From Mycobacterium sp. Root265 (lineage in GTDB: Bacteria > Actinomycetota > Actinomycetes > Mycobacteriales > Mycobacteriaceae), in contig NZ_LMJA01000030.1 of assembly GCF_001428895.1 (NCBI RefSeq), positions 124,001 to 188,000 on the forward strand: 64,000 nucleotides of DNA, in the 5' to 3' direction. Below are positions 1 through 64,000 of the stretch, piece after piece (positions within the stretch are counted from its first letter, which is position 1; each line of letters opens with the position of its first letter). A model generated the notes under the pieces. The model did no database searches. It had not been told where the DNA came from and saw only the letters and a list, made by a program, of their open reading frames with translations. The translations under genes were made by a program, and so were the position numbers.

Positions 1-163
1 GGCCACCGAGGACCACTTCGTCGGTTCCGCCGAGATCAGGCGCCGGGCGGCCGACCGGGCCGGAGCCCGCACCGAGGTACTCGACGGACTGGGGCACTGG
101 TGGATGATCGAGGACCCGGCTCGCGGCGCGGAGGTGCTCACGCGCTTCTGGGCCGCCCTCTGA
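1..163 (+). CDS. alpha/beta hydrolase, C-terminal end (partial)
   Basis: This is the 3' end of a gene that begins before the window; the open frame starts at base 2 and gives 53 residues. The tail contains LGHWWM followed by IEDPARGAEVLTRFW. This is the usual ending of alpha/beta hydrolase fold enzymes: the last catalytic histidine (GHW), a short loop, then a final helix. The substrate cannot be told from the tail. It lies 47 bp before the next gene on the same strand. A haloalkane dehalogenase, epoxide hydrolase or esterase would look the same here. Confidence 0.6.
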   Translation, partial: ATEDHFVGSAEIRRRAADRAGARTEVLDGLGHWWMIEDPARGAEVLTRFWAAL

Positions 164-210
164 GGCTCGCCGAATAGGAACTCGAGGCCAGGTCGCCGTA
201 CCCTTGCGCG

Positions 211-1635
211 GTGACCGCGATCGATCCGGACAAGCTGCGCGCCTGCCTGCAGGTGCTGGCCGACGTCGAATCGTTGCCGCCCGAGCACCCGGACGCGGTC
301 GCCGTCCGACGCGCCACCGCGGGCATCTTCAAGTCGGTGCGCAAGGCCCGCAGGCACGCCAAGCGCGACGCGGTGGCCGAGGCCGACAAGGCTGTCATCG
401 CCGCGACCGCCACCGGGGCGCCCGGACGTATCGACGACGAGACGGCCGGCCTGCCGCTGGTCTCCTCGGTGACCGGCGCGTCCGCGGGAACCCTGCTGCG
501 GTCGCGGGCGTGCTACATCTGCAAGAAGCAGCACACCGTCGTCGACGCCTTCTACCACCAGCTTTGTCCGGAATGCGCGGCGTTCAGCCATGCCAAACGT
601 GACGCCCGCACCGACCTGACCGGCCGCACCGCGCTGCTCACCGGCGGGCGCGCCAAGATCGGCATGTACATCGCGTTGCGCCTGCTGCGCGACGGTGCAC
701 ACACCACGATCACCACCCGCTTCCCGAACGACGCGGTGCGCCGCTTCGCCGCCATGCCCGACAGCGCCGACTGGCTGCACCGGCTGCGGATCATCGGCAT
801 CGACCTGCGCGATCCCGCTCAGGTGGTGGCGCTGGCCGACACGGTGGCCGCGCACGGACCGCTGGACATCCTGATCAACAACGCCGCGCAGACGGTGCGC
901 CGGGCACCCGGCTCCTACTCGGCGCTCGTCGAGGCCGAACGCACGCCGCCGCCCGAGCTGGCTCAGGTCGACGTGGTCACCTTCGACCGGGTCAGCGACG
1001 CGCACCCGGCGGCACTGGCGGGCAGCCTGGCCGAGCATCAGACTCCGCACGCGATCACCGAGCTGGCGTTGACGGCCCGCAGTGCTTCGCCGGAGCGGAT
1101 CGCGGCAGGCACGGCCATCGACGCGGGCGGACTGCTGCCCGACACGGCCCCCATCAACAGCTGGACCCAGCGCGTGCACGAGGTCGACGCGATGGAGCTG
1201 CTGGAAGTGCAGCTCTGCAACCAGACCGCCCCGTTCATCCTGGTGAGCCGGCTGCGACCGGCGATGGCCGCATCGCCCGCACGCCGCAAGTACGTCGTGA
1301 ACGTCTCGGCGATGGAGGGGCAGTTCGGCCGCCGCTACAAGGGGCCCGGGCATCCGCACACCAACATGGCCAAGGCCGCGCTGAACATGCTCACCCGCAC
1401 CAGCTCCGCCGAGATGCTGGAACAGGACGGCATCCTGATGACCGCCGTGGACACCGGCTGGATCACCGATGAGCGGCCGCACCCCACCAAGCTGCGGCTG
1501 GCCGAGGAAGGCTTCCACGCGCCGCTGGATCTGGTCGACGGCGCCGCGCGCGTCTATGACCCGATCGTGCGCGGCGAGGCCGGCGAGGATCTGCACGGCT
1601 GCTTCCTGAAGGATTACGCGCCCAGCGAGTGGTAG
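211..1635 (+). CDS. atypical SDR-fold oxidoreductase with N-terminal Cys4 extension
   Basis: 474 residues, GTG start. Residues 1-135 are an extension with two CxxC pairs (C101/C104 and C119/C122), which look like a structural zinc site. A Rossmann domain follows, with a TGG...KIG nucleotide loop near residue 144 and an NNAAQT motif. The catalytic serine position is present (S366 in NVSAMEG). The usual YxxxK reads TNMAK (T384, K388), so the SDR catalytic tyrosine is missing. It is much longer than a classical SDR of about 250 residues. Oxidoreductase activity is therefore uncertain; it may be a divergent SDR or a binding protein. Its last codons lie in a 32-bp sequence that recurs downstream of the Fic gene. 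Confidence 0.75.
   Translation: MTAIDPDKLRACLQVLADVESLPPEHPDAVAVRRATAGIFKSVRKARRHAKRDAVAEADKAVIAATATGAPGRIDDETAGLPLVSSVTGASAGTLLRSRACYICKKQHTVVDAFYHQLCPECAAFSHAKRDARTDLTGRTALLTGGRAKIGMYIALRLLRDGAHTTITTRFPNDAVRRFAAMPDSADWLHRLRIIGIDLRDPAQVVALADTVAAHGPLDILINNAAQTVRRAPGSYSALVEAERTPPPELAQVDVVTFDRVSDAHPAALAGSLAEHQTPHAITELALTARSASPERIAAGTAIDAGGLLPDTAPINSWTQRVHEVDAMELLEVQLCNQTAPFILVSRLRPAMAASPARRKYVVNVSAMEGQFGRRYKGPGHPHTNMAKAALNMLTRTSSAEMLEQDGILMTAVDTGWITDERPHPTKLRLAEEGFHAPLDLVDGAARVYDPIVRGEAGEDLHGCFLKDYAPSEW
1598..1629 (+). repeat. direct repeat copy 1 (SDR 3' end)
   Basis: A 32-bp stretch at the 3' end of the SDR gene, starting GCTGCTTCCTGAAGG, matches positions 2971-3002 at 30 of 32 bases. This copy is coding (CFLKDYAPSE) and ends just before the stop codon. 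The two copies bracket the Fic gene and its operator. Confidence 0.85.
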
Positions 1636-1753
1636 CTGGGCGCTGTCGCCCGTCCGCGAGATTGCGGTTATCGCGTGAAAGTACGAGTGGCTCGCGCAGA
1701 AACAGCAATCTCACGGGCCAGGGGCTTGCCACAACTGAAGTCCACTCTGCCTA

Positions 1754-1785
1754 TTAACTTCACTTAGCTCCATAAGTGAAGTTAA
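1754..1785 (+). promoter_or_regulatory. perfect inverted repeat, probable Fic operator/promoter
   Basis: TTAACTTCACTTA (1754-1766) and TAAGTGAAGTTAA (1773-1785) form a perfect 13-bp inverted repeat around a 6-bp spacer. The half-site core ACTTCACTT occurs a third time at 1798-1806, in codons 2-4 of the Fic gene. The AT-rich run GTTAAAATAT just after the palindrome could be a -10 element, which would leave almost no 5' leader. The symmetry suits a dimeric regulator. Control by the Fic protein's own winged-helix tail is an inference. Confidence 0.75.
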
Positions 1786-1794
1786 AATATATCG

Positions 1795-2967
1795 ATGACT
1801 TCACTTCGGCCGATCTTCCGCGAGGACGTTTGTTGGGAACCGCAGGGGGTGACGTATTCGCGCGCTGCGCGGCCGCGCTATGGCACCTATCACCCGTGCG
1901 TGCCCGCCGCCATTGCTGACCTAGCACTCGACTTGCCGCCGTCGGTGCTCGTCGCGGCTGAGTCGGCCAGCCGCGAGATCGCACGGTTTGACGCCGAACT
2001 CGGCGGCGAGATCGCACCGTTTGCGGCCGTCCTACTGCGGTCGGAATCCGCCGCGAGCTCACAGATCGAGAACCTGACCGCATCGGCGCGCGCAATCGGC
2101 GAGGCCGAGCTGCCCGGCGGCAAGGCCAAGCGCAACGCGGCCATGGTCGTCGCCAACACCGCGGCGATGCGGGCGGCGGTCGCACTGTCCGACACCGTCG
2201 ACGCCGAGGCTGTCCGGGCGATGCACCGTGCGTTGATGATCAACGATCCGCGTCATACGCCGGGCGAATTCCGCACCGAGCCGGTGTGGATCGGCGGCGG
2301 GTCGACTCCCATCGGCGCGACATTTGTCGGCCCGCGCCATGAGTTGGTCCCCGGGGCGATTGACGATCTGGTCATTTTCGCACAGCGTGCTGACCTTCCC
2401 GCGCTGCCGCAGATCGCAGTGAGCCACGCACAGTTCGAGACCATTCACCCCTTCACCGACGGCAACGGCCGCACGGGCCGCGCCTTGGTGCAAGCGATGC
2501 TGCGCAACAAAGGTCTGTCGCGTCAGGTCACGGTGCCGGTCTCAGCCGGGCTGCTGGCCGACACCGATGGGTATTTCGCCGCGTTGACGAGCTACCGCGA
2601 GGGCGATGCCGCCCCCATTGTCGTGCGGTTCTCGCAGGCCACGGTCCTGGCCATCGCCAACGGACGCCAGTTGGTCGACGAACTGCGTGACATCCGGGAA
2701 TCCTGGAACAGTGTGATCACCGCACGCGCCGACTCCGCGGTGTGGAAGGTCGCAGACCTGTTGACCCGCCGCCCGGTCGTGAACGCCGCGTTGCTGGCGC
2801 AAGAGCTGGGCATCGAGTCCACCAACGCGCACCGCTACCTCAACCCGCTCACCGATGTGGGAATCCTCGTCGAGGCAACGAACGGACCTCGGAACCGGGT
2901 GTGGCGTTCCCCCGAAGTGCTTGCCGCGCTCGATGCTTTCGCCGAACGCGCCGGCCGGCGCGGCTGA
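1795..2967 (+). CDS. Fic family protein with N-terminal inhibitory motif and C-terminal winged helix
   Basis: 390 residues. Fic enzymes usually transfer AMP, or another phosphate-linked group, to a target protein hydroxyl. The core motif HPFTDGNGRTGR is intact at residues 218-229, with H218 as catalytic base. An inhibitory helix motif SSQIEN is at 88-93 and fits (S/T)xxxE(G/N); its glutamate normally blocks ATP in class II Fic proteins, so the enzyme is probably self-restrained. The last ~100 residues look like a winged helix, with phrases such as NAALLAQELGIESTNAHRYL. No Shine-Dalgarno is visible, so the message may be leaderless. The gene sits alone between two copies of a 32-bp repeat, which points to acquisition. 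The target protein is unknown. Confidence 0.93.
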   Translation: MTSLRPIFREDVCWEPQGVTYSRAARPRYGTYHPCVPAAIADLALDLPPSVLVAAESASREIARFDAELGGEIAPFAAVLLRSESAASSQIENLTASARAIGEAELPGGKAKRNAAMVVANTAAMRAAVALSDTVDAEAVRAMHRALMINDPRHTPGEFRTEPVWIGGGSTPIGATFVGPRHELVPGAIDDLVIFAQRADLPALPQIAVSHAQFETIHPFTDGNGRTGRALVQAMLRNKGLSRQVTVPVSAGLLADTDGYFAALTSYREGDAAPIVVRFSQATVLAIANGRQLVDELRDIRESWNSVITARADSAVWKVADLLTRRPVVNAALLAQELGIESTNAHRYLNPLTDVGILVEATNGPRNRVWRSPEVLAALDAFAERAGRRG

Positions 2968-2970
2968 TCA

Positions 2971-3002
2971 GCTGTTTCCTGAAGGATTGCGCGCCCAGCG
3001 AG
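2971..3002 (+). repeat. direct repeat copy 2 (SDR 3'-end remnant)
   Basis: Second copy of the 32-bp sequence at 1598-1629, with two mismatches (fifth and nineteenth bases). It begins three bases after the Fic stop codon. In the matching frame it reads CFLKDCAPSE, a diverged copy of the SDR C-terminus, but it belongs to no intact gene here. Sequence on both sides differs from copy 1, so the shared segment is sharply bounded. Confidence 0.85.
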
Positions 3003-3079
3003 GCCATCGGGGTTTGTCGGACCGACGCGCTACGGTGCGATCAAGAACGAGAAGCACACGGCAATTGATCGAGATGTAG

Positions 3080-3152
3080 TACCCCCGACAGGATTCGAAC
3101 CTGCAACCGACCGGGTAGAAACCGGATGCGCTATCCGTTGCGCCACGGGGGC
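3080..3152 (-). tRNA. tRNA-Arg (anticodon UCU)
   Basis: On the minus strand a full 73-nt cloverleaf can be drawn: acceptor GCCCCCG pairing with CGGGGGT (closing G-U pair), a D arm, a TCCGG/CCGG anticodon stem with loop TTTCTAC, and a T arm with GGTTCGAATCC. The anticodon TCT reads AGA/AGG, rare arginine codons in GC-rich genomes. The CCA end is not encoded. Its 3' end faces the Fic gene. Confidence 0.93.
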
Positions 3153-3251
3153 AAGTCGGACCACCGTAATTTACACCGCGGCGACGTCCTTGCAGAAACG
3201 GATGTGCACTACGTGGGCTGCTCGCACCGCATTCGACGAGATGGGCGATCA

Positions 3252-3707
3252 GTGGTTCGACATCACACCAAAGACAAGGGCGACCTCGGTGTCGCCAAAG
3301 CGCACGCCGACCTGGTGACCAAGGGGTTCTATGTGCTTTTCCCGACTACCGAGCACGCGCCGTTCGACCTCGTTGCGTATGCGGACGGCGCTTTTCACCG
3401 GGTCCAGGTGAAATATCGGTCGGCGCGTGGAGGCGCTATCCACCTGAACCTCCGGTCCACATGGTCAGACCGCCACGGCGTTCATTCGACACCCATCGAC
3501 AAGTCATCCGTCGACGCAATCTGCATCTACTGCCCGGAGACCGATGAGTGTTATTACATCCGGCCGACTGACCACGGCGCTTCCGTCAATCTTCGGATCA
3601 CGCCGACCAAGAACGGTCAGCAGAAACGAATCCTGCCGGCCGCATCATTCCGCGACCTGCCGGACAGACTCCCGAATCCTGCAGACAACTTCCGCACCTC
3701 GGCGTGA
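3252..3707 (+). CDS. PD-(D/E)XK nuclease-like protein
   Basis: 151 residues from a GTG at 3252. The open frame extends back through the tRNA-Arg, so upstream starts are unlikely; a GTG at 3204 is the only other realistic choice. The sequence runs KDKGDLGVAKAHADLVTKGFYV, then PFDLVAY, then HRVQVKYRS. This matches the layout of small PD-(D/E)XK endonuclease-fold proteins related to group I intron endonucleases: a basic start, a helix, the metal-binding Asp (D39) and a QxK core (Q52, K54). No partner methylase is nearby, so a restriction system is not supported. It may be part of the Fic/tRNA islet. Nuclease activity is inferred from the fold only. Confidence 0.65.
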   Translation: MVRHHTKDKGDLGVAKAHADLVTKGFYVLFPTTEHAPFDLVAYADGAFHRVQVKYRSARGGAIHLNLRSTWSDRHGVHSTPIDKSSVDAICIYCPETDECYYIRPTDHGASVNLRITPTKNGQQKRILPAASFRDLPDRLPNPADNFRTSA

Positions 3708-3839
3708 AGCCGCCGTGAATTCCGACGCGGCCGCCGTATGACAGCCACGAAAGCCGCGTCGCACCGCGGCGTCGCCGACTAGCGTGGACGCTGCAGGGTG
3801 GCCGCTGGTGGAGCGCCGTGCAGGAGGAGAGTTCGCGCG

Positions 3840-5309
3840 ATGAGCAAGGTGCCGTTGGATGCGGCGGGGCTGCCCCAGAAACTGAACGGCGTCGACACAT
3901 TGCTGCATCGTGGCGAGGCCAATCCCCGTACCCGGTCGGGCATCATGGGCGTCGAACTGCTTGACACCACCCCCGATTGGGAGCGGTTTCGCGCAGTGTT
4001 CGAGCAGGCGTCGCGCAAGGTGCTGCGGTTGCGCCAGAAGGTCGTCATGCCGACGCTGCCGACGGCCTCACCGCGCTGGGTGGTCGACCCGGACTTCAAC
4101 CTCGATTTCCATGTGCGCCGGGCCCGGGTCCCCGAACCGGGCACGCTGCGTGAGGTGCTCGATCTCGCCGAGATCGCGCTGCAGTCCCCGATGGACATCA
4201 CTCGGCCGCTGTGGAGTGCCACCCTGGTCGAAGGTCTGGCCGACGGCCGGGCCGCCACCATCCTGCACCTGAGCCACGCCGTCGCGGACGGGGTCGGCAC
4301 GGTCGAGATGTTCGCCCACCTCTACAACCTGGAACGCGATGTCGAGATCGGTGAGCTTGCGCCGCTGCCGATTCCGCAGGATCTGTCGGCCAATGACCTG
4401 ATGAGAATGGGCATCAACCGGCTGCCCATGAAGATCACCAACAGCATGCTCGGCCTGCTCGGCGGCGCTGTGCACGCGGTCACCAACGTGGTGCGCGATC
4501 CCGCCGCCGCGGTCAGCGGCGTTGTGGACTACGCGCTGTCGACCACCCGGGTGTCCCGGCCGGTCGCCGACCATTCACCGCTACTGCGCCGGCGCAGCCT
4601 GACCACGCGTAGCGAGGCCATCGACATCGTGTTCTCTGACCTGCACAAGGCCGCCAAGGCCGCGGGCGGATCCATCAACGACGTCTACCTGGCCGGGTTG
4701 TGCGGTGCGCTGCGGTTCTACCACGAGGCCCTCGGCATGCCGATCGACACCTTGCCGATGGCGGTGCCGGTGAACCTGCGCTCCGATGACGACCCGGCCG
4801 GCGGAAACCGGTTCGCCGGTATCAATCTCGCCGCACCGATCGGCATCGCCGATCCGGAGCGCCGGATCAAGGCGATCCGCTCGCAGATGACCAGCAAGCG
4901 AGAGGAACGCGCCATCGACATGGTCGGAACGATCGCGCCGATCGCCAGTTTCCTGCCCGACGCCGTGCTCGAATCGGCGGCCAGTTCGGTGGTCAACTCC
5001 GATGTGCAGGCCAGCAATGTGCCGGTCTACCCCGGCGACACGTTCATCGCCGGGGCAAAAGTGCTGCGGCACTACGGTCTCGGACCGCTGCCGGGAGTCG
5101 CGATGATGACCGTGCTGGTATCGCGCGGCGGTTACGTCACCGTCACGACGCGCTACGACCGGGCCGCGTTCATCGATGACGCACTGTGGGCCCGGTGCCT
5201 GCTGCGGGGCTTCGACGAGATTCTGGCACTCGGCGGGGACGGCCGCACCGTACCGGCCTCCTTTGCGGCCCCCGAAACCCGCTCATCGAATGGAAGTGCT
5301 GCGCAATGA
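3840..5309 (+). CDS. wax ester synthase/diacylglycerol acyltransferase (WS/DGAT)
   Basis: 489 residues, from the ATG preceded by AGGAGGAGAG. This family makes triacylglycerol or wax esters by moving an acyl chain from acyl-CoA to diacylglycerol or an alcohol. The catalytic region reads LSHAVADG at 144-151. The usual HHxxxDG has its first histidine replaced by S145, while the catalytic second histidine (H146) and D150 G151 remain. The C-terminal half keeps the family's NDVYLAGLCGALR-type segment. It overlaps plsC by ATGA, so it heads a glycerolipid operon matching the M. tuberculosis Rv2484c-Rv2483c-Rv2482c order. Activity may differ from the major Tgs enzymes because of the altered motif. Confidence 0.9.
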   Translation: MSKVPLDAAGLPQKLNGVDTLLHRGEANPRTRSGIMGVELLDTTPDWERFRAVFEQASRKVLRLRQKVVMPTLPTASPRWVVDPDFNLDFHVRRARVPEPGTLREVLDLAEIALQSPMDITRPLWSATLVEGLADGRAATILHLSHAVADGVGTVEMFAHLYNLERDVEIGELAPLPIPQDLSANDLMRMGINRLPMKITNSMLGLLGGAVHAVTNVVRDPAAAVSGVVDYALSTTRVSRPVADHSPLLRRRSLTTRSEAIDIVFSDLHKAAKAAGGSINDVYLAGLCGALRFYHEALGMPIDTLPMAVPVNLRSDDDPAGGNRFAGINLAAPIGIADPERRIKAIRSQMTSKREERAIDMVGTIAPIASFLPDAVLESAASSVVNSDVQASNVPVYPGDTFIAGAKVLRHYGLGPLPGVAMMTVLVSRGGYVTVTTRYDRAAFIDDALWARCLLRGFDEILALGGDGRTVPASFAAPETRSSNGSAAQ

Positions 5310-6826
5310 GTTCGGCGGACGGACAATCGGGCGGCTCGAAGATCATGCGGCTGCCAGGCACGGTGGCCGAGATCGAAGCGAGCCCCGAGGGGCCCCAGGT
5401 GGGCGCCTTCTTCGACCTGGACGGCACCCTGGTCGCCGGTTTCACCGGCGTGCTGATGACACGGGATCAGTTGCGGCGCGGCCAGATGAGCGTCGGTGAG
5501 TTCATCGGCATGGTGCAGGCCGGTATCAACCATCAGCTGGGCCGCTCGGAGTTCGAGGATCTGATCGGCAAGGGTGCGCGCATGCTGCACGGGAACTCGA
5601 TCAGCGACCTCGACGAACTCGGTGAGCGGCTGTTCATCCAGCATGTCCGCGACCGGATCTACCCGGAGATGCGGGCCATGGTGCGCGCGCACATGGCCCG
5701 TGGCCACACCGTCGTACTGAGCTCCTCGGCGCTGACGGTGCAGGTGGAACCGGTCGCCCGCTTCCTGGGCATCGACAACGTGCTGAGCAACAAGTTCAAG
5801 GTCGACGAGCACGGCCTGATCACCGGCGAGGTCGAGGAACCGATCATCTGGGGCCCGGGCAAAGCCCATGCCGTCCAGAAGTTCTCGGCCGCCAACGGCG
5901 TCGACCTGACCAAGAGCTACTTCTACGCCGACGGCGACGAGGATGTCGCGTTGATGTATCTGGTCGGCAACCCGCGGCCCACCAACCCGGCCGGGAAGCT
6001 GGCATCGGTCGCGCAGAAGCGCGGCTGGCCGATCCTGAAGTTCAGCAGCCGCAGCGGCAGCAGTCCGGTGTCCCAGCTGCGCACCCTGGCCAGTCTGGCG
6101 ACCATCCCGACGGTCGCGGCCGGCGCCATCGGGCTGGGGCTGCTCACCCGCAACAAGCGCGTCGGCGTCAACTTCTTCACCTCCAACTGGAGCAGGCTGC
6201 TGATGCTCACCACCGGCATCGAGCTCAACGTGCTGGGCGAGGAGAATCTGACCGCGCAACGCCCGGCGGTGTTTCTCTTCAACCACCGCAACCAGGCCGA
6301 CCCGATGATCGCCGGCCGGCTGGTCAACGTGGACTTCACCAGCGTGGGAAAGAAAGAGCTGGAGAAGAACCCGCTGATGGGTCCGCTGGGCAAGGTGATG
6401 GACGCGGCGTTCATCGACCGTGACGACACCCAGTCCGCTGTCGAAGGCCTGCGCAAGGTGGAAGAGCTTGCCCGCAAAGGTCTTTCCATCATGATCGCGC
6501 CGGAGGGGACCCGGCTGGACACCACCGAGGTCGGCCCGTTCAAGAAGGGCCCGTTCCGCATCGCGATGGCGGCGGGTATCCCCATCGTGCCCATCGTGAT
6601 CCGCAACGCCGAGGTCATCGCCGCCCGCGACTCCAGCACCTTCAACGCGGGCAAGGTCGATGTCGCGGTGTTCCCGCCGATCCCGATCGACGGCTGGACC
6701 CACGACAATCTGACCGAGCGCATCGCCGAGGTGCGACAGCTCTACCTGGACACCCTGCTGGACTGGCCGCGGGACACGCTGCCCGACGCCGCCGTCTACC
6801 AACGCATCCGGGGAGAGCAGGCGTGA
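5306..6826 (+). CDS. plsC: bifunctional HAD-domain/1-acylglycerol-3-phosphate acyltransferase (PlsC)
   Basis: 506 residues, start fixed by the ATGA overlap with the WS/DGAT gene. Residues 30-270 are a HAD-IB phosphatase-like domain with the nucleophile motif DLDGT (D37, D39) and a DGDEDV motif. Residues 300-500 are a PlsC acyltransferase with NHRNQAD (H327, D332) and PEGTR (E400-R403). The acyltransferase part acylates lysophosphatidate to phosphatidate at the membrane. The HAD part resembles phosphoserine phosphatases but its substrate is unknown. This fusion is the same as in M. tuberculosis Rv2483c. It overlaps plsB2 by GTGA, so translation is probably coupled. Confidence 0.92.
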
Positions 6827-9168
6827 AGCAGGTTTCCGAGGACTTCGCCAGCTTCAGCCCGACCGGTGACACCTTGGTGCTGGCCGCGGTGGCCTCGCCG
6901 GCCGAACAGGAACTGCTCGACGACTGGCTGCGCCAGCAGCGCCGTGAACATCCCGAGGCCCGGCTGGAGGTGTTGTTGCTGCCGGCCAGTTCCGACGATC
7001 CGCCCGCCACCGTGATGGCCCGGCTGGTGGAACTGCTCTCGGCCGACCCGGATCGTTCGGTGGTGCCGGTGCGGGTCTTCTGGGTGCCCGGCGGTCTGCC
7101 CACCCGGTCCAAGGTGGTCTCGCTGATCTCGGGTCGCGACACCTACCGGCCACCGGAGCTGTTGCAGCGGCGCATCCTGCGCAAGGATCCCGCGCGCGCC
7201 CGGGTGGTGGCCGGTGAACCGGCCAAGGTCTCCGAGCTGCGCCAGCAGTGGAACGACACCACGGTCGCCGAAAACCCCAGGGAGTTCGCCCGTTTCGTGA
7301 TCCGTCGCGCGATCCTGGCGATCGAGCGGGTGGAACTGCGGCTGCTGGGCCCGGAGTACAAGTCGCCGCGTCTGGTCAAACCCGAGATGCTGGCCTCGGC
7401 GCGGTTCCGGGAGGGGCTGGAAAAGATCCCGGGCGCCACGGTCGAAAAGGCCGGCGAGATGCTCGACGAGCTGTCCACCGGGTGGAGCCGCTTTTCCGTC
7501 GACCTCATCCCGACACTGGGCCGTGCCATCTTCAGTCGCGGCTTCGATCCCAAGATCGACTACGACAGCACCGAGGTCGAGTCGATGCGGCACAGTCTCG
7601 AGACCCACCCGGCGGTGCTGCTGTTCTCGCACCGGTCCTACCTCGACGGCGTCATCGTCCCGGTCGCCATGCAGGAGAACAGGCTTCCGCCGGTGCACAC
7701 CTTCGCCGGGATCAACCTGTCCTTCGGCTTCATGGGCCCGATCTTCCGGCATTCCGGCGTGATCTTCCTGCGCCGCAAGCTCGACGACCCGCTGTACAAG
7801 TACGTGCTGCGTCAGTACGTCGGGTACATCGTGGAGAAGCGCTTCAACCTGAACTGGTCCATCGAGGGCACCCGGTCACGCACCGGAAAGATGCTGCCGC
7901 CCAAGCTCGGACTGCTGTCCTATGTCGCCGACGCCTATCTCGACGGGCGCAGCGAGGACATCCTGTTGCAGCCGGTGTCGATCAGCTTCGACCAGTTGCA
8001 TGAGACCGCCGAGTACGCCGAGTACGCCCGAGGAGGGGAGAAAACCCCGGAGAGCGTGAGCTGGCTCTACAACTTCATCAAGGCGCAGGGCGAGCGCAAC
8101 TACGGAAAGATCTACGTCCGTTTCCCCGAAGCGGTGTCCATGCGCCAGTATCTCGGCGAACCCAACGGGCCGATTGCCCAGGACGAGGACACCAAACGGT
8201 TGGCCATGCAGAAGATGGCCTTCGAAGTGGCCTGGCGCATCGTGCGGGTCACCCCGGTCAATGCGACGGGATTGGTCTCGGCGCTGCTGCTGACCGCCCG
8301 CGGGGTGGCGCTCACCGTGGGGCAGCTGCACCACACGTTCCGGGATGCGCTGGATTACCTTGAGCGCAAAGAGATCCCGATGACCAACAGCGTGTTGCGG
8401 CTGCGCACCCCGGAGGGGGTGCGGGCGGCCGTGGACGCGTTGTCGGGTGGTCACCCGGTGACCCGGGTGGACGGTGGCCGCGAACCGGTCTGGCGGATCG
8501 CCCCCGACGATGAGCACGAGGCCGCGTTCTACCGGAACTCGATCATCTACGCGTTTCTGGAGACTTCACTCATCGAGCTGGCGCTCGCCCATGCCGCGCG
8601 CGCCGAGTCCGACTGGCTCGAGGTGTTCTGGGCGCAGGTGATCCGGCTGCGTGATCTGCTCAAGTTCGAGTTCTACTTCGCGGACTCGGCGACGTTCCGG
8701 GCGAACATCACCACCGAGATGGGCTGGGTGCCGGACTGGGAGGAGAAGATCGCCTCGGGCCCCGAAGGGATCACCGCCGTCCTGCGGACCAAGCAGCCGC
8801 TGCTCGGGGCGGCGATGCTGCGGCCGTTCTTCGAGGCCTATGAGATCGTCGCCGACGTCCTGCGCGACGCCGCCGCCGAGATCGCGGAGGCGGACCTGAC
8901 CAAGCTCGCCATGGGCGTCGGGCGCCAGCACGTGGCTCAGGGCAGGGTGCGCAGTGCTGAGTCGGTGTCGGCGCTGCTGTTCGCCACCGCACGTCAGGTG
9001 GTGGCCGACCAGGGTCTGCTGCGGCGTGCCGAGGATCTCTCCGAGCGGAGGACGGCGTTCCTGCACGAGATGCGCGACATCCTGGCCGACATGGACACCG
9101 TGGAGGTCGCCTCCCGTGATCAGTTCAACGCACGCGAGCGGGCCTCACGCCGGTCCGCGGGTCGCTGA
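6823..9168 (+). CDS. plsB2: glycerol-3-phosphate acyltransferase PlsB2
   Basis: 781 residues, GTG start inside the plsC stop. It catalyses the first acylation of glycerol-3-phosphate in phospholipid and triacylglycerol synthesis. The active-site block HRSYLDG (H270, D275) is the HxxxxD motif, followed by [11 protein letters not shown], then [15 protein letters not shown], which are the substrate-binding blocks of PlsB-type enzymes. Length and order match M. tuberculosis Rv2482c. With the two genes before it, it gives a unit covering both acylations and a triacylglycerol step. There are only 23 bp before the next gene, which is unrelated in function. Confidence 0.93.
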
Positions 9169-9191
9169 GGGCCCCACCTACCCTTGACGAC

Positions 9192-11189
9192 ATGACGATC
9201 GTCGCGCCGAGCGTGCGCAACAGCGCCGTGTGGCCGATTCTCTGGGGCGTCGCGCTGCTGGCCGGCGCGGTGGCCGCAGGCATCGGCGGGCTGTCCATCG
9301 TGGATGCGCTGGCCGCGACGGGGCTGCCCGATCCGGGCCCGGCGACCACCTACGGGCTGCCCTTCGTCCGCGCGGTGGGCGAGATCTCGGCGGCCATCGC
9401 CGTCGGCTCGTTCCTGATGGCCGCGTTCCTTGTGCCACCACAGCGCAGCGGGGTGCTCGACGTCGGCGGCTACCGGGCGTTGCGCACCGGCACCGTCGCT
9501 GCCGGGGTGTGGACCGTGTGCGCGGTGCTGCTGGTGCCGCTGACCGTCTCCGATATCACCGGCGCACCGTTGACCAGCAGGCTCAGCCCCATCGACATCT
9601 GGACGGTTGCCAGCCTGGTGGAGACGGCGGGCACCTGGCGCTGGACGGCTCTGCTGGCCGGGATCGTGACGCTGGTGAGCATCCCGGTGCTGCGCTGGAC
9701 CTGGACGCCGGTGCTGCTGGCCGGATCGCTGATCACGCTGCTGCCATTGGCGCTCAGCGGGCATTCGTCCTCGGGCGGCGCCCACGATGTGGCGACCAAC
9801 AGCCTGCTCATCCACCTGATCGCCGGGGTGGTGTGGGCCGGCGGCCTGATGGCGCTGTGGGCGCTCGCGGTGCGCGGCGGCGAGCATCTCGACGTGGCGG
9901 CGCGGCGCTTCTCGGCGATCGCACTGTGGTGCTTCGCCGCGATGGCGCTGTCGGGCATCATCAATGCGCTGGTGCGGGTGCGTCCCGGCGAACTGTTCAG
10001 CACCACCTACGGCTGGCTGCTGCTCGGCAAGGCCACCGCGCTGCTGGTGCTCGGTGCCCTCGGGCTGTTGCAGCGCCGCCGCAGCGTCAGCGCGCTGGCC
10101 GATGATCCCGCCGCCCGCCGCCCGCTCATCCAGCTGGCGCTCGTCGAATCGATGGTGTTCGGGGTGACCTTCGGTCTCGCCGTCGCCCTCGGGCGGACCC
10201 CGCCGCCGCCGCTGGCCACGCTGCCGTCGATCACCGAGGTGGAGATCGGCTACGACCTGGCCGGCCCGCCCACGCTGGCCCGGGTGCTGTTCGACTGGCG
10301 ATTCGACCTCATCTTCGGCACCGCCGCCATCCTGCTGGCCGCGGTCTACATCGCCGGCGTGGTGCGGCTACGGCGCCGCGGCGATGCCTGGCCGGTCGGC
10401 CGGATCGTGGCCTGGCTGTGTGGCTGCGCGGCGTTGCTGTTCGCGACGTCGTCGGGGGTCGGGCGCTACATGCCCGCGATGTTCAGCATGCACATGACGG
10501 CGCACATGGTGTTGTCGATGCTCGTGCCGGTGCTGCTGGTGCTGGGCGCGCCGGTGACCTTGGCGCTGCGCGCCCTGCCCGCCGCCGGCAAGGACCGCCC
10601 GCCGGGTATGCGGGAATGGCTGCTGGCCGCGCTGCACAGCCGGGTGTCGAAGTTCTTCACCAATCCGTTGGTGGCGACCGCGATCTTCGTGGCCGGCTTC
10701 TACGGGCTGTACTTCGGCGGAATCTTCGATGCGGCGGCAGACAGCCACGGTGCGCACCTGGCGATGAATGCGCACTTCCTGCTCAGCGGATATCTCTTCT
10801 ACTGGGTGGTCATCGGTGTGGACCCGACGCCGCGGCCCATCCCGCATCTGGCCAAGCTCGCGATGGTGTTCGGCTCGTTGCCGCTGCACGCCTTCTTCGG
10901 TGTGGTGCTGATGGGCACCCAGAGCGTGCTCGCCGGCGATTTCTACCGGTCCCTCGGGCTGCCGTGGCACACCGATCTGCTTGCCGATCAGCGTCTCGGT
11001 GGTGGGATCGCCTGGTCGACGGGTGAGGTGCCCCTGGTGCTGGTGATGCTTGCGCTGCTCATCCAGTGGCGGCGCAGCGACAACCGCACCGCCGTCCGGC
11101 TGGACCGGGCCGCCGACCGCGACGAGGACGCCGAACTGGCCGCCTACAACAACATGCTGGCGAAGCTGTCCAAGCTCGACGACCGCTGA
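9192..11189 (+). CDS. ctaG: CopD-CtaG fusion membrane protein (copper handling, cytochrome c oxidase assembly)
   Basis: 665 residues with about 14-16 membrane segments. The N-terminal half (to about residue 330) resembles CopD copper-import proteins, with conserved histidines in SGHSSSGGAHD. The C-terminal half is a CtaG/Caa3 assembly domain, with FSMHMTAHMVLSMLVPV, NAHFLLSGYLFYW and a late LPLHAFFGV segment, all rich in His and Met. The fusion matches M. tuberculosis Rv0102. It probably delivers copper to the oxidase at the membrane. ATG start; no strong Shine-Dalgarno. Its stop codon directly abuts the stop codon of the kinase gene on the other strand. Confidence 0.88.
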   Translation: MTIVAPSVRNSAVWPILWGVALLAGAVAAGIGGLSIVDALAATGLPDPGPATTYGLPFVRAVGEISAAIAVGSFLMAAFLVPPQRSGVLDVGGYRALRTGTVAAGVWTVCAVLLVPLTVSDITGAPLTSRLSPIDIWTVASLVETAGTWRWTALLAGIVTLVSIPVLRWTWTPVLLAGSLITLLPLALSGHSSSGGAHDVATNSLLIHLIAGVVWAGGLMALWALAVRGGEHLDVAARRFSAIALWCFAAMALSGIINALVRVRPGELFSTTYGWLLLGKATALLVLGALGLLQRRRSVSALADDPAARRPLIQLALVESMVFGVTFGLAVALGRTPPPPLATLPSITEVEIGYDLAGPPTLARVLFDWRFDLIFGTAAILLAAVYIAGVVRLRRRGDAWPVGRIVAWLCGCAALLFATSSGVGRYMPAMFSMHMTAHMVLSMLVPVLLVLGAPVTLALRALPAAGKDRPPGMREWLLAALHSRVSKFFTNPLVATAIFVAGFYGLYFGGIFDAAADSHGAHLAMNAHFLLSGYLFYWVVIGVDPTPRPIPHLAKLAMVFGSLPLHAFFGVVLMGTQSVLAGDFYRSLGLPWHTDLLADQRLGGGIAWSTGEVPLVLVMLALLIQWRRSDNRTAVRLDRAADRDEDAELAAYNNMLAKLSKLDDR

Positions 11190-13025
11190 TCAACTGCCGT
11201 AGTTCACCGTGACGGTGCCGTCCCGGTTCACCCCGGCGCCGGGTGCCGGGACCTGCTGTACCACCCGCGCACGCCGGTCGCTGCCGGCGTCCATATCGGG
11301 CCCCTTCAGAAACTGGCCAGTGAAACCGAGCGCATTGAGTTGGGCCAGCGCGTCGCCGTAGAGCAACCCCCGCAGGTCGGGCATCAAGAACTGGTTGGCG
11401 CGGGACACCTTCAGGGTGATCGGGGCATCCGAGGCCACCGACGCCCCGGCCGGCGGGTCGGTGGCGGCCACCTGCCCGGGCGGCAGCGTGCCGTCGACGT
11501 CGGCCTGCAGGATGGTGGTGAAACCGGCGGTGTCGAGATTGAGCTTGGCCTGCTCCGCCGTCTGCCCGACCACATCGGGCACCGTCCGGGCCGACGGTCC
11601 CGAACCGACGAAGATGACGATCTCATTGCTCGTGGCCGAATCCTGCTGCGCCGCCGGATCGGTCCCGATGACCCGGTCGAGTTCCTCGCTCGTGGAGGCC
11701 TGCGGCATCCGGCGCACATTCTCGAAGCCGGCGTCCGCGAGGGTTTTCACCGCCTCGTCGTAGGACAGCCGGGAGACATCCGGGATACGGCGCTGTTCGG
11801 GCCCGGTCGACACGTTGACGGTGATATCGCCGCCGGACGAGACGGATTCACCGGCCCCCGGGTCGGTGCCGATCACAAGCCCCGCCTGGACGGACCCGTC
11901 GGGCTCGGTGTCCACCACCGGGCTCAGACCACTGTCCTGGAGTTGGCTCACCGCCTCCTGCTGGGTCAGTCCCTGCACATCGGGCACGCGGACCCGGTTC
12001 ATGGCGCCCACGATGTAGACGCCGGCGATCACCAGCAGGGTGACGGCCACCAGCGCACCGGCGATCACCCAGCGCCGCGAACCCCGGCGCTGCTCCTGCA
12101 CGGGGAACTGCAGGGTGCTCGGGCCCCGGGTCGCGGGAATGTCGTCGGTGTCATCGGCCTGCTGCGCCGGCGCCTCAGGGGCGTTGCCGCTGCCGACCCG
12201 TCGCAGATCGGCGTGCATCTCCGCCGCGCTCTGGTAGCGGTTCTCGGGTTTCTTGGCCAGCGCCTTGAGCACCACCGCGTCGAGGTCCGGCGAGATGCCG
12301 CCATGGCGCTGTGACGGCGGGACCGGCCGCTCCCGAACATGCTGATACGCCACCGACAGCGGGGTGTCGCCGGTGAAAAGCGCCTGCCCGGTCAGCATCT
12401 CGTACAGCACGCAGCCCAGCGAGTAGACATCGGTGCGGGCGTCGACCTGCTGGCCACGAGCCTGCTCGGGGGAGAAGTACTGCGCGGTGCCGACCACCGC
12501 CGAGGTCGCGGTGAGCCGGTCCCCGGTGGTGGCGTTCATCGCGCGGGCGATCCCGAAATCCATCACCTTCACCGCGCCGGTAGGGGTGATCATGATGTTG
12601 GCCGGCTTGATGTCGCGGTGCACGATGCCGCGGCTGTGGCTGAACTCCAGCGCCGTGCACACATCGGCGATGATGGAGATCGCGCGCCTCGGGGGCAGCG
12701 CTCCGTGGCGCTGGATCAGCTTTCCGACGGTGTGGCCGTCGACGTACTCCATCACCAGGAACGGCAGGTTGCCGTTCGGGGTCTGCGCCTCGCCGGTGTC
12801 GTACACCGCCACGATCGACGGGTGGTTCAGCGATGCGGTGTGCTTGGCCTCCCGGCGGAACCGCTGATAGAAGTTCGGGTCACGGGCCAGGTCGGCGCGC
12901 AGGATCTTGATCGCGACATCGCGGTGCAGCCGGACGTCGCGTGCCTTGTGCACCTCCGACATGCCGCCGAAACCCAGGATTTCGCCCAGCTCGTAGCGGT
13001 CGGTCAGCTGCTGCGGCACGGTCAT
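11190..13025 (-). CDS. PknB-like PASTA-domain serine/threonine protein kinase
   Basis: 611 residues. The cytoplasmic kinase domain covers about 10-275: glycine loop GFGGMSEV (18-25), catalytic K40, HRD with D138, DFG at 156-158, and TATSAVVGT in the activation loop. After a polar linker comes one membrane segment (about 318-341), then four extracellular PASTA repeats beginning VPDVQGL, IPDVSRL, VPDVVGQ and MPDLRGL. PASTA domains bind peptidoglycan fragments or lipid II. The layout and sequence are close to PknB, but pknA, pbpA, rodA and pstP are not beside it, so this looks like a PknB paralogue. It stands alone, convergent with ctaG. Its specific role is unknown. Confidence 0.92.
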   Translation of the reverse strand: MTVPQQLTDRYELGEILGFGGMSEVHKARDVRLHRDVAIKILRADLARDPNFYQRFRREAKHTASLNHPSIVAVYDTGEAQTPNGNLPFLVMEYVDGHTVGKLIQRHGALPPRRAISIIADVCTALEFSHSRGIVHRDIKPANIMITPTGAVKVMDFGIARAMNATTGDRLTATSAVVGTAQYFSPEQARGQQVDARTDVYSLGCVLYEMLTGQALFTGDTPLSVAYQHVRERPVPPSQRHGGISPDLDAVVLKALAKKPENRYQSAAEMHADLRRVGSGNAPEAPAQQADDTDDIPATRGPSTLQFPVQEQRRGSRRWVIAGALVAVTLLVIAGVYIVGAMNRVRVPDVQGLTQQEAVSQLQDSGLSPVVDTEPDGSVQAGLVIGTDPGAGESVSSGGDITVNVSTGPEQRRIPDVSRLSYDEAVKTLADAGFENVRRMPQASTSEELDRVIGTDPAAQQDSATSNEIVIFVGSGPSARTVPDVVGQTAEQAKLNLDTAGFTTILQADVDGTLPPGQVAATDPPAGASVASDAPITLKVSRANQFLMPDLRGLLYGDALAQLNALGFTGQFLKGPDMDAGSDRRARVVQQVPAPGAGVNRDGTVTVNYGS

Positions 13026-13132
13026 GGCGCGCTGCCGATCTCGTCGAAGCTGTTACATCCCACGCGTTGATCTTCTCTCAGCACCGACGCGGCGGGTTGC
13101 GAGACCCCATTGTTGACCGGAATCCCGGTGCG

Positions 13133-16045
13133 CTACCCCTGGACGGGCAGCGCCCGCCTGGGCTGCGGCGGCAGGAACTGGTAGTCGCCGCGCGGATAGA
13201 CCACCTGCGGCCACCAGAACCAGCGGCCCATCAGGGTGGCGATGGACGGCATGAGCAGTGACCGGACGATCAGTGTGTCGACGAGCAGGCCGATGGCGAT
13301 GGTGGAGCCCATCTGGGCCAGCACCACCAACTGGCTGCCCAGCATGGCCGCCATGGTGGCCGCGAACACCAGCCCCGCCGAGGTCACGACGCCACCGGTG
13401 CCCGCCATCGACCGGATGATGCCGGTCTTGAGCCCGGCGTGGATCTCCTCCCGGAACCGTGACACCAGCAGCAGGTTGTAGTCGGCGCCCACGGCCAACA
13501 GGATGATGACCGACATCAGCATCACCAGCCAGTGCACGTGGATGCCGAGCAGGTTCTGCCAGATCAACACCGAGATGCCGAAAGAGGCGGCGATCGAGCT
13601 GCCCGCGGTGGCGACGATGACCAGTGCTGCCACGGCGCTGCGGGTCAGGATGAGCATGATCATGAAGATCAGCGTCAACGCCGACACCACCGCGATCATC
13701 AGGTCGTAGCGGGCGCCGTCGGCCATGTCCTTGTAGGTCGCGGCGACCCCACCGAGATAGATCTTGGCGTCGGACAACGACGACATCTTCAGCGCGTCCT
13801 GGGCGGCCTTGCGTTCGGAATCGACGCGGGCGATGCCCTCCGGTGTCGCCGGGTCGGTCTCGTGGGTGATGAACATGCGCGCCGACTTGCCGTCCGGTGA
13901 CAGGAACATCTTGAGGCCGCGTTCGAAATCGGGGTTCTGGAACGCCTCCGGCGGGAGGAAGAACAGGTCGTCGTTCTTTGCCTCGTCGAAGCTCTGTCCC
14001 ATCGCCAGCGCGGTGTTGTTACTGGCCTCCATCTGATCCAGCAGCGCCTTCTGCGAGTTGTACGACGCCAGCGACAGGTCTCGGCTGGTTTTCATCGCTG
14101 CGATCGACTGGGGCAGCAGCGCGGTCAGCTTGGGCGCGATACCGGCCAACTGGTCGGTGTTGACCTGCACGTCACCGGTCATGCTGGTCACTTCGTCGAT
14201 CGAATCGAGAGCATCAAAGACCGACCTGGTGGCCGCACACATCGGGATGTCGAAACAGTGTGGTTCCCAATAGAAGTAATTGCGCAGCGGCCGGAACTGA
14301 TCGTCGAAGTTCGCGATGTTGTCCCGCAGTTGTTCGGTGACCTTGAGCAGATCCTGGGACTTGGCCGCCGAGTCCTGGGTGAGCTTGGTCTGCTGCAGCG
14401 ACAGCTGATACTGCTGCTCCAGGATGTCGATCGACTGGTTCGTCGATTCGATCGTCTTGAGCTGATCGGCCAGTTGCTGGCGCTGGAACGGCAGGTTCAT
14501 GTTGCTCGTCTGGCCCTGCACGCTGGTCTGGAAGGGAATCGAGCTGTGCTGGATGGGGATTCCCAGCGGCCGGGTGATGTTCTGCACCATGGCGATGCCC
14601 TCGGTGTGCATGACGTTTCGCGCCACCGCGTTGAGCACCAGCATGTCGGCGGGGTTACGCATGTCGTGTTCGGATTCGACCATCAGGATGTCCGGGTTCA
14701 TCCGGGCCTGCGAGAAATGCCGGTCGGCCGCGGCGAATCCGACGTTCACCGGAGCATCGTCGGGCAGGAAGAAGCGGTCGTTGTAGGCCGCCTTGTACCC
14801 GGGGATCGCGACGATCCCGATGAGGACCACGAACAGGCTGGCGACCAGCACCGGAGCCGGCCAGCGCACCACCGACGTGCCCACGCGGCGCCAGAACCGG
14901 CTTTGCGGAGGACGTTTGGACTCATACCAGCCGACCCGGCTGCCGAGGAACAACACGGCGGGACCCAGCGTGACGGCCGAGGCCACCACCACGACCATGC
15001 CGATGGCGACCGGGGCGCCCATGGTGCTGAAGTACGGCAACCGCGAGAAACTCAGGCAGTAGGTCGCTCCGGCGATGGTCAGACCGGAGCCGACGATCAC
15101 CGGGGCGACGGACTTGAACGTTGTGTAGTAAGCAGATTCGCGATCCTCGCCCATGCCGCGCGCTTCGCGATAGCGACCGAAGATGAAGATGCCGTAGTCG
15201 GTGGCCGCCGCGATGGCCAGCATGGTCAGGATGTTCCCGGCGAACGTGGTCAACCCGAACACGTCCTGCATGGCCAACACCGAGATGACACCGCGCGCGG
15301 TCAGCAGCCCGATGAAGGTCAGAAAAAGCTGCACGAGTGTGGTTTTGACCGAGCGGTAAACGACCAGCAGCATGGCGGCGATCGCGACCAGCGTGTACAG
15401 GGTGATCTGACCCAGGCTGGCATTGCCGATGACGTGCATGTCGTTGGTCAGGGCCGCGGGCCCGGCCACGTAGGCCCTGACACCCGGTGGGGCCTGCGTT
15501 TCCGCGATGGCCTTGCGGACGGCTTCGACACCCTCGTTGGCCAGTGTCTGGCCCTGCTCACCGGCCAGGTTCAGCATCACGTAAGACGCCTTGCCGTCCG
15601 CGCTCTGGGCGCCGGCCGCGGTCAGGGTGTCGCCCCAGAAATCCTGGATGTGCTGGATGTGGGCGGGATCCTGTTCCAGCTTGTCGATGATGTCGTTGTA
15701 GTAGTCGTGGGCGTCCGGCCCGAGCGGTTTGTCACCCTCGATGATCACCATCACCGTCGCGTTGGAGTTGAACTCCTTGAAGTTGTCGCCCATCCGCTTC
15801 ATGGCGATCACCGACGGTGCGTCATCTGGTGTCATTGGCGCCGAGTGCAATTCGCCGACCACTTCGAGCTGCGGGGCGATCACGTTCACCAGGACGGTGA
15901 AGGCCACCCAGACCAGCACGATGGGCACCGCCAGGATGCGGATGGTGTGCGGGAGAACGGGATGCTTCTTCTTGTCCGCCGGCTCGGCGTTGGCAGTTGC
16001 ACTGGTCATGCGCGATGCGCCTCCGGGTTCTTGCTCGTCGCTCAT
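13133..16045 (-). CDS. MmpL family RND transporter
   Basis: 970 residues with the RND layout: one N-terminal membrane segment, a large exported loop, five further segments including GDYGIF-type residues (ATDYGIFIFGRYREAR), a second exported loop rich in coiled coil (about residues 520-640), and a final six-segment bundle with VGADYNLLLVSRFREE. The two Asp-Tyr pairs are the proton-relay residues of MmpL proteins. It overlaps the mmpS stop codon, so the two are translationally coupled. Paired MmpS/MmpL proteins export lipids or siderophores and can pump drugs; which cargo applies here cannot be read from sequence. Confidence 0.93.
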   Translation of the reverse strand: MSDEQEPGGASRMTSATANAEPADKKKHPVLPHTIRILAVPIVLVWVAFTVLVNVIAPQLEVVGELHSAPMTPDDAPSVIAMKRMGDNFKEFNSNATVMVIIEGDKPLGPDAHDYYNDIIDKLEQDPAHIQHIQDFWGDTLTAAGAQSADGKASYVMLNLAGEQGQTLANEGVEAVRKAIAETQAPPGVRAYVAGPAALTNDMHVIGNASLGQITLYTLVAIAAMLLVVYRSVKTTLVQLFLTFIGLLTARGVISVLAMQDVFGLTTFAGNILTMLAIAAATDYGIFIFGRYREARGMGEDRESAYYTTFKSVAPVIVGSGLTIAGATYCLSFSRLPYFSTMGAPVAIGMVVVVASAVTLGPAVLFLGSRVGWYESKRPPQSRFWRRVGTSVVRWPAPVLVASLFVVLIGIVAIPGYKAAYNDRFFLPDDAPVNVGFAAADRHFSQARMNPDILMVESEHDMRNPADMLVLNAVARNVMHTEGIAMVQNITRPLGIPIQHSSIPFQTSVQGQTSNMNLPFQRQQLADQLKTIESTNQSIDILEQQYQLSLQQTKLTQDSAAKSQDLLKVTEQLRDNIANFDDQFRPLRNYFYWEPHCFDIPMCAATRSVFDALDSIDEVTSMTGDVQVNTDQLAGIAPKLTALLPQSIAAMKTSRDLSLASYNSQKALLDQMEASNNTALAMGQSFDEAKNDDLFFLPPEAFQNPDFERGLKMFLSPDGKSARMFITHETDPATPEGIARVDSERKAAQDALKMSSLSDAKIYLGGVAATYKDMADGARYDLMIAVVSALTLIFMIMLILTRSAVAALVIVATAGSSIAASFGISVLIWQNLLGIHVHWLVMLMSVIILLAVGADYNLLLVSRFREEIHAGLKTGIIRSMAGTGGVVTSAGLVFAATMAAMLGSQLVVLAQMGSTIAIGLLVDTLIVRSLLMPSIATLMGRWFWWPQVVYPRGDYQFLPPQPRRALPVQG

Positions 16046-16497
16046 GCGGACTTCACCAGGCAGTAGGTCTGGGCGTTGATGCCGTCAGCTGTCTGCTCCT
16101 CACGGACGGTTCCGTTCACGGTGACCCGGCACCCGACCTGCTGCCCCTCGGCGCGGGCCATCAGGCTGGCGCTCACCGTCGGTAACGTCGTCGACAGGGT
16201 GATCGACCACGGCAGCGCTGCGGTGATCGAGTGGACGTTGGCGTCAGGGTCGAAATAGCTGATCTCGGCGGTGTCGCCCGGGGTGCCGTAGACGTCGTAG
16301 ACCAGGACCTTGGGGTTGAACTGCACGATCTCGATACCGGCGCCCGCATTCGCGTTCAGATCCTCGGACGCGAACATCTTGTGCAGGCGCGAGACCACGA
16401 GCCCCGAGATCGCCAGCACGATGATGAGCACCAGCGGAATCCACAGCTTTTTCAGCCAGCGTCCTACCGGAAATGACTTCACCCCAACCTCTTTCAC
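16042..16497 (-). CDS. MmpS family transport accessory protein
   Basis: 151 residues. A short basic cytoplasmic start, one membrane segment (about 18-36) and an exported beta-rich domain with VLVYDVYGTPGDTAEISYFD and a cysteine pair (GCRV, YCLV), as in MmpS proteins. MmpS works as the periplasmic partner of the MmpL pump encoded directly downstream; the two genes share ATGA. It follows the marR gene after 43 bp on the same strand, so all three are probably one transcript. Confidence 0.92.
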   Translation of the reverse strand: MKEVGVKSFPVGRWLKKLWIPLVLIIVLAISGLVVSRLHKMFASEDLNANAGAGIEIVQFNPKVLVYDVYGTPGDTAEISYFDPDANVHSITAALPWSITLSTTLPTVSASLMARAEGQQVGCRVTVNGTVREEQTADGINAQTYCLVKSA

Positions 16498-16540
16498 AGT
16501 TCAATAGGCCGCGCGGCCCGTGGATGTGGACCGGGGCGGA

Positions 16541-17023
16541 TCAGCCGGATGCGTCGTCGGCCGGTCCGGCCGTGTCCGCGTCGGCGGTCAGCCTGGCCAG
16601 GATCGGCGCAGCCACCCGCGCCGAGAGCCACAATGCGTTCTGTTCTTCCGGGGAAAGCGTCGTGAGAAGCTCGGCAAGGCGCTCCCGGCGCAGCCGCCGG
16701 CGATCGTCGAGCAGTGCCTGCCCCTGCTCGGTGATCCCGAGCAGGCAGGCGCGACCATCGTCGGGGTCGGGAACCCGGGCGACCAGACCGGCGCGCTCGA
16801 GCCGCTGCATCAGCTGGGTCATCGACGGTTGGCTGACGCCTTCCTTGGCCGCCAGCGCGGTCAGCCGGATCGGACCCTCCTGGGACACCCGATTGATGGC
16901 GAACACCGCCGAGGCGCTCAGGTCGGCGCGGTCGGAAAGGAATCGGGCGGTCAGATCCGTCGCATCATCGAGTAGCTGACCGATGCATTCCTGCGCCTGC
17001 TCCTCGGAGAGTTGCTGACTCAC
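16541..17023 (-). CDS. MarR family transcriptional regulator
   Basis: 160 residues, GTG start. A MarR winged helix is clear: RLTALAAKEGVSQPSMTQLMQRLERAGLVARVPDPDDGR, with the DxDGR wing. Helices on both sides would form the dimer. It is the first gene of a marR-mmpS-mmpL unit, so it most likely represses its own operon, in the way Rv0678 controls mmpS5-mmpL5. Unlike Rv0678, which is divergent from its targets, this gene reads in the same direction. A palindrome lies immediately upstream of its start codon. The inducing ligand is unknown. Confidence 0.88.
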   Translation of the reverse strand: MSQQLSEEQAQECIGQLLDDATDLTARFLSDRADLSASAVFAINRVSQEGPIRLTALAAKEGVSQPSMTQLMQRLERAGLVARVPDPDDGRACLLGITEQGQALLDDRRRLRRERLAELLTTLSPEEQNALWLSARVAAPILARLTADADTAGPADDASG

Positions 17024-17026
17024 ATC

Positions 17027-17038
17027 GATATCTATATC
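17027..17038 (-). promoter_or_regulatory. palindrome in marR promoter, candidate MarR operator
   Basis: GATAT-CT-ATATC is a perfect inverted repeat three bases before the marR GTG. The area (17025-17062) is unusually AT-rich for this genome. Reading on the minus strand it includes TATAAAT and TAGATA, which could be -10 sequences, and a second partial copy of the ATAGAT core. Repressor binding here would block initiation. Confidence 0.5.
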
Positions 17039-17292
17039 ACGAAGCCTATCTAATTTATAGCCGAAATGGCCTCGCCAGCTGTGAGTGTGCTGTCAAGAGC
17101 GCTGAATGGTGCCCAACTACATGCTCAGTGTGATGTAGGGGTTCCCTCGCGGATTGTGCACAATGCCGGATCCATCCACAGGCGACGGTGCGGCGGAGGT
17201 GCCGCCGGGCGGCATGTCGGTGACCGGCGGGTCAATGGGTGCACGAGCCGGCGACAGCGCCGGCGTCCAGAAATGAGTGAAAGGCACCTGCC

Positions 17293-17739
17293 ATGTTCGA
17301 AACACCGTTTTCCGTCGTCGGAAACGTGGTCACCGATCCCATCTTGCGCCGCGTCGGCGAACAGGACTTCCTAAAGTTCCGGGTGGCCAGCAACTCGCGC
17401 CGGCGCAGCGCCGAGGGCGAATGGGAACCCGGCAATGCGCTCTACCTCACCGTCAACTGCTGGGGAAAGGTCGCCGACGGGGTGGCCGGGGTGCTCTACA
17501 AGGGTGATCCGGTGGTCGTCGTGGGCCAGATCTACACCAGCGAATACGACGACAAAGAGGGCAACCATCGGTCCACCGTCGAGGTGCGCGCGATATCGGT
17601 CGGGCCGGATCTGAGCCGCTGCCGGGCCAAGCTCGACCGGGTCCGGCCGGCCGCCGATCCGGTGCCGGCAGCCGGACCCGACGGTGGTGAGGGCGCCGAA
17701 CACACCGGCGAGCCGGAGGAGCTCCCGATCTCGGCGTAA
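17293..17739 (+). CDS. second single-stranded DNA-binding protein (SSB paralogue)
   Basis: 148 residues. The N-terminal ~110 form an OB-fold SSB domain: ETPFSVVGNVVTDPILRR, FRVASNSRRR, LYLTVNCWGKVADGVAGVLYKGDPVVVVGQIYTSEYDD. It lacks the long Gly/Pro tail and the acidic DDDIPF-type tip of replicative SSB; the tail here is short and Pro/Glu-rich. This matches the M. tuberculosis Rv2478c paralogue, which also stands before ettA. In actinobacteria the second SSB is linked to recombination, recovery or competence-like states rather than routine replication. It is likely the first gene of the ettA-gdh unit, and is divergent from marR across a 269-bp gap. Confidence 0.88.
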   Translation: MFETPFSVVGNVVTDPILRRVGEQDFLKFRVASNSRRRSAEGEWEPGNALYLTVNCWGKVADGVAGVLYKGDPVVVVGQIYTSEYDDKEGNHRSTVEVRAISVGPDLSRCRAKLDRVRPAADPVPAAGPDGGEGAEHTGEPEELPISA

Positions 17740-17806
17740 CCGGGCGGCCCGGTCGTGCCTAGGATGGTGCCGCGAGACTTTGGCGGACGAAAGGCAAGAC
17801 GACGGC

Positions 17807-19480
<1,674 letters not shown>

Positions 19481-19588
19481 ACCTGCGGGAGTGCCCGCGA
19501 ACCGGGCCTTGGCATCACTAAGGTTGCACGTGTGTGCCGTTGCGGCGGCAGGTCTCAGCGCAGAGGCAAGAGGTGAGGAGCCTTGGGC

Positions 19589-22500
19589 ATGACGGTGAAT
19601 CCCGGAACCACTGAACAGGTGCAGCTGAGTCAGGACGCACTTTCGCGACTGACGAGCGCCTACGTCGAGACCCACCACGGTCCGCACGGTGACGCGCCCG
19701 CGGCCGACACCGCGGTCACCGCACCGATCGAACGTGGCGCCCCGACGAAGGTGACACCGCAGCTGCTCGCGGCGCACACCAAGATGGGCCACCGCCGCAC
19801 GCCGGGGGAGACCCTGGTGGCGGTGTACCCGGCCGACGACCCGGGTGGCTTCGGCCCGGCGATCCAGGTCGTCACCGACTACAGCGCCATGCTGATGGAT
19901 TCGGTGACGGTGCTGCTACACCGTCTCGGTGTCGCCTACGTATGGGTGATGAACCCGGTGCTGCGCGCCCGCCGGGGCTCCGACGGTGAGCTGCTGGCGC
20001 TGGCGCCGGCCTCGGATCCGGATGCCCCCGACGGAGCCGACGAGATGTGGATCCACGTCGGGCTGTCGCCGACCGCAGATCCCGCGGCGGTGGACGAGGT
20101 GGCGGGCCTGCTGCCGTCGGTACTCGCCGACGCCCGGCAGGTCGCTGCCGATTCGGCGGCGCTCAACGCGACGCTGATCGGGCTGGCCAACGCCCTGGAT
20201 TCCGATCACGCCGGGCACTTTCCGGGCCCGGACCGCCGTGATGTCGCCGCCCTGCTGCACTGGCTCGGTGACGGTCACTTCGTGCTGCTCGGTTACCAGC
20301 GGTGCGCGGTGCACAACGGTCAGGCCACCGTGGACCCGGCCAGCCGGCTGGGCATCCTCAAGTTGCGCACCGATGTGCTGCCGCAGCTGACCGAGGCCGA
20401 CGATCTGCTGGTCCTGGCGCAGGCCACCATGCCCAGCTTCCTGCGCTACGGCGCCTACCCCTACATCGTGGTGGTCCGGGAGAACCCGGCCGGGCCCGCC
20501 TCCAACCAGGCCGTCGAGCACCGCTTCGTCGGCTTGTTCACGGTGGCCGCGATGAACGCCAACGTGCTGGAGATCCCGCTGATCTCACGGCGCGTGGACG
20601 AGGCGTTGGCGCAGTCACACTCCGACCCCAGCCATCCCGGTCAGCTGATGCTCGACGTCATCCAGACCATCCCGCGGTCCGAGCTGTTCGCGCTGCACAC
20701 TCCCGATCTGCTGGAGATGGCACGGGCGGTCGTCGATCTCGGATCGCTGCGGCGGGCGCTGCTGTTCCTGCGCGCCGACCAGCTGGGCCACTTCGTCTCG
20801 GCGCTGGTGTACCTGCCGCGCGACCGGTACACCACCGCGGTGCGGTTGGCGATCCAGGACATCCTGGTCCGCGAGCTCGGCGGCGTCAGTATCGAGTACG
20901 CCGCCAGGGTCAGTGAATCACCCTGGGCAGTCGTGCATTTCACCGTGAAGATGCCCGACGGCAGCCAGCGGGCGGATATCGACACCTCTGCGGACAACGA
21001 GATCCGGATCCAGCATCTGCTCACCGAGGCCGCCCGCACCTGGGCGGACCGCCTGATCGGGTCGGTCAAGACCGAATCGATCAGCCTGGCCGACGCCGAG
21101 TACTACGCCGGGGCGTTCCCGGAGATCTACAAGCAGGCCTTCACCCCGCAGGCTGCCATCGAAGACATCGCGATCATCGAAGAGCTGCAGGACAATTCGG
21201 TCAAACTGGTGTTCCGTGACGGCGGAGCGGAGCGGGTGGATCTGCTCACCTGGTACCTGGGTGGCCGATCGGCCTCGCTGTCCGAACTGCTGCCGATGTT
21301 GCAGTGCATGGGCGTGGTGGTGCTCGAGGAGCGGCCGTTCACCGTCACCCGACCCGACGGCCTGGTGGTCTGGATCTACCAGTTCGTGGTGTCCCCGCAT
21401 CAGTCCATCCCGACGACCCCCGAGTCCGAGATCGAGGATGTTGCCAAGCGGTTCGCCGACACGGTGACCGCCATCTGGCACGGCCGGGCCGAGATCGACC
21501 ACTTCAACGAACTGGTATTGCGGGCCGGTCTGACCTGGCAGCAGGTCACCATCCTGCGCGGCTACGCGAAGTACCTGCGCCAGGCGGGATTCCCGTACAG
21601 CCAGTCCCATGTCGAGGGTGTGCTCAACGGCAACCCGCACACCGCGCGGTCGTTGGTGGAGCTGTTCGAGGCTCTGTTCACCCTGGAAGCCGATGTCGAG
21701 GCCGGTGGTCGCAAACTGGACGCCCAGACCGCGGCGGCCGCCGTCGCCGCCGACATCGACGCCCTGGTCAGTCTGGACACCGATCGCGTGCTGCGGGCCT
21801 TCGCCGGCCTGATCCAGGCGACCCTGCGCACCAACTACTTCGTCGACAGCCCGGACTCGGCACGCGCCCAGAATGTGCTGTCCTACAAGCTCAATCCGGG
21901 GCTCATCGACGAACTACCGTTGCCCAAGCCGCGCTTCGAGATCTTCGTCTACTCACCCCGCGTGGAGGGCGTGCACCTGCGGTTCGGATTCGTCGCCCGC
22001 GGCGGGTTGCGCTGGTCGGACCGCCGCGAGGACTTCCGCACCGAGGTCCTCGGTCTGGTCAAGGCGCAGGCGGTGAAGAACGCCGTCATCGTCCCGGTGG
22101 GCGCCAAGGGCGGCTTCGTCGTCAAATCGCCGCCGCTGCCCAGTGGCGACGCCGCGGTGGATCGCGACGCCACCCGCGCCGAGGGCGTGGCCTGCTACCG
22201 GCTGTTCATCTCGGGACTGCTCGACCTGACCGACAACGTCGACAAGTCCAGCGGAGCCGTGATCACCCCGGCCGGTGTGGTGCGCCGCGACGGGGATGAC
22301 GCCTACCTGGTGGTCGCCGCCGACAAGGGCACGGCCACCTTCTCCGATATCGCCAATGATGTTGCGCATTCCTACGGTTTCTGGCTCGGGGATGCCTTCG
22401 CCTCCGGCGGATCGGTGGGCTATGACCACAAGGCGATGGGCATCACCGCCAAGGGCGCCTGGGAATCGGTCAAGCGGCACTTCCGCGAGATCGGCGTCGA

Positions 22501-24445
22501 CACCCAGTCCCAGGACTTCACCGTCGCCGGTGTCGGCGACATGAGCGGTGACGTGTTCGGCAACGGCATGCTGCTGTCCCCGCACATCCGGCTGATCGCG
22601 GCCTTCGATCACCGCGACATCTTCCTGGACCCCAACCCGGACGCCGCCGCCTCCTTCGCGGAACGGGAGCGCATGTTCGCCCTGCCACGATCCAGCTGGG
22701 CGGATTACGACCGCACGCTGATCAGCGAGGGCGGCGGGGTGTTCAGCCGGCAACAGAAGTCCATCCCGATCAGCCCGCAGGTGCGTGAGGCCCTGGGCCT
22801 GCCCGACGGTGTCGAGGAGATGACGCCGCCGGCGCTGATGAAGGCGGTGCTGCTGGCGCCGGTGGACCTGTTCTGGAACGGCGGTATCGGCACCTACGTC
22901 AAGGCCGAGACCGAATCCGATGTCGACGTCGGCGACCGCGCCAACGACGCCATCCGCGTCAACGGAAACCAGTTGCGGGTCAAGGTCTTCGGTGAGGGTG
23001 GCAACCTCGGCGTCACCCAGCGCGGACGCATCGAGTTCGACCTCGCCGGCGGCCGGATCAACACCGATGCGCTGGACAACTCCGCGGGTGTGGACTGCTC
23101 GGACCACGAGGTCAACATCAAGATCCTGATCGACTCGCTGGTGACCGCGGGCAAGGTGAGCGCCGATGAGCGCACCCCGCTGCTCATGTCGATGACCGAC
23201 GAGGTGGGCCTGCTGGTGCTGGCCGACAACATCGATCAGAACGATCTGATGGGCACCAGCCGCGCGAACGCGGCCAGCCTGCTGCAGGTGCACGCCCGGC
23301 AGATCAAGGAGTTCGTCACCGACCGGGGGCTCAACCGCGAGCTGGAGGCGCTACCGTCGGAGAAGGAGATCAGGCGCCGCCACGAGCTCGGGATCGGTTT
23401 GACCTCACCGGAACTGGCGACCTTGATGGCCCATGTCAAGCTCGCGCTCAAGGACGAGCTGCTGCGCACCGACCTGCCCGACCAGGAAGTGTTCGCCTCG
23501 CGACTGCCGCAGTACTTCCCGGTGGAACTGCGCGACCGGTTCACCAGCGAAATCCGTTCCCATCAGCTGCGTCGCGAGATCGTCACCACGATGCTGGTCA
23601 ACGATCTGGTGGACACCAGCGGAATCACCTACGCCTACCGGATGACCGAGGACACCGGCGTGGGTCCGGTCGACGCGGTGCGCAGCTATGTCGCCACCGA
23701 TGCGATCTTCGGCATCGGCGAGATCTGGCAGGGCATCAAAGCCGCCGGTGCCGAAGGGATTCCGTGTGCGGTGACCGACCGCATGACGCTGGACCTGCGC
23801 CGGGTCATCGACCGGGCCGGGCGCTGGCTGATCAACTACCGGCCGCAGCCGCTGGCGGTCGGCGCCGAGATCAACCGGTTCGCCGAGAAGGTGGCGCTGC
23901 TGTCGCCGCAGATGTCGAAATGGCTGCGCGGTGACGACAAGGCGATCGTGGCCAAGGAGTCCGGCGAGTTCGAAGCGCAGGGTGTGTCCAAGGAACTGGC
24001 CTACACCGTCGCCACCGGCCTGTACCGCTACAGCCTGCTCGACGTCATCGACATCGCCGATATCGCCGACCGCGATGCCGCCGAGGTGGCCGACGCCTAC
24101 TTCGCGCTGATGGACCATCTCGGCATCGACGGCCTGCTCACCGCGATCTCGCAGCTGGAGCGCGATGATCGGTGGCATTCGTTGGCGCGCTTGGCGATCC
24201 GCGATGACATCTATGGTTCGCTGCGGGCGCTGTGCTTCGATGTGCTGGCCGTCGGCGAGCCTGACGAGACGGGTGAGCAGAAGATCGAGGAGTGGGAGCT
24301 GACCAATAGTTCCCGCGTCGATCGGGCGCAACGCACCCTCGACGAGATCCACCGAGACGGTCAGCTCGATCTGGCGACGCTGTCGGTGGCGGCCCGCCAG
24401 ATCCGCAGCATGACGCGAACGACAGGAACAGGAACAAGTGGCTGA
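19589..24445 (+). CDS. gdh: NAD-specific glutamate dehydrogenase, large (180 kDa) type
   Basis: 1618 residues. The ATG at 19589 is chosen because AGGTGAGGAG ends 8 bases before it; an in-frame TTG at 19583 is too close. The enzyme deaminates glutamate to 2-oxoglutarate. The N-terminal half is the regulatory ACT-like region of large GDHs. The catalytic core begins near residue 800 with [19 protein letters not shown] and PVGAKGGF, where K840 is the likely catalytic lysine. A NAD-binding region follows, with [16 protein letters not shown]. It matches Rv2476c. In mycobacteria this enzyme is inhibited by the FHA protein GarA under PknG control. Its stop overlaps the thioesterase start. Confidence 0.95.
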
Positions 24446-24851
24446 GCGTTTCACCACACCGGTGCCGGTGCGCTGGTCGGATATCGACATGTACCAGCAC
24501 GTCAACCACGCCACCATGGTCACGATCCTCGAAGAGGCCCGGGTGCCTTTTCTGCACGAGCCGTTCGTCAACGACATCGAGACCATCGGGTTGCTGATCG
24601 CCGAGGTGAAGGTCACCTACAAAGGGCAACTGCGCCTGATGGATTCGCCGTTGCAGGTGACCATCTGGGTGAGCAGGCTACGCGCGGTGGACTTCAACCT
24701 GGGCTATGAGGTGCGCTCGGTGCACGCCGATCCGGAGTCCAAGCCCGCGGTGATCGGCGAGACCCAGCTGGCGGCCTTCAACATCGAGGAGCAGAAGCTG
24801 GTGCGGCTGCTGCCGCATCACCGCGAGTACCTGCAGCGCTACCAGCGGTGA
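24438..24851 (+). CDS. acyl-CoA thioesterase, 4HBT hot-dog fold
   Basis: 137 residues, GTG start 8 bases inside the end of gdh. The sequence [24 protein letters not shown] holds the catalytic Asp and the HVNH motif of 4-hydroxybenzoyl-CoA-type thioesterases, followed by the [12 protein letters not shown] strand. It would hydrolyse an acyl-CoA in the cytoplasm; the acyl chain is not known. It corresponds in place and length to M. tuberculosis Rv2475c. The tight overlaps on both sides suggest it is co-translated with gdh and the next gene. Confidence 0.9.
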
Positions 24852-25510
24852 ACAGCCCCGAACGCGGTTTGTGGCTCGATGACGCCGCGCACCGTAAAGA
24901 CCTGTCCACCTTCGTCGACCGGGCGCTGCGGCTCGACGACTCGGCGGTGATCCGGTTCCGGGAGCGTGCGGGCAGCGGGCAGGTGGTGGCCTGGGTGTCC
25001 ACCGGATTCGATGTGCTGGCCAGCCGGGTGGTCGCCGGTCGGGTGCGCCCGACGGACCTGTCGGCGGGAGCGGACACCTTGGTGCGCTCGCTGTCGGCGA
25101 TGGACGCCTCCGGTTATGTCGAGCCGGGTTTCGCGATGGATTCCGCGTGGCGTGGTGTGCTGCCGCCCGATACCGGGTTCACGCACCTCGACGATGTGCC
25201 GGCCTGGGCGATCCTGGAACTGGTGGAGCGGGGCACCGCGCTGGCCAAGGAACACAGCAGCGCGCACGGGCCGCCGGCCTCGCTGCTGGATCAGGAGGTC
25301 CTCGCGGTCAGCGCAGGGGAGACCACGGTCGGTATCCCGATGCGTTGCGTCTTCGCGTTGACCGCCATGGGGTTTCTGCCGCAGAGCGCCGACGTGCTGT
25401 CCTCGGACGAGATCGTGCGGGTCCGCGTGCATCCCGCGTGGCTGCGGGTCGACGCGCGGTTTGGCACGGTGTACCGGCGCCTGGGCGACCCGGCGATGGT
25501 GCTCAGGTGA
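24848..25510 (+). CDS. conserved mycobacterial protein (Rv2474c-type)
   Basis: 220 residues, GTG start sharing GTGA with the thioesterase stop. I recognise it by place and length as the homologue of Rv2474c, whose function is unknown. No membrane segment, signal peptide or catalytic motif is visible. The sequence is a mix of short helices and strands, with a well-formed central section LPPDTGFTHLDDVPAWAILELVERG. It is the last gene of the ssb-ettA-gdh unit and converges with aglA after 15 bp. Confidence 0.7.
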   Translation: MNSPERGLWLDDAAHRKDLSTFVDRALRLDDSAVIRFRERAGSGQVVAWVSTGFDVLASRVVAGRVRPTDLSAGADTLVRSLSAMDASGYVEPGFAMDSAWRGVLPPDTGFTHLDDVPAWAILELVERGTALAKEHSSAHGPPASLLDQEVLAVSAGETTVGIPMRCVFALTAMGFLPQSADVLSSDEIVRVRVHPAWLRVDARFGTVYRRLGDPAMVLR

Positions 25511-25525
25511 TGGTGCGCGGCTGAG

Positions 25526-27040
25526 CTACACCAACCACGCAGCGGTGTCAGGTGCCAGCTTTCCGTCCACCAGCGGCCCGCTGGTCAGCAGCACCTCGCC
25601 GTCCGGAAGCGCGATGGGCGCAGCGCCGGCGTTGAACGCGCACACCAGTCCACCGGGTCGCCGGAACACCGAATCGCTCAGCCACTCCACGGTGTTGCCG
25701 GCGAATTCGGCACGCCCGCTGCGTAACGCGATGGCCCGCCGGTAGAGCGTCAGCGTCGACCCCGGGTCGCCCCGCTGCGCCTCGACCGTGAGCGATGCCC
25801 AGTCCGCAGGCATCGGCAACCAGGTGTCCGGTGCCGAGGAGAACCCGAACGGCGGCGCAGAACCGCTCCACGGCAACGGAACCCGGCAGCCGTCACGGCC
25901 GCGTTCTATCCGGCCGGAGCGCTCCCACACCGGATCCTGCAACACGTCGTCGGGTAGCTCGACATTGGGCAGGCCCAGTTCGGCGCCGTTGTAGACGAAC
26001 ACCGATCCCGGCAGTGCGAGCTTCACCAGCGCCATGGCGCGTGCCCGCCGTAACCCGGCAGCGCCGCCGCCGTACCGGCTGACTTCGCGCGGCACATCGT
26101 GATTGGACAGTGTCCACGTCGGTGCCGCCCCGGCCAGTGCTGCCGCGTCCAGCGAGTTGTCGATGGCCGCCCGGATTCCCGCCGCGTCGTAATCGGTCTG
26201 TACCAGTTGGAAGTTGAAGCCCAGGTGCAGTTCGTCGGGACGCAGATATTTGGCGAACTGTTCGTTGCCGTGCACCCAGATCTCGCCGATGGTGACGGCG
26301 TCGGGATAGTCGTCGAGCACGGTGCGGATGAACCGGTGGATGTCGTGCACGGCCTCGTTGTCGAAGCGGGGGTCGTCGGCCTTGTTGCGCAACAGTTCGT
26401 TCTCGCGCAGATCCATGTCCGGCAGTGTCTGCGGCTTGGCCATCCCGTGCGCCACGTCGATGCGGAACCCGTCCACACCGCGGTCCAGCCAGAACCGCAG
26501 GGTCTTCTCGATATCCTCGAAGACCTCGGGGTGCTCCCAGTTCAGGTCGGGCTGGGCGGCGTCGAACAGGTGCAGGTACCACTGCCCGTCGTCCACCCGG
26601 GTCCAGGCCGGCCCGCCGAATATCGACACCCAGTTGTTGGGCGGCTGGTCGCCGACCCCGTCGCGGAAGATGAAGCGGTCCCGGCGTGCCGGGTCGGCCA
26701 GTGCCTCGACGAACCACGGATGCGCGGAGCTCACGTGATTGGGCACCAGATCCATGGTGAGTCGGATACCGCGGGCGTGCGCGGCCTCGACCAGCCGGTC
26801 CAGCGCGTTCAGATCACCGAACAGCGGGTCGATATCGCGGGGGTCCGAGACGTCGTAGCCGTGGTCGGCCATCGGGGACACCATCACCGGGTTGAGCCAC
26901 AGGGCCTGCACCCCGAGTTCGGCCAGATAGTCCAGCCGCTCGGTGATGCCGTCGAGATCCCCGACGCCGTCACCGTTGCTGTCGGCGAACGAGCGCGGGT
27001 AGACCTGATAGAACACGGCCCGCGACCACCACGGTGTCAT
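25526..27040 (-). CDS. aglA: alpha-glucosidase, glycoside hydrolase family 13
   Basis: 504 residues, ATG sharing one base with the glbO stop. A GH13 TIM barrel is clear: FYQVYPRSFADSNGDG, MDLVPNH, GFRIDVAHG with nucleophile D195, IGEIWVHG with acid/base E253, and LSNHD with D315. The sequence is of the oligo-1,6-glucosidase/alpha-glucosidase group and matches Rv2471 (AglA). It would release glucose from alpha-glucosides in the cytoplasm, feeding trehalose or glycogen turnover. No signal peptide is seen. It is last in a run with esterase, bicupin and glbO on the minus strand. Confidence 0.93.
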   Translation of the reverse strand: MTPWWSRAVFYQVYPRSFADSNGDGVGDLDGITERLDYLAELGVQALWLNPVMVSPMADHGYDVSDPRDIDPLFGDLNALDRLVEAAHARGIRLTMDLVPNHVSSAHPWFVEALADPARRDRFIFRDGVGDQPPNNWVSIFGGPAWTRVDDGQWYLHLFDAAQPDLNWEHPEVFEDIEKTLRFWLDRGVDGFRIDVAHGMAKPQTLPDMDLRENELLRNKADDPRFDNEAVHDIHRFIRTVLDDYPDAVTIGEIWVHGNEQFAKYLRPDELHLGFNFQLVQTDYDAAGIRAAIDNSLDAAALAGAAPTWTLSNHDVPREVSRYGGGAAGLRRARAMALVKLALPGSVFVYNGAELGLPNVELPDDVLQDPVWERSGRIERGRDGCRVPLPWSGSAPPFGFSSAPDTWLPMPADWASLTVEAQRGDPGSTLTLYRRAIALRSGRAEFAGNTVEWLSDSVFRRPGGLVCAFNAGAAPIALPDGEVLLTSGPLVDGKLAPDTAAWLV

Positions 27041-27444
27041 CAGAAAGCGGAGTTGACCATCGAATCGGCGGCCATCTGCAGGTAGTCCAGCAGGGCCCGC
27101 CGGTGGGCGTCGTCCAGGGTCGCCGAGTCGATCGAGGCGACCGCGGTGTGCATGCACCGCAGCCAGGCGTCACGTTCGAGGTAACCGATCCGGAACGGTG
27201 AGTGACGCATCCGCAGCCGCGGGTGGCCGCGCTCGTCGGAGTAGGTGCGCGGCCCGCCCCAGTACTGCTCCAGGAACAGCCGCAGCCGCTCCTCGGCGCC
27301 GTCCATATCGCCCTCGGGATACAGCGGCAGCAGGATCTCGTCGTCGCGCACCTGCTCGTAGAACCGCGCCACGATCGCGGCGAACGTGGCATGGCCTCCG
27401 ACTTCGTCGTAGAACGAGCGTTGCGGCTGAGTCACCACACCCAT
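27040..27444 (-). CDS. glbO: group II truncated haemoglobin GlbO
   Basis: 134 residues from the ATG at 27444; a longer frame starting at 27465 would run into the bicupin stop. The 2-over-2 globin signature is complete: Y42 (CD1), RMRH with proximal H81, W94 (G8), and [11 protein letters not shown]. These match GlbO of M. tuberculosis (Rv2470). GlbO binds oxygen tightly and is linked to peroxide or redox chemistry near the membrane. The first base of the aglA start is the last base of this gene's stop, so the pair is co-translated. The bicupin gene ends only 10 bp upstream. Confidence 0.95.
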
Positions 27445-27454
27445 TGTTCCCGAT

Positions 27455-28504
27455 CTAGCCGCCACGCACCGGTGGGGGGCCGACGACTACGAGGTCGAGC
27501 TCCGCGCGGGCCCGGGCGAAACCCTCGGCGGGAAAGCCGACAGCGGTGCCCTCGGCGTGCACATACGCCTCGGTCGGGGTGTTCATGTAGTCGAAGAACT
27601 TCTCGAACACCCCGGTCGTCAACAGGCCGAGCATCTGCGTGGTGTGGCTGTCGAACGCGAAGCTGTGCACGGTGCCCGCCGGGGCGTGCACGAAGTCGCC
27701 CTTGGTGAGCAGCAGTTCCTGGCCGTTGACGTGCAGCAGGATCCGGCCTTCCAGGCAGAAGAAGTTCTCGGTGTGCTCGCGGTGGAAGTGCCGCGGAATG
27801 TAGTCGCTCTTGACGCCGATGGTGTGCAACGCGAAGTAGGTGGCATCGGTGTTGCGCGGCCGGGCCAGGAACGTGTTGAGCTGGTCCTCGCCGGCCAGAC
27901 GATCACCCTCACCGGCCCGCAACACGTAGGGAGTGGCGCCGGCGGGCAGGCCCACACCGGTGACCGGAGGCAGCGACTTCTTCTCCAGATCATGGGCGCG
28001 GATGCCGAAGCGTTCGGCCGTCTCGGACTGCTGCGCGGGGGACACCCCGGCGTCGTACACGTGCGACGCCGTCTCGCGGCCCACGGACTGCGCCCACCGG
28101 TGACCGCCACCGGTCAGCCAGCTCAGGAACCGGGTGCGGTGTGCCAGCATCCGGTAGGCGTACGGGGTGCCGGCCGGGATGGTCACCGAATCCCCGGGCA
28201 CCAGGTGGTGCGTCTCGCCGGGCAGCCACACCTGCAGCGCTCCGTCGGTGAGGTAGAGGAAGCGGTGCTCGTCATCGTGGGACACGAAGCCGGTCTCGGT
28301 GCCCTTGGCGCCGTAGACGTACGCCGCGCCGAACTGGCCTCCGGTGTCCTCGGGCCGGGCGATGACGGTGACGAGTTGGCCGCCGAGTTCGTAGCGCAGC
28401 CCTTCGCCGGCGGCCAGGTGGTAGGGCAGGCAGCGCCCCGGCAGTGCGTTCTGCAGCGGTGCGGCGGCCTGGACGTCATCGAGGGTGGGGATGTCGAGTG
28501 TCAT
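27455..28504 (-). CDS. bicupin dioxygenase, quercetin 2,3-dioxygenase type
   Basis: 349 residues with two cupin domains. The C-terminal cupin has a full metal site, HFHREHTE (H239, H241, E246) and H280. The N-terminal cupin keeps H76, but the position of the glutamate is R81, so it probably does not bind metal. Phrases such as [12 protein letters not shown] and [14 protein letters not shown] are typical of the quercetinase family. Such enzymes open the flavonol ring, releasing CO; other aromatic substrates are possible. It overlaps the esterase gene by ATGA, suggesting that the two act in one pathway on an esterified aromatic compound. Confidence 0.78.
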
Positions 28505-29418
28505 GGCACGTCTTTCGATGGATGAGTTTTCAAGGTGTGGGCGAAGAAGGCTTCGATGGTGGGGAAGGAGGCGTACCGGTGCCGTGCGGTGAAAGCGCGC
28601 AACCGGGCGGTGGATCGCACCGCGGTGGGCGCCTGCGGTTCGCGTTCCAGGTGGCCCTGGTCGAGCGACTGGCCGGGTCCGAGTTCCAGGACGTCGCCCG
28701 GATTGAGGAACCCGTGACCGAACCCGTCGATCAGGTACAGCGCGGCATCGTCGCCGTTGCCTGCCAGCGCCTCGTAGAGGGCGATGCTGTGCGCCGCGGG
28801 AACCATGGTGTCCTGGAGTCCGTGCAGGATCAGGAAGGGCGGCGCGTCCGGACCCACGTGTGCGACGGGGCTCGCGTCCCGGGCGAGCAGCGGTCGTTCG
28901 GCGGCGGTGCCGCCCAGCAGATCGGCCTCGGGGCTACCCGCGCGTGCCTGGGACAGGTTGACCGGACCGTATCCGTCGACCACCGCCTGCACCGCGGATG
29001 AGACCGGCGCGGGCCCTTCTCCGGGCAGTCTGTCGACACCGGAATGCAGGCCGGCGAGTGCGGCGAGATGGCCACCGGCCGACGAGCCCCACAGCCCGAT
29101 GCGGCCGGGGTCGGCGCCGAACCGGTCGGCGTGTGTCCGCAGCCAGCGCACCGCGGCCCGGACATCGTGCAACTGCCCCGGATGCCGGGTGCCCGGCGCC
29201 AGCCGGTAGTCGATACTGGCCATCACATAACCATGGACGGCGAAGTGCCGTAACAGGTCTGGACGGGCGGTGCGGTCCTGCATCCGCCATCCACCACCAT
29301 GTAGCCAGACGATGACCGGCAGTCGGTCAGGTGACTGCGCCGGCCCGGTGACGTCGATGAGCAGCCCGGGGCCGAACTCATGGGTGGTTGTGCGGACGAC
29401 GGTGGAAACCGTGTCCAA
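28501..29418 (-). CDS. alpha/beta hydrolase esterase (hormone-sensitive lipase-like)
   Basis: 305 residues from a TTG preceded by GGAGG at a 10-base spacing. It has HGGGW (40-44) for the oxyanion hole, GSSAGG with nucleophile S113, HGLQDTMVP with the probable catalytic Asp, and GFGHGFL with the His. It has no signal peptide. It is the first gene of the minus-strand run that continues with the bicupin gene, sharing ATGA. An esterase that frees a phenolic or flavonoid substrate for the dioxygenase is a reasonable but unproven reading. Confidence 0.85.
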   Translation of the reverse strand: MDTVSTVVRTTTHEFGPGLLIDVTGPAQSPDRLPVIVWLHGGGWRMQDRTARPDLLRHFAVHGYVMASIDYRLAPGTRHPGQLHDVRAAVRWLRTHADRFGADPGRIGLWGSSAGGHLAALAGLHSGVDRLPGEGPAPVSSAVQAVVDGYGPVNLSQARAGSPEADLLGGTAAERPLLARDASPVAHVGPDAPPFLILHGLQDTMVPAAHSIALYEALAGNGDDAALYLIDGFGHGFLNPGDVLELGPGQSLDQGHLEREPQAPTAVRSTARLRAFTARHRYASFPTIEAFFAHTLKTHPSKDVP

Positions 29419-29613
29419 GGGGATGAATCCTCCGACTGCAGTGCCGGGGCCTGGGTCGCCGCCGTAGCGGTTGTAAGGCCCTTCCGTCAGTCACTGCGCT
29501 TAGCTAGCCTAACAGATTTTTCACCGGAAGTTCACCGGACTGACCAGCGAACACCGACAAAATTGCCGTGCGATCGGCCCCAAATCGTGGTGAACTGTCT
29601 TTCCGGAGGACGA

Positions 29614-30258
29614 ATGTCGCAGCGCAAGAAAAGCCCTGCTCGACGACAGGGCTACCCATTCCCCACGGCCGTGGCCGATTCTCCCGGCGTGCACTCCTCA
29701 CAAGTGCTGGAGGTTCCGCCTGCCGCCCACCAGGGTTCGGTCTGGGGGCGGCGCAGGGTGCTGCTGCTGAATTCCACCTACGAACCGCTCACCGCATTGC
29801 CCATGCGCAGGGCCGTCATCATGCTGATGTGCGGTAAAGCCGACGTCGTCCACGACGACCCGTCCGGGCCGGTCATCCATTCGGCGACCCGCACCATCGT
29901 GGTCCCGTCGGTGATCCGGCTGCGCACCTTCGTCCGGGTGCCCTACCGCGCCCGCGTCCCGATGACGCGCGCCGCGCTCATGCACCGCGACCGGTTCCGC
30001 TGCGCGTACTGCGGGCAGAAGGCCGACACCGTCGACCATGTGGTGCCGCGCAGTCGCGGTGGCGAGCACTCCTGGGAGAACTGCGTCGCGGCCTGCTCGT
30101 CGTGCAATCACCGCAAGGCCGACCGGACGCTCGCGGAGCTGGGCTGGTCGCTGCACTCGGCACCCATGCCGCCCAAGGGGCAGCACTGGCGGCTGCTGTC
30201 CTCGGTGAAGGAACTCGACCCGGCATGGGTCAGATATCTGGGCGAAGGCGCGGCGTGA
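29614..30258 (+). CDS. HNH endonuclease domain protein (Rv2469c-type)
   Basis: 214 residues; ATG at 29614 with CCGGAGGAC before it. The C-terminal half is an HNH domain: [23 protein letters not shown], then [18 protein letters not shown], giving the two CxxC zinc knuckles and the DHV catalytic core. The N-terminal half contains [22 protein letters not shown], the mark of a widespread family of actinobacterial and cyanobacterial HNH proteins. Its biological target is unknown; these proteins are chromosomally conserved and not tied to phage. It corresponds to M. tuberculosis Rv2469c. Confidence 0.9.
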
Positions 30259-30283
30259 ACGGCGCTGCGATACGGTTTGCATC

Positions 30284-30514
30284 GTGAGTACAGCCCTAGC
30301 CCATGCCCTGATGGGTGGGATCCCGCTCGTGGTGTTTCTGGTACTGGCTGCGCTGGCCTACCGCCACAAGGGACCGCACCCTGAGTCCTACAAGCTCGGC
30401 GACGAGTGGACCCACGACCCGATCCTGTGGGCGGCCGATGAGCCGGCAGATCACGGCCACGGCGGCCACGGGTCGCACGTGACGGTGGGAGGTGGCGCAA
30501 GTGGCAAGTGGTAA
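30284..30514 (+). CDS. ctaJ: small membrane protein, probable cytochrome aa3 associated subunit CtaJ
   Basis: 76 residues. One membrane helix (about 8-28) is followed by a short polar stretch with [18 protein letters not shown] and a His/Gly-rich tail. The length, the position just before a DUF5130 gene and pepN, and the sequence style agree with the small oxidase subunit seen in the M. smegmatis CIII-CIV supercomplex. The name rests on memory of that locus, not on a search. It overlaps the next gene by 23 bases. Confidence 0.6.
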
Positions 30515-30977
30515 CCAGGAACTCGCAACCACCCGCACCGACGTCGAGCTGCCCTACGGCTACGCGCTGACCTACAGCGGCCGGATCTCGGGAGTCACCG
30601 AGCCCGGCGAGCTGTCGGTGCACTACCCGTTCTCGACCAAGGACCTGGTCGCTCTGGACAACGCGCTGAAGTACGGCTCGCGGTACGCGAAGGCCCGTTT
30701 CGCGGTGTTCATCGGAGATCTCGGTGCCGATACCGCGGCCACCGCCCGCGAGATCCTGGCCAAGGTCCCGACTCCGGACAACGCCGTGCTGTTCGCGGTG
30801 TCGCCGAATCAGAAGGCCATTGAGGTCGTGTACGGCGCCGACGTGAAGGGCCGTGGCATCGAGACCGCCGCACCGCTCGGCATCTCCGCCGCCCTCGGCT
30901 CGCTGCGCGACGGCAACCTCATCGACGCTCTGGTGAGCGCCATCAACGTCACCTCCGCGGCGGTCTCGCCGCGCTGA
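30492..30977 (+). CDS. DUF5130 (TPM-like) protein, probable respiratory supercomplex factor
   Basis: 161 residues from a GTG inside the previous gene; a second GTG at 30501 is possible. The fold resembles TPM/DUF5130 proteins: [50 protein letters not shown]. It has no signal peptide or membrane segment. The M. smegmatis homologue next to ctaJ is, as I recall, found bound to the cytochrome bcc-aa3 supercomplex, which would make this a peripheral assembly or stabilising factor. The coupled translation with the ctaJ-like gene supports a joint role. Confidence 0.65.
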
Positions 30978-30992
30978 CAGCTGTGCACATCG

Positions 30993-31021
30993 GCCCCGGT
31001 ATCGCACGTCGGTACCGGGGC
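30993..31021. terminator. hairpin between convergent genes
   Basis: GCCCCGGTA (30993-31001) and TACCGGGGC (31013-31021) form a perfect 9-bp stem with an 11-base loop. It lies between the DUF5130 gene and a minus-strand HNH gene and could stop transcription from both sides. There is no T-run, as is usual in mycobacteria. Confidence 0.6.
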
Positions 31022-31029
31022 TGATTGCT

Positions 31030-31389
31030 CTACAGGACAGCCTGCGTCATCGCAGCACGGATCTCGATGTAGCGCATCAGGAAGGTGCGCTCGTCGAGGC
31101 GTTTGCGCCGCATCCAGTGCGTGACTTCCTCATTGCACTTGCTGGCGTTACACGCCGCGCACGCGGGCACCACGTTCTCGATGGTGTACCTGCCGCCGCG
31201 GGAGATCGCCATGACGCAGTCGCGCTGCATCGGCTTGTCGGTGACACCGCAGTAGGCGCACCCGTTCCAGGCGGATCTGAGTGCGGCCCACTGCTCATCG
31301 GTGAGGTCGTTGATGACGGCCTTGACCCGGCGGGTGCGCTTGCGCGCCGCGCGGGCTCTGCGACTGTTGGGCTTACCCGACACGGCCAT
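31030..31389 (-). CDS. small HNH endonuclease domain protein
   Basis: 119 residues. A very basic start (RRARAARKRTRRVK) precedes an HNH zinc domain: CAYCGVTDKPMQRDCVMAISRGGRYTIENVVPACAACNASK. Two CxxC pairs are present. The residue at the first His position of HNH reads as D (RDCV), followed by N in the ENVVPACAACN block. The final helix ends LDERTFLMRYIEIRAAM. Such short HNH proteins are common in mycobacterial chromosomes and phages. It is convergent with the DUF5130 gene, and pepN lies next to it on the same strand. Its function is unknown. Confidence 0.8.
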   Translation of the reverse strand: MAVSGKPNSRRARAARKRTRRVKAVINDLTDEQWAALRSAWNGCAYCGVTDKPMQRDCVMAISRGGRYTIENVVPACAACNASKCNEEVTHWMRRKRLDERTFLMRYIEIRAAMTQAVL

Positions 31390-31479
31390 GGCGCACAGCG
31401 TAGGCAGTCCCCGGCGAGCGACCGCGCTTGTACGCGGCGTGCGGCGTGTCGGCGCACAGACACGGTCGCCCGCGGGAAA

Positions 31480-34038
31480 TCAGCTCACATCGAAGGCGCG
31501 GGCCCGCAGTGCGCGTTCCACGCCCGCACGCCCCTCCAGCACCAGCCGGTGCAGTGCGGGCGGCACGTCGGGTCCGGACAGGAAGGCGTCCGCGGCGTCC
31601 AGCCCGCCCTGGCTGATGTCCCAGGACGGGTAGAGCCCGATCACGACGGTCTGGGCGACCTCACTGGACCGGCGTTCCCACACGCCCGGGATGGACGCGA
31701 AGTACAGGTCCCGGAAGCGCGCGAGCAGGTTGCCCTGGCCGGGCTGTGCGAAGCCGCCGACGATCGCGCGGGTGGTGATGTTGGCCAGCGTGTCATCCTC
31801 GATCACCCGCTGCCAGGCGGCGTTCTTCACCGTCACCTGCGGGCGCGCGGCGGCCGCGGCGGCGGCGTTGCGCTTGCCGGCGGCGGTCGGGTCGCGCTCG
31901 GCCTCGGCGTCGATGAACGGGCTGTCGGTGCCGTCGGCATCGATCACCCCGGCCGCCGCCAGTGCGGTCACGATGCGCCAGCGCAGGTCGGTGTCGATGA
32001 CCAGCCCGGACAGGTTGACGGCGGCGGGCTCGTTGTCCAGCAGGGTCGACAGCACCGCGATGTGGTTGGGCGCCAGCACCGAGGTGCACAGCGCGTTCAC
32101 GAACGCCAGCTGGTGATCGGATCCGGGAGCCGACTCACGGGCCCGGTCCAGCAGGGCGTCACCGAAGGCCGGCCAGCCGTTCTCCTTGGCCCACTCCGGA
32201 TCGGCGTAGGAGTTCAGCGCGGTCTGGGCCTGCAGCAGCAGCCGCTGCGCGACACCGACTTCGGTCTCTCCGTGGATGCCGCCGATGACCAGCGTCACGA
32301 AGTCGCGGGCCTTCATCTCGGCCTCGCGGGTCATCTCCCAGGCCGCCGACCAGGCCAGCGTGCGGGGGAGCGGGTCGGCGATGTCGGCGATGCGGGCCAG
32401 CACCGTCTGCAGGGACTGCGGATCCAGCCGCGACGAGCAGTAGGTGAGGTCGTCGTCGTTGATCAGCACGAACTGGCCGCGCGAAACACCCACCAGCGCG
32501 GGCACATCGGTGCGCGCGCCCTCGACGTCGAGTTCCTCGCGGTGCACGCGCACCAACTTGCCCGAGGCGTCCTCGTCGTAGATGCCGACGGCCAGGCGGT
32601 GCACCCGGGTCTCCCCGGCGCCCGGTGCGGCACCGGACTGCACCAGCGCGAAACGGGTGAAGGCCCCGTCGGCGTCGACGTCGAAATCGGCGCGCAGCGT
32701 GTTCAGGCCGGTGGTCTTGAGCCACTGCTGCCCCCACCCGGACAGGTCGCGGCCCGAGGACTTCTCCAGCGCGCCAAGCAGATCACCGAAGGTGGCGTTG
32801 CCGAACGCATGGTCGCGGAAGTAGTCGCGCAGGCCGGCCAGGAATGCCTCCAGCCCGACGTAGGCCACCAGCTGCTTGAGCACGCTGGCGCCCTTGGCGT
32901 AGGTGATGCCGTCGAAGTTCACCTCGACTGCGTGCAGGTCGGGGATGTCGGCGGCGACGGGGTGGGTGGACGGCAGCTGATCCTGGCGGTAGGCCCAGGA
33001 CTTCTCCACGTTGGCGAACGTCGTCCAGGCCTGGGTGTACTCGGTGGCTTCGGCCTGGCACAGCACCGAGGCGAAGGTGGCGAAGGATTCGTTGAGCCAC
33101 AGGTCATCCCACCATTGCATGGTGACCAGGTCGCCGAACCACATGTGCGCCATCTCGTGCAGCACGGTCTCGGCGCGGCGCTCGTAGCTGTACCGGGTGA
33201 CCTTGGACCGGAAGACGTAGTCCTCCAGGAAGGTCACCGCGCCGGCGTTCTCCATGGCGCCGGCGTTGAACTCCGGCACGAACAGCTGGTCGTACTTGCC
33301 GAACGCGTATGGTTCGCCGAAGTTGCGGTGGTAGAAGCCGAAGCCCTGCTTGGTCTCGGTGAACAGCCGCTCGGCGTCCATGAACTCCGCCAGCGACGCG
33401 CGGCAGAAGATGCCCAGCGGGATGTCGCCGTGGTCGTCGGTGTAGACGTCGTCCCAGCGGGCGTACGGCCCGGCGATGAGCGCGACGAGGTAGGTGCTCA
33501 TCTTCGGGGTGGTGACGAAGGTGTGCAGGCCGTCCTGCACGGATGCGGTTGCGCCGTTGGAGATCACCTGCCAGTGCTCGGGCGCCTTGACGGTGACGTC
33601 GAAGGTGGCCTTGAGGTCGGGCTGATCGAAGCAGGCGAACATCCGCTTGGCATCCGCGGTCTCGAACTGCGAGTAGAGGTACACCTCGTTGTCGACGGGG
33701 TCGACGAAGCGGTGCAGACCCTCGCCGGTGTTCGAGTACAGGCAGTCGGCGTCGATCACGAGCTCGTTGTGTTCGGCCAGTCCGCTCAGCGCAATGCCGG
33801 CGGACTCGTCGTAACCGGAGACGTCCAGCGCGCGGCCGTTGAGGGTGGCGCTGCGCACGGTGTCGGCGGCGAGGTCGATATAGGTGTCCGCGCCGGCGAG
33901 GGCGCTGAACGTCAGGGTCGTGACCGACCGGAACGTCTTCTCACCGGTGGTGAGGTCGAGGTCGATGCGGTAGTTGTCGACGGTCACCAGCGTTGCGCGT
34001 TCGGCCGCCTGGTCGCGAGTCAGATTGGGGAGAGCCAC
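31480..34038 (-). CDS. pepN: aminopeptidase N (M1 family)
   Basis: 852 residues from a GTG beginning (M)ALPNLTRDQA, which matches the start of Rv2467. The M1 signatures are intact: GAMEN, then HEMAHMWFGDLVTMQWWDDLWLNESFA with zinc ligands H294, H298 and a downstream Glu, and E295 as the catalytic base. The C-terminal third is the ERAP1-like helical domain. It is a cytoplasmic metallopeptidase that removes N-terminal residues from peptides, often finishing products of Clp and proteasome degradation; clp genes lie 16 kb away. It is divergent from the Rv2466c-type gene. Confidence 0.94.
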   Translation of the reverse strand: MALPNLTRDQAAERATLVTVDNYRIDLDLTTGEKTFRSVTTLTFSALAGADTYIDLAADTVRSATLNGRALDVSGYDESAGIALSGLAEHNELVIDADCLYSNTGEGLHRFVDPVDNEVYLYSQFETADAKRMFACFDQPDLKATFDVTVKAPEHWQVISNGATASVQDGLHTFVTTPKMSTYLVALIAGPYARWDDVYTDDHGDIPLGIFCRASLAEFMDAERLFTETKQGFGFYHRNFGEPYAFGKYDQLFVPEFNAGAMENAGAVTFLEDYVFRSKVTRYSYERRAETVLHEMAHMWFGDLVTMQWWDDLWLNESFATFASVLCQAEATEYTQAWTTFANVEKSWAYRQDQLPSTHPVAADIPDLHAVEVNFDGITYAKGASVLKQLVAYVGLEAFLAGLRDYFRDHAFGNATFGDLLGALEKSSGRDLSGWGQQWLKTTGLNTLRADFDVDADGAFTRFALVQSGAAPGAGETRVHRLAVGIYDEDASGKLVRVHREELDVEGARTDVPALVGVSRGQFVLINDDDLTYCSSRLDPQSLQTVLARIADIADPLPRTLAWSAAWEMTREAEMKARDFVTLVIGGIHGETEVGVAQRLLLQAQTALNSYADPEWAKENGWPAFGDALLDRARESAPGSDHQLAFVNALCTSVLAPNHIAVLSTLLDNEPAAVNLSGLVIDTDLRWRIVTALAAAGVIDADGTDSPFIDAEAERDPTAAGKRNAAAAAAARPQVTVKNAAWQRVIEDDTLANITTRAIVGGFAQPGQGNLLARFRDLYFASIPGVWERRSSEVAQTVVIGLYPSWDISQGGLDAADAFLSGPDVPPALHRLVLEGRAGVERALRARAFDVS

Positions 34039-34133
34039 GCCGACCAACTTAGTCGCAGCCGGGGAACATATGCCGGGTGGCAACAGTTGTGCCGTTGTGG
34101 AGACTGCCCGCACGTACTGAGAGGACTCGGCTG

Positions 34134-34742
34134 ATGGCTCAGAAGGACACCGCAGGATTCTGGTTCGACCCGCTGTGCCCGTGGTGCTGGATCACCTCGC
34201 GCTGGATCCTGGAGGTGGAGAAGGTTCGCGATATCGACGTGAACTTCCATGTCATGAGCCTGGCGGTGCTCAACGAGGGCCGCGACCTGCCGGAGAACTA
34301 CCAGGAGATGATGAAGAAGGCCTGGGGTCCGGTGCGGGTGGCGATCGCCGCCGAGCAGGCCCACGGCTCGGAGATCCTGTCGCCGCTGTACACCGCGATG
34401 GGCACCCTGATCCACAACGAGGGCAACAAGGACTTCGACGAGGTCATCAAGAAGTCGCTGGAGCAGGTCGGCCTGCCCGCCGAGCTGGCCGAGGCCGCCG
34501 GCAGCGACACGTACGACGACGCGCTGCGCAAGAGCCATCACGAGGGCATGGACGCCGTCGGTGATGACGTCGGCACCCCGACCATCCACGTCAACGGTGT
34601 CGCGTTCTTCGGCCCGGTGCTCTCGCGCATCCCGCGTGGTGAAGAGGCCGGCAAGCTGTGGGATGCCTCGGTGATCTTCGCGTCCTACCCGCACTTCTTC
34701 GAACTCAAGCGCACCCGGCACGAGTCGCCCGAGTTCGACTGA
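34134..34742 (+). CDS. mycothiol-dependent DsbA-fold reductase (Rv2466c-type)
   Basis: 202 residues. A thioredoxin fold of the DsbA/FrnE kind, with active-site CPWC (C15, C18) near the start and a helical insertion. GTPTIHVNG, with the cis-Pro region, comes near the end. The match to M. tuberculosis Rv2466c is close. That protein is a mycothiol-dependent nitroreductase/oxidoreductase in the SigH oxidative stress regulon. It is divergent from pepN across 95 bp. From here to rpiB the usual gene order is interrupted by about 8.4 kb. Confidence 0.88.
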
Positions 34743-34878
34743 CCTGCCGCCCGCCGCGCCGCGACTTCGTGGCATGCGCCATCATGCCCCCGTACGCTCG
34801 GGATCGCTTGTCCACCAACGCATCACCCGGTGAACAGCATGCTTCGCCCAGGTGTACCGGGGGCGTACGGCGACGAAA

Positions 34879-34899
34879 TCCGAAGGCGTGAAATTCGGA
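34879..34899. promoter_or_regulatory. inverted repeat upstream of permease operon, candidate operator
   Basis: TCCGAA-N9-TTCGGA, perfect 6-bp arms, ends 44 bases before the permease ATG. It is the only clear dyad in the 201-bp gap. It could be a repressor site, but no regulator gene lies next to the operon. A short mRNA hairpin is the alternative. Confidence 0.35.
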
Positions 34900-34943
34900 C
34901 GTTCCGGTTGCAAGCATCTGCCGCGCGCGTCAAAGTGCTCAGA

Positions 34944-36341
34944 ATGACAGCGGCTGAGCCCACCACCGACGGCACCTACCGGGACCGCATTGTCGCGGTC
35001 GAACCCGGCGGCAATGAATTCATCGCCGAGGCTGATCGGCACGGTCGGCCGAGCCAACTGCTGTGGACGTGGGCGTCGCCCAACCTGGAGTTCGCCACCA
35101 TCTTCCTGGGCGTGCTCGCCGTCTCGTACTTCGGCATGACGTTCTGGCAGGCGGCGGCCGGCATCCTGCTCGGTGCCGGGCTCGGCGCGCTGGCGCACGC
35201 GTTCCTGTCGGCTCGCGGACCTCGCCTCGGTGTGCCGCAGATGGTGGTGGGCCGCCTGTCCTTCGGCTACAAGGGCAATGCCGTGCCCTCGACCCTGATG
35301 GCGGTGACCGCCGGCGTCGGCTGGTTCGCGACCAACAGCATCAGCGCCGCATTCGCGTTGTCGACGCTGTTCGGCATTGCGCCGCTGCTGGCGTTGCTAC
35401 TGGTGGTGGCGGTGCAGACCGCCCTGGCATTCTTCGGGCACAACCTGGTGCAGGCCTTCGAGCGGTGGGCGTTCCCGGTGCTCGCGGTGATCTTCGCGAT
35501 CACCTCGGTGCTGATCTTGTCCAAGGCCGATCTGGGTGCGCCGGCCGTCGAGGGCGGCGTCGGCGGACTGGGCGGATTCCTGCTGACGGTGGGCGCCACC
35601 TTCGGCTACGTCGCGGGCTGGACGCCGTACGCCGCCGATTTCAGCAGGTACCTGCCCAGCACCGTCTCGCCGGTGCGCACCGGGCTGTTCGCCGCGGCCG
35701 GACTGTTCCTGGCCAGCTCGGTGCTGGCCATCGTCGGCGCGGCCTCGGTCACCATCGTCACCGCCGCGGTCTCGGACAACCCGACCGACGTCTTCACCAG
35801 CTCGCTGCCCGGCTGGCTGGCGGCCGCGACGCTGCTGGCCATCGCGATCGGGGCCGTGGCGGCCAATGCGATCAACGTCTACTCGGCCGGGATGGCCTTC
35901 GTCACCACCGGCGTCAAACTGCCCGCCCACGTCGCGCGGGCGACGGCCACCGTGTTCTTCGGGGTGGCCGGTTTCCTGGTCGCCTGGTGGGCGCTGGCGG
36001 ACGCCGCAGCCAGCTACGAGACGTTCCTGCTGCTGATCGCGTACTGGGTCGGGCCCTGGCTCGGCGTGGTGTTCGCCGATCAGTACCTGCGCCGCGGCCA
36101 TCGCGTGGACGGATTCCTGTATGACCACACGTATTCCAACTGGCCGGGTCTACTGTCGTTCCTGATCGGTCTGGTGGTGTCGGTGCTGCTGTTCTGCAAT
36201 CAGGAGTTATTCGTGGGATTCGTGGTCCGGGCGGTGCCCGAGCTCGGCGACATCGGGTTCTTTGTCGGGTTCGTGCTGGCCGCGGGCAGCTATCTGGTGT
36301 TGTGCCGGTCCAAGATCCAAGCGGAACGGGTGGCTTTGTGA
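34944..36341 (+). CDS. NCS1 family purine/pyrimidine permease
   Basis: 465 residues from the ATG giving MTAAEPTTDGTYRDR; an in-frame ATG further up gives an unlikely basic leader. About 12 membrane segments with NCS1 features: an N-terminal ETNGIERI-like stretch (YRDRIVAVEPGGNEF), WTWASPNLEFATIFLG, and the central PYAADFSRYLP motif. Members import cytosine, purines, allantoin or similar bases with a cation. Its stop overlaps the start of a cytosine deaminase gene (GTGA), so cytosine or a cytosine derivative is the best guess for the cargo. It belongs to the CodB/FcyB side of the family. Confidence 0.88.
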   Translation: MTAAEPTTDGTYRDRIVAVEPGGNEFIAEADRHGRPSQLLWTWASPNLEFATIFLGVLAVSYFGMTFWQAAAGILLGAGLGALAHAFLSARGPRLGVPQMVVGRLSFGYKGNAVPSTLMAVTAGVGWFATNSISAAFALSTLFGIAPLLALLLVVAVQTALAFFGHNLVQAFERWAFPVLAVIFAITSVLILSKADLGAPAVEGGVGGLGGFLLTVGATFGYVAGWTPYAADFSRYLPSTVSPVRTGLFAAAGLFLASSVLAIVGAASVTIVTAAVSDNPTDVFTSSLPGWLAAATLLAIAIGAVAANAINVYSAGMAFVTTGVKLPAHVARATATVFFGVAGFLVAWWALADAAASYETFLLLIAYWVGPWLGVVFADQYLRRGHRVDGFLYDHTYSNWPGLLSFLIGLVVSVLLFCNQELFVGFVVRAVPELGDIGFFVGFVLAAGSYLVLCRSKIQAERVAL

Positions 36342-36784
36342 GTCCTGAGGAAATGCTCGACGTCGCCGTCGAGGAGGCACGAAAAGGGTTGGCCGAGGGC
36401 GGGATACCGATCGGCGCGGCACTGTTCACCGCCGGCGGTGTGCTGCTCGGCAGCGGGCACAACCGTCGCGTGCAGAACGACGACCCGTCGGTGCACGGCG
36501 AGACCGACGCGTTCCGCAACGCGGGCCGCCAGCGCGACTACCGGTCGACGGTGATGGTGACGACTCTGTCGCCGTGCTGGTACTGCAGCGGCCTGGTGCG
36601 CCAGTTCAACATCGGCGCCGTCGTGATCGGCGAAGCCAAGACGTTCTCCGGCGGGCACGACTGGCTGGCCGAGAACGGCGTGCAGATCACGCTGCTCGAT
36701 GATCAGCGCTGCGTGACGATGATGGAGGAGTTCATCGTGGCGCGGCCGGAACTGTGGAACGAGGACATCGGGGTGGCTGAATGA
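36338..36784 (+). CDS. yeast-type cytosine deaminase (CDA fold, zinc)
   Basis: 148 residues, GTG start inside the permease stop. The zinc site is HGETDAF (H53, catalytic E55) plus SPCWYCSG (C80, C83). The protein aligns by eye over its whole length with fungal Fcy1, including DDQRC near 121-125, the motif ARPELWNEDIG near the C-terminus, and D143 matching the substrate-binding Asp of the yeast enzyme. It is not related to the amidohydrolase CodA of enterobacteria. It should convert cytosine to uracil; the yeast enzyme also deaminates 5-methylcytosine to thymine. Overlaps both neighbours, so it is the middle gene of a coupled trio. Confidence 0.88.
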   Translation: MSPEEMLDVAVEEARKGLAEGGIPIGAALFTAGGVLLGSGHNRRVQNDDPSVHGETDAFRNAGRQRDYRSTVMVTTLSPCWYCSGLVRQFNIGAVVIGEAKTFSGGHDWLAENGVQITLLDDQRCVTMMEEFIVARPELWNEDIGVAE

Positions 36785-37740
36785 GTGCCATTGCTACCGT
36801 GGACATCTCACGCTGGTACGCCGGTGGTGACGACGCCGACGCGTTGGCGGCCGAGGTCGACGAGGGTCTGCAGCGGGCCGGATTCATCGTGGTCACCGGT
36901 CACGGTGTCGACGTGGGACTGGCCGCGCGGGTCCGGGCGGCGAGCCGGGAGTTCTTTGCGCTGCCCGACGAAGTCAAACAACGCTATTCGGTGCCGGTCG
37001 GCGGGCACGGCTGGATCGGTCCCGGCGCGGAGGCCAACGCCTACGCCGAGGGCACCGAGACCCCGCCGGATCTGAAAGAGAGTTTCAGCCTGGGCGCCGA
37101 GACTCTCACCGGTGATGCGGAGGTGGACCGTATCTGGTTCGCGCCCAACGTCTGGCCGGCCGAGGTGGCGCACCTGCAGGGCCTGGTCGACGAGTACACC
37201 ACGGCCATGCGCAGGCTCTCCGATGACCTGCTCGCCTTGTTCGCCCACGCGCTGGGCCTGTCCGACAATCCGTTCGCGGCGTTGGCGAGCCGGCCCACCT
37301 GGACGATGAACATCAACCATTACCCGCCGGTGAGCGTTGTCGGAGAACCCGAGCCCGGTCAGTTCCGGATCGGCCCGCACACCGACTTCGGCACCGTCAC
37401 CGTGCTGGATCGCGAGCCGGGCGCCGGTGGCCTGCAGGTGTATTCGGAGGCCGAAGGCTGGGAGGACGCGCCCTGGGAGCCCGGTGCGCTGACCGTCAAT
37501 ATCGGTGACCTGTTGGAGTACTGGAGCGGGCGGCGCTGGCCGTCGGGTCGGCACCGGGTGCTGCCGCCGCAGCCGCACGCCCCCGAAGAGGATCTGGTGT
37601 CGTTGATCTACTTCTACGAGGCCAACCACGATGCGATCGTCACGCCGCTGGAACCGCCGATCGGGCGGGTCTCCGGGCTGGATCCGGTGACCTCGGCCGA
37701 TTTCATCAAGGAACGCCTGGACGCCATCACCGTGGCCTGA
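36781..37740 (+). CDS. isopenicillin N synthase-like non-haem iron oxygenase
   Basis: 319 residues, sharing ATGA with the deaminase. The N-terminal DIOX_N part (GFIVVTGHGVDVGLAARV) and the jelly-roll core are clear. Iron ligands are H200, D202 (GPHTDFGTVTVL) and H258 (SGRHRV). The usual RxS that holds the 2-oxoglutarate carboxylate reads LVS (272-274), so the arginine is missing. The protein may use another anchor or co-substrate, or be inactive. Given the operon, a base-oxidising role like fungal thymine 7-hydroxylase, also of this fold, is attractive but unproven. It converges with an SDR gene three bases downstream. Confidence 0.82.
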   Translation: MSAIATVDISRWYAGGDDADALAAEVDEGLQRAGFIVVTGHGVDVGLAARVRAASREFFALPDEVKQRYSVPVGGHGWIGPGAEANAYAEGTETPPDLKESFSLGAETLTGDAEVDRIWFAPNVWPAEVAHLQGLVDEYTTAMRRLSDDLLALFAHALGLSDNPFAALASRPTWTMNINHYPPVSVVGEPEPGQFRIGPHTDFGTVTVLDREPGAGGLQVYSEAEGWEDAPWEPGALTVNIGDLLEYWSGRRWPSGRHRVLPPQPHAPEEDLVSLIYFYEANHDAIVTPLEPPIGRVSGLDPVTSADFIKERLDAITVA

Positions 37741-37743
37741 CGC

Positions 37744-38520
37744 TCACTGGGCGAACGAGAATCCACCGTTGACCGGAATGGTCTGTCCGGTGATCCAGGC
37801 GCCGTGCCCGCTCGCCAGCATCGCCGCCAGCGGGGCGACGTCGTCGGGTGAGCCCGGGCGGCGTATGACGTAGTTGCGCAGGATCGACTGCGCCTGGGTG
37901 GAATCGGGTTCGGCCCACAGCGGCTCGGTGGCGGGGGTGCGCATGGTGCCGAGCGCGATGTTGTTGGCGGTGATCCCGTAACGCCCGTGTTCGAGCGCCA
38001 CGGACCGCGTGAATCCGGCCGCGCCGGCCTTGGATGCGGCATACACGGCAGAGCTGGGATCGCCGACCCGGCCGGCATCGGAGACGATCGTGATGACGCG
38101 TCCCCATCGAGCGGCGATCATGTCCGGCAGGACGGCACGCGTGCAGTTGAGCACGCCATAGAGATTCACGCGCAGGTAGGGCTCCCAGTCGTGCGGGGCC
38201 GATTCGGCGAAGCGTCCGCGAGTGCCGAACCCGTGCGCCCCGGCATTGCCGGCATTGTTCACCAGGATGTCGACGGAGTCCGCGGCGGCGAGGGCAGCGG
38301 TCACGGCGTCGTAGTCGGTGACGTCGAAGGGTGCCGGCTGCGCTGCCCACCCCGCGTCTCGCACCTCGGTCACGACCGCATCGGCGAGGTCCGGCCGTAG
38401 ATCGTTGACCAGGACCTCGGCGCCGGCTGACGCGAAGGCAAGGGCCAGGTTGCGCCCGACACCCTGGCCGGCGCCAGTGATCAGCGCGCGGTGCCCGGAC
38501 AGGTCGATGTTCAGGCTCAT
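37744..38520 (-). CDS. SDR family oxidoreductase (module 1)
   Basis: 258 residues from the ATG after GAGGAG; the longer frame lacks a good site. It is a classical SDR with TGAGQGVGRNLA, NNAGNAG, the catalytic serine in IVSDAG, and YAASK. The C-terminus GQTIPVNGGFSF is typical of ketoacyl reductase-like enzymes. It is divergent from a TetR gene with a palindrome between them, so it is very likely its target. With the aldehyde dehydrogenase and luciferase-like oxidoreductase across the regulator, it suggests catabolism of an alcohol or ketone; the substrate is unknown. Confidence 0.88.
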   Translation of the reverse strand: MSLNIDLSGHRALITGAGQGVGRNLALAFASAGAEVLVNDLRPDLADAVVTEVRDAGWAAQPAPFDVTDYDAVTAALAAADSVDILVNNAGNAGAHGFGTRGRFAESAPHDWEPYLRVNLYGVLNCTRAVLPDMIAARWGRVITIVSDAGRVGDPSSAVYAASKAGAAGFTRSVALEHGRYGITANNIALGTMRTPATEPLWAEPDSTQAQSILRNYVIRRPGSPDDVAPLAAMLASGHGAWITGQTIPVNGGFSFAQ

Positions 38521-38559
38521 GGGCCGGGTCTCCTCAGATCGCTGGACATTTCGCCATGA

Positions 38560-38575
38560 CTCTACGATAGTAGAG
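38560..38575. promoter_or_regulatory. TetR-type operator between SDR and TetR genes
   Basis: CTCTACGATAGTAGAG has perfect 6-bp arms (CTCTAC/GTAGAG) around a 4-base centre. It lies 40 bases from the SDR start and 52 bases from the TetR start, within their shared promoter region, a typical place for a repressor controlling both directions. Confidence 0.65.
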
Positions 38576-38627
38576 AGATGTCGCGGTGTGACCTGGACCA
38601 TATTTGGCTCAAGGCCGGTCACTTGTC

Positions 38628-39272
38628 ATGCCGATGAACGCCGGCAGCTCGGAGGCGACCGCAGGGGTCCGGCGCAAACCCGACCCCGACTCGCGGCGCC
38701 GTGAATTATGCGATGGTGCAATCGAACTGCTGGCCGAGGACGGTGTGAAAGGGCTCAGTCACCTGAAGGTCGACCGCCGCCTGGCCCTGCCCGACGGCAC
38801 GACGTCGTTCTATTTCCGGACCCGGTCGGCTCTGGTGCTCGCTCTGGCCCACCGAGTCGCCGAGCGCGATCTGGCCGAACTCACCGCTGCGACCGAGTTT
38901 CAGGCGAACGCCGCACCCGGCCCGTCGGGACTGGCCCGGCTGGTGATGGCTTCGGCGACGGGCGAGCCGTTCGCGAGGACAAAGGCCCGGTACGAACTCA
39001 TGCTGCAAGCCAACCGCGATCCTGACCTGGCCGTTGTCGTGCACAGCAATTCGGAACGCTTCCTGGGTTTGATCCGTGACTTCGTCGAGCGGATGAACCC
39101 CCGGGGCGCCCACATCTCGCGGGCGGTGCTCGACCAGCAGGCCTACGTGCTGACCCAACTGATCAGCGGCATCATGCTGGCGTTCACCGCCGGCGACGAC
39201 ACGATCACCGGCGCCGGGGAACTCGACCGCATCATGGCCGCTGTCGTCGCGGGAGTTGCCGGCGCGCACTGA
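38628..39272 (+). CDS. TetR family transcriptional regulator (module 1)
   Basis: 214 residues from the ATG at 38628; an ATG two codons later is also possible. The N-terminal part is a TetR helix-turn-helix: RRRELCDGAIELLAEDGVKGLSHLKVDRRLALPDGTTSFYFRTRSALV. The remainder is a helical ligand-binding and dimer domain. It is divergent from an SDR gene and followed by aldehyde dehydrogenase and F420-type oxidoreductase genes, so it probably controls all of these through the palindrome in the gap. The inducer is unknown. Confidence 0.85.
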   Translation: MPMNAGSSEATAGVRRKPDPDSRRRELCDGAIELLAEDGVKGLSHLKVDRRLALPDGTTSFYFRTRSALVLALAHRVAERDLAELTAATEFQANAAPGPSGLARLVMASATGEPFARTKARYELMLQANRDPDLAVVVHSNSERFLGLIRDFVERMNPRGAHISRAVLDQQAYVLTQLISGIMLAFTAGDDTITGAGELDRIMAAVVAGVAGAH

Positions 39273-39340
39273 AACCTCGGAATTGCCGTACAGAAATCCG
39301 AAACCGGCTGCGGTCGGTCTGATTCAGGGAGTGGTGATCG

Positions 39341-40825
39341 ATGAGCGGTACGACGCTGGAGACCGGAGTGCTGGCCGGTGACGGTCGGATGCTGATCGGT
39401 GGTGAACTTCAGGGCACGGCGAGCGGCGCTGTGTTCGACGTGATTCACCCGGCCAGTGAGCAGGTGGTCGGTCAGGCCGCGGACGGCACGGTCGATGACA
39501 TGGCTCGCGCGGTCGAAGCGGCCCGGCGTGCCTTCGACGGGACAGAGTGGTCGCGCGATGTCGAATTCCGCTACCACTGCCTGACACAGCTGCATGCCGC
39601 GCTGAAGAACAACAGCGAACGTCTGCGCCGGATCTTGGTCACCGAGGTGGGTTGCCCGGTGACGGTGACGGGTTCGCAGATCGAGAGCCCCATCGAGGAG
39701 GTCAGGCATTGGGCCGAGTACGGCCGGGCCTTCGACTACGTGGTGGACACCGGCCTGCATGACACCCCGATGGGGCCCGCGCGCCGCCAACTGCATTACG
39801 AGCCAGTGGGTGTGGTTGGCGCCATCACGCCCTGGAATGTGCCGTTCTATCTCAACATCGCCGAGACGATGCCGGCGTTGATGGCCGGAAACACCGTGGT
39901 TCTCAAGCCGGCTCAACTCACCCCGTGGTCGGGTACCGAGCTGGGACGCATCGTCGCCGAGGAGACCGACATTCCCGCCGGGGTGTTCAACGTGGTGTCC
40001 TCGAACGCCAACGACGTCGGTGCCGCGTTGTCGGCCGACCCCTGCGTCGACATGATCACCTTCACCGGATCGACCGCCACCGGGCGGGCGGTTCTGGCTG
40101 CCGGCGCACCCACGGTGAAGAAGACCCTGCTGGAACTGGGCGGCAAATCCGCTCACATCGTGCTCGAGGACGCGGACTTCGCTTCCGCGCTGCCCATCGC
40201 TGCGATGATGGCGTGTGTGATGTCGGGCCAGTCGTGCGTGCTGCCGAGCCGGATACTCCTGCCGCGCAGTCGCTATGAGGAAGGTCTGGAAATCCTGAGG
40301 GTGTCGATGGAGAGTTTTCCGATCGGCGATCCCTGGACGCCGGGGATCATGCAAGGCCCGCAGATCAGTGCTCAGCAGCGTCAGAAGGTGCTCGGACTCA
40401 TCGCCAGTGGGATCGAGTCAGGGGCGCGGCTGATCACCGGCGGGGGAATCCCGGGGAACCTGCCGGTGGGTTATTACACCGAACCGACGTTGCTTGCCGA
40501 TGTCGACCCGGATTCGCGAGTGGCCCAGGAGGAGATCTTCGGCCCGGTGCTGACCGTCACGCCCTACGACACCGAGGACGAGGCCGTCGAGATCGCCAAC
40601 AACTCGATCTACGGCCTGTCCGGTGAGGTGTCGAGTGGTGACGTGGACCGGGCATTGGCCGTCGCCACGCGGATCCGAACCGGCAACGTGTCGATCAACG
40701 CCAAGAGCCACTTCGGCATCAACAGCCCGTTCGGCGGCACCGGCCAGTCGGGCCTCGGCTACCGCAACGGCGCCGAGGGCTATCGCGAGTATCTGGCGAT
40801 CAAAACGATCGGGCTTCCGGAATGA
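39341..40825 (+). CDS. NAD(P)-dependent aldehyde dehydrogenase
   Basis: 494 residues. All main ALDH elements are present: PWNVPFY, K189 in VLKPAQ, FTGSTATG, ELGGKS with general base E265, and SGQSC with nucleophile C299. The sequence around the cysteine differs from the common GQxCxAxxR (it reads QSCVLPSR). It oxidises an aldehyde to an acid. ATG start 68 bp after the TetR gene. Together with the nearby SDR it could oxidise an alcohol to an acid in two steps. Confidence 0.92.
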   Translation: MSGTTLETGVLAGDGRMLIGGELQGTASGAVFDVIHPASEQVVGQAADGTVDDMARAVEAARRAFDGTEWSRDVEFRYHCLTQLHAALKNNSERLRRILVTEVGCPVTVTGSQIESPIEEVRHWAEYGRAFDYVVDTGLHDTPMGPARRQLHYEPVGVVGAITPWNVPFYLNIAETMPALMAGNTVVLKPAQLTPWSGTELGRIVAEETDIPAGVFNVVSSNANDVGAALSADPCVDMITFTGSTATGRAVLAAGAPTVKKTLLELGGKSAHIVLEDADFASALPIAAMMACVMSGQSCVLPSRILLPRSRYEEGLEILRVSMESFPIGDPWTPGIMQGPQISAQQRQKVLGLIASGIESGARLITGGGIPGNLPVGYYTEPTLLADVDPDSRVAQEEIFGPVLTVTPYDTEDEAVEIANNSIYGLSGEVSSGDVDRALAVATRIRTGNVSINAKSHFGINSPFGGTGQSGLGYRNGAEGYREYLAIKTIGLPE

Positions 40826-40868
40826 ACGGCGTGACCGCCGCGCCCCGCCCAGGCCGGATCACGGTCGC

Positions 40869-41789
40869 GTGAAGTTCGCGTTCGGGTTGCCCCATACGTT
40901 GCGGATCAAGGCGATGATGCAGCCGTGGGAGGCCGGCGTCACCGGCGCGGACCAGACCCGGATGGTCAAGCTCGCCGACGACCTGGGGTACGACATGGTG
41001 GCGATCCCCGAGCATTTCGTCATCCCGCGCGAGCACGTGGAGGTGTCCGGGCCGCACTACTTTCACGCGGCTTCGGCACAGGCCTACATCGCGGGAGCCA
41101 CCGAACGCATCGCGGTGAATTCCTGCATCACCATCTTGCCGCTGCAGAATCCAATCGTGCTCGGCAAGGCACTGGCCACCGCCGACTGGTTGAGCAGTGG
41201 CCGAATGATGATGTCGGTCGGCGTCGGGTGGCTCGAGGAGGAATTCGACTCCGTCGGCGTTCCGTTCCGGGAGCGGGGGCGGATCTGCGATGAGTATCTG
41301 GCGGCGATGATCGAGTTGTGGACGAGCGACACCCCGGAGTTCGACGGCAAGTACGTCGCGTTTCGCGATATCGCGTTCGAGCCCAAACCCGTTCAGCGGC
41401 CCCATATCCCGATCTGGATCGGCGGCGATGTCGAGGCGTCGTTGAAGCGCGCAGCGCGATTCGGTTCGGGCTGGTGGCCCTTTCTGAGTGACCCCGACGA
41501 CATTCCCGCCCGCCTGGACTTCATCAAGTCGCAACCGACGTTCGTCGACAAGCCTTTCGATGTGATGTTTCCGGTCAAGGCTCCGCCCATCAACGGTCGC
41601 CACGAATTCACTGGTGATGCGGCCGACCGCCGCACAATGAGCGTCGATGAGATCGTGGATCGGTTGGGCAGACTTGCCGAACTGGGCGTCACCGTCAGTT
41701 CTGTGCCGCCGCAGGGGGTGCGCGATATCGAGGGCTACCTGGACTTCGCGCGCTGGGTGATCGAGGAGATCAAGCCCAGGGTCGGTTGA
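40869..41789 (+). CDS. LLM-class (F420-type) flavin-dependent oxidoreductase
   Basis: 306 residues from a GTG giving (M)KFAFGLPHT; no strong Shine-Dalgarno is visible. A luciferase-like TIM barrel is shown by DDLGYDMVAIPEHFVIP, RIAVNSCITILPLQNPIVLGKALATADWLSSGRMMMSVGVGW and PHIPIWIGG. In mycobacteria most members use F420 rather than FMN; cofactor assignment is by family. It follows the aldehyde dehydrogenase by 43 bp and is probably co-transcribed. It converges with the module 2 SDR after 10 bp. Confidence 0.88.
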   Translation: MKFAFGLPHTLRIKAMMQPWEAGVTGADQTRMVKLADDLGYDMVAIPEHFVIPREHVEVSGPHYFHAASAQAYIAGATERIAVNSCITILPLQNPIVLGKALATADWLSSGRMMMSVGVGWLEEEFDSVGVPFRERGRICDEYLAAMIELWTSDTPEFDGKYVAFRDIAFEPKPVQRPHIPIWIGGDVEASLKRAARFGSGWWPFLSDPDDIPARLDFIKSQPTFVDKPFDVMFPVKAPPINGRHEFTGDAADRRTMSVDEIVDRLGRLAELGVTVSSVPPQGVRDIEGYLDFARWVIEEIKPRVG

Positions 41790-41799
41790 GGAACGATGC

Positions 41800-42540
41800 T
41801 CAGCCCTGGACCGTCGGCCGGATCGAGAGCTCGCCGATCTCGACCTCCCAGGGCTGATCGATGACGAACTCGACCGCCCTGGCGATCGCGTCCGGCTCGA
41901 TCCCGGATGTCCCCATCGTGGCGCCGATTTCGGCGCGGATCCCCGGGTCGGTGATGGAATCGACGAATTCGGTGCGCACCACACCCGGCGAGATCGCGGT
42001 GGTCTTCAGCGTCCCGTCGGTGGACTCCTGACGGAGACCTTCCAAGAGGGTGCGCACCGCGTTCTTGGTGGCCGCGTACACCGCCATGGTCGGCACTATC
42101 TTGATTCCCGCGGTCGAGACGATGGTGACGAAGTGGCCGCGCCCCTGGTCCTCGAAAACAGGGAGGGCGGCGTCGATACCGTGCAGCACCCCGCGCAGAT
42201 TGACGTCGATCATTGCGTCCCAGTCCCCGCGGCGGCGCGCGGTCATCGGGGAGATCGGGCCGATCCCGGCACTGCTGACCAACACATCGAGGCGTCCGTA
42301 CTCGGATACGGAAGTCTCGACGAGCCGTTGCAGATCCTCGGCGCGGGTGACATCCACCGTCACCACACTGGCCCGGCCTCCGGCCGCGCGGATCTCTCCG
42401 GCCAGCGAGTCCAGCCGGTCGGCGCGGCGGGCTCCCAGCACGACCGCGGCCCCGCGGCTCGCGAGCCGGCGCGCCGCGGCCTCCCCGATGCCGCTGCTGG
42501 CGCCCGTTATCGCCACCACCTTGTCGACGATCGAATCCAT
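41800..42540 (-). CDS. SDR family oxidoreductase (module 2)
   Basis: 246 residues. Classical SDR: TGASSGIGEAAARRLA, VSSAGIGPISP in place of NNAG, IVSTAGIK with the serine, and YAATK. The ending EIGELSIRPT is like that of small SDRs which interconvert alcohols and ketones. It is divergent from a TetR gene with two palindromes in the gap, so tight substrate-induced control is expected. The substrate is unknown. Confidence 0.88.
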   Translation of the reverse strand: MDSIVDKVVAITGASSGIGEAAARRLASRGAAVVLGARRADRLDSLAGEIRAAGGRASVVTVDVTRAEDLQRLVETSVSEYGRLDVLVSSAGIGPISPMTARRRGDWDAMIDVNLRGVLHGIDAALPVFEDQGRGHFVTIVSTAGIKIVPTMAVYAATKNAVRTLLEGLRQESTDGTLKTTAISPGVVRTEFVDSITDPGIRAEIGATMGTSGIEPDAIARAVEFVIDQPWEVEIGELSIRPTVQG

Positions 42541-42562
42541 TCGTTAGCCTCCTGAGTCGACG

Positions 42563-42577
42563 CGGACAATCTGTCCG
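42563..42577. promoter_or_regulatory. TetR operator 1 of a tandem pair
   Basis: CGGACAATCTGTCCG: perfect arms (CGGACA/TGTCCG) with centre ATC. It is the copy nearer the SDR start (23 bases away) and may cover that gene's promoter. Together with 42590-42604 it shares the 19-base string GCGGACAATYTGTCCGTTT. Confidence 0.8.
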
Positions 42578-42589
42578 TTTCCATATAAG

Positions 42590-42604
42590 CGGACAATTTG
42601 TCCG
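42590..42604. promoter_or_regulatory. TetR operator 2 of a tandem pair
   Basis: CGGACAATTTGTCCG, palindromic except for its central base. Its centre is 27 bases from the centre of operator 1, about two and a half helical turns. It ends 22 bases before the TetR start codon, so it probably gives autorepression. Confidence 0.8.
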
Positions 42605-42626
42605 TTTTCAAGGTGGGGGTGGGGTC

Positions 42627-43166
42627 ATGTCCGAGCGCACCGATGCGGCACGCAATCGGTCGGTGATCATCGAGGCCGCGCGGCAACTGATCACCGAGCC
42701 CGGAGAGCTCAAGCTCAGCGCGGTCGCCCGGCGAGCCGGCGTCGGGCAGGCCACGCTCTACCGTCATTTCGCGACCCGGGACGAGTTGGTGCGCGCGCTC
42801 TATGACGGGGAGATCGACGAGCTCGTGGCCCTCGCCTACGCACTGGTCGACGAGCACCCGCCGCGCGAGGCCCTCAAGCTGTGGTTTGCCCAGCTCGCTG
42901 ACTACGCGCGGGTGAAGTTCGGGGTGATGGCCGCGGTCGAGGCCTCGGTATGGCAGGACATCGGTGCGCAAACCATGGGCAAGCTCGGCGACGCGCTCGA
43001 CGCGTTGCTGGCCGCCGGTCGCCAAGCCGGGGTGCTGCGCGGGGATGTCGATTCGCGCGACGTGATCCTGCTGTCGTGGTTCCTGGCCCACGTCGACGAT
43101 GACGAATGGGCGCAGCGCACCCCACGCCTGCTCGACGTGTTGCTCGACGGTTTGGCGGCTCGCTGA
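42627..43166 (+). CDS. TetR family transcriptional regulator (module 2)
   Basis: 179 residues, ATG after GGGGTGGGG. The helix-turn-helix region is textbook: RSVIIEAARQLITEPGELKLSAVARRAGVGQATLYRHFATRDELVRAL. The C-terminal domain is of the small SbtR-like kind common in actinobacteria. It should bind the two CGGACAA-centred palindromes just upstream and repress itself and the SDR. It is the last accessory gene before rpiB, 33 bp away. Confidence 0.9.
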   Translation: MSERTDAARNRSVIIEAARQLITEPGELKLSAVARRAGVGQATLYRHFATRDELVRALYDGEIDELVALAYALVDEHPPREALKLWFAQLADYARVKFGVMAAVEASVWQDIGAQTMGKLGDALDALLAAGRQAGVLRGDVDSRDVILLSWFLAHVDDDEWAQRTPRLLDVLLDGLAAR

Positions 43167-43199
43167 TCGGCGTCGGGGGCGTCTGCCAGAATTACCGCC

Positions 43200-43679
43200 A
43201 TGCGCGTCTACATCGGTGCCGACCACGCCGGATTCGAGTTCAAGAAGACCATCATCGAGCACCTCAAGAGCAACGGCCACGAGCCGATCGACTGCGGTGC
43301 CTATGTCTACGACGCCGAGGACGACTACCCGGCATTCTGCATCGACACCGCCGTCAAGACCGTCGCGGATCCGGAGAGCCTGGGCATCGTGCTGGGCGGT
43401 TCGGGCAACGGTGAGCAGATCGCCGCGAACAAGGTGCCCGGCGCCCGGTGCGCGCTGGCCTGGAGTGTGGAGACCGCGCAGCTGGCCCGCCAGCACAACA
43501 AGGCGCAGCTCATCGGTCTCGGCGGCCGGATGCACAGCGAGGAGGAGGCGCTCGCCATCGTCGACGCCTTCCTGGCCACGCCGTGGTCGGAGGCCGAACG
43601 CCACCAGCGCCGCATCGACATCCTGGCCGCCTACGAGGTCGACCACGTCGCACCGCCGGTGCCCGGCGCACCCGCCTAA
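43200..43679 (+). CDS. rpiB: ribose-5-phosphate isomerase B
   Basis: 159 residues. Interconverts ribose-5-phosphate and ribulose-5-phosphate in the pentose phosphate pathway. The start RVYIGADHAGFEFK and the block GGSGNGEQIAANKVPGARCALAW are typical of RpiB. E72 in the latter corresponds to the catalytic glutamate of the mycobacterial type, which lacks the enterobacterial active-site cysteine. It matches Rv2465c. The nei gene starts three bases after its stop, so the two are probably coupled. Confidence 0.94.
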   Translation: MRVYIGADHAGFEFKKTIIEHLKSNGHEPIDCGAYVYDAEDDYPAFCIDTAVKTVADPESLGIVLGGSGNGEQIAANKVPGARCALAWSVETAQLARQHNKAQLIGLGGRMHSEEEALAIVDAFLATPWSEAERHQRRIDILAAYEVDHVAPPVPGAPA

Positions 43680-43681
43680 AC

Positions 43682-44476
43682 GTGCCCGAGGGGCATACCC
43701 TGCACCGGCTCGCCCGGCTGCATCAGAAGAGGTTCGGTCGTAAACCCGTCATCGTGACGAGCCCGCAACAACGATTCGCCGAGGGCGCCGAACGGGTGAG
43801 CGGCCGAGTCCTGCGGGAGTCCGACGCCTGGGGTAAGCACCTGTTCCACCACTACGACGGCGGCGCCGTCGTGCATATCCACCTCGGCCTCTACGGCAAA
43901 TTCACCGAGGCGCCGCTGCCGCTCGACGAGCCCGTCGGGCAGGTCCGGATGCGGATGATCGGCACCGAGTACGGCACCGATCTGCGCGGCCCGACGGTGT
44001 GTGAGGTGATCGAGGACGTGGCCGTCGATGACATCGTGGCACGGCTGGGTCCCGACCCGCTGCGCCCGGATGCCGACCCGGCATTGGCATGGACACGAAT
44101 CACCAAGTCCCGCCGGACCATCGGTGGGCTGCTGATGGACCAGAAGGTGATCGCCGGCGGCGGCAACGTGTACCGCAGCGAGCTGCTCTACCGGCACCAC
44201 ATCGACCCGTACCGTCCCGGCACCGATGTGTCGGCCGACGAGTTCGCCGACATGTGGACCGATCTCGTCGCGTTGATGAAGGTCGGTGTGCGCCGCGGCA
44301 AGATCGTGACGATCCGTCCCGAGGACGACCGTGGCGCACCCTCGTACGGGCGTGGCCGGCCCCGGACCTATGTCTACCGGCGCGCCGGTGACCCCTGCCG
44401 GGTGTGCGGCACGACCGTGCGTACCGCAGAACTTGAGGCGCGCAACGTGTTCTGGTGCCCTACCTGCCAGACCTGA
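43682..44476 (+). CDS. nei: Fpg/Nei family DNA glycosylase (endonuclease VIII type)
   Basis: 264 residues, GTG start. After removal of the first residue the protein begins PEGHT, giving the catalytic proline and glutamate of Fpg/Nei enzymes. The helix-two-turn-helix segment GLLMDQKVIAGGGNVYRSELLYRHHIDP follows, and a zinc finger CRVCG...CPTC closes the protein. It removes oxidised pyrimidines and cuts at abasic sites. It corresponds to the Rv2464c glycosylase (Nei1). Position directly after rpiB is conserved in mycobacteria. Confidence 0.92.
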   Translation: MPEGHTLHRLARLHQKRFGRKPVIVTSPQQRFAEGAERVSGRVLRESDAWGKHLFHHYDGGAVVHIHLGLYGKFTEAPLPLDEPVGQVRMRMIGTEYGTDLRGPTVCEVIEDVAVDDIVARLGPDPLRPDADPALAWTRITKSRRTIGGLLMDQKVIAGGGNVYRSELLYRHHIDPYRPGTDVSADEFADMWTDLVALMKVGVRRGKIVTIRPEDDRGAPSYGRGRPRTYVYRRAGDPCRVCGTTVRTAELEARNVFWCPTCQT

Positions 44477-44520
44477 CGCGAGGTCAGCGCCAATACCGTC
44501 GACCAGGGAGAATCTTCGGA

Positions 44521-46212
44521 GTGGAACTCATTCTCGTCGTCGTCGGAGCCATCGTGGTGACCGCCATCGCGCATCGGCGGGGGCTGGAGCCCGCGCTGAT
44601 CATCGTGGTGGTCGGCATCGCGGTCTCGTTCATGCCGGATTTCGAACCGCCGGAACTGGACTCGCACATCCTGCTGACGGTGGTCCTTCCGCCGCTGCTG
44701 TACTCGGCGGCGCTGAACTTCTCGTTCCCGACCTTCCTGCGCAACATCCGGCCCATCCTCGGTCTCGGTGTCGGACTCGTCGTGGTGAGCGCATTCACCG
44801 TGGCGCTGGTGTCCTCCTGGCTGGTGGTGGTGCCGCTGACGTTCGCGACCGCGCTGGTGCTCGGGGCCATCGTGGCACCGCCGGACGCGGTCACCGCCGT
44901 CGCCGTCGGCCGCAAACTGGGGCTGCCCAAGAAGGTGATGGCCATCCTGACGGGGGAGAGCCTGATCAACGACGCGGCCGCACTGACGTTGTTCAGCATC
45001 GCGGTGGCGCAGGTCGCCGGCAGCCACACCTTCATCGCCAACCCGTTCCTGCTCTTCACCTACAGCGCGCTGCTCGGTCCGGTGGTGGGCGCCGTGCTGG
45101 GCTACATCACGCTGTGGATCCGCAAGCGGCTGGCCAACCCCGGCCTGGAGACGGTGCAGGGGCTGGTGGTCCCGTTCGCGGCCTTCATCCTGGCCGAGGA
45201 GATCCACGCCTCGGGTGTGCTGGCCGTGGTGGTCGCCGGATTCGTGGTCGGCAACGGGACCCTGTCGGCGGGCTATCAGACCCGGCTGCAGGAGCGCTAC
45301 GTCTGGAACTCGGTGGACGTGCTGCTCGAGGCGTTCGTGTTCGCCTACATCGGTCTGCACCTGCGCTTCGTGCTCGACGATCTGAACGCCGCACACGAAT
45401 CGGTGATGGAGGTGCTGGTGGCCTCGACCCTCGTGCTGCTGATCGTGCTGTTCATCCGGCCGCTGTCGGTGCTGCTGATGTTCGGTCGCGGCAAGCTGTT
45501 CCGGCACGTCGAGGCGAGATGGAGTGTGCCGGTTCCCGACGGCGATGCCCGCGGCGGGCGGGGCCGCGCGTCGCGGCGCAGAGAGCCGGGCAAGTGGCGG
45601 ACCAAGATCGACCGCCGCTCACTGTCCTGGCAGGAGAACGTGGTGGTGTCCTGGACCGGGATGCGCGGGGTCGTCACGCTGGCCGCCGCGGCCGCCATCC
45701 CGGTGACGACGGCGAGCGGGGAGCCGTTCCCGGAGCGGGCCACCATCCAGGCGATCGCGTTCGTGGTGGCGATCGGCACCCTGTTGATCCAGGGCTGGAC
45801 GCTGCCACTGCTGATCAAACGGCTGCAGTTGTCCCGCTTCAACGACGACCACGACGCCGACCGGGCCGAGGAACTCAAGGCCGAACAGGTGGTGCACGAC
45901 GCCGCCGATGAGGTGCTCGCGGAATTCCGGGCCAACCCGCCGGCCGGGATCAATCCCCAACTGGTCGCCGAGATCCGGGCCACCATCGCCCGGCACTCCC
46001 AGGATGTCGACGAGATGCCCGATCCGGAGGCGCCCACCAAGCGGGCCGAGGTGTTCTCCCGGGTTTACCGCTCGGTGCTGGCCGCCCAGCGAGCCGCGCT
46101 CATCGCCGAACGCGATGAGGGCCGAATCGAGGACGAGGCGGTACGCGCCATGCTGGAGCGCCTCGATCTGCAGGAGGCCGGCGTCAGCGCCCGGCTGGAG
46201 AGCCGTCTCTGA
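44521..46212 (+). CDS. Na+/H+ antiporter, CPA1 family
   Basis: 563 residues from a GTG preceded by AGGGAGA. About 12 membrane segments, with the family core PPDAVTAVAVGRKLGLP, GESLINDAAALTLFSIA, and later FVFAYIGLH and GMRGVVTLAAAAAIP. A cytoplasmic C-terminal tail of about 130 residues follows, with an Asp/Glu-rich regulatory look. It would exchange Na+ or K+ for protons in pH control. It converges with the Gly-rich membrane protein gene. Confidence 0.88.
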   Translation: MELILVVVGAIVVTAIAHRRGLEPALIIVVVGIAVSFMPDFEPPELDSHILLTVVLPPLLYSAALNFSFPTFLRNIRPILGLGVGLVVVSAFTVALVSSWLVVVPLTFATALVLGAIVAPPDAVTAVAVGRKLGLPKKVMAILTGESLINDAAALTLFSIAVAQVAGSHTFIANPFLLFTYSALLGPVVGAVLGYITLWIRKRLANPGLETVQGLVVPFAAFILAEEIHASGVLAVVVAGFVVGNGTLSAGYQTRLQERYVWNSVDVLLEAFVFAYIGLHLRFVLDDLNAAHESVMEVLVASTLVLLIVLFIRPLSVLLMFGRGKLFRHVEARWSVPVPDGDARGGRGRASRRREPGKWRTKIDRRSLSWQENVVVSWTGMRGVVTLAAAAAIPVTTASGEPFPERATIQAIAFVVAIGTLLIQGWTLPLLIKRLQLSRFNDDHDADRAEELKAEQVVHDAADEVLAEFRANPPAGINPQLVAEIRATIARHSQDVDEMPDPEAPTKRAEVFSRVYRSVLAAQRAALIAERDEGRIEDEAVRAMLERLDLQEAGVSARLESRL

Positions 46213-46284
46213 GGTCTGTTCGTCACCGAGGCTGACGTTTCCGCGGTCGCGAACTCACTCAGACCTCAAGAGCGTCAGTCTCGG
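46211..46284. other. two interleaved inverted repeats between convergent genes
   Basis: GAGGTCTG (46211-46218) pairs with CAGACCTC (46260-46267), and CCGAGGCTGACG (46226-46237) pairs with CGTCAGTCTCGG (46273-46284, one mismatch). The order is A-B-A'-B', so both stems can form together only as a pseudoknot. It probably acts as a transcription end signal for the antiporter and the facing gene. Confidence 0.5.
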
Positions 46285-46302
46285 AGGCAGCCGCCGGGTG
46301 AC

Positions 46303-47115
46303 CTAGAAGTCGAACCCGCCGAAGTCGCCGCCACCGAAATCGCCACCGCCGAAGTCGCCGCCGCCGTCCCAGCCGCCCTGCTCGGCTCCGCCACCGTCCC
46401 AGCCACCCTGGTCGCCGCCACCGTCGCCGAGCTGGCCCTGGTCCATACCGTCCTGGAACCCGTCGCCGTAGCCGTTCTCGAACGCCTGGGCGTCATAACC
46501 GACGCCCGCCATCCCGCTGAACATGGTGCTGAACAGCAGCGCCGACCCGATACCCCAGGCGCCCGCGACGAGCGCCGGCTTCCACCACGGTTCGGAGTAC
46601 CAGCCCGCGGGGACCGGACGTCCGGCGACGCGTCCACCGGGGTAGTAGTTCGGGGTGCGCTCCGAGGGTGTCGGGGAGGCTTCGATCTGGCGGCCCTCGA
46701 AGTCGACGCGCCGGTCCTCGGTGACATTGCCCGCAGTGCGTTGGCCCGCAAGGGATTCCAGTTCGGGTCCCGGGTCCATGCCCATCGCGGTGCGGGCGGC
46801 GCGCACGTAGTAGAGGCCCTCGATGGCGCTCTCCTTGGCCAGTAGGGCCTGCTTGGCCGTGGTGGCCTGATCGATCTGCGAGGAGGCCGCGGTGTACCGC
46901 TCGGAGGCGTCGGCCATCGCCTGCTTGGAGGCGTCGTCGTTGCCGTCCAGGTTGAGCACCTGGCCGCCGAGCCGCTCGATGACGCGGCGGGCGTCGGCCT
47001 GTGCGTCGGCCAGCGACTCGGCCGACTTCCGGCCGTTCGCCTGTGAGGAGTTGTAGACGACGAATGCGATCGCCGCGACGACCAAGATGATGAGGATGAG
47101 CAAGACGCCGTTCAT
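46303..47115 (-). CDS. membrane-anchored protein with Gly/Asp/Phe-rich tail
   Basis: 270 residues. An N-terminal membrane anchor (about 2-21) is followed by a coiled-coil stretch (about 30-110) and a Pro-rich region. A second hydrophobic segment lies near 180-205 (WKPALVAGAWGIGSALLFSTMFSG). The tail is low in complexity, built from GGWDGGG and GGGDFGG units and ending GGFDF. I recall this arrangement as a mycobacterial DUF1542-like family, but I do not know a function. The tail resembles those of TPM-type membrane proteins. It is divergent from a small exported protein. Confidence 0.7.
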   Translation of the reverse strand: MNGVLLILIILVVAAIAFVVYNSSQANGRKSAESLADAQADARRVIERLGGQVLNLDGNDDASKQAMADASERYTAASSQIDQATTAKQALLAKESAIEGLYYVRAARTAMGMDPGPELESLAGQRTAGNVTEDRRVDFEGRQIEASPTPSERTPNYYPGGRVAGRPVPAGWYSEPWWKPALVAGAWGIGSALLFSTMFSGMAGVGYDAQAFENGYGDGFQDGMDQGQLGDGGGDQGGWDGGGAEQGGWDGGGDFGGGDFGGGDFGGFDF

Positions 47116-47226
47116 GGCTCCCAGCGTACCGACAGGAAACGGTTCTCCCTGAGTGTGAACTCAGCTGCTGACGGTGGTGCCCATCGAGGCGTAAATTCAA
47201 GCTCAAGCAGGGTCGGGGTACCTCCG

Positions 47227-47514
47227 ATGAAAGGCCTGCACGTGGTGATCAACATTCGTCATATCGCAATCGCAGGCGCGGCAGTAGTCGCGCCCTTCGC
47301 GATCGCGACAGGGGTTTCGGCGGGTACGGCCGGCGCCGCCGAGTGTGGGGTCGGGACCGTCTTTGATCCGCCGACCAACACCTGCGTGGCGGCTCCACTG
47401 CCGCCGCCGGGTCCGCTCCCGCCCCCGCCGCCGTGGAACGGCGATCCCACACCGGGATTCTCCATCGGGATCTGCGCACCGATCCCGTTCGTGTCGTTGT
47501 GCACGGGCATCTGA
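47227..47514 (+). CDS. small exported proline-rich protein
   Basis: 95 residues from the ATG at 47227; the signal peptide-like hydrophobic stretch is IAIAGAAVVAPFAIATGVSAG, with cleavage expected near AGAAE. The mature part has four cysteines (CGVG, NTCV, GICA, SLCT), probably two disulphides, and a PLPPPGPLPPPPPW run. A start at the GTG of VVINIRH is also possible. It looks like one of many small mycobacterial cell wall or culture filtrate proteins of unknown role. A strong terminator follows. Confidence 0.7.
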   Translation: MKGLHVVINIRHIAIAGAAVVAPFAIATGVSAGTAGAAECGVGTVFDPPTNTCVAAPLPPPGPLPPPPPWNGDPTPGFSIGICAPIPFVSLCTGI

Positions 47515-47528
47515 GTCAGGGCAGCGAA

Positions 47529-47566
47529 AAACGGCCCTACCAGCGTTTCCGCCGGTAGGGCCGTTT
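47529..47566. terminator. strong hairpin terminator
   Basis: AAACGGCCCTACC (47529-47541) pairs perfectly with GGTAGGGCCGTTT (47554-47566), giving a 13-bp stem, 12-base loop and a T-rich end (TTTCTTT). It ends the exported-protein gene; on the other strand the A-run gives it a T-tail too, so it can also end the tRNA-Gly transcript. Confidence 0.85.
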
Positions 47567-47574
47567 CTTTCGAG

Positions 47575-47645
47575 AGCGGGCGACGGGAATCGAACCCGCG
47601 TAGCTAGTTTGGAAGACTAGGGCTCTACCATTGAGCTACGCCCGC
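47575..47645 (-). tRNA. tRNA-Gly (anticodon UCC)
   Basis: 71-nt cloverleaf on the minus strand: acceptor GCGGGCG/CGCCCGC, D arm AGCTCAATGGTAGAGC, anticodon stem CTAGT/ACTAG with loop CTTCCAA, T arm GCGGGTTCGATTCCCGT. Anticodon TCC reads GGA. CCA is not encoded. It is divergent from tRNA-Pro. Confidence 0.95.
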
Positions 47646-47774
47646 TTGCGGTGCATCGGAGACTGTACCGGCGAAGGCGCAATCAAATCCAATTGATTGC
47701 GTCACGTCTCGTGCCCGTAGTATCTCGCGTGGTCGGCGTACGTGCGTGCCGACCAGGCAGGCACGGATCAGGCA

Positions 47775-47848
47775 CGGGGTGTAGCGCAGCTTGGTAGCGC
47801 ATCCGCTTTGGGAGCGGAAGGCCGCAGGTTCAAATCCTGTCACCCCGA
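47775..47848 (+). tRNA. tRNA-Pro (anticodon UGG)
   Basis: 74-nt cloverleaf: acceptor CGGGGTG/CACCCCG, D arm GCGCAGCTTGGTAGCGC, anticodon stem TCCGC/GCGGA with loop TTTGGGA, T arm CAGGTTCAAATCCTG. Anticodon TGG reads CCA. It ends 41 bp before the tig start codon; this tRNA-Pro/tig arrangement is common in mycobacteria. Confidence 0.95.
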
Positions 47849-47889
47849 CCGCACGAGTATCTCGAACCACACATACAAGGAGTAACGCA

Positions 47890-49401
47890 GTGAAGAGCAC
47901 CGTCGAGAAGTTGAGCCCGACTCGGGTTCGGATCAACGTGGAGGTGCCCTTCACCGAGTTGGAGCCCGACTTCGATCGCGCGTTCAAGCAGATGGCCACC
48001 CAGGTCCGGCTGCCCGGCTTCCGTCCCGGCAAGGCCCCGCGCAAGCTGCTGGAAGCACGCATCGGCCGCGGCGCCGTCCTGGAGCAGGTCGTGAACGACG
48101 CGCTGCCCAGTCGCTACAGCGAGGCCGTCAGCGCCGCCGAACTGCAGCCCCTCGGCCAGCCCGAGATCGAGGTCACCAAGCTCGAGGACAACGAGGAACT
48201 GGTCTTCACCGCCGAGGTGGACATCCGTCCCGAGATCGACCTGCCCGACCTGAGCGCGCTGAAGATCTCCGTCGATCCGATCGAGGTCGGCGATGACGAG
48301 GTCGACACCGAGCTGCAGAACCTGCGCGCCCGCTTCGGCACCCTGACCGGCGTCGAGCGCCCCGCCGCCGAGGGCGACTTCGTCTCCATCGACCTGTCGG
48401 CCACCGTCGACGGCGAGGACGTGCCCGAGGCCGCCACCGAAGGCCTGTCCCACGAGATCGGCTCCGGCCAGCTCATCGAGGGCCTCGACGAGGCGATCGT
48501 CGGCCTCAAGGTCGACGAGAGCAAGACCTTCACCACCACCCTGGCCGCCGGCGAGCACGCCGGTAAAGAGGCCGAGGTCACCGTCACCGTGAAGTCGGTC
48601 AAGGAGCGCGAGCTGCCCGAGGCCGACGATGAGTTCGCGCAGCTGGCAAGCGAATTCGACACCATCGACGAGCTGAAGGAAAGCCTCGTCGAGCAGGTCC
48701 GTCGGGTCAAGCGCATCCAGCAGGCCGAGCAGATCCGCGACAAGGCGCTCGAGGTGCTGCTCGAGGACGTCGAGGTGCCACTGCCCGAGGCGATCGTCAA
48801 GGCCCAGGTCGACGACACCCTGCACAACGCGATCCACGGCCTCGACCACGACGAGGACAAGTTCAACGAGCAGCTGACCGAGCAGGGCAGCAGCCGTGAA
48901 GAGTTCGACGCCGACAACCAGAGCAACGCCGAGAAGGCCGTCAAAACGCAGCTGCTGATGGACGCCGTCGCCGACAAGCTGGACATCCAGGTCGGCCAGG
49001 AGGACCTGACCGAGCGTCTGGTGCTGATGTCGCGCCAGTACGGCATCGAGCCGCAGCAGCTGCTGCAGGTGCTGCAGCAGAACAACCAGCTGCCGGCCAT
49101 GTTCGCCGATGTGCGCCGCGGCCTGACCATCGCCGCGGTGGTGCACAGCGCGACCGTCACCGACACCGACGGCAATGTCATCGACACTGCCGAGTTCTTC
49201 GGTCCGGCCGGTGGCGCCGAGGCTGAGGATGCCGCCGAGGCTCCGGCCGAGGTCGAGGCTGATGACGCCGACGCCGAGGCCGATGACGCCGACGCCGATG
49301 CCGACGACGACGCCGAGAAGAAGGCGAAGAAGGCGGAAAAGAAGGCCAAGAAGAAGGCCGAGAAGAAGGCCGAGGCCGACGACGCCGACAGCGCGGAGTG
49401 A
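47890..49401 (+). CDS. tig: trigger factor (ribosome-associated chaperone, PPIase)
   Basis: 503 residues from a GTG after AAGGAGTAACGCA. The N-terminal ribosome-binding domain has [19 protein letters not shown], including the FRxGxxP signature. A FKBP-type PPIase domain follows (about 150-240, [17 protein letters not shown]), then the helical substrate arms. The final ~65 residues are a low-complexity tail of Asp/Ala then Lys/Ala/Glu repeats, making it longer than the 466-residue M. tuberculosis protein. It binds nascent chains at the exit tunnel. It stands directly before clpP1, as in other mycobacteria and many bacteria. Confidence 0.95.
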
Positions 49402-49411
49402 CGCCGCGCGC

Positions 49412-49429
49412 GTGACGCTGTGAGCGAAA
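49412..49429 (+). promoter_or_regulatory. candidate ClgR box upstream of clpP1
   Basis: GTGACGCTGTGAGCGAAA contains CGCT-N3-AGCG dyad symmetry and resembles the actinobacterial ClgR pattern (core CGCY-N4-GCG) with about three departures from the consensus as I recall it. ClgR activates clp protease genes in actinobacteria. It sits about 80 bases before the clpP1 start, a fitting distance for an activator. Confidence 0.4.
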
Positions 49430-49509
49430 GCGCGCGTTTCAGGGAGTGCACGATCGCGCCGGTTGGTTAGTGTTCGTGTGTACGTAGACGAGAAAGCAGG
49501 TATTCAGTC

Positions 49510-50118
49510 GTGACTGAGATGCGATCGGGCGCGTCGGGGCTCAACCTCATCGACTCGGTGTATGAGCGGTTGCTCGCCGAGCGCATCATCTTCCTGGGAA
49601 CCCAGGTCGATGACGACATCGCCAACCGGCTGTGCGCGCAGATTCTGCTGCTGGCCGCCGAGGACCCCACCAAGGACATCCACCTCTACATCAACTCACC
49701 GGGTGGATCGGTGACCGCCGGCATGGCGATTTACGACACCATGGTGTTGGCGCCGTGCGATGTGGCCACCTACGCGATGGGTCTGGCCGCGTCGATGGGT
49801 CAGTTCCTGCTCGCCGCCGGCACCAGGGGCAAGCGGTACGCCTTGCCGCACGCGCGGATCATGATGCACCAGCCGTCGGCAGGTATCGGCGGTAGCGCTG
49901 CCGATATCGCCATCCAGGCCGAGCAGTTCGCGTTGACCAAGAAGGAAATGAACCGGCTCAACGCCGAATTCACCGGTCAGACCCTGGAGCGGGTGGAAGC
50001 CGACGCGGATCGCGACCGCTGGTTCACCGCTCCGGCGGCGCTGGAATACGGTTTTGTCGACCACATCATCACGAGCGTCAGCGTCAACGGTGAGGGACCA
50101 GGAGCAGGAATCAAATGA
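49510..50118 (+). CDS. clpP1: ATP-dependent Clp protease proteolytic subunit 1
   Basis: 202 residues from a GTG; an in-frame ATG three codons on would also serve. The serine protease triad is S95 (AASMG), H120 (MMHQP) and D169 (ADRDRWF), consistent with M. tuberculosis ClpP1. Mycobacteria need a mixed ClpP1-ClpP2 14-mer driven by ClpX or ClpC1, and it is essential in M. tuberculosis. The stop shares ATGA with clpP2, so equal amounts of the two subunits are favoured. Confidence 0.96.
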
Positions 50119-50741
50119 ACCCGATGCAATCGCGCTACATCTTGCCGTCGTTCATCGAGCACTCCAGCTTCGGCGTCAAGGAATCCAACCCGTACAACAA
50201 GCTGTTCGAGGAACGCATCATCTTCCTCGGTGTGCAGGTCGACGATGCCTCGGCCAACGACATCATGGCCCAGCTGCTGGTCCTTGAGTCGCTGGATCCC
50301 GACCGCGACATCACCATGTACATCAACTCGCCGGGTGGATCGTTCACCTCGCTGATGGCGATCTACGACACCATGCAGTACGTGCGCGCCGACATCCAGA
50401 CCGTCTGCCTCGGGCAGGCCGCGTCGGCCGCCGCGGTGCTGCTGGCCGCCGGTACCCCGGGCAAGCGCCTGGCTCTGCCGAACGCGCGTGTGCTGATCCA
50501 TCAGCCCGCCGTGGGCGGCGCCATCCAGGGGCAGGTCTCGGATCTGGAGATCCAGGCCGCCGAGATCGAGCGCATGCGCAGCCTGATGGACGCCACTCTG
50601 GCCCGCCACACCGGCAAGGATCCCGCGCAGGTCCGCAAGGACACCGACCGCGACAAGATCCTCACCGCCGCGGAAGCCAAGGAGTACGGGATCATCGACA
50701 CGGTCCTGGCCTACCGGAAGCTCTCGGCGCAGAACGCGTAG
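50115..50741 (+). CDS. clpP2: ATP-dependent Clp protease proteolytic subunit 2
   Basis: 208 residues. Triad S104 (QAASAAAVL), H129 (LIHQP) and D180 (DTDRDK). The N-terminal extension before [13 protein letters not shown] is the part that differs from ClpP1 and docks the ATPase in mycobacteria. It ends 15 bp before a strong hairpin. In many bacteria clpX would follow at once; here it is 4.5 kb away. Confidence 0.96.
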
Positions 50742-50755
50742 TCGCCTTTTACACA

Positions 50756-50795
50756 CACTCGACCCCGGTTCGCCTTCGCGAGCCGGGGTCGAGTG
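50756..50795. terminator. long perfect hairpin, bidirectional terminator after clpP2
   Basis: CACTCGACCCCGG (50756-50768) pairs with CCGGGGTCGAGTG (50783-50795), and the inner TTCGC/GCGAG continues the stem, leaving the loop CTTC. About 18 bp of stem lie between convergent genes. There is no T-run on the plus side. Confidence 0.85.
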
Positions 50796-50800
50796 CTGTG

Positions 50801-51799
50801 TCAGGTCTCGTCGGACGCCGGGGCGTCGTCGTCATCCGTCGGCGCTGAATCCCCGGACGGTGACGCCGGTGCCGGGTCCGCATCGGTCTCGTCCTCGTCA
50901 TGCTGTGACGACGGATCAGAAGTCAGTTCGTGCTGGTCGACCTCGGCCTCCGGCTCGTCGGAGAGCAGTTCGTCAGGATCGGATACGGGTTCCGCATCCT
51001 CGGGCGCGGTGAGCACCGTCGTCTCCGGGTCGGTCATGGTCTCGAGCGGATCGCCGCCGCCGGGCGCTTCCGGCTCGTCAAAGGTCTGCACCTCGGTACG
51101 GTCCTGCTCGGTGTCGTTGCGGTCGGTCGTGCGTGCCGAATCGGCGGTACCGACAGGATCGGGGTCCGTCTGCTCGGGATCGAGGAACGTGTCTGCGGTG
51201 CGGAGCACAGGTGCAGACCTGGCAAGGGTGCCGGCCGTGGCGGTTCCGCTCAACAACGTGGCAGGTAAGCCGACGATGCCTCCCAGCGCTGCCCCGATGG
51301 TTCCGATGACCGCACCGATCACCCCTTCGATCTGCGCGATCACCCCGTAAATGGCCGCGACAGCGACTCCTCCCACGAAGGTGATGGTCAGAATCGCGCC
51401 GCCCACGAGTGGTGTGAGCGCGGGAATTCTGACGAAGGGCGCCAGTAGCCCAACCACGCCGCGGAGCACGGCGGCACCCAGTTGACCGACCCCGGTTGCG
51501 ATTGGGGTGCCGCTGGCGGCCGACAGCAGGGGTACCGCCGCCGCGGCAATGTCTTGTGATGCCGAGGGTTTGGTGTCCGGGGTGAGCGGTTCGACGAGTG
51601 TCGCGAATTGGTCGATCTGCTCGATGAGTTCGGGCACCGTCACGTCGAACGGTGTGGTCGACGCGGTGAGTTCGACGGCGGGCACCGCGGCCGGCGGTGG
51701 GCTCGCCAGGACGGGTGCCGCGACAAGCGTCGACGCCACCAAGCATGTACACAACGCAGCGCCACCGGCACTGCGGACGGATCGCGCGGGCTGGATCAT
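50801..51799 (-). CDS. exported or membrane protein with long acidic tail
   Basis: 332 residues from the ATG giving MIQPARSVRS, preceded by GGGAAGGAACG. A signal peptide covers about 1-32. After VTVPELIEQIDQFATLVEPLTP there is a hydrophobic block (about 115-195) with VGLLAPFVRIPALTPLVGG and repeated Gly/Ala-rich segments that could cross a membrane. The last ~120 residues are disordered and very rich in Asp, Glu, Pro and Ser. I do not recognise a family with known function; the first part resembles mycobacterial cell wall proteins with similar Gly-rich hydrophobic repeats. Confidence 0.65.
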   Translation of the reverse strand: MIQPARSVRSAGGAALCTCLVASTLVAAPVLASPPPAAVPAVELTASTTPFDVTVPELIEQIDQFATLVEPLTPDTKPSASQDIAAAAVPLLSAASGTPIATGVGQLGAAVLRGVVGLLAPFVRIPALTPLVGGAILTITFVGGVAVAAIYGVIAQIEGVIGAVIGTIGAALGGIVGLPATLLSGTATAGTLARSAPVLRTADTFLDPEQTDPDPVGTADSARTTDRNDTEQDRTEVQTFDEPEAPGGGDPLETMTDPETTVLTAPEDAEPVSDPDELLSDEPEAEVDQHELTSDPSSQHDEDETDADPAPASPSGDSAPTDDDDAPASDET

Positions 51800-51995
51800 C
51801 GTCGTTCCTTCCCTGATGTGACGCTCGGAAACCGACATTGTCGGACGCGTCGATCAGGGTGAGGTGAGTAGGACGACACTCATATTTCAGGCGAGTGCGT
51901 CGTCGTCGCCAATATTGCCGCTCGCGTCAAAGCTGTCTCACCGAGACGGGGCCCTGGGACTCTTGGTCCGTCGGGAAACTCCGAGGGAGACGACC

Positions 51996-52154
51996 ATGAC
52001 CAACAGACACCGCGCGATGGCTGGCGCGTGCATGTTCTCTGCCGGGCTGTTCATCCAGATCGCCGCGCCGGCGGTCAGCCTGGCCGACGAACCGGTGTGC
52101 CCAGGACCGGTGGGGCCCGGCCCGGTCGGGCCCGGGGGACTGGGACCGCGCTAG
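51996..52154 (+). CDS. very small exported Pro/Gly-rich protein
   Basis: 52 residues; ATG after GAGGGAGACG. A signal peptide (about 1-30, ending VSLADE) leaves a mature part of about 20 residues made of PGPVGPG-type repeats with a single cysteine. No function is known. The good ribosome site and signal peptide favour a real gene despite its size. It converges with the DsrE gene, four bases away. Confidence 0.5.
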   Translation: MTNRHRAMAGACMFSAGLFIQIAAPAVSLADEPVCPGPVGPGPVGPGGLGPR

Positions 52155-52158
52155 CCGA

Positions 52159-52530
52159 TCAGTAGCTGAAGGTGGTGGCCCCGTCGCCGATCCACTCCCA
52201 CAGCTGCACGGTGCCACCGGGTTCTGCCCCGGCGATGAAGCTCTTCGAGTCCAGCTTCTTGGAGTCGATGCAGATGGGGCAGACCAGATATCGTCCACCG
52301 GCCTTCTCGTAGCGTTCGATCAGCCCGGTCAGCGGCGGGCATCCGTCGCAGGCGGTGCCCACTGCGACACCCGGGACCACCAGCCGCACGGCCTCCTTGG
52401 TCAGGAACATCATTGTCGGGCGGCCGGATTCGGCCGCGCCGACCGCCATCAGGAAGGCGATGGTGACGCGTTCGGCGTCCTCCAGGCCGGTGGTCAGGCT
52501 GATCGCTGCTTTGTTCGTCGAATTGCTCAT
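52159..52530 (-). CDS. DsrE family protein
   Basis: 123 residues from the ATG giving MSNSTNKAAISL; a longer frame to 52581 is less likely. The DsrE/DsrF-like fold is supported by ERVTIAFLMAVGAAESGRPTMMFLTKEAVRLVVPG, a Rossmann-like layout, and by cysteines in TACDGCPP and LVCPICID that could carry sulphur or bind metal. Related proteins move sulphur between carriers; others of the family only bind. No sulphur-relay genes are adjacent. It is downstream of the HD-GYP regulator gene on the same strand, with a 60-bp gap. Confidence 0.75.
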   Translation of the reverse strand: MSNSTNKAAISLTTGLEDAERVTIAFLMAVGAAESGRPTMMFLTKEAVRLVVPGVAVGTACDGCPPLTGLIERYEKAGGRYLVCPICIDSKKLDSKSFIAGAEPGGTVQLWEWIGDGATTFSY

Positions 52531-52590
52531 AACCTGATCGTCTACACCCGAGCGCTTACCCGCGTGGGGCGTTTGCCCCACTTCGCGAGG

Positions 52591-54144
52591 TCAGGCCTCG
52601 ACCAGTCCGTGCCGCAACGCGTACATGCTGGCCCCGATGCGGTTGGAGGCACCGATCTTGGCGTAGGTGCGCTCGACGTGATTACGCGCGGTCTTCTCGC
52701 TGATCACCAGCGCCGAAGCGATCTCTTTGTTCGACGCGCCGCGGGCCACCATCCGCAGTACGTCGACCTCGCGTGGGGTCAGTCCGTCCGGCCGCAGCGG
52801 CGCGCGCCGGGACCGGTGACCGGCGGCCTGGAGCACCGCCTCGACCGCGGTCGCGTCGAGTTCGCCGGCTGCCACCCGGTCGTGCAGCCGGCGCATCGCC
52901 GTCTGCGGCGTGTGTTCGGGCCGGTAAGGCCTTGGCTCGCAAGCAGACTGATAGCTGACCGCGGCGGCCAGTATCCGGTCGGGAAGGCCGAGCGCCGAGC
53001 CGGGCAGCCCCCGTGGGTACCCGGAGCCGTCCACGCATTCATGATGGTTACCGGCGATCTGGGCCACCTGCTGCAGGCCGGGTACCTGGCTGAGGATCCG
53101 CACCGTCAGATAGGGATGCAGGCGCACCCGCTCGAACTCGCCGGCGCTCAACGGTCCCGGCTTGGACCAGATCTGATTCGACACCCCGATCCGGCCCAGA
53201 TCGTGGACGTGACCGGCGCGGCGGGTCAGCGCGATCGTGTCCGCGTCCAGGCCCGCCGCCGCGGCGCCATCACCGGCCAGTTGTGCCACCGCTCGCGAAT
53301 GGCCAAGGGTGAAAGGGCATTTCAGATCCACGAAATCGCCGAGCGCTACCAGCATGGCGTCCAGCCCGTCGTCGTCGAGGCGTTCGTGACGGTCGGGCGC
53401 CTCGTGCAGCGCAGCCGTCCACACGTCTCCGGTCGTGGGCCCGGCCAGGATCGCGTCCGCGTCCCGCACGAACGCCTCGACCACCCGCGGGTCGAACTGT
53501 CCGCCGCGCCGGGTGGTGGCCAGCGCCACCGCGCGGGCCACCCCGCCGGTGCGGTGGTGTACCTCCACCAGATCGGCCAGCTGAGCGATCCGCATCTGGA
53601 TCGGGATGGCATCCCCGCCCGCGCCGGCGGGCATGCCGCCGCCGTCGTACCGCTCGAAGGCGAAGGCCAGCGCGGCCTGCACCTCGGGTCCCAGCCCCAT
53701 CCGGTCGGCGAGCAGCGCCGCGGAAGTGCAGTGCGAGTGGATCATTCGGGACAGCTGGCCGCGGGCATCGACGAACAACGTGGCCAGCACGTTCAGCCGT
53801 CGTGCCAGCGGTTCGCCCCTGGCGATGTTGTGCAGCAGGAACCGCAGAAACTCCCACCCCGTCGCCTCGACCTGGTAGGTGTCGTGGCGGACGGCGATGT
53901 CGTCGCCGAACCACCGTGCGTATTCATGCGAGTCGGCGTGACACCCGATCCACATGATCAGCGTCGTGTAGTAGACGGCGTCGCGCGACGGCCCGGTCAG
54001 GCCGAGACGATCGGCCAGCCTGGTCGCGATGAGCGCCGACCGCAGCATGTGTTCGCCGGGCTGGCCCAGACCGAGATCGACGGCCACCGACAGCGCAGCC
54101 AGCAGTTCGGCGCGGGTGGGTGTTTCGGCCGGCGGTGGGGCCAT
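52591..54144 (-). CDS. tandem HD-GYP-like protein with LuxR DNA-binding domain
   Basis: 517 residues from the ATG giving MAPPPAETPT. Residues 30-235 look like a decayed HD-GYP domain: the GYP region reads ERYDGGGMP (165-173) and the HD pair is not clear. Residues 275-400 are an HD-GYP domain with key residues in place: GHSR (281-284), H314 D315 (HDLGR, Arg for the usual Lys), H343, H367 H368, and DGSGYP (372-377). Residues 454-510 form a LuxR helix-turn-helix (LTPREVDVLRMVARGASNKEIASALVISEKTARNHV). HD-GYP enzymes cleave cyclic di-GMP or related dinucleotides; here catalysis or ligand binding would be linked directly to DNA binding. It lies 7 bp after the upstream gene, so the two are co-transcribed. 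Confidence 0.85.
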   Translation of the reverse strand: MAPPPAETPTRAELLAALSVAVDLGLGQPGEHMLRSALIATRLADRLGLTGPSRDAVYYTTLIMWIGCHADSHEYARWFGDDIAVRHDTYQVEATGWEFLRFLLHNIARGEPLARRLNVLATLFVDARGQLSRMIHSHCTSAALLADRMGLGPEVQAALAFAFERYDGGGMPAGAGGDAIPIQMRIAQLADLVEVHHRTGGVARAVALATTRRGGQFDPRVVEAFVRDADAILAGPTTGDVWTAALHEAPDRHERLDDDGLDAMLVALGDFVDLKCPFTLGHSRAVAQLAGDGAAAAGLDADTIALTRRAGHVHDLGRIGVSNQIWSKPGPLSAGEFERVRLHPYLTVRILSQVPGLQQVAQIAGNHHECVDGSGYPRGLPGSALGLPDRILAAAVSYQSACEPRPYRPEHTPQTAMRRLHDRVAAGELDATAVEAVLQAAGHRSRRAPLRPDGLTPREVDVLRMVARGASNKEIASALVISEKTARNHVERTYAKIGASNRIGASMYALRHGLVEA

Positions 54145-54151
54145 CGGCTGA

Positions 54152-54868
54152 TTATGCGCTGCGGTGCACCGCGGGGTCATAGGTCTCGAAGTGCCCGGAG
54201 CCGACCACGAAGATGCCGCGCTGCGGCGGCCGGAAGTCGGCGAGTTCGGCCTGCCGGTGCAACGGGCCGGGCGCGCCGAGATCCACACCGCGCAGCGACG
54301 CACGCCCGGAGGCCAGCCACACCTGACGCGGAGCGATCATGAACTGCTGCCCGTTGGGGGCGGTGCCGGCCAGGTGGATCGTCCCCGCGCGCAGGACGGC
54401 GCCCGCAGCCGTACCGATGAGACCGAGCGCCGCGCGGCTGGTCCAGGTTCGCTCCGGCAGAGCCCGGCCGATGGCACTGATGGCGCGGGTCATCGGCGTG
54501 GCGCGGATATCGACGGTCCACTCCAGCAGTCCGTCGATCGTGACGAACAGGGTCCATGGGCTGACCCACGCGACGTCGATACCGCACTGGACCGCGTCCT
54601 CGGGGGTCGCCGCGCTGAAGTAACGCGCACAACTCTGTTGGCCCGGAGTCGTGGCATAGAAGGTCCACGTGCCGGCCGGGTCGCGATGCCAGACGGACTG
54701 GTAGCCGGGGGAGAACGTGGTCGCGGGGAAGTGGCGTAGGGCCAAATAGTGGCCGCTGGCAAACGGGAAGCCCATGACGCCGAAACCGACGAAACGTTCG
54801 TCGTCGCCGGCGGGCAGGACGGGGTGATCGAGTACCGCGGTCGCCACCGCGAGCGGAGTGATTTTCAT
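54152..54868 (-). CDS. conserved hypothetical protein upstream of the HD-GYP regulator
   Basis: 238 residues from the ATG giving MKITPLAVAT. No signal peptide or transmembrane helix is sure. The sequence has Trp- and Tyr-rich strands (GYQSVWHRDPAGTWTFYATTPG, WTLFVTIDGLLEWTVDIRATP), resembling a beta-sheet lipid-binding or lipocalin-like body, and ends IFVVGSGHFETYDP. I do not recognise the family. It is only 7 bp before the HD-GYP/LuxR gene, so a shared pathway, perhaps sensing or envelope-related, is possible. Confidence 0.65.
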   Translation of the reverse strand: MKITPLAVATAVLDHPVLPAGDDERFVGFGVMGFPFASGHYLALRHFPATTFSPGYQSVWHRDPAGTWTFYATTPGQQSCARYFSAATPEDAVQCGIDVAWVSPWTLFVTIDGLLEWTVDIRATPMTRAISAIGRALPERTWTSRAALGLIGTAAGAVLRAGTIHLAGTAPNGQQFMIAPRQVWLASGRASLRGVDLGAPGPLHRQAELADFRPPQRGIFVVGSGHFETYDPAVHRSA

Positions 54869-55214
54869 GGAGTTCACGCTGCCCGGCGGCACCGCCCCGC
54901 ACATGGGGCGTCTGCCTCAAAATGCCGCCGTCGCCGTCTGAAACCGCCAGGTACTGTGGAAGCCGGTGTACATGGATCGGACCAGGTGCTTTAGACCGCA
55001 ATCTCGTCACGACGACGACACGCCAGGGACACGGACCGCGTGCCGCCGGGTGGCAGGCCACCAGGAGAGATATGTTCTCCTGCACGCGAACAAATACCAC
55101 CGACGCGATTCGGCCCTTCGGTCGCACCGTGACGGAACGAACGGGTAGCGTCGGGTTTACACCCGGGGCAACCCACATTTGAGTGACAGCGAACAGGAAG
55201 TAGGACCCCCCCAC
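54869..55214. other. 346-bp gap with divergent promoters, including that of clpX
   Basis: No convincing gene is seen. The gap separates a minus-strand gene from clpX and must hold both promoters. A small dyad CGGGT-TTAC-ACCCG lies at 55152-55165, about 50 bases before the clpX start. No ClgR-like box was found by eye. A possible start upstream of clpX (GTG-type, residues SDSEQEVG) was judged less likely than the ATG at 55215. Confidence 0.5.
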
Positions 55215-56495
<1,281 letters not shown>

Positions 56496-56516
56496 GTCAC
56501 GCTTCAGATCGACGAC

Positions 56517-56548
56517 ATGGCTGTTCTCCCCCGCGGGAGGACAGCCAT
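56517..56548 (+). terminator. clpX terminator
   Basis: ATGGCTGTTCTCCC and GGGAGGACAGCCAT pair with one mismatch (13 of 14) around the loop CCGC, followed by TTT. It lies 21 bp after the clpX stop and just before the stop of the convergent glycosyltransferase gene. Confidence 0.85.
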
Positions 56549-56553
56549 TTCGT

Positions 56554-57861
56554 CTATCTCGACGAGGTGAGCTGACGTCCGGCGATCACCTCGTCGAGCA
56601 CAGCGGCGATCTCGGTGACGCCGTCGCGCTCGGCGTACGCGTCCTGCAGGCGGCGGGTGTTGTCGCGGTAGGTGACGTTGCCCAGGATGTCCAGGACAGC
56701 GCGCCGCACCTGGGCGGGGGCGGGGGTGCCGGTACGCAGATTGATTCCGGCGCCGAAATACTCGACGCGTGCGGCCACCTCCGGTTTGTCCTCGGTGTGG
56801 CCCGCGACCACCATCGGCACCCCATCGGACAGGGCGCGCTGCACGGCCCCGTAGCCGCCGTTGGTCACCATGACGTCCACCATGGGCAGCAGCACATCGT
56901 GCGGCAGGTACTCGGCGGCAAAGGTGTTGGACGGCAGTGGTATCCCGATCTGGGAGAGCGGTCGGCCGCCGGTGGTGACGATGACGGTGAGGTCCTCGCC
57001 GGCCAGTGCCTCGATGGTGGGTTCGATCAGCCGGCTCAGGTCGGCGTTGTCGACGGTGCCCTGCGTGACGTGCACGACGGGCCGTCCGCTGCGCAGCACA
57101 TCCCACCATGGCGGTGCGGTGAAATCATCGTTGGGCAGTGGGCTGACCGCGCCGACGAACCGCACATGGGCGGGCAGATCGCTGCGGTGGTACTCGAATT
57201 CGGGGATGGTCGGCACGATCACCCGGTCGGCGAGCACCCCGCAGTCCAGGATGAACACCGGCAGCGGTGGCAGTCCCAGTGCGGCGAGCATCCGGTTCGC
57301 CGCACGGTGTGCGGGTCGCAGCAACACGTTCTGGACGACTCCGGTGAGCAGACGGTTGCGCAGCCGTCCCAGGGCGCCGGGCATCGGGGCGATGCCGGGG
57401 CCGCCCGGCGCGGTGTCCCTGCTCGTCAGGAACAGCGGGGTGGTGGTGTAGCTGAGGATGGGCGGACGTGCCACGGTGTCGTCGAGCAGCAGCGGTAGGG
57501 TGCCCAGGAAGAACGCATCGGTCAGGACGGCGTCATACTCGTTGTCCGCCAGCAGCTCCCGAAGCGCGTTGAACTGATGCGGGAGCGGACGCACGAAGAC
57601 GTTCTCCACATCGAAGTTGATCCGCGCGATGCCGGAGGTCGCCGCGCGCCCCGGCAGCTCTGCGTCGAAGGCCGAATCGTCGTAGTCGGCGGCCAGCGGC
57701 AACGGGCGTGGTTCGGCGCCGGTGGCGCGGATCTTGTCGGCGTGCCGTGCGCTGGTGAGGACGGTGACGCTGTCACCGCGGGCGACCAGACCGCGTGCGA
57801 CATTCAGCAGCGGGGCGATGTGTCCGACGGGCGGGCAGGAGGCGATCAGGATCTTCGGCAT
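56554..57861 (-). CDS. GT1 (UGT-like) glycosyltransferase
   Basis: 435 residues. GT-B fold: the N-terminal acceptor domain starts ILIASCPPVGHIAPLLNVARGLVARG. The C-terminal donor domain has VHVTQGTVDN and the UGT-type block TNGGYGAVQRALSDGVPMVVAGHTEDKPEVAARVE, where the common HGG reads NGG. Such enzymes add sugars to small hydrophobic acceptors such as lipids, macrolides or flavonoids. The nearest biosynthetic context is absent, so the acceptor is unknown; glycopeptidolipid-type and antibiotic-inactivating roles are both possible. It lies 44 bp downstream of fdhD on the same strand. Confidence 0.88.
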   Translation of the reverse strand: MPKILIASCPPVGHIAPLLNVARGLVARGDSVTVLTSARHADKIRATGAEPRPLPLAADYDDSAFDAELPGRAATSGIARINFDVENVFVRPLPHQFNALRELLADNEYDAVLTDAFFLGTLPLLLDDTVARPPILSYTTTPLFLTSRDTAPGGPGIAPMPGALGRLRNRLLTGVVQNVLLRPAHRAANRMLAALGLPPLPVFILDCGVLADRVIVPTIPEFEYHRSDLPAHVRFVGAVSPLPNDDFTAPPWWDVLRSGRPVVHVTQGTVDNADLSRLIEPTIEALAGEDLTVIVTTGGRPLSQIGIPLPSNTFAAEYLPHDVLLPMVDVMVTNGGYGAVQRALSDGVPMVVAGHTEDKPEVAARVEYFGAGINLRTGTPAPAQVRRAVLDILGNVTYRDNTRRLQDAYAERDGVTEIAAVLDEVIAGRQLTSSR

Positions 57862-57905
57862 GCGGACGATGCTGGTTGATCAGCGGGTGTCCGCACTTGG
57901 AGGTT

Positions 57906-58749
57906 CTATGGAGAAAGCGTGGAGATTCGGGGTTGGTTCCGGACCCGGTCGGGCCGGGTGTAGATGTTCATCGAGTCGCCGCGCAGGAACGCCACCAGGG
58001 TCAGACCGGACTGGGCGGCCAGATCCACCGCCAGTGAGGACGGTGCGGAAACCGCCGCCAACAACGGGATTCCGGCCATCACCGCCTTCTGCGTCAGCTC
58101 GAACGATGCTCGGCCGCTGACCAGCAGCACGGTGCCGGTCAGTGGTACCCGGCCGGATTCCAGCGCCCAGCCGATGACCTTGTCGACGGCGTTGTGCCTG
58201 CCGATGTCCTCGCGCACCACCAGTGCGGTGCCACGCGCGTCGAACAGGGCGGCGCCGTGCAGGCCGCCGGTGGCCGCGAACACCTTCTGCCGGTCGCGCA
58301 GCTTATCGGGCAGCGCGGAGAGCATGTCGGCGTCGACGATGACGGGATCGTCGCCCGGCGCGTGCTTGCTGCTCAGCCGCACCGCGTCCAGCGAGGCCTT
58401 GCCGCACACCCCGCAGGAGGAGGTCGTGTAGAAATTGCGGGTCACATCGACATCGGGTGCCGGGACGCCTTGTGCCAGCGTCACATCGAGCACGTTGTAG
58501 GTGTTCAGGCCGTCCGGCCCGGCGCCGTTGCAGTACTGCACGGCGGCGATGTCCTCGCGCCGGGATACCAGTCCTTCGGTGAGCAGGAATCCCTGGGCCA
58601 GTTCGACATCGGATCCGGGGGTGCGCATCGTGACGGTCAGCGGCTTGCCGTTGACGCGGATCTCCAACGGTTCCTCGACGGCCAGCGTCTCTGGCCGGGC
58701 GACCGCGTCGGCGGCGGTCACATGCTGCACGCGGCGGCGCGCGGTCACC

Positions 58750-58757
<8 letters not shown>
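57906..58757 (-). CDS. fdhD: formate dehydrogenase accessory sulfurtransferase FdhD
   Basis: 283 residues. FdhD passes sulphur from a cysteine desulphurase to the bis-MGD molybdenum cofactor so that the formate dehydrogenase becomes active. The key pair is C115/C118 in SSCGVCGK. Other family blocks are present: [45 protein letters not shown] and [11 protein letters not shown]. It overlaps the oxidoreductase gene by 8 bases and lies after it in the same transcript, its expected client. It corresponds to Rv2899c. Confidence 0.95.
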
Positions 58758-61071
<2,314 letters not shown>

Positions 61072-61148
61072 ATTTTCCAGGCTAACCCTCGGCGGCCGAC
61101 GAGAGCGCCAATCCGTGGCGCCCCATATTTGCCATTTCACATGCAGTG

Positions 61149-61163
61149 ATAGACGGTGTCTAT
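61149..61163. promoter_or_regulatory. LysR-type box, ATAG-N7-CTAT
   Basis: ATAGACGGTGTCTAT is palindromic apart from its central base and fits the T-N11-A LysR rule; the ATAG-N7-CTAT form resembles a single OxyR-type motif unit. It ends two bases before the LysR start and lies in the 94-bp gap facing the oxidoreductase gene, so binding would repress the regulator and could act on the divergent gene. Confidence 0.65.
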
Positions 61164-61165
61164 TG

Positions 61166-62104
61166 ATGGCAAGTGACGTCCTCCTCCAGCACCTGGACTA
61201 CCTGCTGGCGCTCGCGGCCGAACGGCACTTCGGCCGGGCCGCCGCGCGCTGTCATGTCAGCCAACCGACGCTGTCGGTCGCGATCCGCCGGCTGGAGAAG
61301 GATCTCGGCATCGTCATCGTGCAACGCGGGCACCGCTTCGAGGGGTTCACCGAAGAAGGGCGCCGCGTCGTCACCTGGGCGCAGCGCATCATCGCCGAAC
61401 GCGATGAGATGCTCGCCGATCTGGAACGCATGCGGGGCCGGCTGACGGTCACCGCCCGGCTGGGCGCCATCCCCACCGCGGTCCCCGCCAGTCCCTTCAT
61501 CACCACCGAGTTCCTGAGGCGCAACCCGGCCGCCTCGGTGCGCATCGAGGCGCTGTCCTCCCGGGAGATCGCGCGCCAGCTCGCCGATTTCGAAATCGAC
61601 GCGGGATTGACCTACCTCGATGACGAAGCGCCGCCGGGGACGCGGTCGGTCGAGCTGTACCGCGAGCAGTACGTCCTGGTGGCCCCCGCCGACAGCCGGT
61701 TGATGGGCGAACCGGAAGTAGCCTGGTCGGACGCGGCGGCGCTGGAGCTGTGTGTGCTGACGACCACGATGCGTAACCGGCGCATCCTGGACGCCAACAT
61801 GGCCGCCGAGGGAGTCCAGTACCGCCCCGTCGTGGAGGCGGCGTCGGTCGATGCGCTCTACGCCCACCTTGCGCATTCGCGTCGTGCGACCATCGCGTCC
61901 ACGGCGTGGCTGCCGCAGCTCGGTGTGCCGACGGGTTTCGCCGCCCGGCCGATGGTTCAACACGGTCCTCGGCCGGCGATCGGGCTCGTCGTACTGGACC
62001 GGGCGCCGGCGTCCATTGTCGCGGCCGCCCTCGTCGAGGTCGCCGGGGATGTGGACCTCGGGAGCCACATCGACAGCGCGTGGGATGCCGCCCGGCTCGG
62101 GTAG
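61166..62104 (+). CDS. LysR family transcriptional regulator
   Basis: 312 residues from the ATG giving MASDVLLQHLDYLLALAAERHFGRAAARCHVSQPTLSVAIRRLE, a LysR winged helix with some likeness to OxyR in the recognition segment. A long linker helix and a two-lobed effector domain follow (RLTVTARLGAIPTAVPASPF, DAGLTYLDDE, EQYVLVAPADS). OxyR's pair of redox cysteines is not evident; there is one cysteine, in ELCVL. It is divergent from the molybdopterin oxidoreductase gene with a palindrome between, so it probably regulates fdhD and its partner. The effector is unknown. Confidence 0.9.
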   Translation: MASDVLLQHLDYLLALAAERHFGRAAARCHVSQPTLSVAIRRLEKDLGIVIVQRGHRFEGFTEEGRRVVTWAQRIIAERDEMLADLERMRGRLTVTARLGAIPTAVPASPFITTEFLRRNPAASVRIEALSSREIARQLADFEIDAGLTYLDDEAPPGTRSVELYREQYVLVAPADSRLMGEPEVAWSDAAALELCVLTTTMRNRRILDANMAAEGVQYRPVVEAASVDALYAHLAHSRRATIASTAWLPQLGVPTGFAARPMVQHGPRPAIGLVVLDRAPASIVAAALVEVAGDVDLGSHIDSAWDAARLG

Positions 62105-62107
62105 ATC

Positions 62108-62124
62108 ACGGTCCGCGTGACCGT
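62108..62124. terminator. short hairpin between convergent genes
   Basis: ACGGTC-CGCGT-GACCGT, a perfect 6-bp stem, begins four bases after the LysR stop codon and faces the end of the minus-strand lipoprotein gene. It is short, so its role as a terminator is uncertain. Confidence 0.35.
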
Positions 62125-62162
62125 TGAAACTGAAGTGGCGCAAGTGGTTACCGGGCCGCGAG

Positions 62163-63242
62163 TTACCGGGGATCCACGATCTGGAGCACGCCTGCCGTCA
62201 CGCCGGCGATGAAGAGCCGTCCGGTCTCCGCGTCGACCCCGAGTGTGTAGGGATTCTGGACGGTCGCGATGCGCGCCACCTCACGCGGAGTCGGCTGCGC
62301 CATGTCGTAGCCGATCACCTCATTGGTTCCCGAGGACGCCACCCAGAGCCGGTCGCGGGTCGCGTCGTACGCGATCCCATAGGGTCCGCCGGGCTGGGCA
62401 ATCTCGGCGATCTGGCGGGGCTCGGTGTCGAACACCCGGATCGCGTCGCCCCGTGTGTCGGCAGCGATGTACCGACCGTGCTTGTCGGCGACGAGGTGGG
62501 TGGGTCCCTGACCCGCCGGGGTCGATCCTCTGATCGTCAGCGCGTCGGCGTCGAACACCGTCAAGTCGTTCGTGCGGACGTCCAGCATTCCCATCAGGTT
62601 TCCGACGGGAGCCATACCCGCGGGCTGGACGCTGCCGGTGAAGACCTTGACGATGTCCTCGCCGCGCAGGACGGCCACGGTACCGCCGAGTTCGTTGGCG
62701 ACAAAGACCGTGCCGTTGGGCGCTTCGGAGGCATCGTGCGGAACCGTGCCCGTGATGATCTGCGGTTCGGCGCGTCCGCCGGGCAGGTCCACCCGCACCA
62801 GGGCATTGGCGCTCTCGACCGGAACCAGCACCGGGCCACCGGGCCTGGCGAGCTGCAGATGCCGGACGAATCCGGGTAGTGGGACGCGCTTCGTGACGGC
62901 GCCGGTGTCGGCGTCGAGCAGGACGAGTTCGTGGGGGTTGCGTGTGGCCACCGCAACGGTGCGGGTCTTCGCGTCGACCACGACACCCTCGGGCGCATCG
63001 CCGACGGGGACTTGCCGGCCGGGCAGCCCCGGCCCCGGTGCGGGCGCTCGCTGCGGCTCGGCGGGCGGCGGCAGATCGTCGACGGGCGGGCGGGTGCCCT
63101 CGGTCGGGACGCCGGCGGGCAGTAGGCCGGTGGTGGTTGCCGTTTCTGCGTGGGTGGTGCCGGTCGGGCCGGGCTCCTGCGCAGGTTGCGCGCAGCTCGC
63201 CACCGTGAGCACCAGCGCCAAGGCGAAGAAACGGTATCGCAT
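62163..63242 (-). CDS. beta-propeller (YncE-like) lipoprotein
   Basis: 359 residues from the ATG giving MRYRFFALALVL; an ATG six codons upstream is possible. The signal sequence ends in a lipobox, TVASC, so the mature protein should be lipid-anchored outside the membrane. After a Pro-rich linker (about 35-80) come several YVTN/YncE-type beta-propeller blades, with phrases such as VVVDAKTRTVAVATRNPHELVLLDADTG and GIAYDATRDRLWVASSGTNEVIGYD. Propellers of this kind bind ligands or proteins; no catalytic motif is visible. It is divergent from the glutamine synthetase gene. Confidence 0.85.
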   Translation of the reverse strand: MRYRFFALALVLTVASCAQPAQEPGPTGTTHAETATTTGLLPAGVPTEGTRPPVDDLPPPAEPQRAPAPGPGLPGRQVPVGDAPEGVVVDAKTRTVAVATRNPHELVLLDADTGAVTKRVPLPGFVRHLQLARPGGPVLVPVESANALVRVDLPGGRAEPQIITGTVPHDASEAPNGTVFVANELGGTVAVLRGEDIVKVFTGSVQPAGMAPVGNLMGMLDVRTNDLTVFDADALTIRGSTPAGQGPTHLVADKHGRYIAADTRGDAIRVFDTEPRQIAEIAQPGGPYGIAYDATRDRLWVASSGTNEVIGYDMAQPTPREVARIATVQNPYTLGVDAETGRLFIAGVTAGVLQIVDPR

Positions 63243-63418
63243 GGTCGAGGGGCTACCCATCTCAGCGACTCTGACCCACCGGTTTGCCGCGTCGCCGTCC
63301 GGGCGGACCCGCATTCCGCTGTTGACGCCGGCGTAACAAGTTCGGCATCCATTGTTCCTATCGTTGGCCGGTCAACGTCCGTCGAGTAGCTGGCGGACCG
63401 CAGTGCAAAGGAATTCCA

Positions 63419-64000
63419 TTGAGCGCAAATGCTGTCCGCCTCCAGGCGATCACCAATGTCGAAGGCTACGTACCGCCGGCCATCAGCTTCGACCCCACCG
63501 AGGCGCCTGGCGAGATCTTCGGCGCGAACGTGTTCACCAAGGCCGAGATGCAGCTGCGGTTGCCGAAGTCGGTGTACAAGTCCGTCGTCGCGACCATCGA
63601 GAAGGGCGCCACGCTCGACCCGGCGGTCGCCGATTCGGTCGCCTCGGTGATGAAGGACTGGGCCCTGTCCAAGGGCGCGACCCACTACGCGCACGTCTTC
63701 TATCCGATGACGGGTCTGACCGCCGAGAAGCACGACAGCTTCCTTGAGCCGGTGTCCGACGGTCAGACGCTGGCCGAGTTCGCCGGTAAGACTCTGATCC
63801 AGGGCGAGCCCGACGCCTCCAGCTTCCCGTCGGGCGGGCTGCGCAGTACGTTCGAGGCGCGCGGCTACACCGGTTGGGATGTCACCAGCCCGGCCTACAT
63901 CCTGGAGAACCCGAACGGGAACACGCTGTGCATCCCGACGGTGTTCGTGTCGATGACCGGCGAGGCGCTGGACTACAAGACGCCGTTGCTGCGCAGCCAG
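63419..64000 (+). CDS. type III glutamine synthetase, N-terminal part (runs off the window)
   Basis: 194 codons without a stop from a TTG preceded by AAAGGA. The sequence matches the N-terminus of GSIII enzymes: [70 protein letters not shown] and [29 protein letters not shown] is a large (about 700-residue) ATP-dependent enzyme unrelated in length to the usual GSI (GlnA1). It would provide a second route for ammonia assimilation. The remaining three quarters lie outside the window, so integrity is unknown. Confidence 0.92.

Follow-up and report, generated by a model that had tools for sequence, protein, structure and literature searches.

The 32-bp repeat bracketing a Fic gene in Mycobacterium sp. 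Root265 as a probable recombination seam at a tRNA-Arg(TCT) hotspot

Introduction

A 64,000-nucleotide stretch of the genome of Mycobacterium sp. Root265 (contig NZ_LMJA01000030.1, positions 124,001 to 188,000; hereafter the window) carries a Fic gene between two copies of a 32-bp sequence that belongs to the 3' end of the neighboring SDR-family gene. How did a second copy of this gene end come to lie behind the Fic gene? A sequence-only reading had taken the copies to be the footprint of site-specific integration or of excisable cargo of about 1.34 kb. We suggest instead, with a probability of about 70%, that the repeat is a seam joining two versions of a hotspot between the SDR and WS/DGAT genes, which holds the only tRNA-Arg(TCT) gene detected. 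A repeat without an integrase would thus become a readable recombination scar for which both parental layouts can be named.

Results

The SDR-family gene (211..1635, plus strand) is complete (Pfam adh_short, E 4e-17), and the identity of its orthologs is 98% in G096, 97% in G121, and 95% in G034. Copy 1 (1598-1629, plus strand) lies within its intact 3' end, and copy 2 (2971-3002, plus strand) was confirmed to start three bases after the Fic stop codon (2965-2967). The copies are in direct orientation, 1373 bp apart, and identical at 30 of 32 positions (94%), as first reported; a BLAST comparison of the two 1.5-kb Fic flanks recovered the pair with an E of 2e-9. Copy 1 had been described as the last 32 coding bases of the SDR gene, which holds for its place in the 3' end but not strictly for the word last, since TGG (1630-1632) still precedes the TAG stop. 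A 27-base pattern covering both copies matched two sites in the genome and no third at up to three mismatches, its reversed control gave 0 matches, and no exact match to the 32 bp was found in viral contigs, so that a dispersed repeat is ruled out. The repeat also brackets the Fic gene in G096 (29 of 32 identical), and G198 retains both copies around a Fic gene that is mostly deleted.

The Fic gene itself (1795..2967, plus strand; Pfam Fic, E 8e-17) encodes a SoFic-like protein of 390 amino acids with HPFTDGNGRTGR. Its translation contains HPFTDGNGR, which fits the motif HPFx(D/E)GNGR as given in PMC7479194, and its relatives of solved structure are 7cb8 and SoFic. Residues 32-379 match the PADLOC SoFic model (E 2e-67), and we regard it as a putative defense-type gene. 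A predicted operator at 1732..1806 (plus strand) consists of the inverted repeat TTAACTTCACTTA / TAAGTGAAGTTAA and further half-sites, one of them over the Fic start codon. This operator is shared with Fic genes at other loci, where the DNA similarity mostly begins at window positions 1725-1757.

Behind copy 1, the last SDR codon, the stop, and a hairpin with arms at about 1655-1664 and 1704-1714 make up a flank (1630..1712, plus strand) that also occurs in the Fic-less G121 and G034, is absent from G187 and G317, and has three weak partial matches elsewhere in the Root265 genome. Because this is the ordinary downstream sequence of the SDR gene in Fic-less relatives, there is no foreign junction at copy 1, and a reading of the copies as the attL/attR pair of a 1.34-kb element is not borne out: native sequence lies on both sides of copy 1.

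The reading of Fic as added cargo is supported, and, as anticipated, relatives lacking it (G187, G317, G121, G034, and G200) have the 32-bp sequence only once at this site. Two versions of the locus occur among them. In G121 and G034, the SDR gene is followed by the stop, the hairpin, and a class 1 tRNA (N version); in G187 and G317, the single copy is followed by a spacer, tRNA-Arg(TCT), and a PD-(D/E)XK gene (R version, in which a short spacer separates the SDR stop from a class 3 tRNA). The window aligns with G187 in two blocks, 1-1648 and 2953-7000, that share 70 bases of that genome, namely its single SDR end; the corresponding overlap in G317 is 56 bases. Alignment with G121 covers 1-1715, that with G034 covers 1-1712, and both resume at 3773. 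Relative to these two genomes, about 1716-3772 is therefore foreign, including a different tRNA-Arg(TCT) and the PD-(D/E)XK gene. In G187 and G317, copy 2 finds its colinear counterpart in the one SDR end present, and the spacer behind it (3003..3078, plus strand) in the SDR-tRNA interval; a similar spacer precedes the tRNA in G299, G124, G128, and G297. The tRNA-Arg(TCT) gene that follows (3079..3152, minus strand) is a class 3 allele and stands where G121 and G034 have a class 1 gene. The segment 3773..5309 (plus strand) comprises the border at which the foreign stretch ends on the right and the hotspot's anchor, a WS/DGAT gene with its ATG at 3840 (Pfam WS_DGAT). The window thus has an N-type flank on the left, an R-type flank on the right, and a 32-bp partial duplication at one joint, a layout known from homology-facilitated illegitimate recombination (HFIR). 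The joint is common to the window, G096, and G198; microhomology near it amounts only to CTG/GCTG, a few bases.

The dS values set the block apart from its surroundings. Between the window and G198, the endonuclease gene has a dS of 0.12 against 0.25-0.31 for three neighboring genes, and between the window and G096 the Fic gene has 0.18 against 0.23-0.32, contrasts that mark the block as younger than the genes around it. The endonuclease is at odds with the host genes also in the comparison with G187, where its dS is 0.61 against 0.27-0.29, which is too divergent for the G187 allele to be the direct R parent.

The endonuclease ORF (3126..3707, plus strand) is scored as intact and is I-Ssp6803I-like. 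Its true start is probably at about 3252, and its domain (3261-3656) matches positions 1-137 of the 138 of Pfam PDDEXK_5 (E 8.5e-46). It also matches 2ost_A (E 1.4e-5), the structure of which we take to be that of I-Ssp6803I, and the PADLOC HEase model (E 2e-6). D81 and K96 are conserved in all 38 aligned homologs, which are the stop-free copies with broken ones left out, and the alignment to 2ost suggests that they are active-site residues. According to ARAGORN, the tRNA is uninterrupted (74 nt) and the nuclease domain lies outside it. Only one tRNA-Arg(TCT) gene was detected in the whole genome, in a 0-mismatch pattern run that was used because the 2-mismatch pattern is unspecific, matching as many sites as its reversed control.

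Among 75 genomes taken regardless of the nuclease, one of which has no such tRNA at the locus, the endonuclease accompanies the class 3 tRNA in 14/15, class 2 in 9/43, and class 1 in 0/16. At least part of the gene is present at 33 of 86 WS/DGAT loci (23/75 without 11 loci chosen by other matches), and 12 of the 33 copies are broken or truncated. Such presence/absence polymorphism at the same site is expected of a free-standing homing endonuclease, and so are a divergence out of step with that of host genes and decaying copies, both of which occur here. A homolog adjoins tRNA-Arg(TCT) at 13 of 17 viral loci, and no plasmid match to the endonuclease was found. The simplest idea of tRNA resistance, a changed anticodon loop, is weakened, as CTTCTAA is kept in class 2 tRNAs; it is also kept in 11 of the 13 viral tRNA genes adjoining the nuclease.

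Discussion

The genome comparison establishes, at the level of sequence, two versions of the locus, their single-copy sites, the joint, and the exchange of the tRNA. By its alignment, copy 2 is what remains of the end of a second SDR gene; homologous recombination on one side only has probably left it there. In the seam model, a Fic cassette would have entered the N version, an entry that we liken to the Fic genes at the same tRNA in other species. The sequence just past the Fic stop would then have been fused to the R version inside its SDR gene, 32 bp short of that gene's end. The setting would have been either an ancestor of the lineage to which the window belongs or a lineage that donated the block. 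The left part would keep the whole SDR gene, the hairpin, and Fic, and the right part would open with the leftover SDR tail. Homologous recombination may have acted at one end and illegitimate joining at the other, and the process may have started with a cut by the endonuclease linked to the tRNA.

Fic occurs at the same locus in G225, 351 bp from a class 1 tRNA, without the PD-(D/E)XK gene and with WS/DGAT beyond; its left flank there is not SDR. G141, too, has Fic at this locus, between repeats of the tRNA-Arg(TCT) 3' end. The combination of SDR, hairpin, Fic, and class 1 tRNA, which would be the exact N parent, is absent among the matches listed from 397 genomes of the genus and among those listed from 297 relatives (an overlapping sample), and no genome nearer than those compared is found among the relatives listed. 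Moreover, G187 falls inside the clade of carriers, the inner order of which is weakly supported; loss, replacement, or lateral spread must therefore be added to the model.

The same seam might also have formed with the roles swapped, and the odds of this sub-case are contained in those of the seam model. A linear fragment of SDR, hairpin, and Fic would have entered a genome of the R version by homology at the SDR end and illegitimately at the right end, with no part for the endonuclease. We consider this a serious but less favored variant: the final layout is identical, and an orphan gene left by HFIR has been proposed for Vibrio effector arrays (PMC5361080), but the pairing of the class 3 tRNA with the endonuclease is not explained by the variant itself.

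Site-specific integration of a small Fic element restoring the SDR 3' end, by an integrase acting in trans or since lost, is an unlikely alternative. In its favor, Fic genes elsewhere are flanked by direct repeats of gene or tRNA ends: by a direct repeat of 43 bp of tRNA-Ala in G095, of 72 bp with tRNA-Arg(TCT) in G141, of 52 bp with tRNA-Met in G105, and by 170 identical bp of the end of a Zincin_2 gene in G038. At 17 of 50 loci, Fic has a tRNA gene no more than 1.5 kb away, and in G105 a weak match to a phage-integrase C-terminus (E 0.0012, below Pfam's cut-off) adjoins the Fic gene. In G095, a fragment next to Fic had been taken by eye for a tyrosine integrase, but Pfam assigned MazE-like and DUF1275, and we do not count it as one. 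However, no flanking direct repeat was found at 43 of the 50 loci (E <= 1e-3; the window and G096 are included, and flanks were shortened in five). In the window, repeats do not stand at both foreign/native junctions, as copy 1 has its native right flank, although an empty one-copy site does exist in G187 and G317. The reported absence of an integrase holds for the four proteins to which the scan was limited (SDR, Fic, PDDEXK_5, and WS/DGAT). G198, moreover, lost Fic by internal deletions yet retains both copies. Relatives of Fic are found in 12 of 50,697 phage and 628 of 72,556 plasmid records, all below 60% identity, and therefore no direct vehicle was found. The Fic loci at tRNA genes show such sites gathering cassettes of a lone Fic gene, which persist longer than the agent that delivered them.

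A local duplication, with slippage or a transposition-like target duplication producing the second SDR tail inside a single genome as Fic entered, would suit the direct orientation, spacing, and similarity of the copies but is improbable: the bases to the right of copy 2 continue as in G187 and G317, and with this R-type flank attached, copy 2 is therefore not a bare duplicate. Chance similarity has nothing beyond the high G+C content in its favor and is negligible against the E value, the lack of a third genomic site, the sharing of the repeat by three genomes, and the colinear flank.

At the locus itself, the only tRNA-Arg(TCT) gene detected has given way to a different allele with an I-Ssp6803I-like nuclease next to it, and this endonuclease seems to be involved in the swap of a single-copy tRNA gene. 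We tentatively propose, at somewhat less than even odds, that the free-standing PD-(D/E)XK homing endonuclease and its own tRNA-Arg(TCT) form a selfish pair spreading through mycobacterial chromosomes. By homing, which we infer from these patterns, the nuclease would cut the sole tRNA-Arg(TCT) gene of a host where its allele is susceptible, and repair would then install the nuclease gene together with a resistant tRNA allele; the pair could stem from phages, in which it also occurs. A tRNA-swapping endonuclease of this kind would be a form of natural gene drive, replacing a probably essential tRNA gene and carrying along, or stranding, neighboring genes such as Fic where conversion tracts end.

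Comparison with known systems

The Fic protein resembles SoFic in matching the PADLOC defense model, but with 64 bits it falls far short of the 550 bits required for the NCBIfam SoFic equivalog. In HFIR as described in PMC3240628, an incoming fragment relies on homology for anchoring at one end and is joined without it at the opposite end, and in the proposal for Vibrio effector arrays the old gene is left downstream (PMC5361080). The window would be alike in having one homologous end, one nonhomologous end, and a downstream leftover, but only 32 bp are left, both parental layouts can be named, and the recombination is deduced from sequence. I-Ssp6803I is described as a PD-(D/E)XK homing endonuclease of the group I intron of tRNA-fMet in Synechocystis (PMC1995217). 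The nuclease of the window belongs to the same family and is likewise linked to a tRNA gene, but this gene has no intron and the nuclease domain adjoins it. Intronless homing is represented by SegB of phage T4, a free-standing endonuclease gene between tRNA-Arg and tRNA-Ile that is inherited in excess in mixed infections, according to PMC2988022. Whereas SegB is a phage-borne GIY-YIG enzyme, the gene beside tRNA-Arg in the window is PD-(D/E)XK, chromosomal, and next to the only tRNA-Arg(TCT) gene detected. A role of homing-type nucleases in the movement of mycobacterial tRNA genes has also been proposed (PMC6582537, PMC5966550). Most of the nucleases concerned are HNH enzymes encoded in clusters of several tRNA genes, whereas here one resident single-copy tRNA gene has been exchanged.

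The repeat and the states of the locus in relatives

The repeat bracketing the Fic gene (1795-2967) is real: 32 bases at 1598-1629 in the SDR gene (211-1635) recur with two mismatches at 2971-3002 (E 2e-9), the second copy beginning three bases past the Fic stop. The sequence-only reading took them for the last coding bases of SDR; they do lie in its 3' end, but the repeat stops one codon short of the SDR stop. A 27-base pattern with up to three mismatches matched the whole genome of the window at these two copies only.

The same reading saw the copies as the scar of an inserted Fic cargo and expected uninterrupted single-copy sites in strains lacking Fic. Such sites are indeed present, in four related genomes (G121, G034, G187, and G317), and they are of two kinds. 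In G121 and G034, whose SDR genes are 97% and 95% identical to that of the window, the order is SDR, stop, hairpin, tRNA-Arg(TCT), and WS/DGAT, with the 32 bp once and no Fic. G187 and G317 also lack Fic and carry the 32 bp once, and there the SDR stop is followed by another spacer, another tRNA-Arg(TCT), and a gene for a PD-(D/E)XK nuclease. The window, G096, and G198 combine the two: their left half consists of SDR, stop, and the G121/G034-type hairpin, followed by Fic, and their right half of the second 32 bp and the spacer, tRNA, and nuclease gene of the G187/G317 type. Fic is mostly deleted in G198, and the nuclease gene is truncated in G096. Aligned with G187, the window forms two blocks, 1-1648 and 2953-7000, which both fall on the same 70 bases, the single SDR end of G187; its alignments with G121 and G034 run to 1715 and 1712, respectively, and resume from 3773. 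The two copies are therefore not the ends of an inserted element: copy 1 comes from the left parent, whereas the right parent contributed copy 2 as the tail of its own SDR gene.

Trees of three stretches set the window, G096, G198, and G187 apart from the other four genomes of the neighborhood (support of 84, 76, and 91). The branching within this group is weakly supported (64-81), and therefore loss or lateral replacement in G187 has to be allowed for. In two further genomes, G234 and G378 (loci L155 and L156), SDR is inverted beside the interval between SDR and WS/DGAT, here called the hotspot.

Distribution of the Fic gene

The Fic protein is SoFic-like, according to domain, structure, and defense-model matches, and looks to be under constraint, judging from a dN/dS of 0.15 between the window and G096. 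Some Fic match (E <= 1e-3) was found in 63 of 148 genomes of the genus, counting fragments and distant relatives, and the cassette is present at many different sites. Among the matches listed in a DNA search of 397 genomes, most close relatives resemble the window only between about 1725-1757 and about 2960-2977, so the unit common to the loci is the operator plus the ORF. The operator half-sites (1732-1806 in the window; L049-L062) vary by Fic subfamily, the first Fic codons vary in step, and the sequences read as if a putative further operator site overlapped the start codon.

For the Fic sites, the 57 best matches with retrievable loci were reduced to 50 by dropping 7 repeat fetches of the same gene; the window and G096 are both included, although they represent one shared event. 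A tRNA gene lies within 1.5 kb of Fic in 17/50 loci, several of which are apparently one site in different species, against a rough bound of 3.5% expected for a typical density of some 50 tRNA genes in 6 Mb. A flanking direct repeat (E <= 1e-3) is found in seven loci: the window, G096, G105, G040 (21 bp only), G095, G141, and G038. In G095, G141, and G105, the repeat holds part of a tRNA gene, as in islands that enter tRNA genes, and the G141 locus is the same WS/DGAT locus as that of the window. In G038, Fic sits between two copies of the end of a Zincin_2 gene that are identical over 170 bases. This bracket (L061; Fic at 1438-2622 in locus orientation), whose final codons differ between the upstream and downstream copies, is a second, cleaner example of the pattern described in the sequence-only reading. 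Island-type integration is thus a likely route of Fic entry at some loci; it does not explain the joint in the window.

Fic remnants lie immediately upstream of the tRNA in G299, G273, G124, G128, and G297, and short pieces of the Fic C terminus, 23 to 83 aa long and 68-91% identical, occur elsewhere in the genomes of G101, G140, G135, and G056. In L039 (G015) and L047 (G076), sequence resembling an older Fic start or operator stands directly 5' of an intact Fic, which suggests repeated insertion at one spot.

The tRNA-linked nuclease and the probable origin of the joint

A tRNA-Arg(TCT) gene lies within 3 kb upstream of WS/DGAT in 85 of 86 loci (61 being the window or drawn from the WS/DGAT ranking, and 25 from earlier searches). 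A zero-mismatch pattern, which is blind to tRNA-Arg(TCT) with a different T arm, matched exactly one place per genome in 35/35 genomes, and this was the hotspot tRNA in 34. The exception is G033, whose WS/DGAT locus (L297) lacks the gene at the usual place and has its copy about 25 kb away. Other sequence separates the tRNA from WS/DGAT in G160 (L278, 1.55 kb) and G070 (L254, 0.9 kb).

The tRNA sequences sort into three classes, and a PD-(D/E)XK match between tRNA and WS/DGAT was found in 0/17 loci of class 1, 10/44 of class 2, and 23/24 of class 3. As 11 of the loci owed their selection to matches in this region, we recounted without that selection in 75 of the 78 top-ranked WS/DGAT genomes (three were skipped, with the gene at a contig end) and obtained 0/16, 9/43, and 14/15; in the remaining locus the tRNA was absent. 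Fisher P values, which kinship makes too small, were 6e-8 for class 1 versus 3 and 1e-6 for class 2 versus 3; classes 1 and 2 did not differ significantly (P = 0.10). All three classes occur among the eight genomes around the window (class 1 in G121 and G034, class 2 in G200, and class 3 in the other five), and therefore, simply read, more than one tRNA exchange would be needed.

The synonymous divergence of the nuclease is out of step with that of the host genes. Between the window and G198, its dS is 0.12 (0.08-0.19, 60 bootstraps) versus 0.25-0.31 for three neighbors (SDR, WS/DGAT, and the gene that follows), and between the window and G187 it is 0.61 (0.48-0.86) versus 0.27-0.29 for the neighbor genes. 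Fic, too, is less divergent between the window and G096, with a dS of 0.18 (0.13-0.23) versus 0.23-0.32 for these neighbors; the intervals overlap for the two right-hand genes. Over the domain, 21 of 33 nuclease copies are intact (one stop-free match from residue 52 or earlier through at least residue 175), and 12 are broken or truncated.

From these observations, the best explanation of the repeat is that it represents the joint of two hotspot versions. Either version may have been the recipient; we lean slightly toward arrival of the right-hand block (short spacer, class 3 tRNA, and nuclease gene) in a genome that held Fic together with a class 1 tRNA, since a nuclease tied to the tRNA would account for the break, the exchange of the tRNA, and the faulty joining of one end.

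Homologues of the nuclease also occur in viruses. Among 17 viral loci (L339-L355; two of the seven phage records with a homologue and 15 viral contigs, several of them near-identical, so that the independent number is smaller), tRNA-Arg(TCT) lies within 70 bases of the homologue in 13, a tRNA-Arg(CCT) 86 bases away in one, and no tRNA-Arg in the stretch examined in three. In seven of the 13, the match to the nuclease extends a few bases into the tRNA gene.

The solved protein closest to the nuclease is 2ost (E 1.4e-5), which we take to be I-Ssp6803I. Among the titles listed on I-Ssp6803I, SegB and tRNA genes, mycobacterial homing endonucleases, intronless homing with tRNA, tRNA genes with cyanophages, and mycobacterial Fic, none concerned this chromosomal tRNA-nuclease pair or the scar in the window, either of which may be described elsewhere. 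I-Ssp6803I itself is described as an intron-borne homing endonuclease, the intron interrupting tRNA-fMet (PMC1995217).
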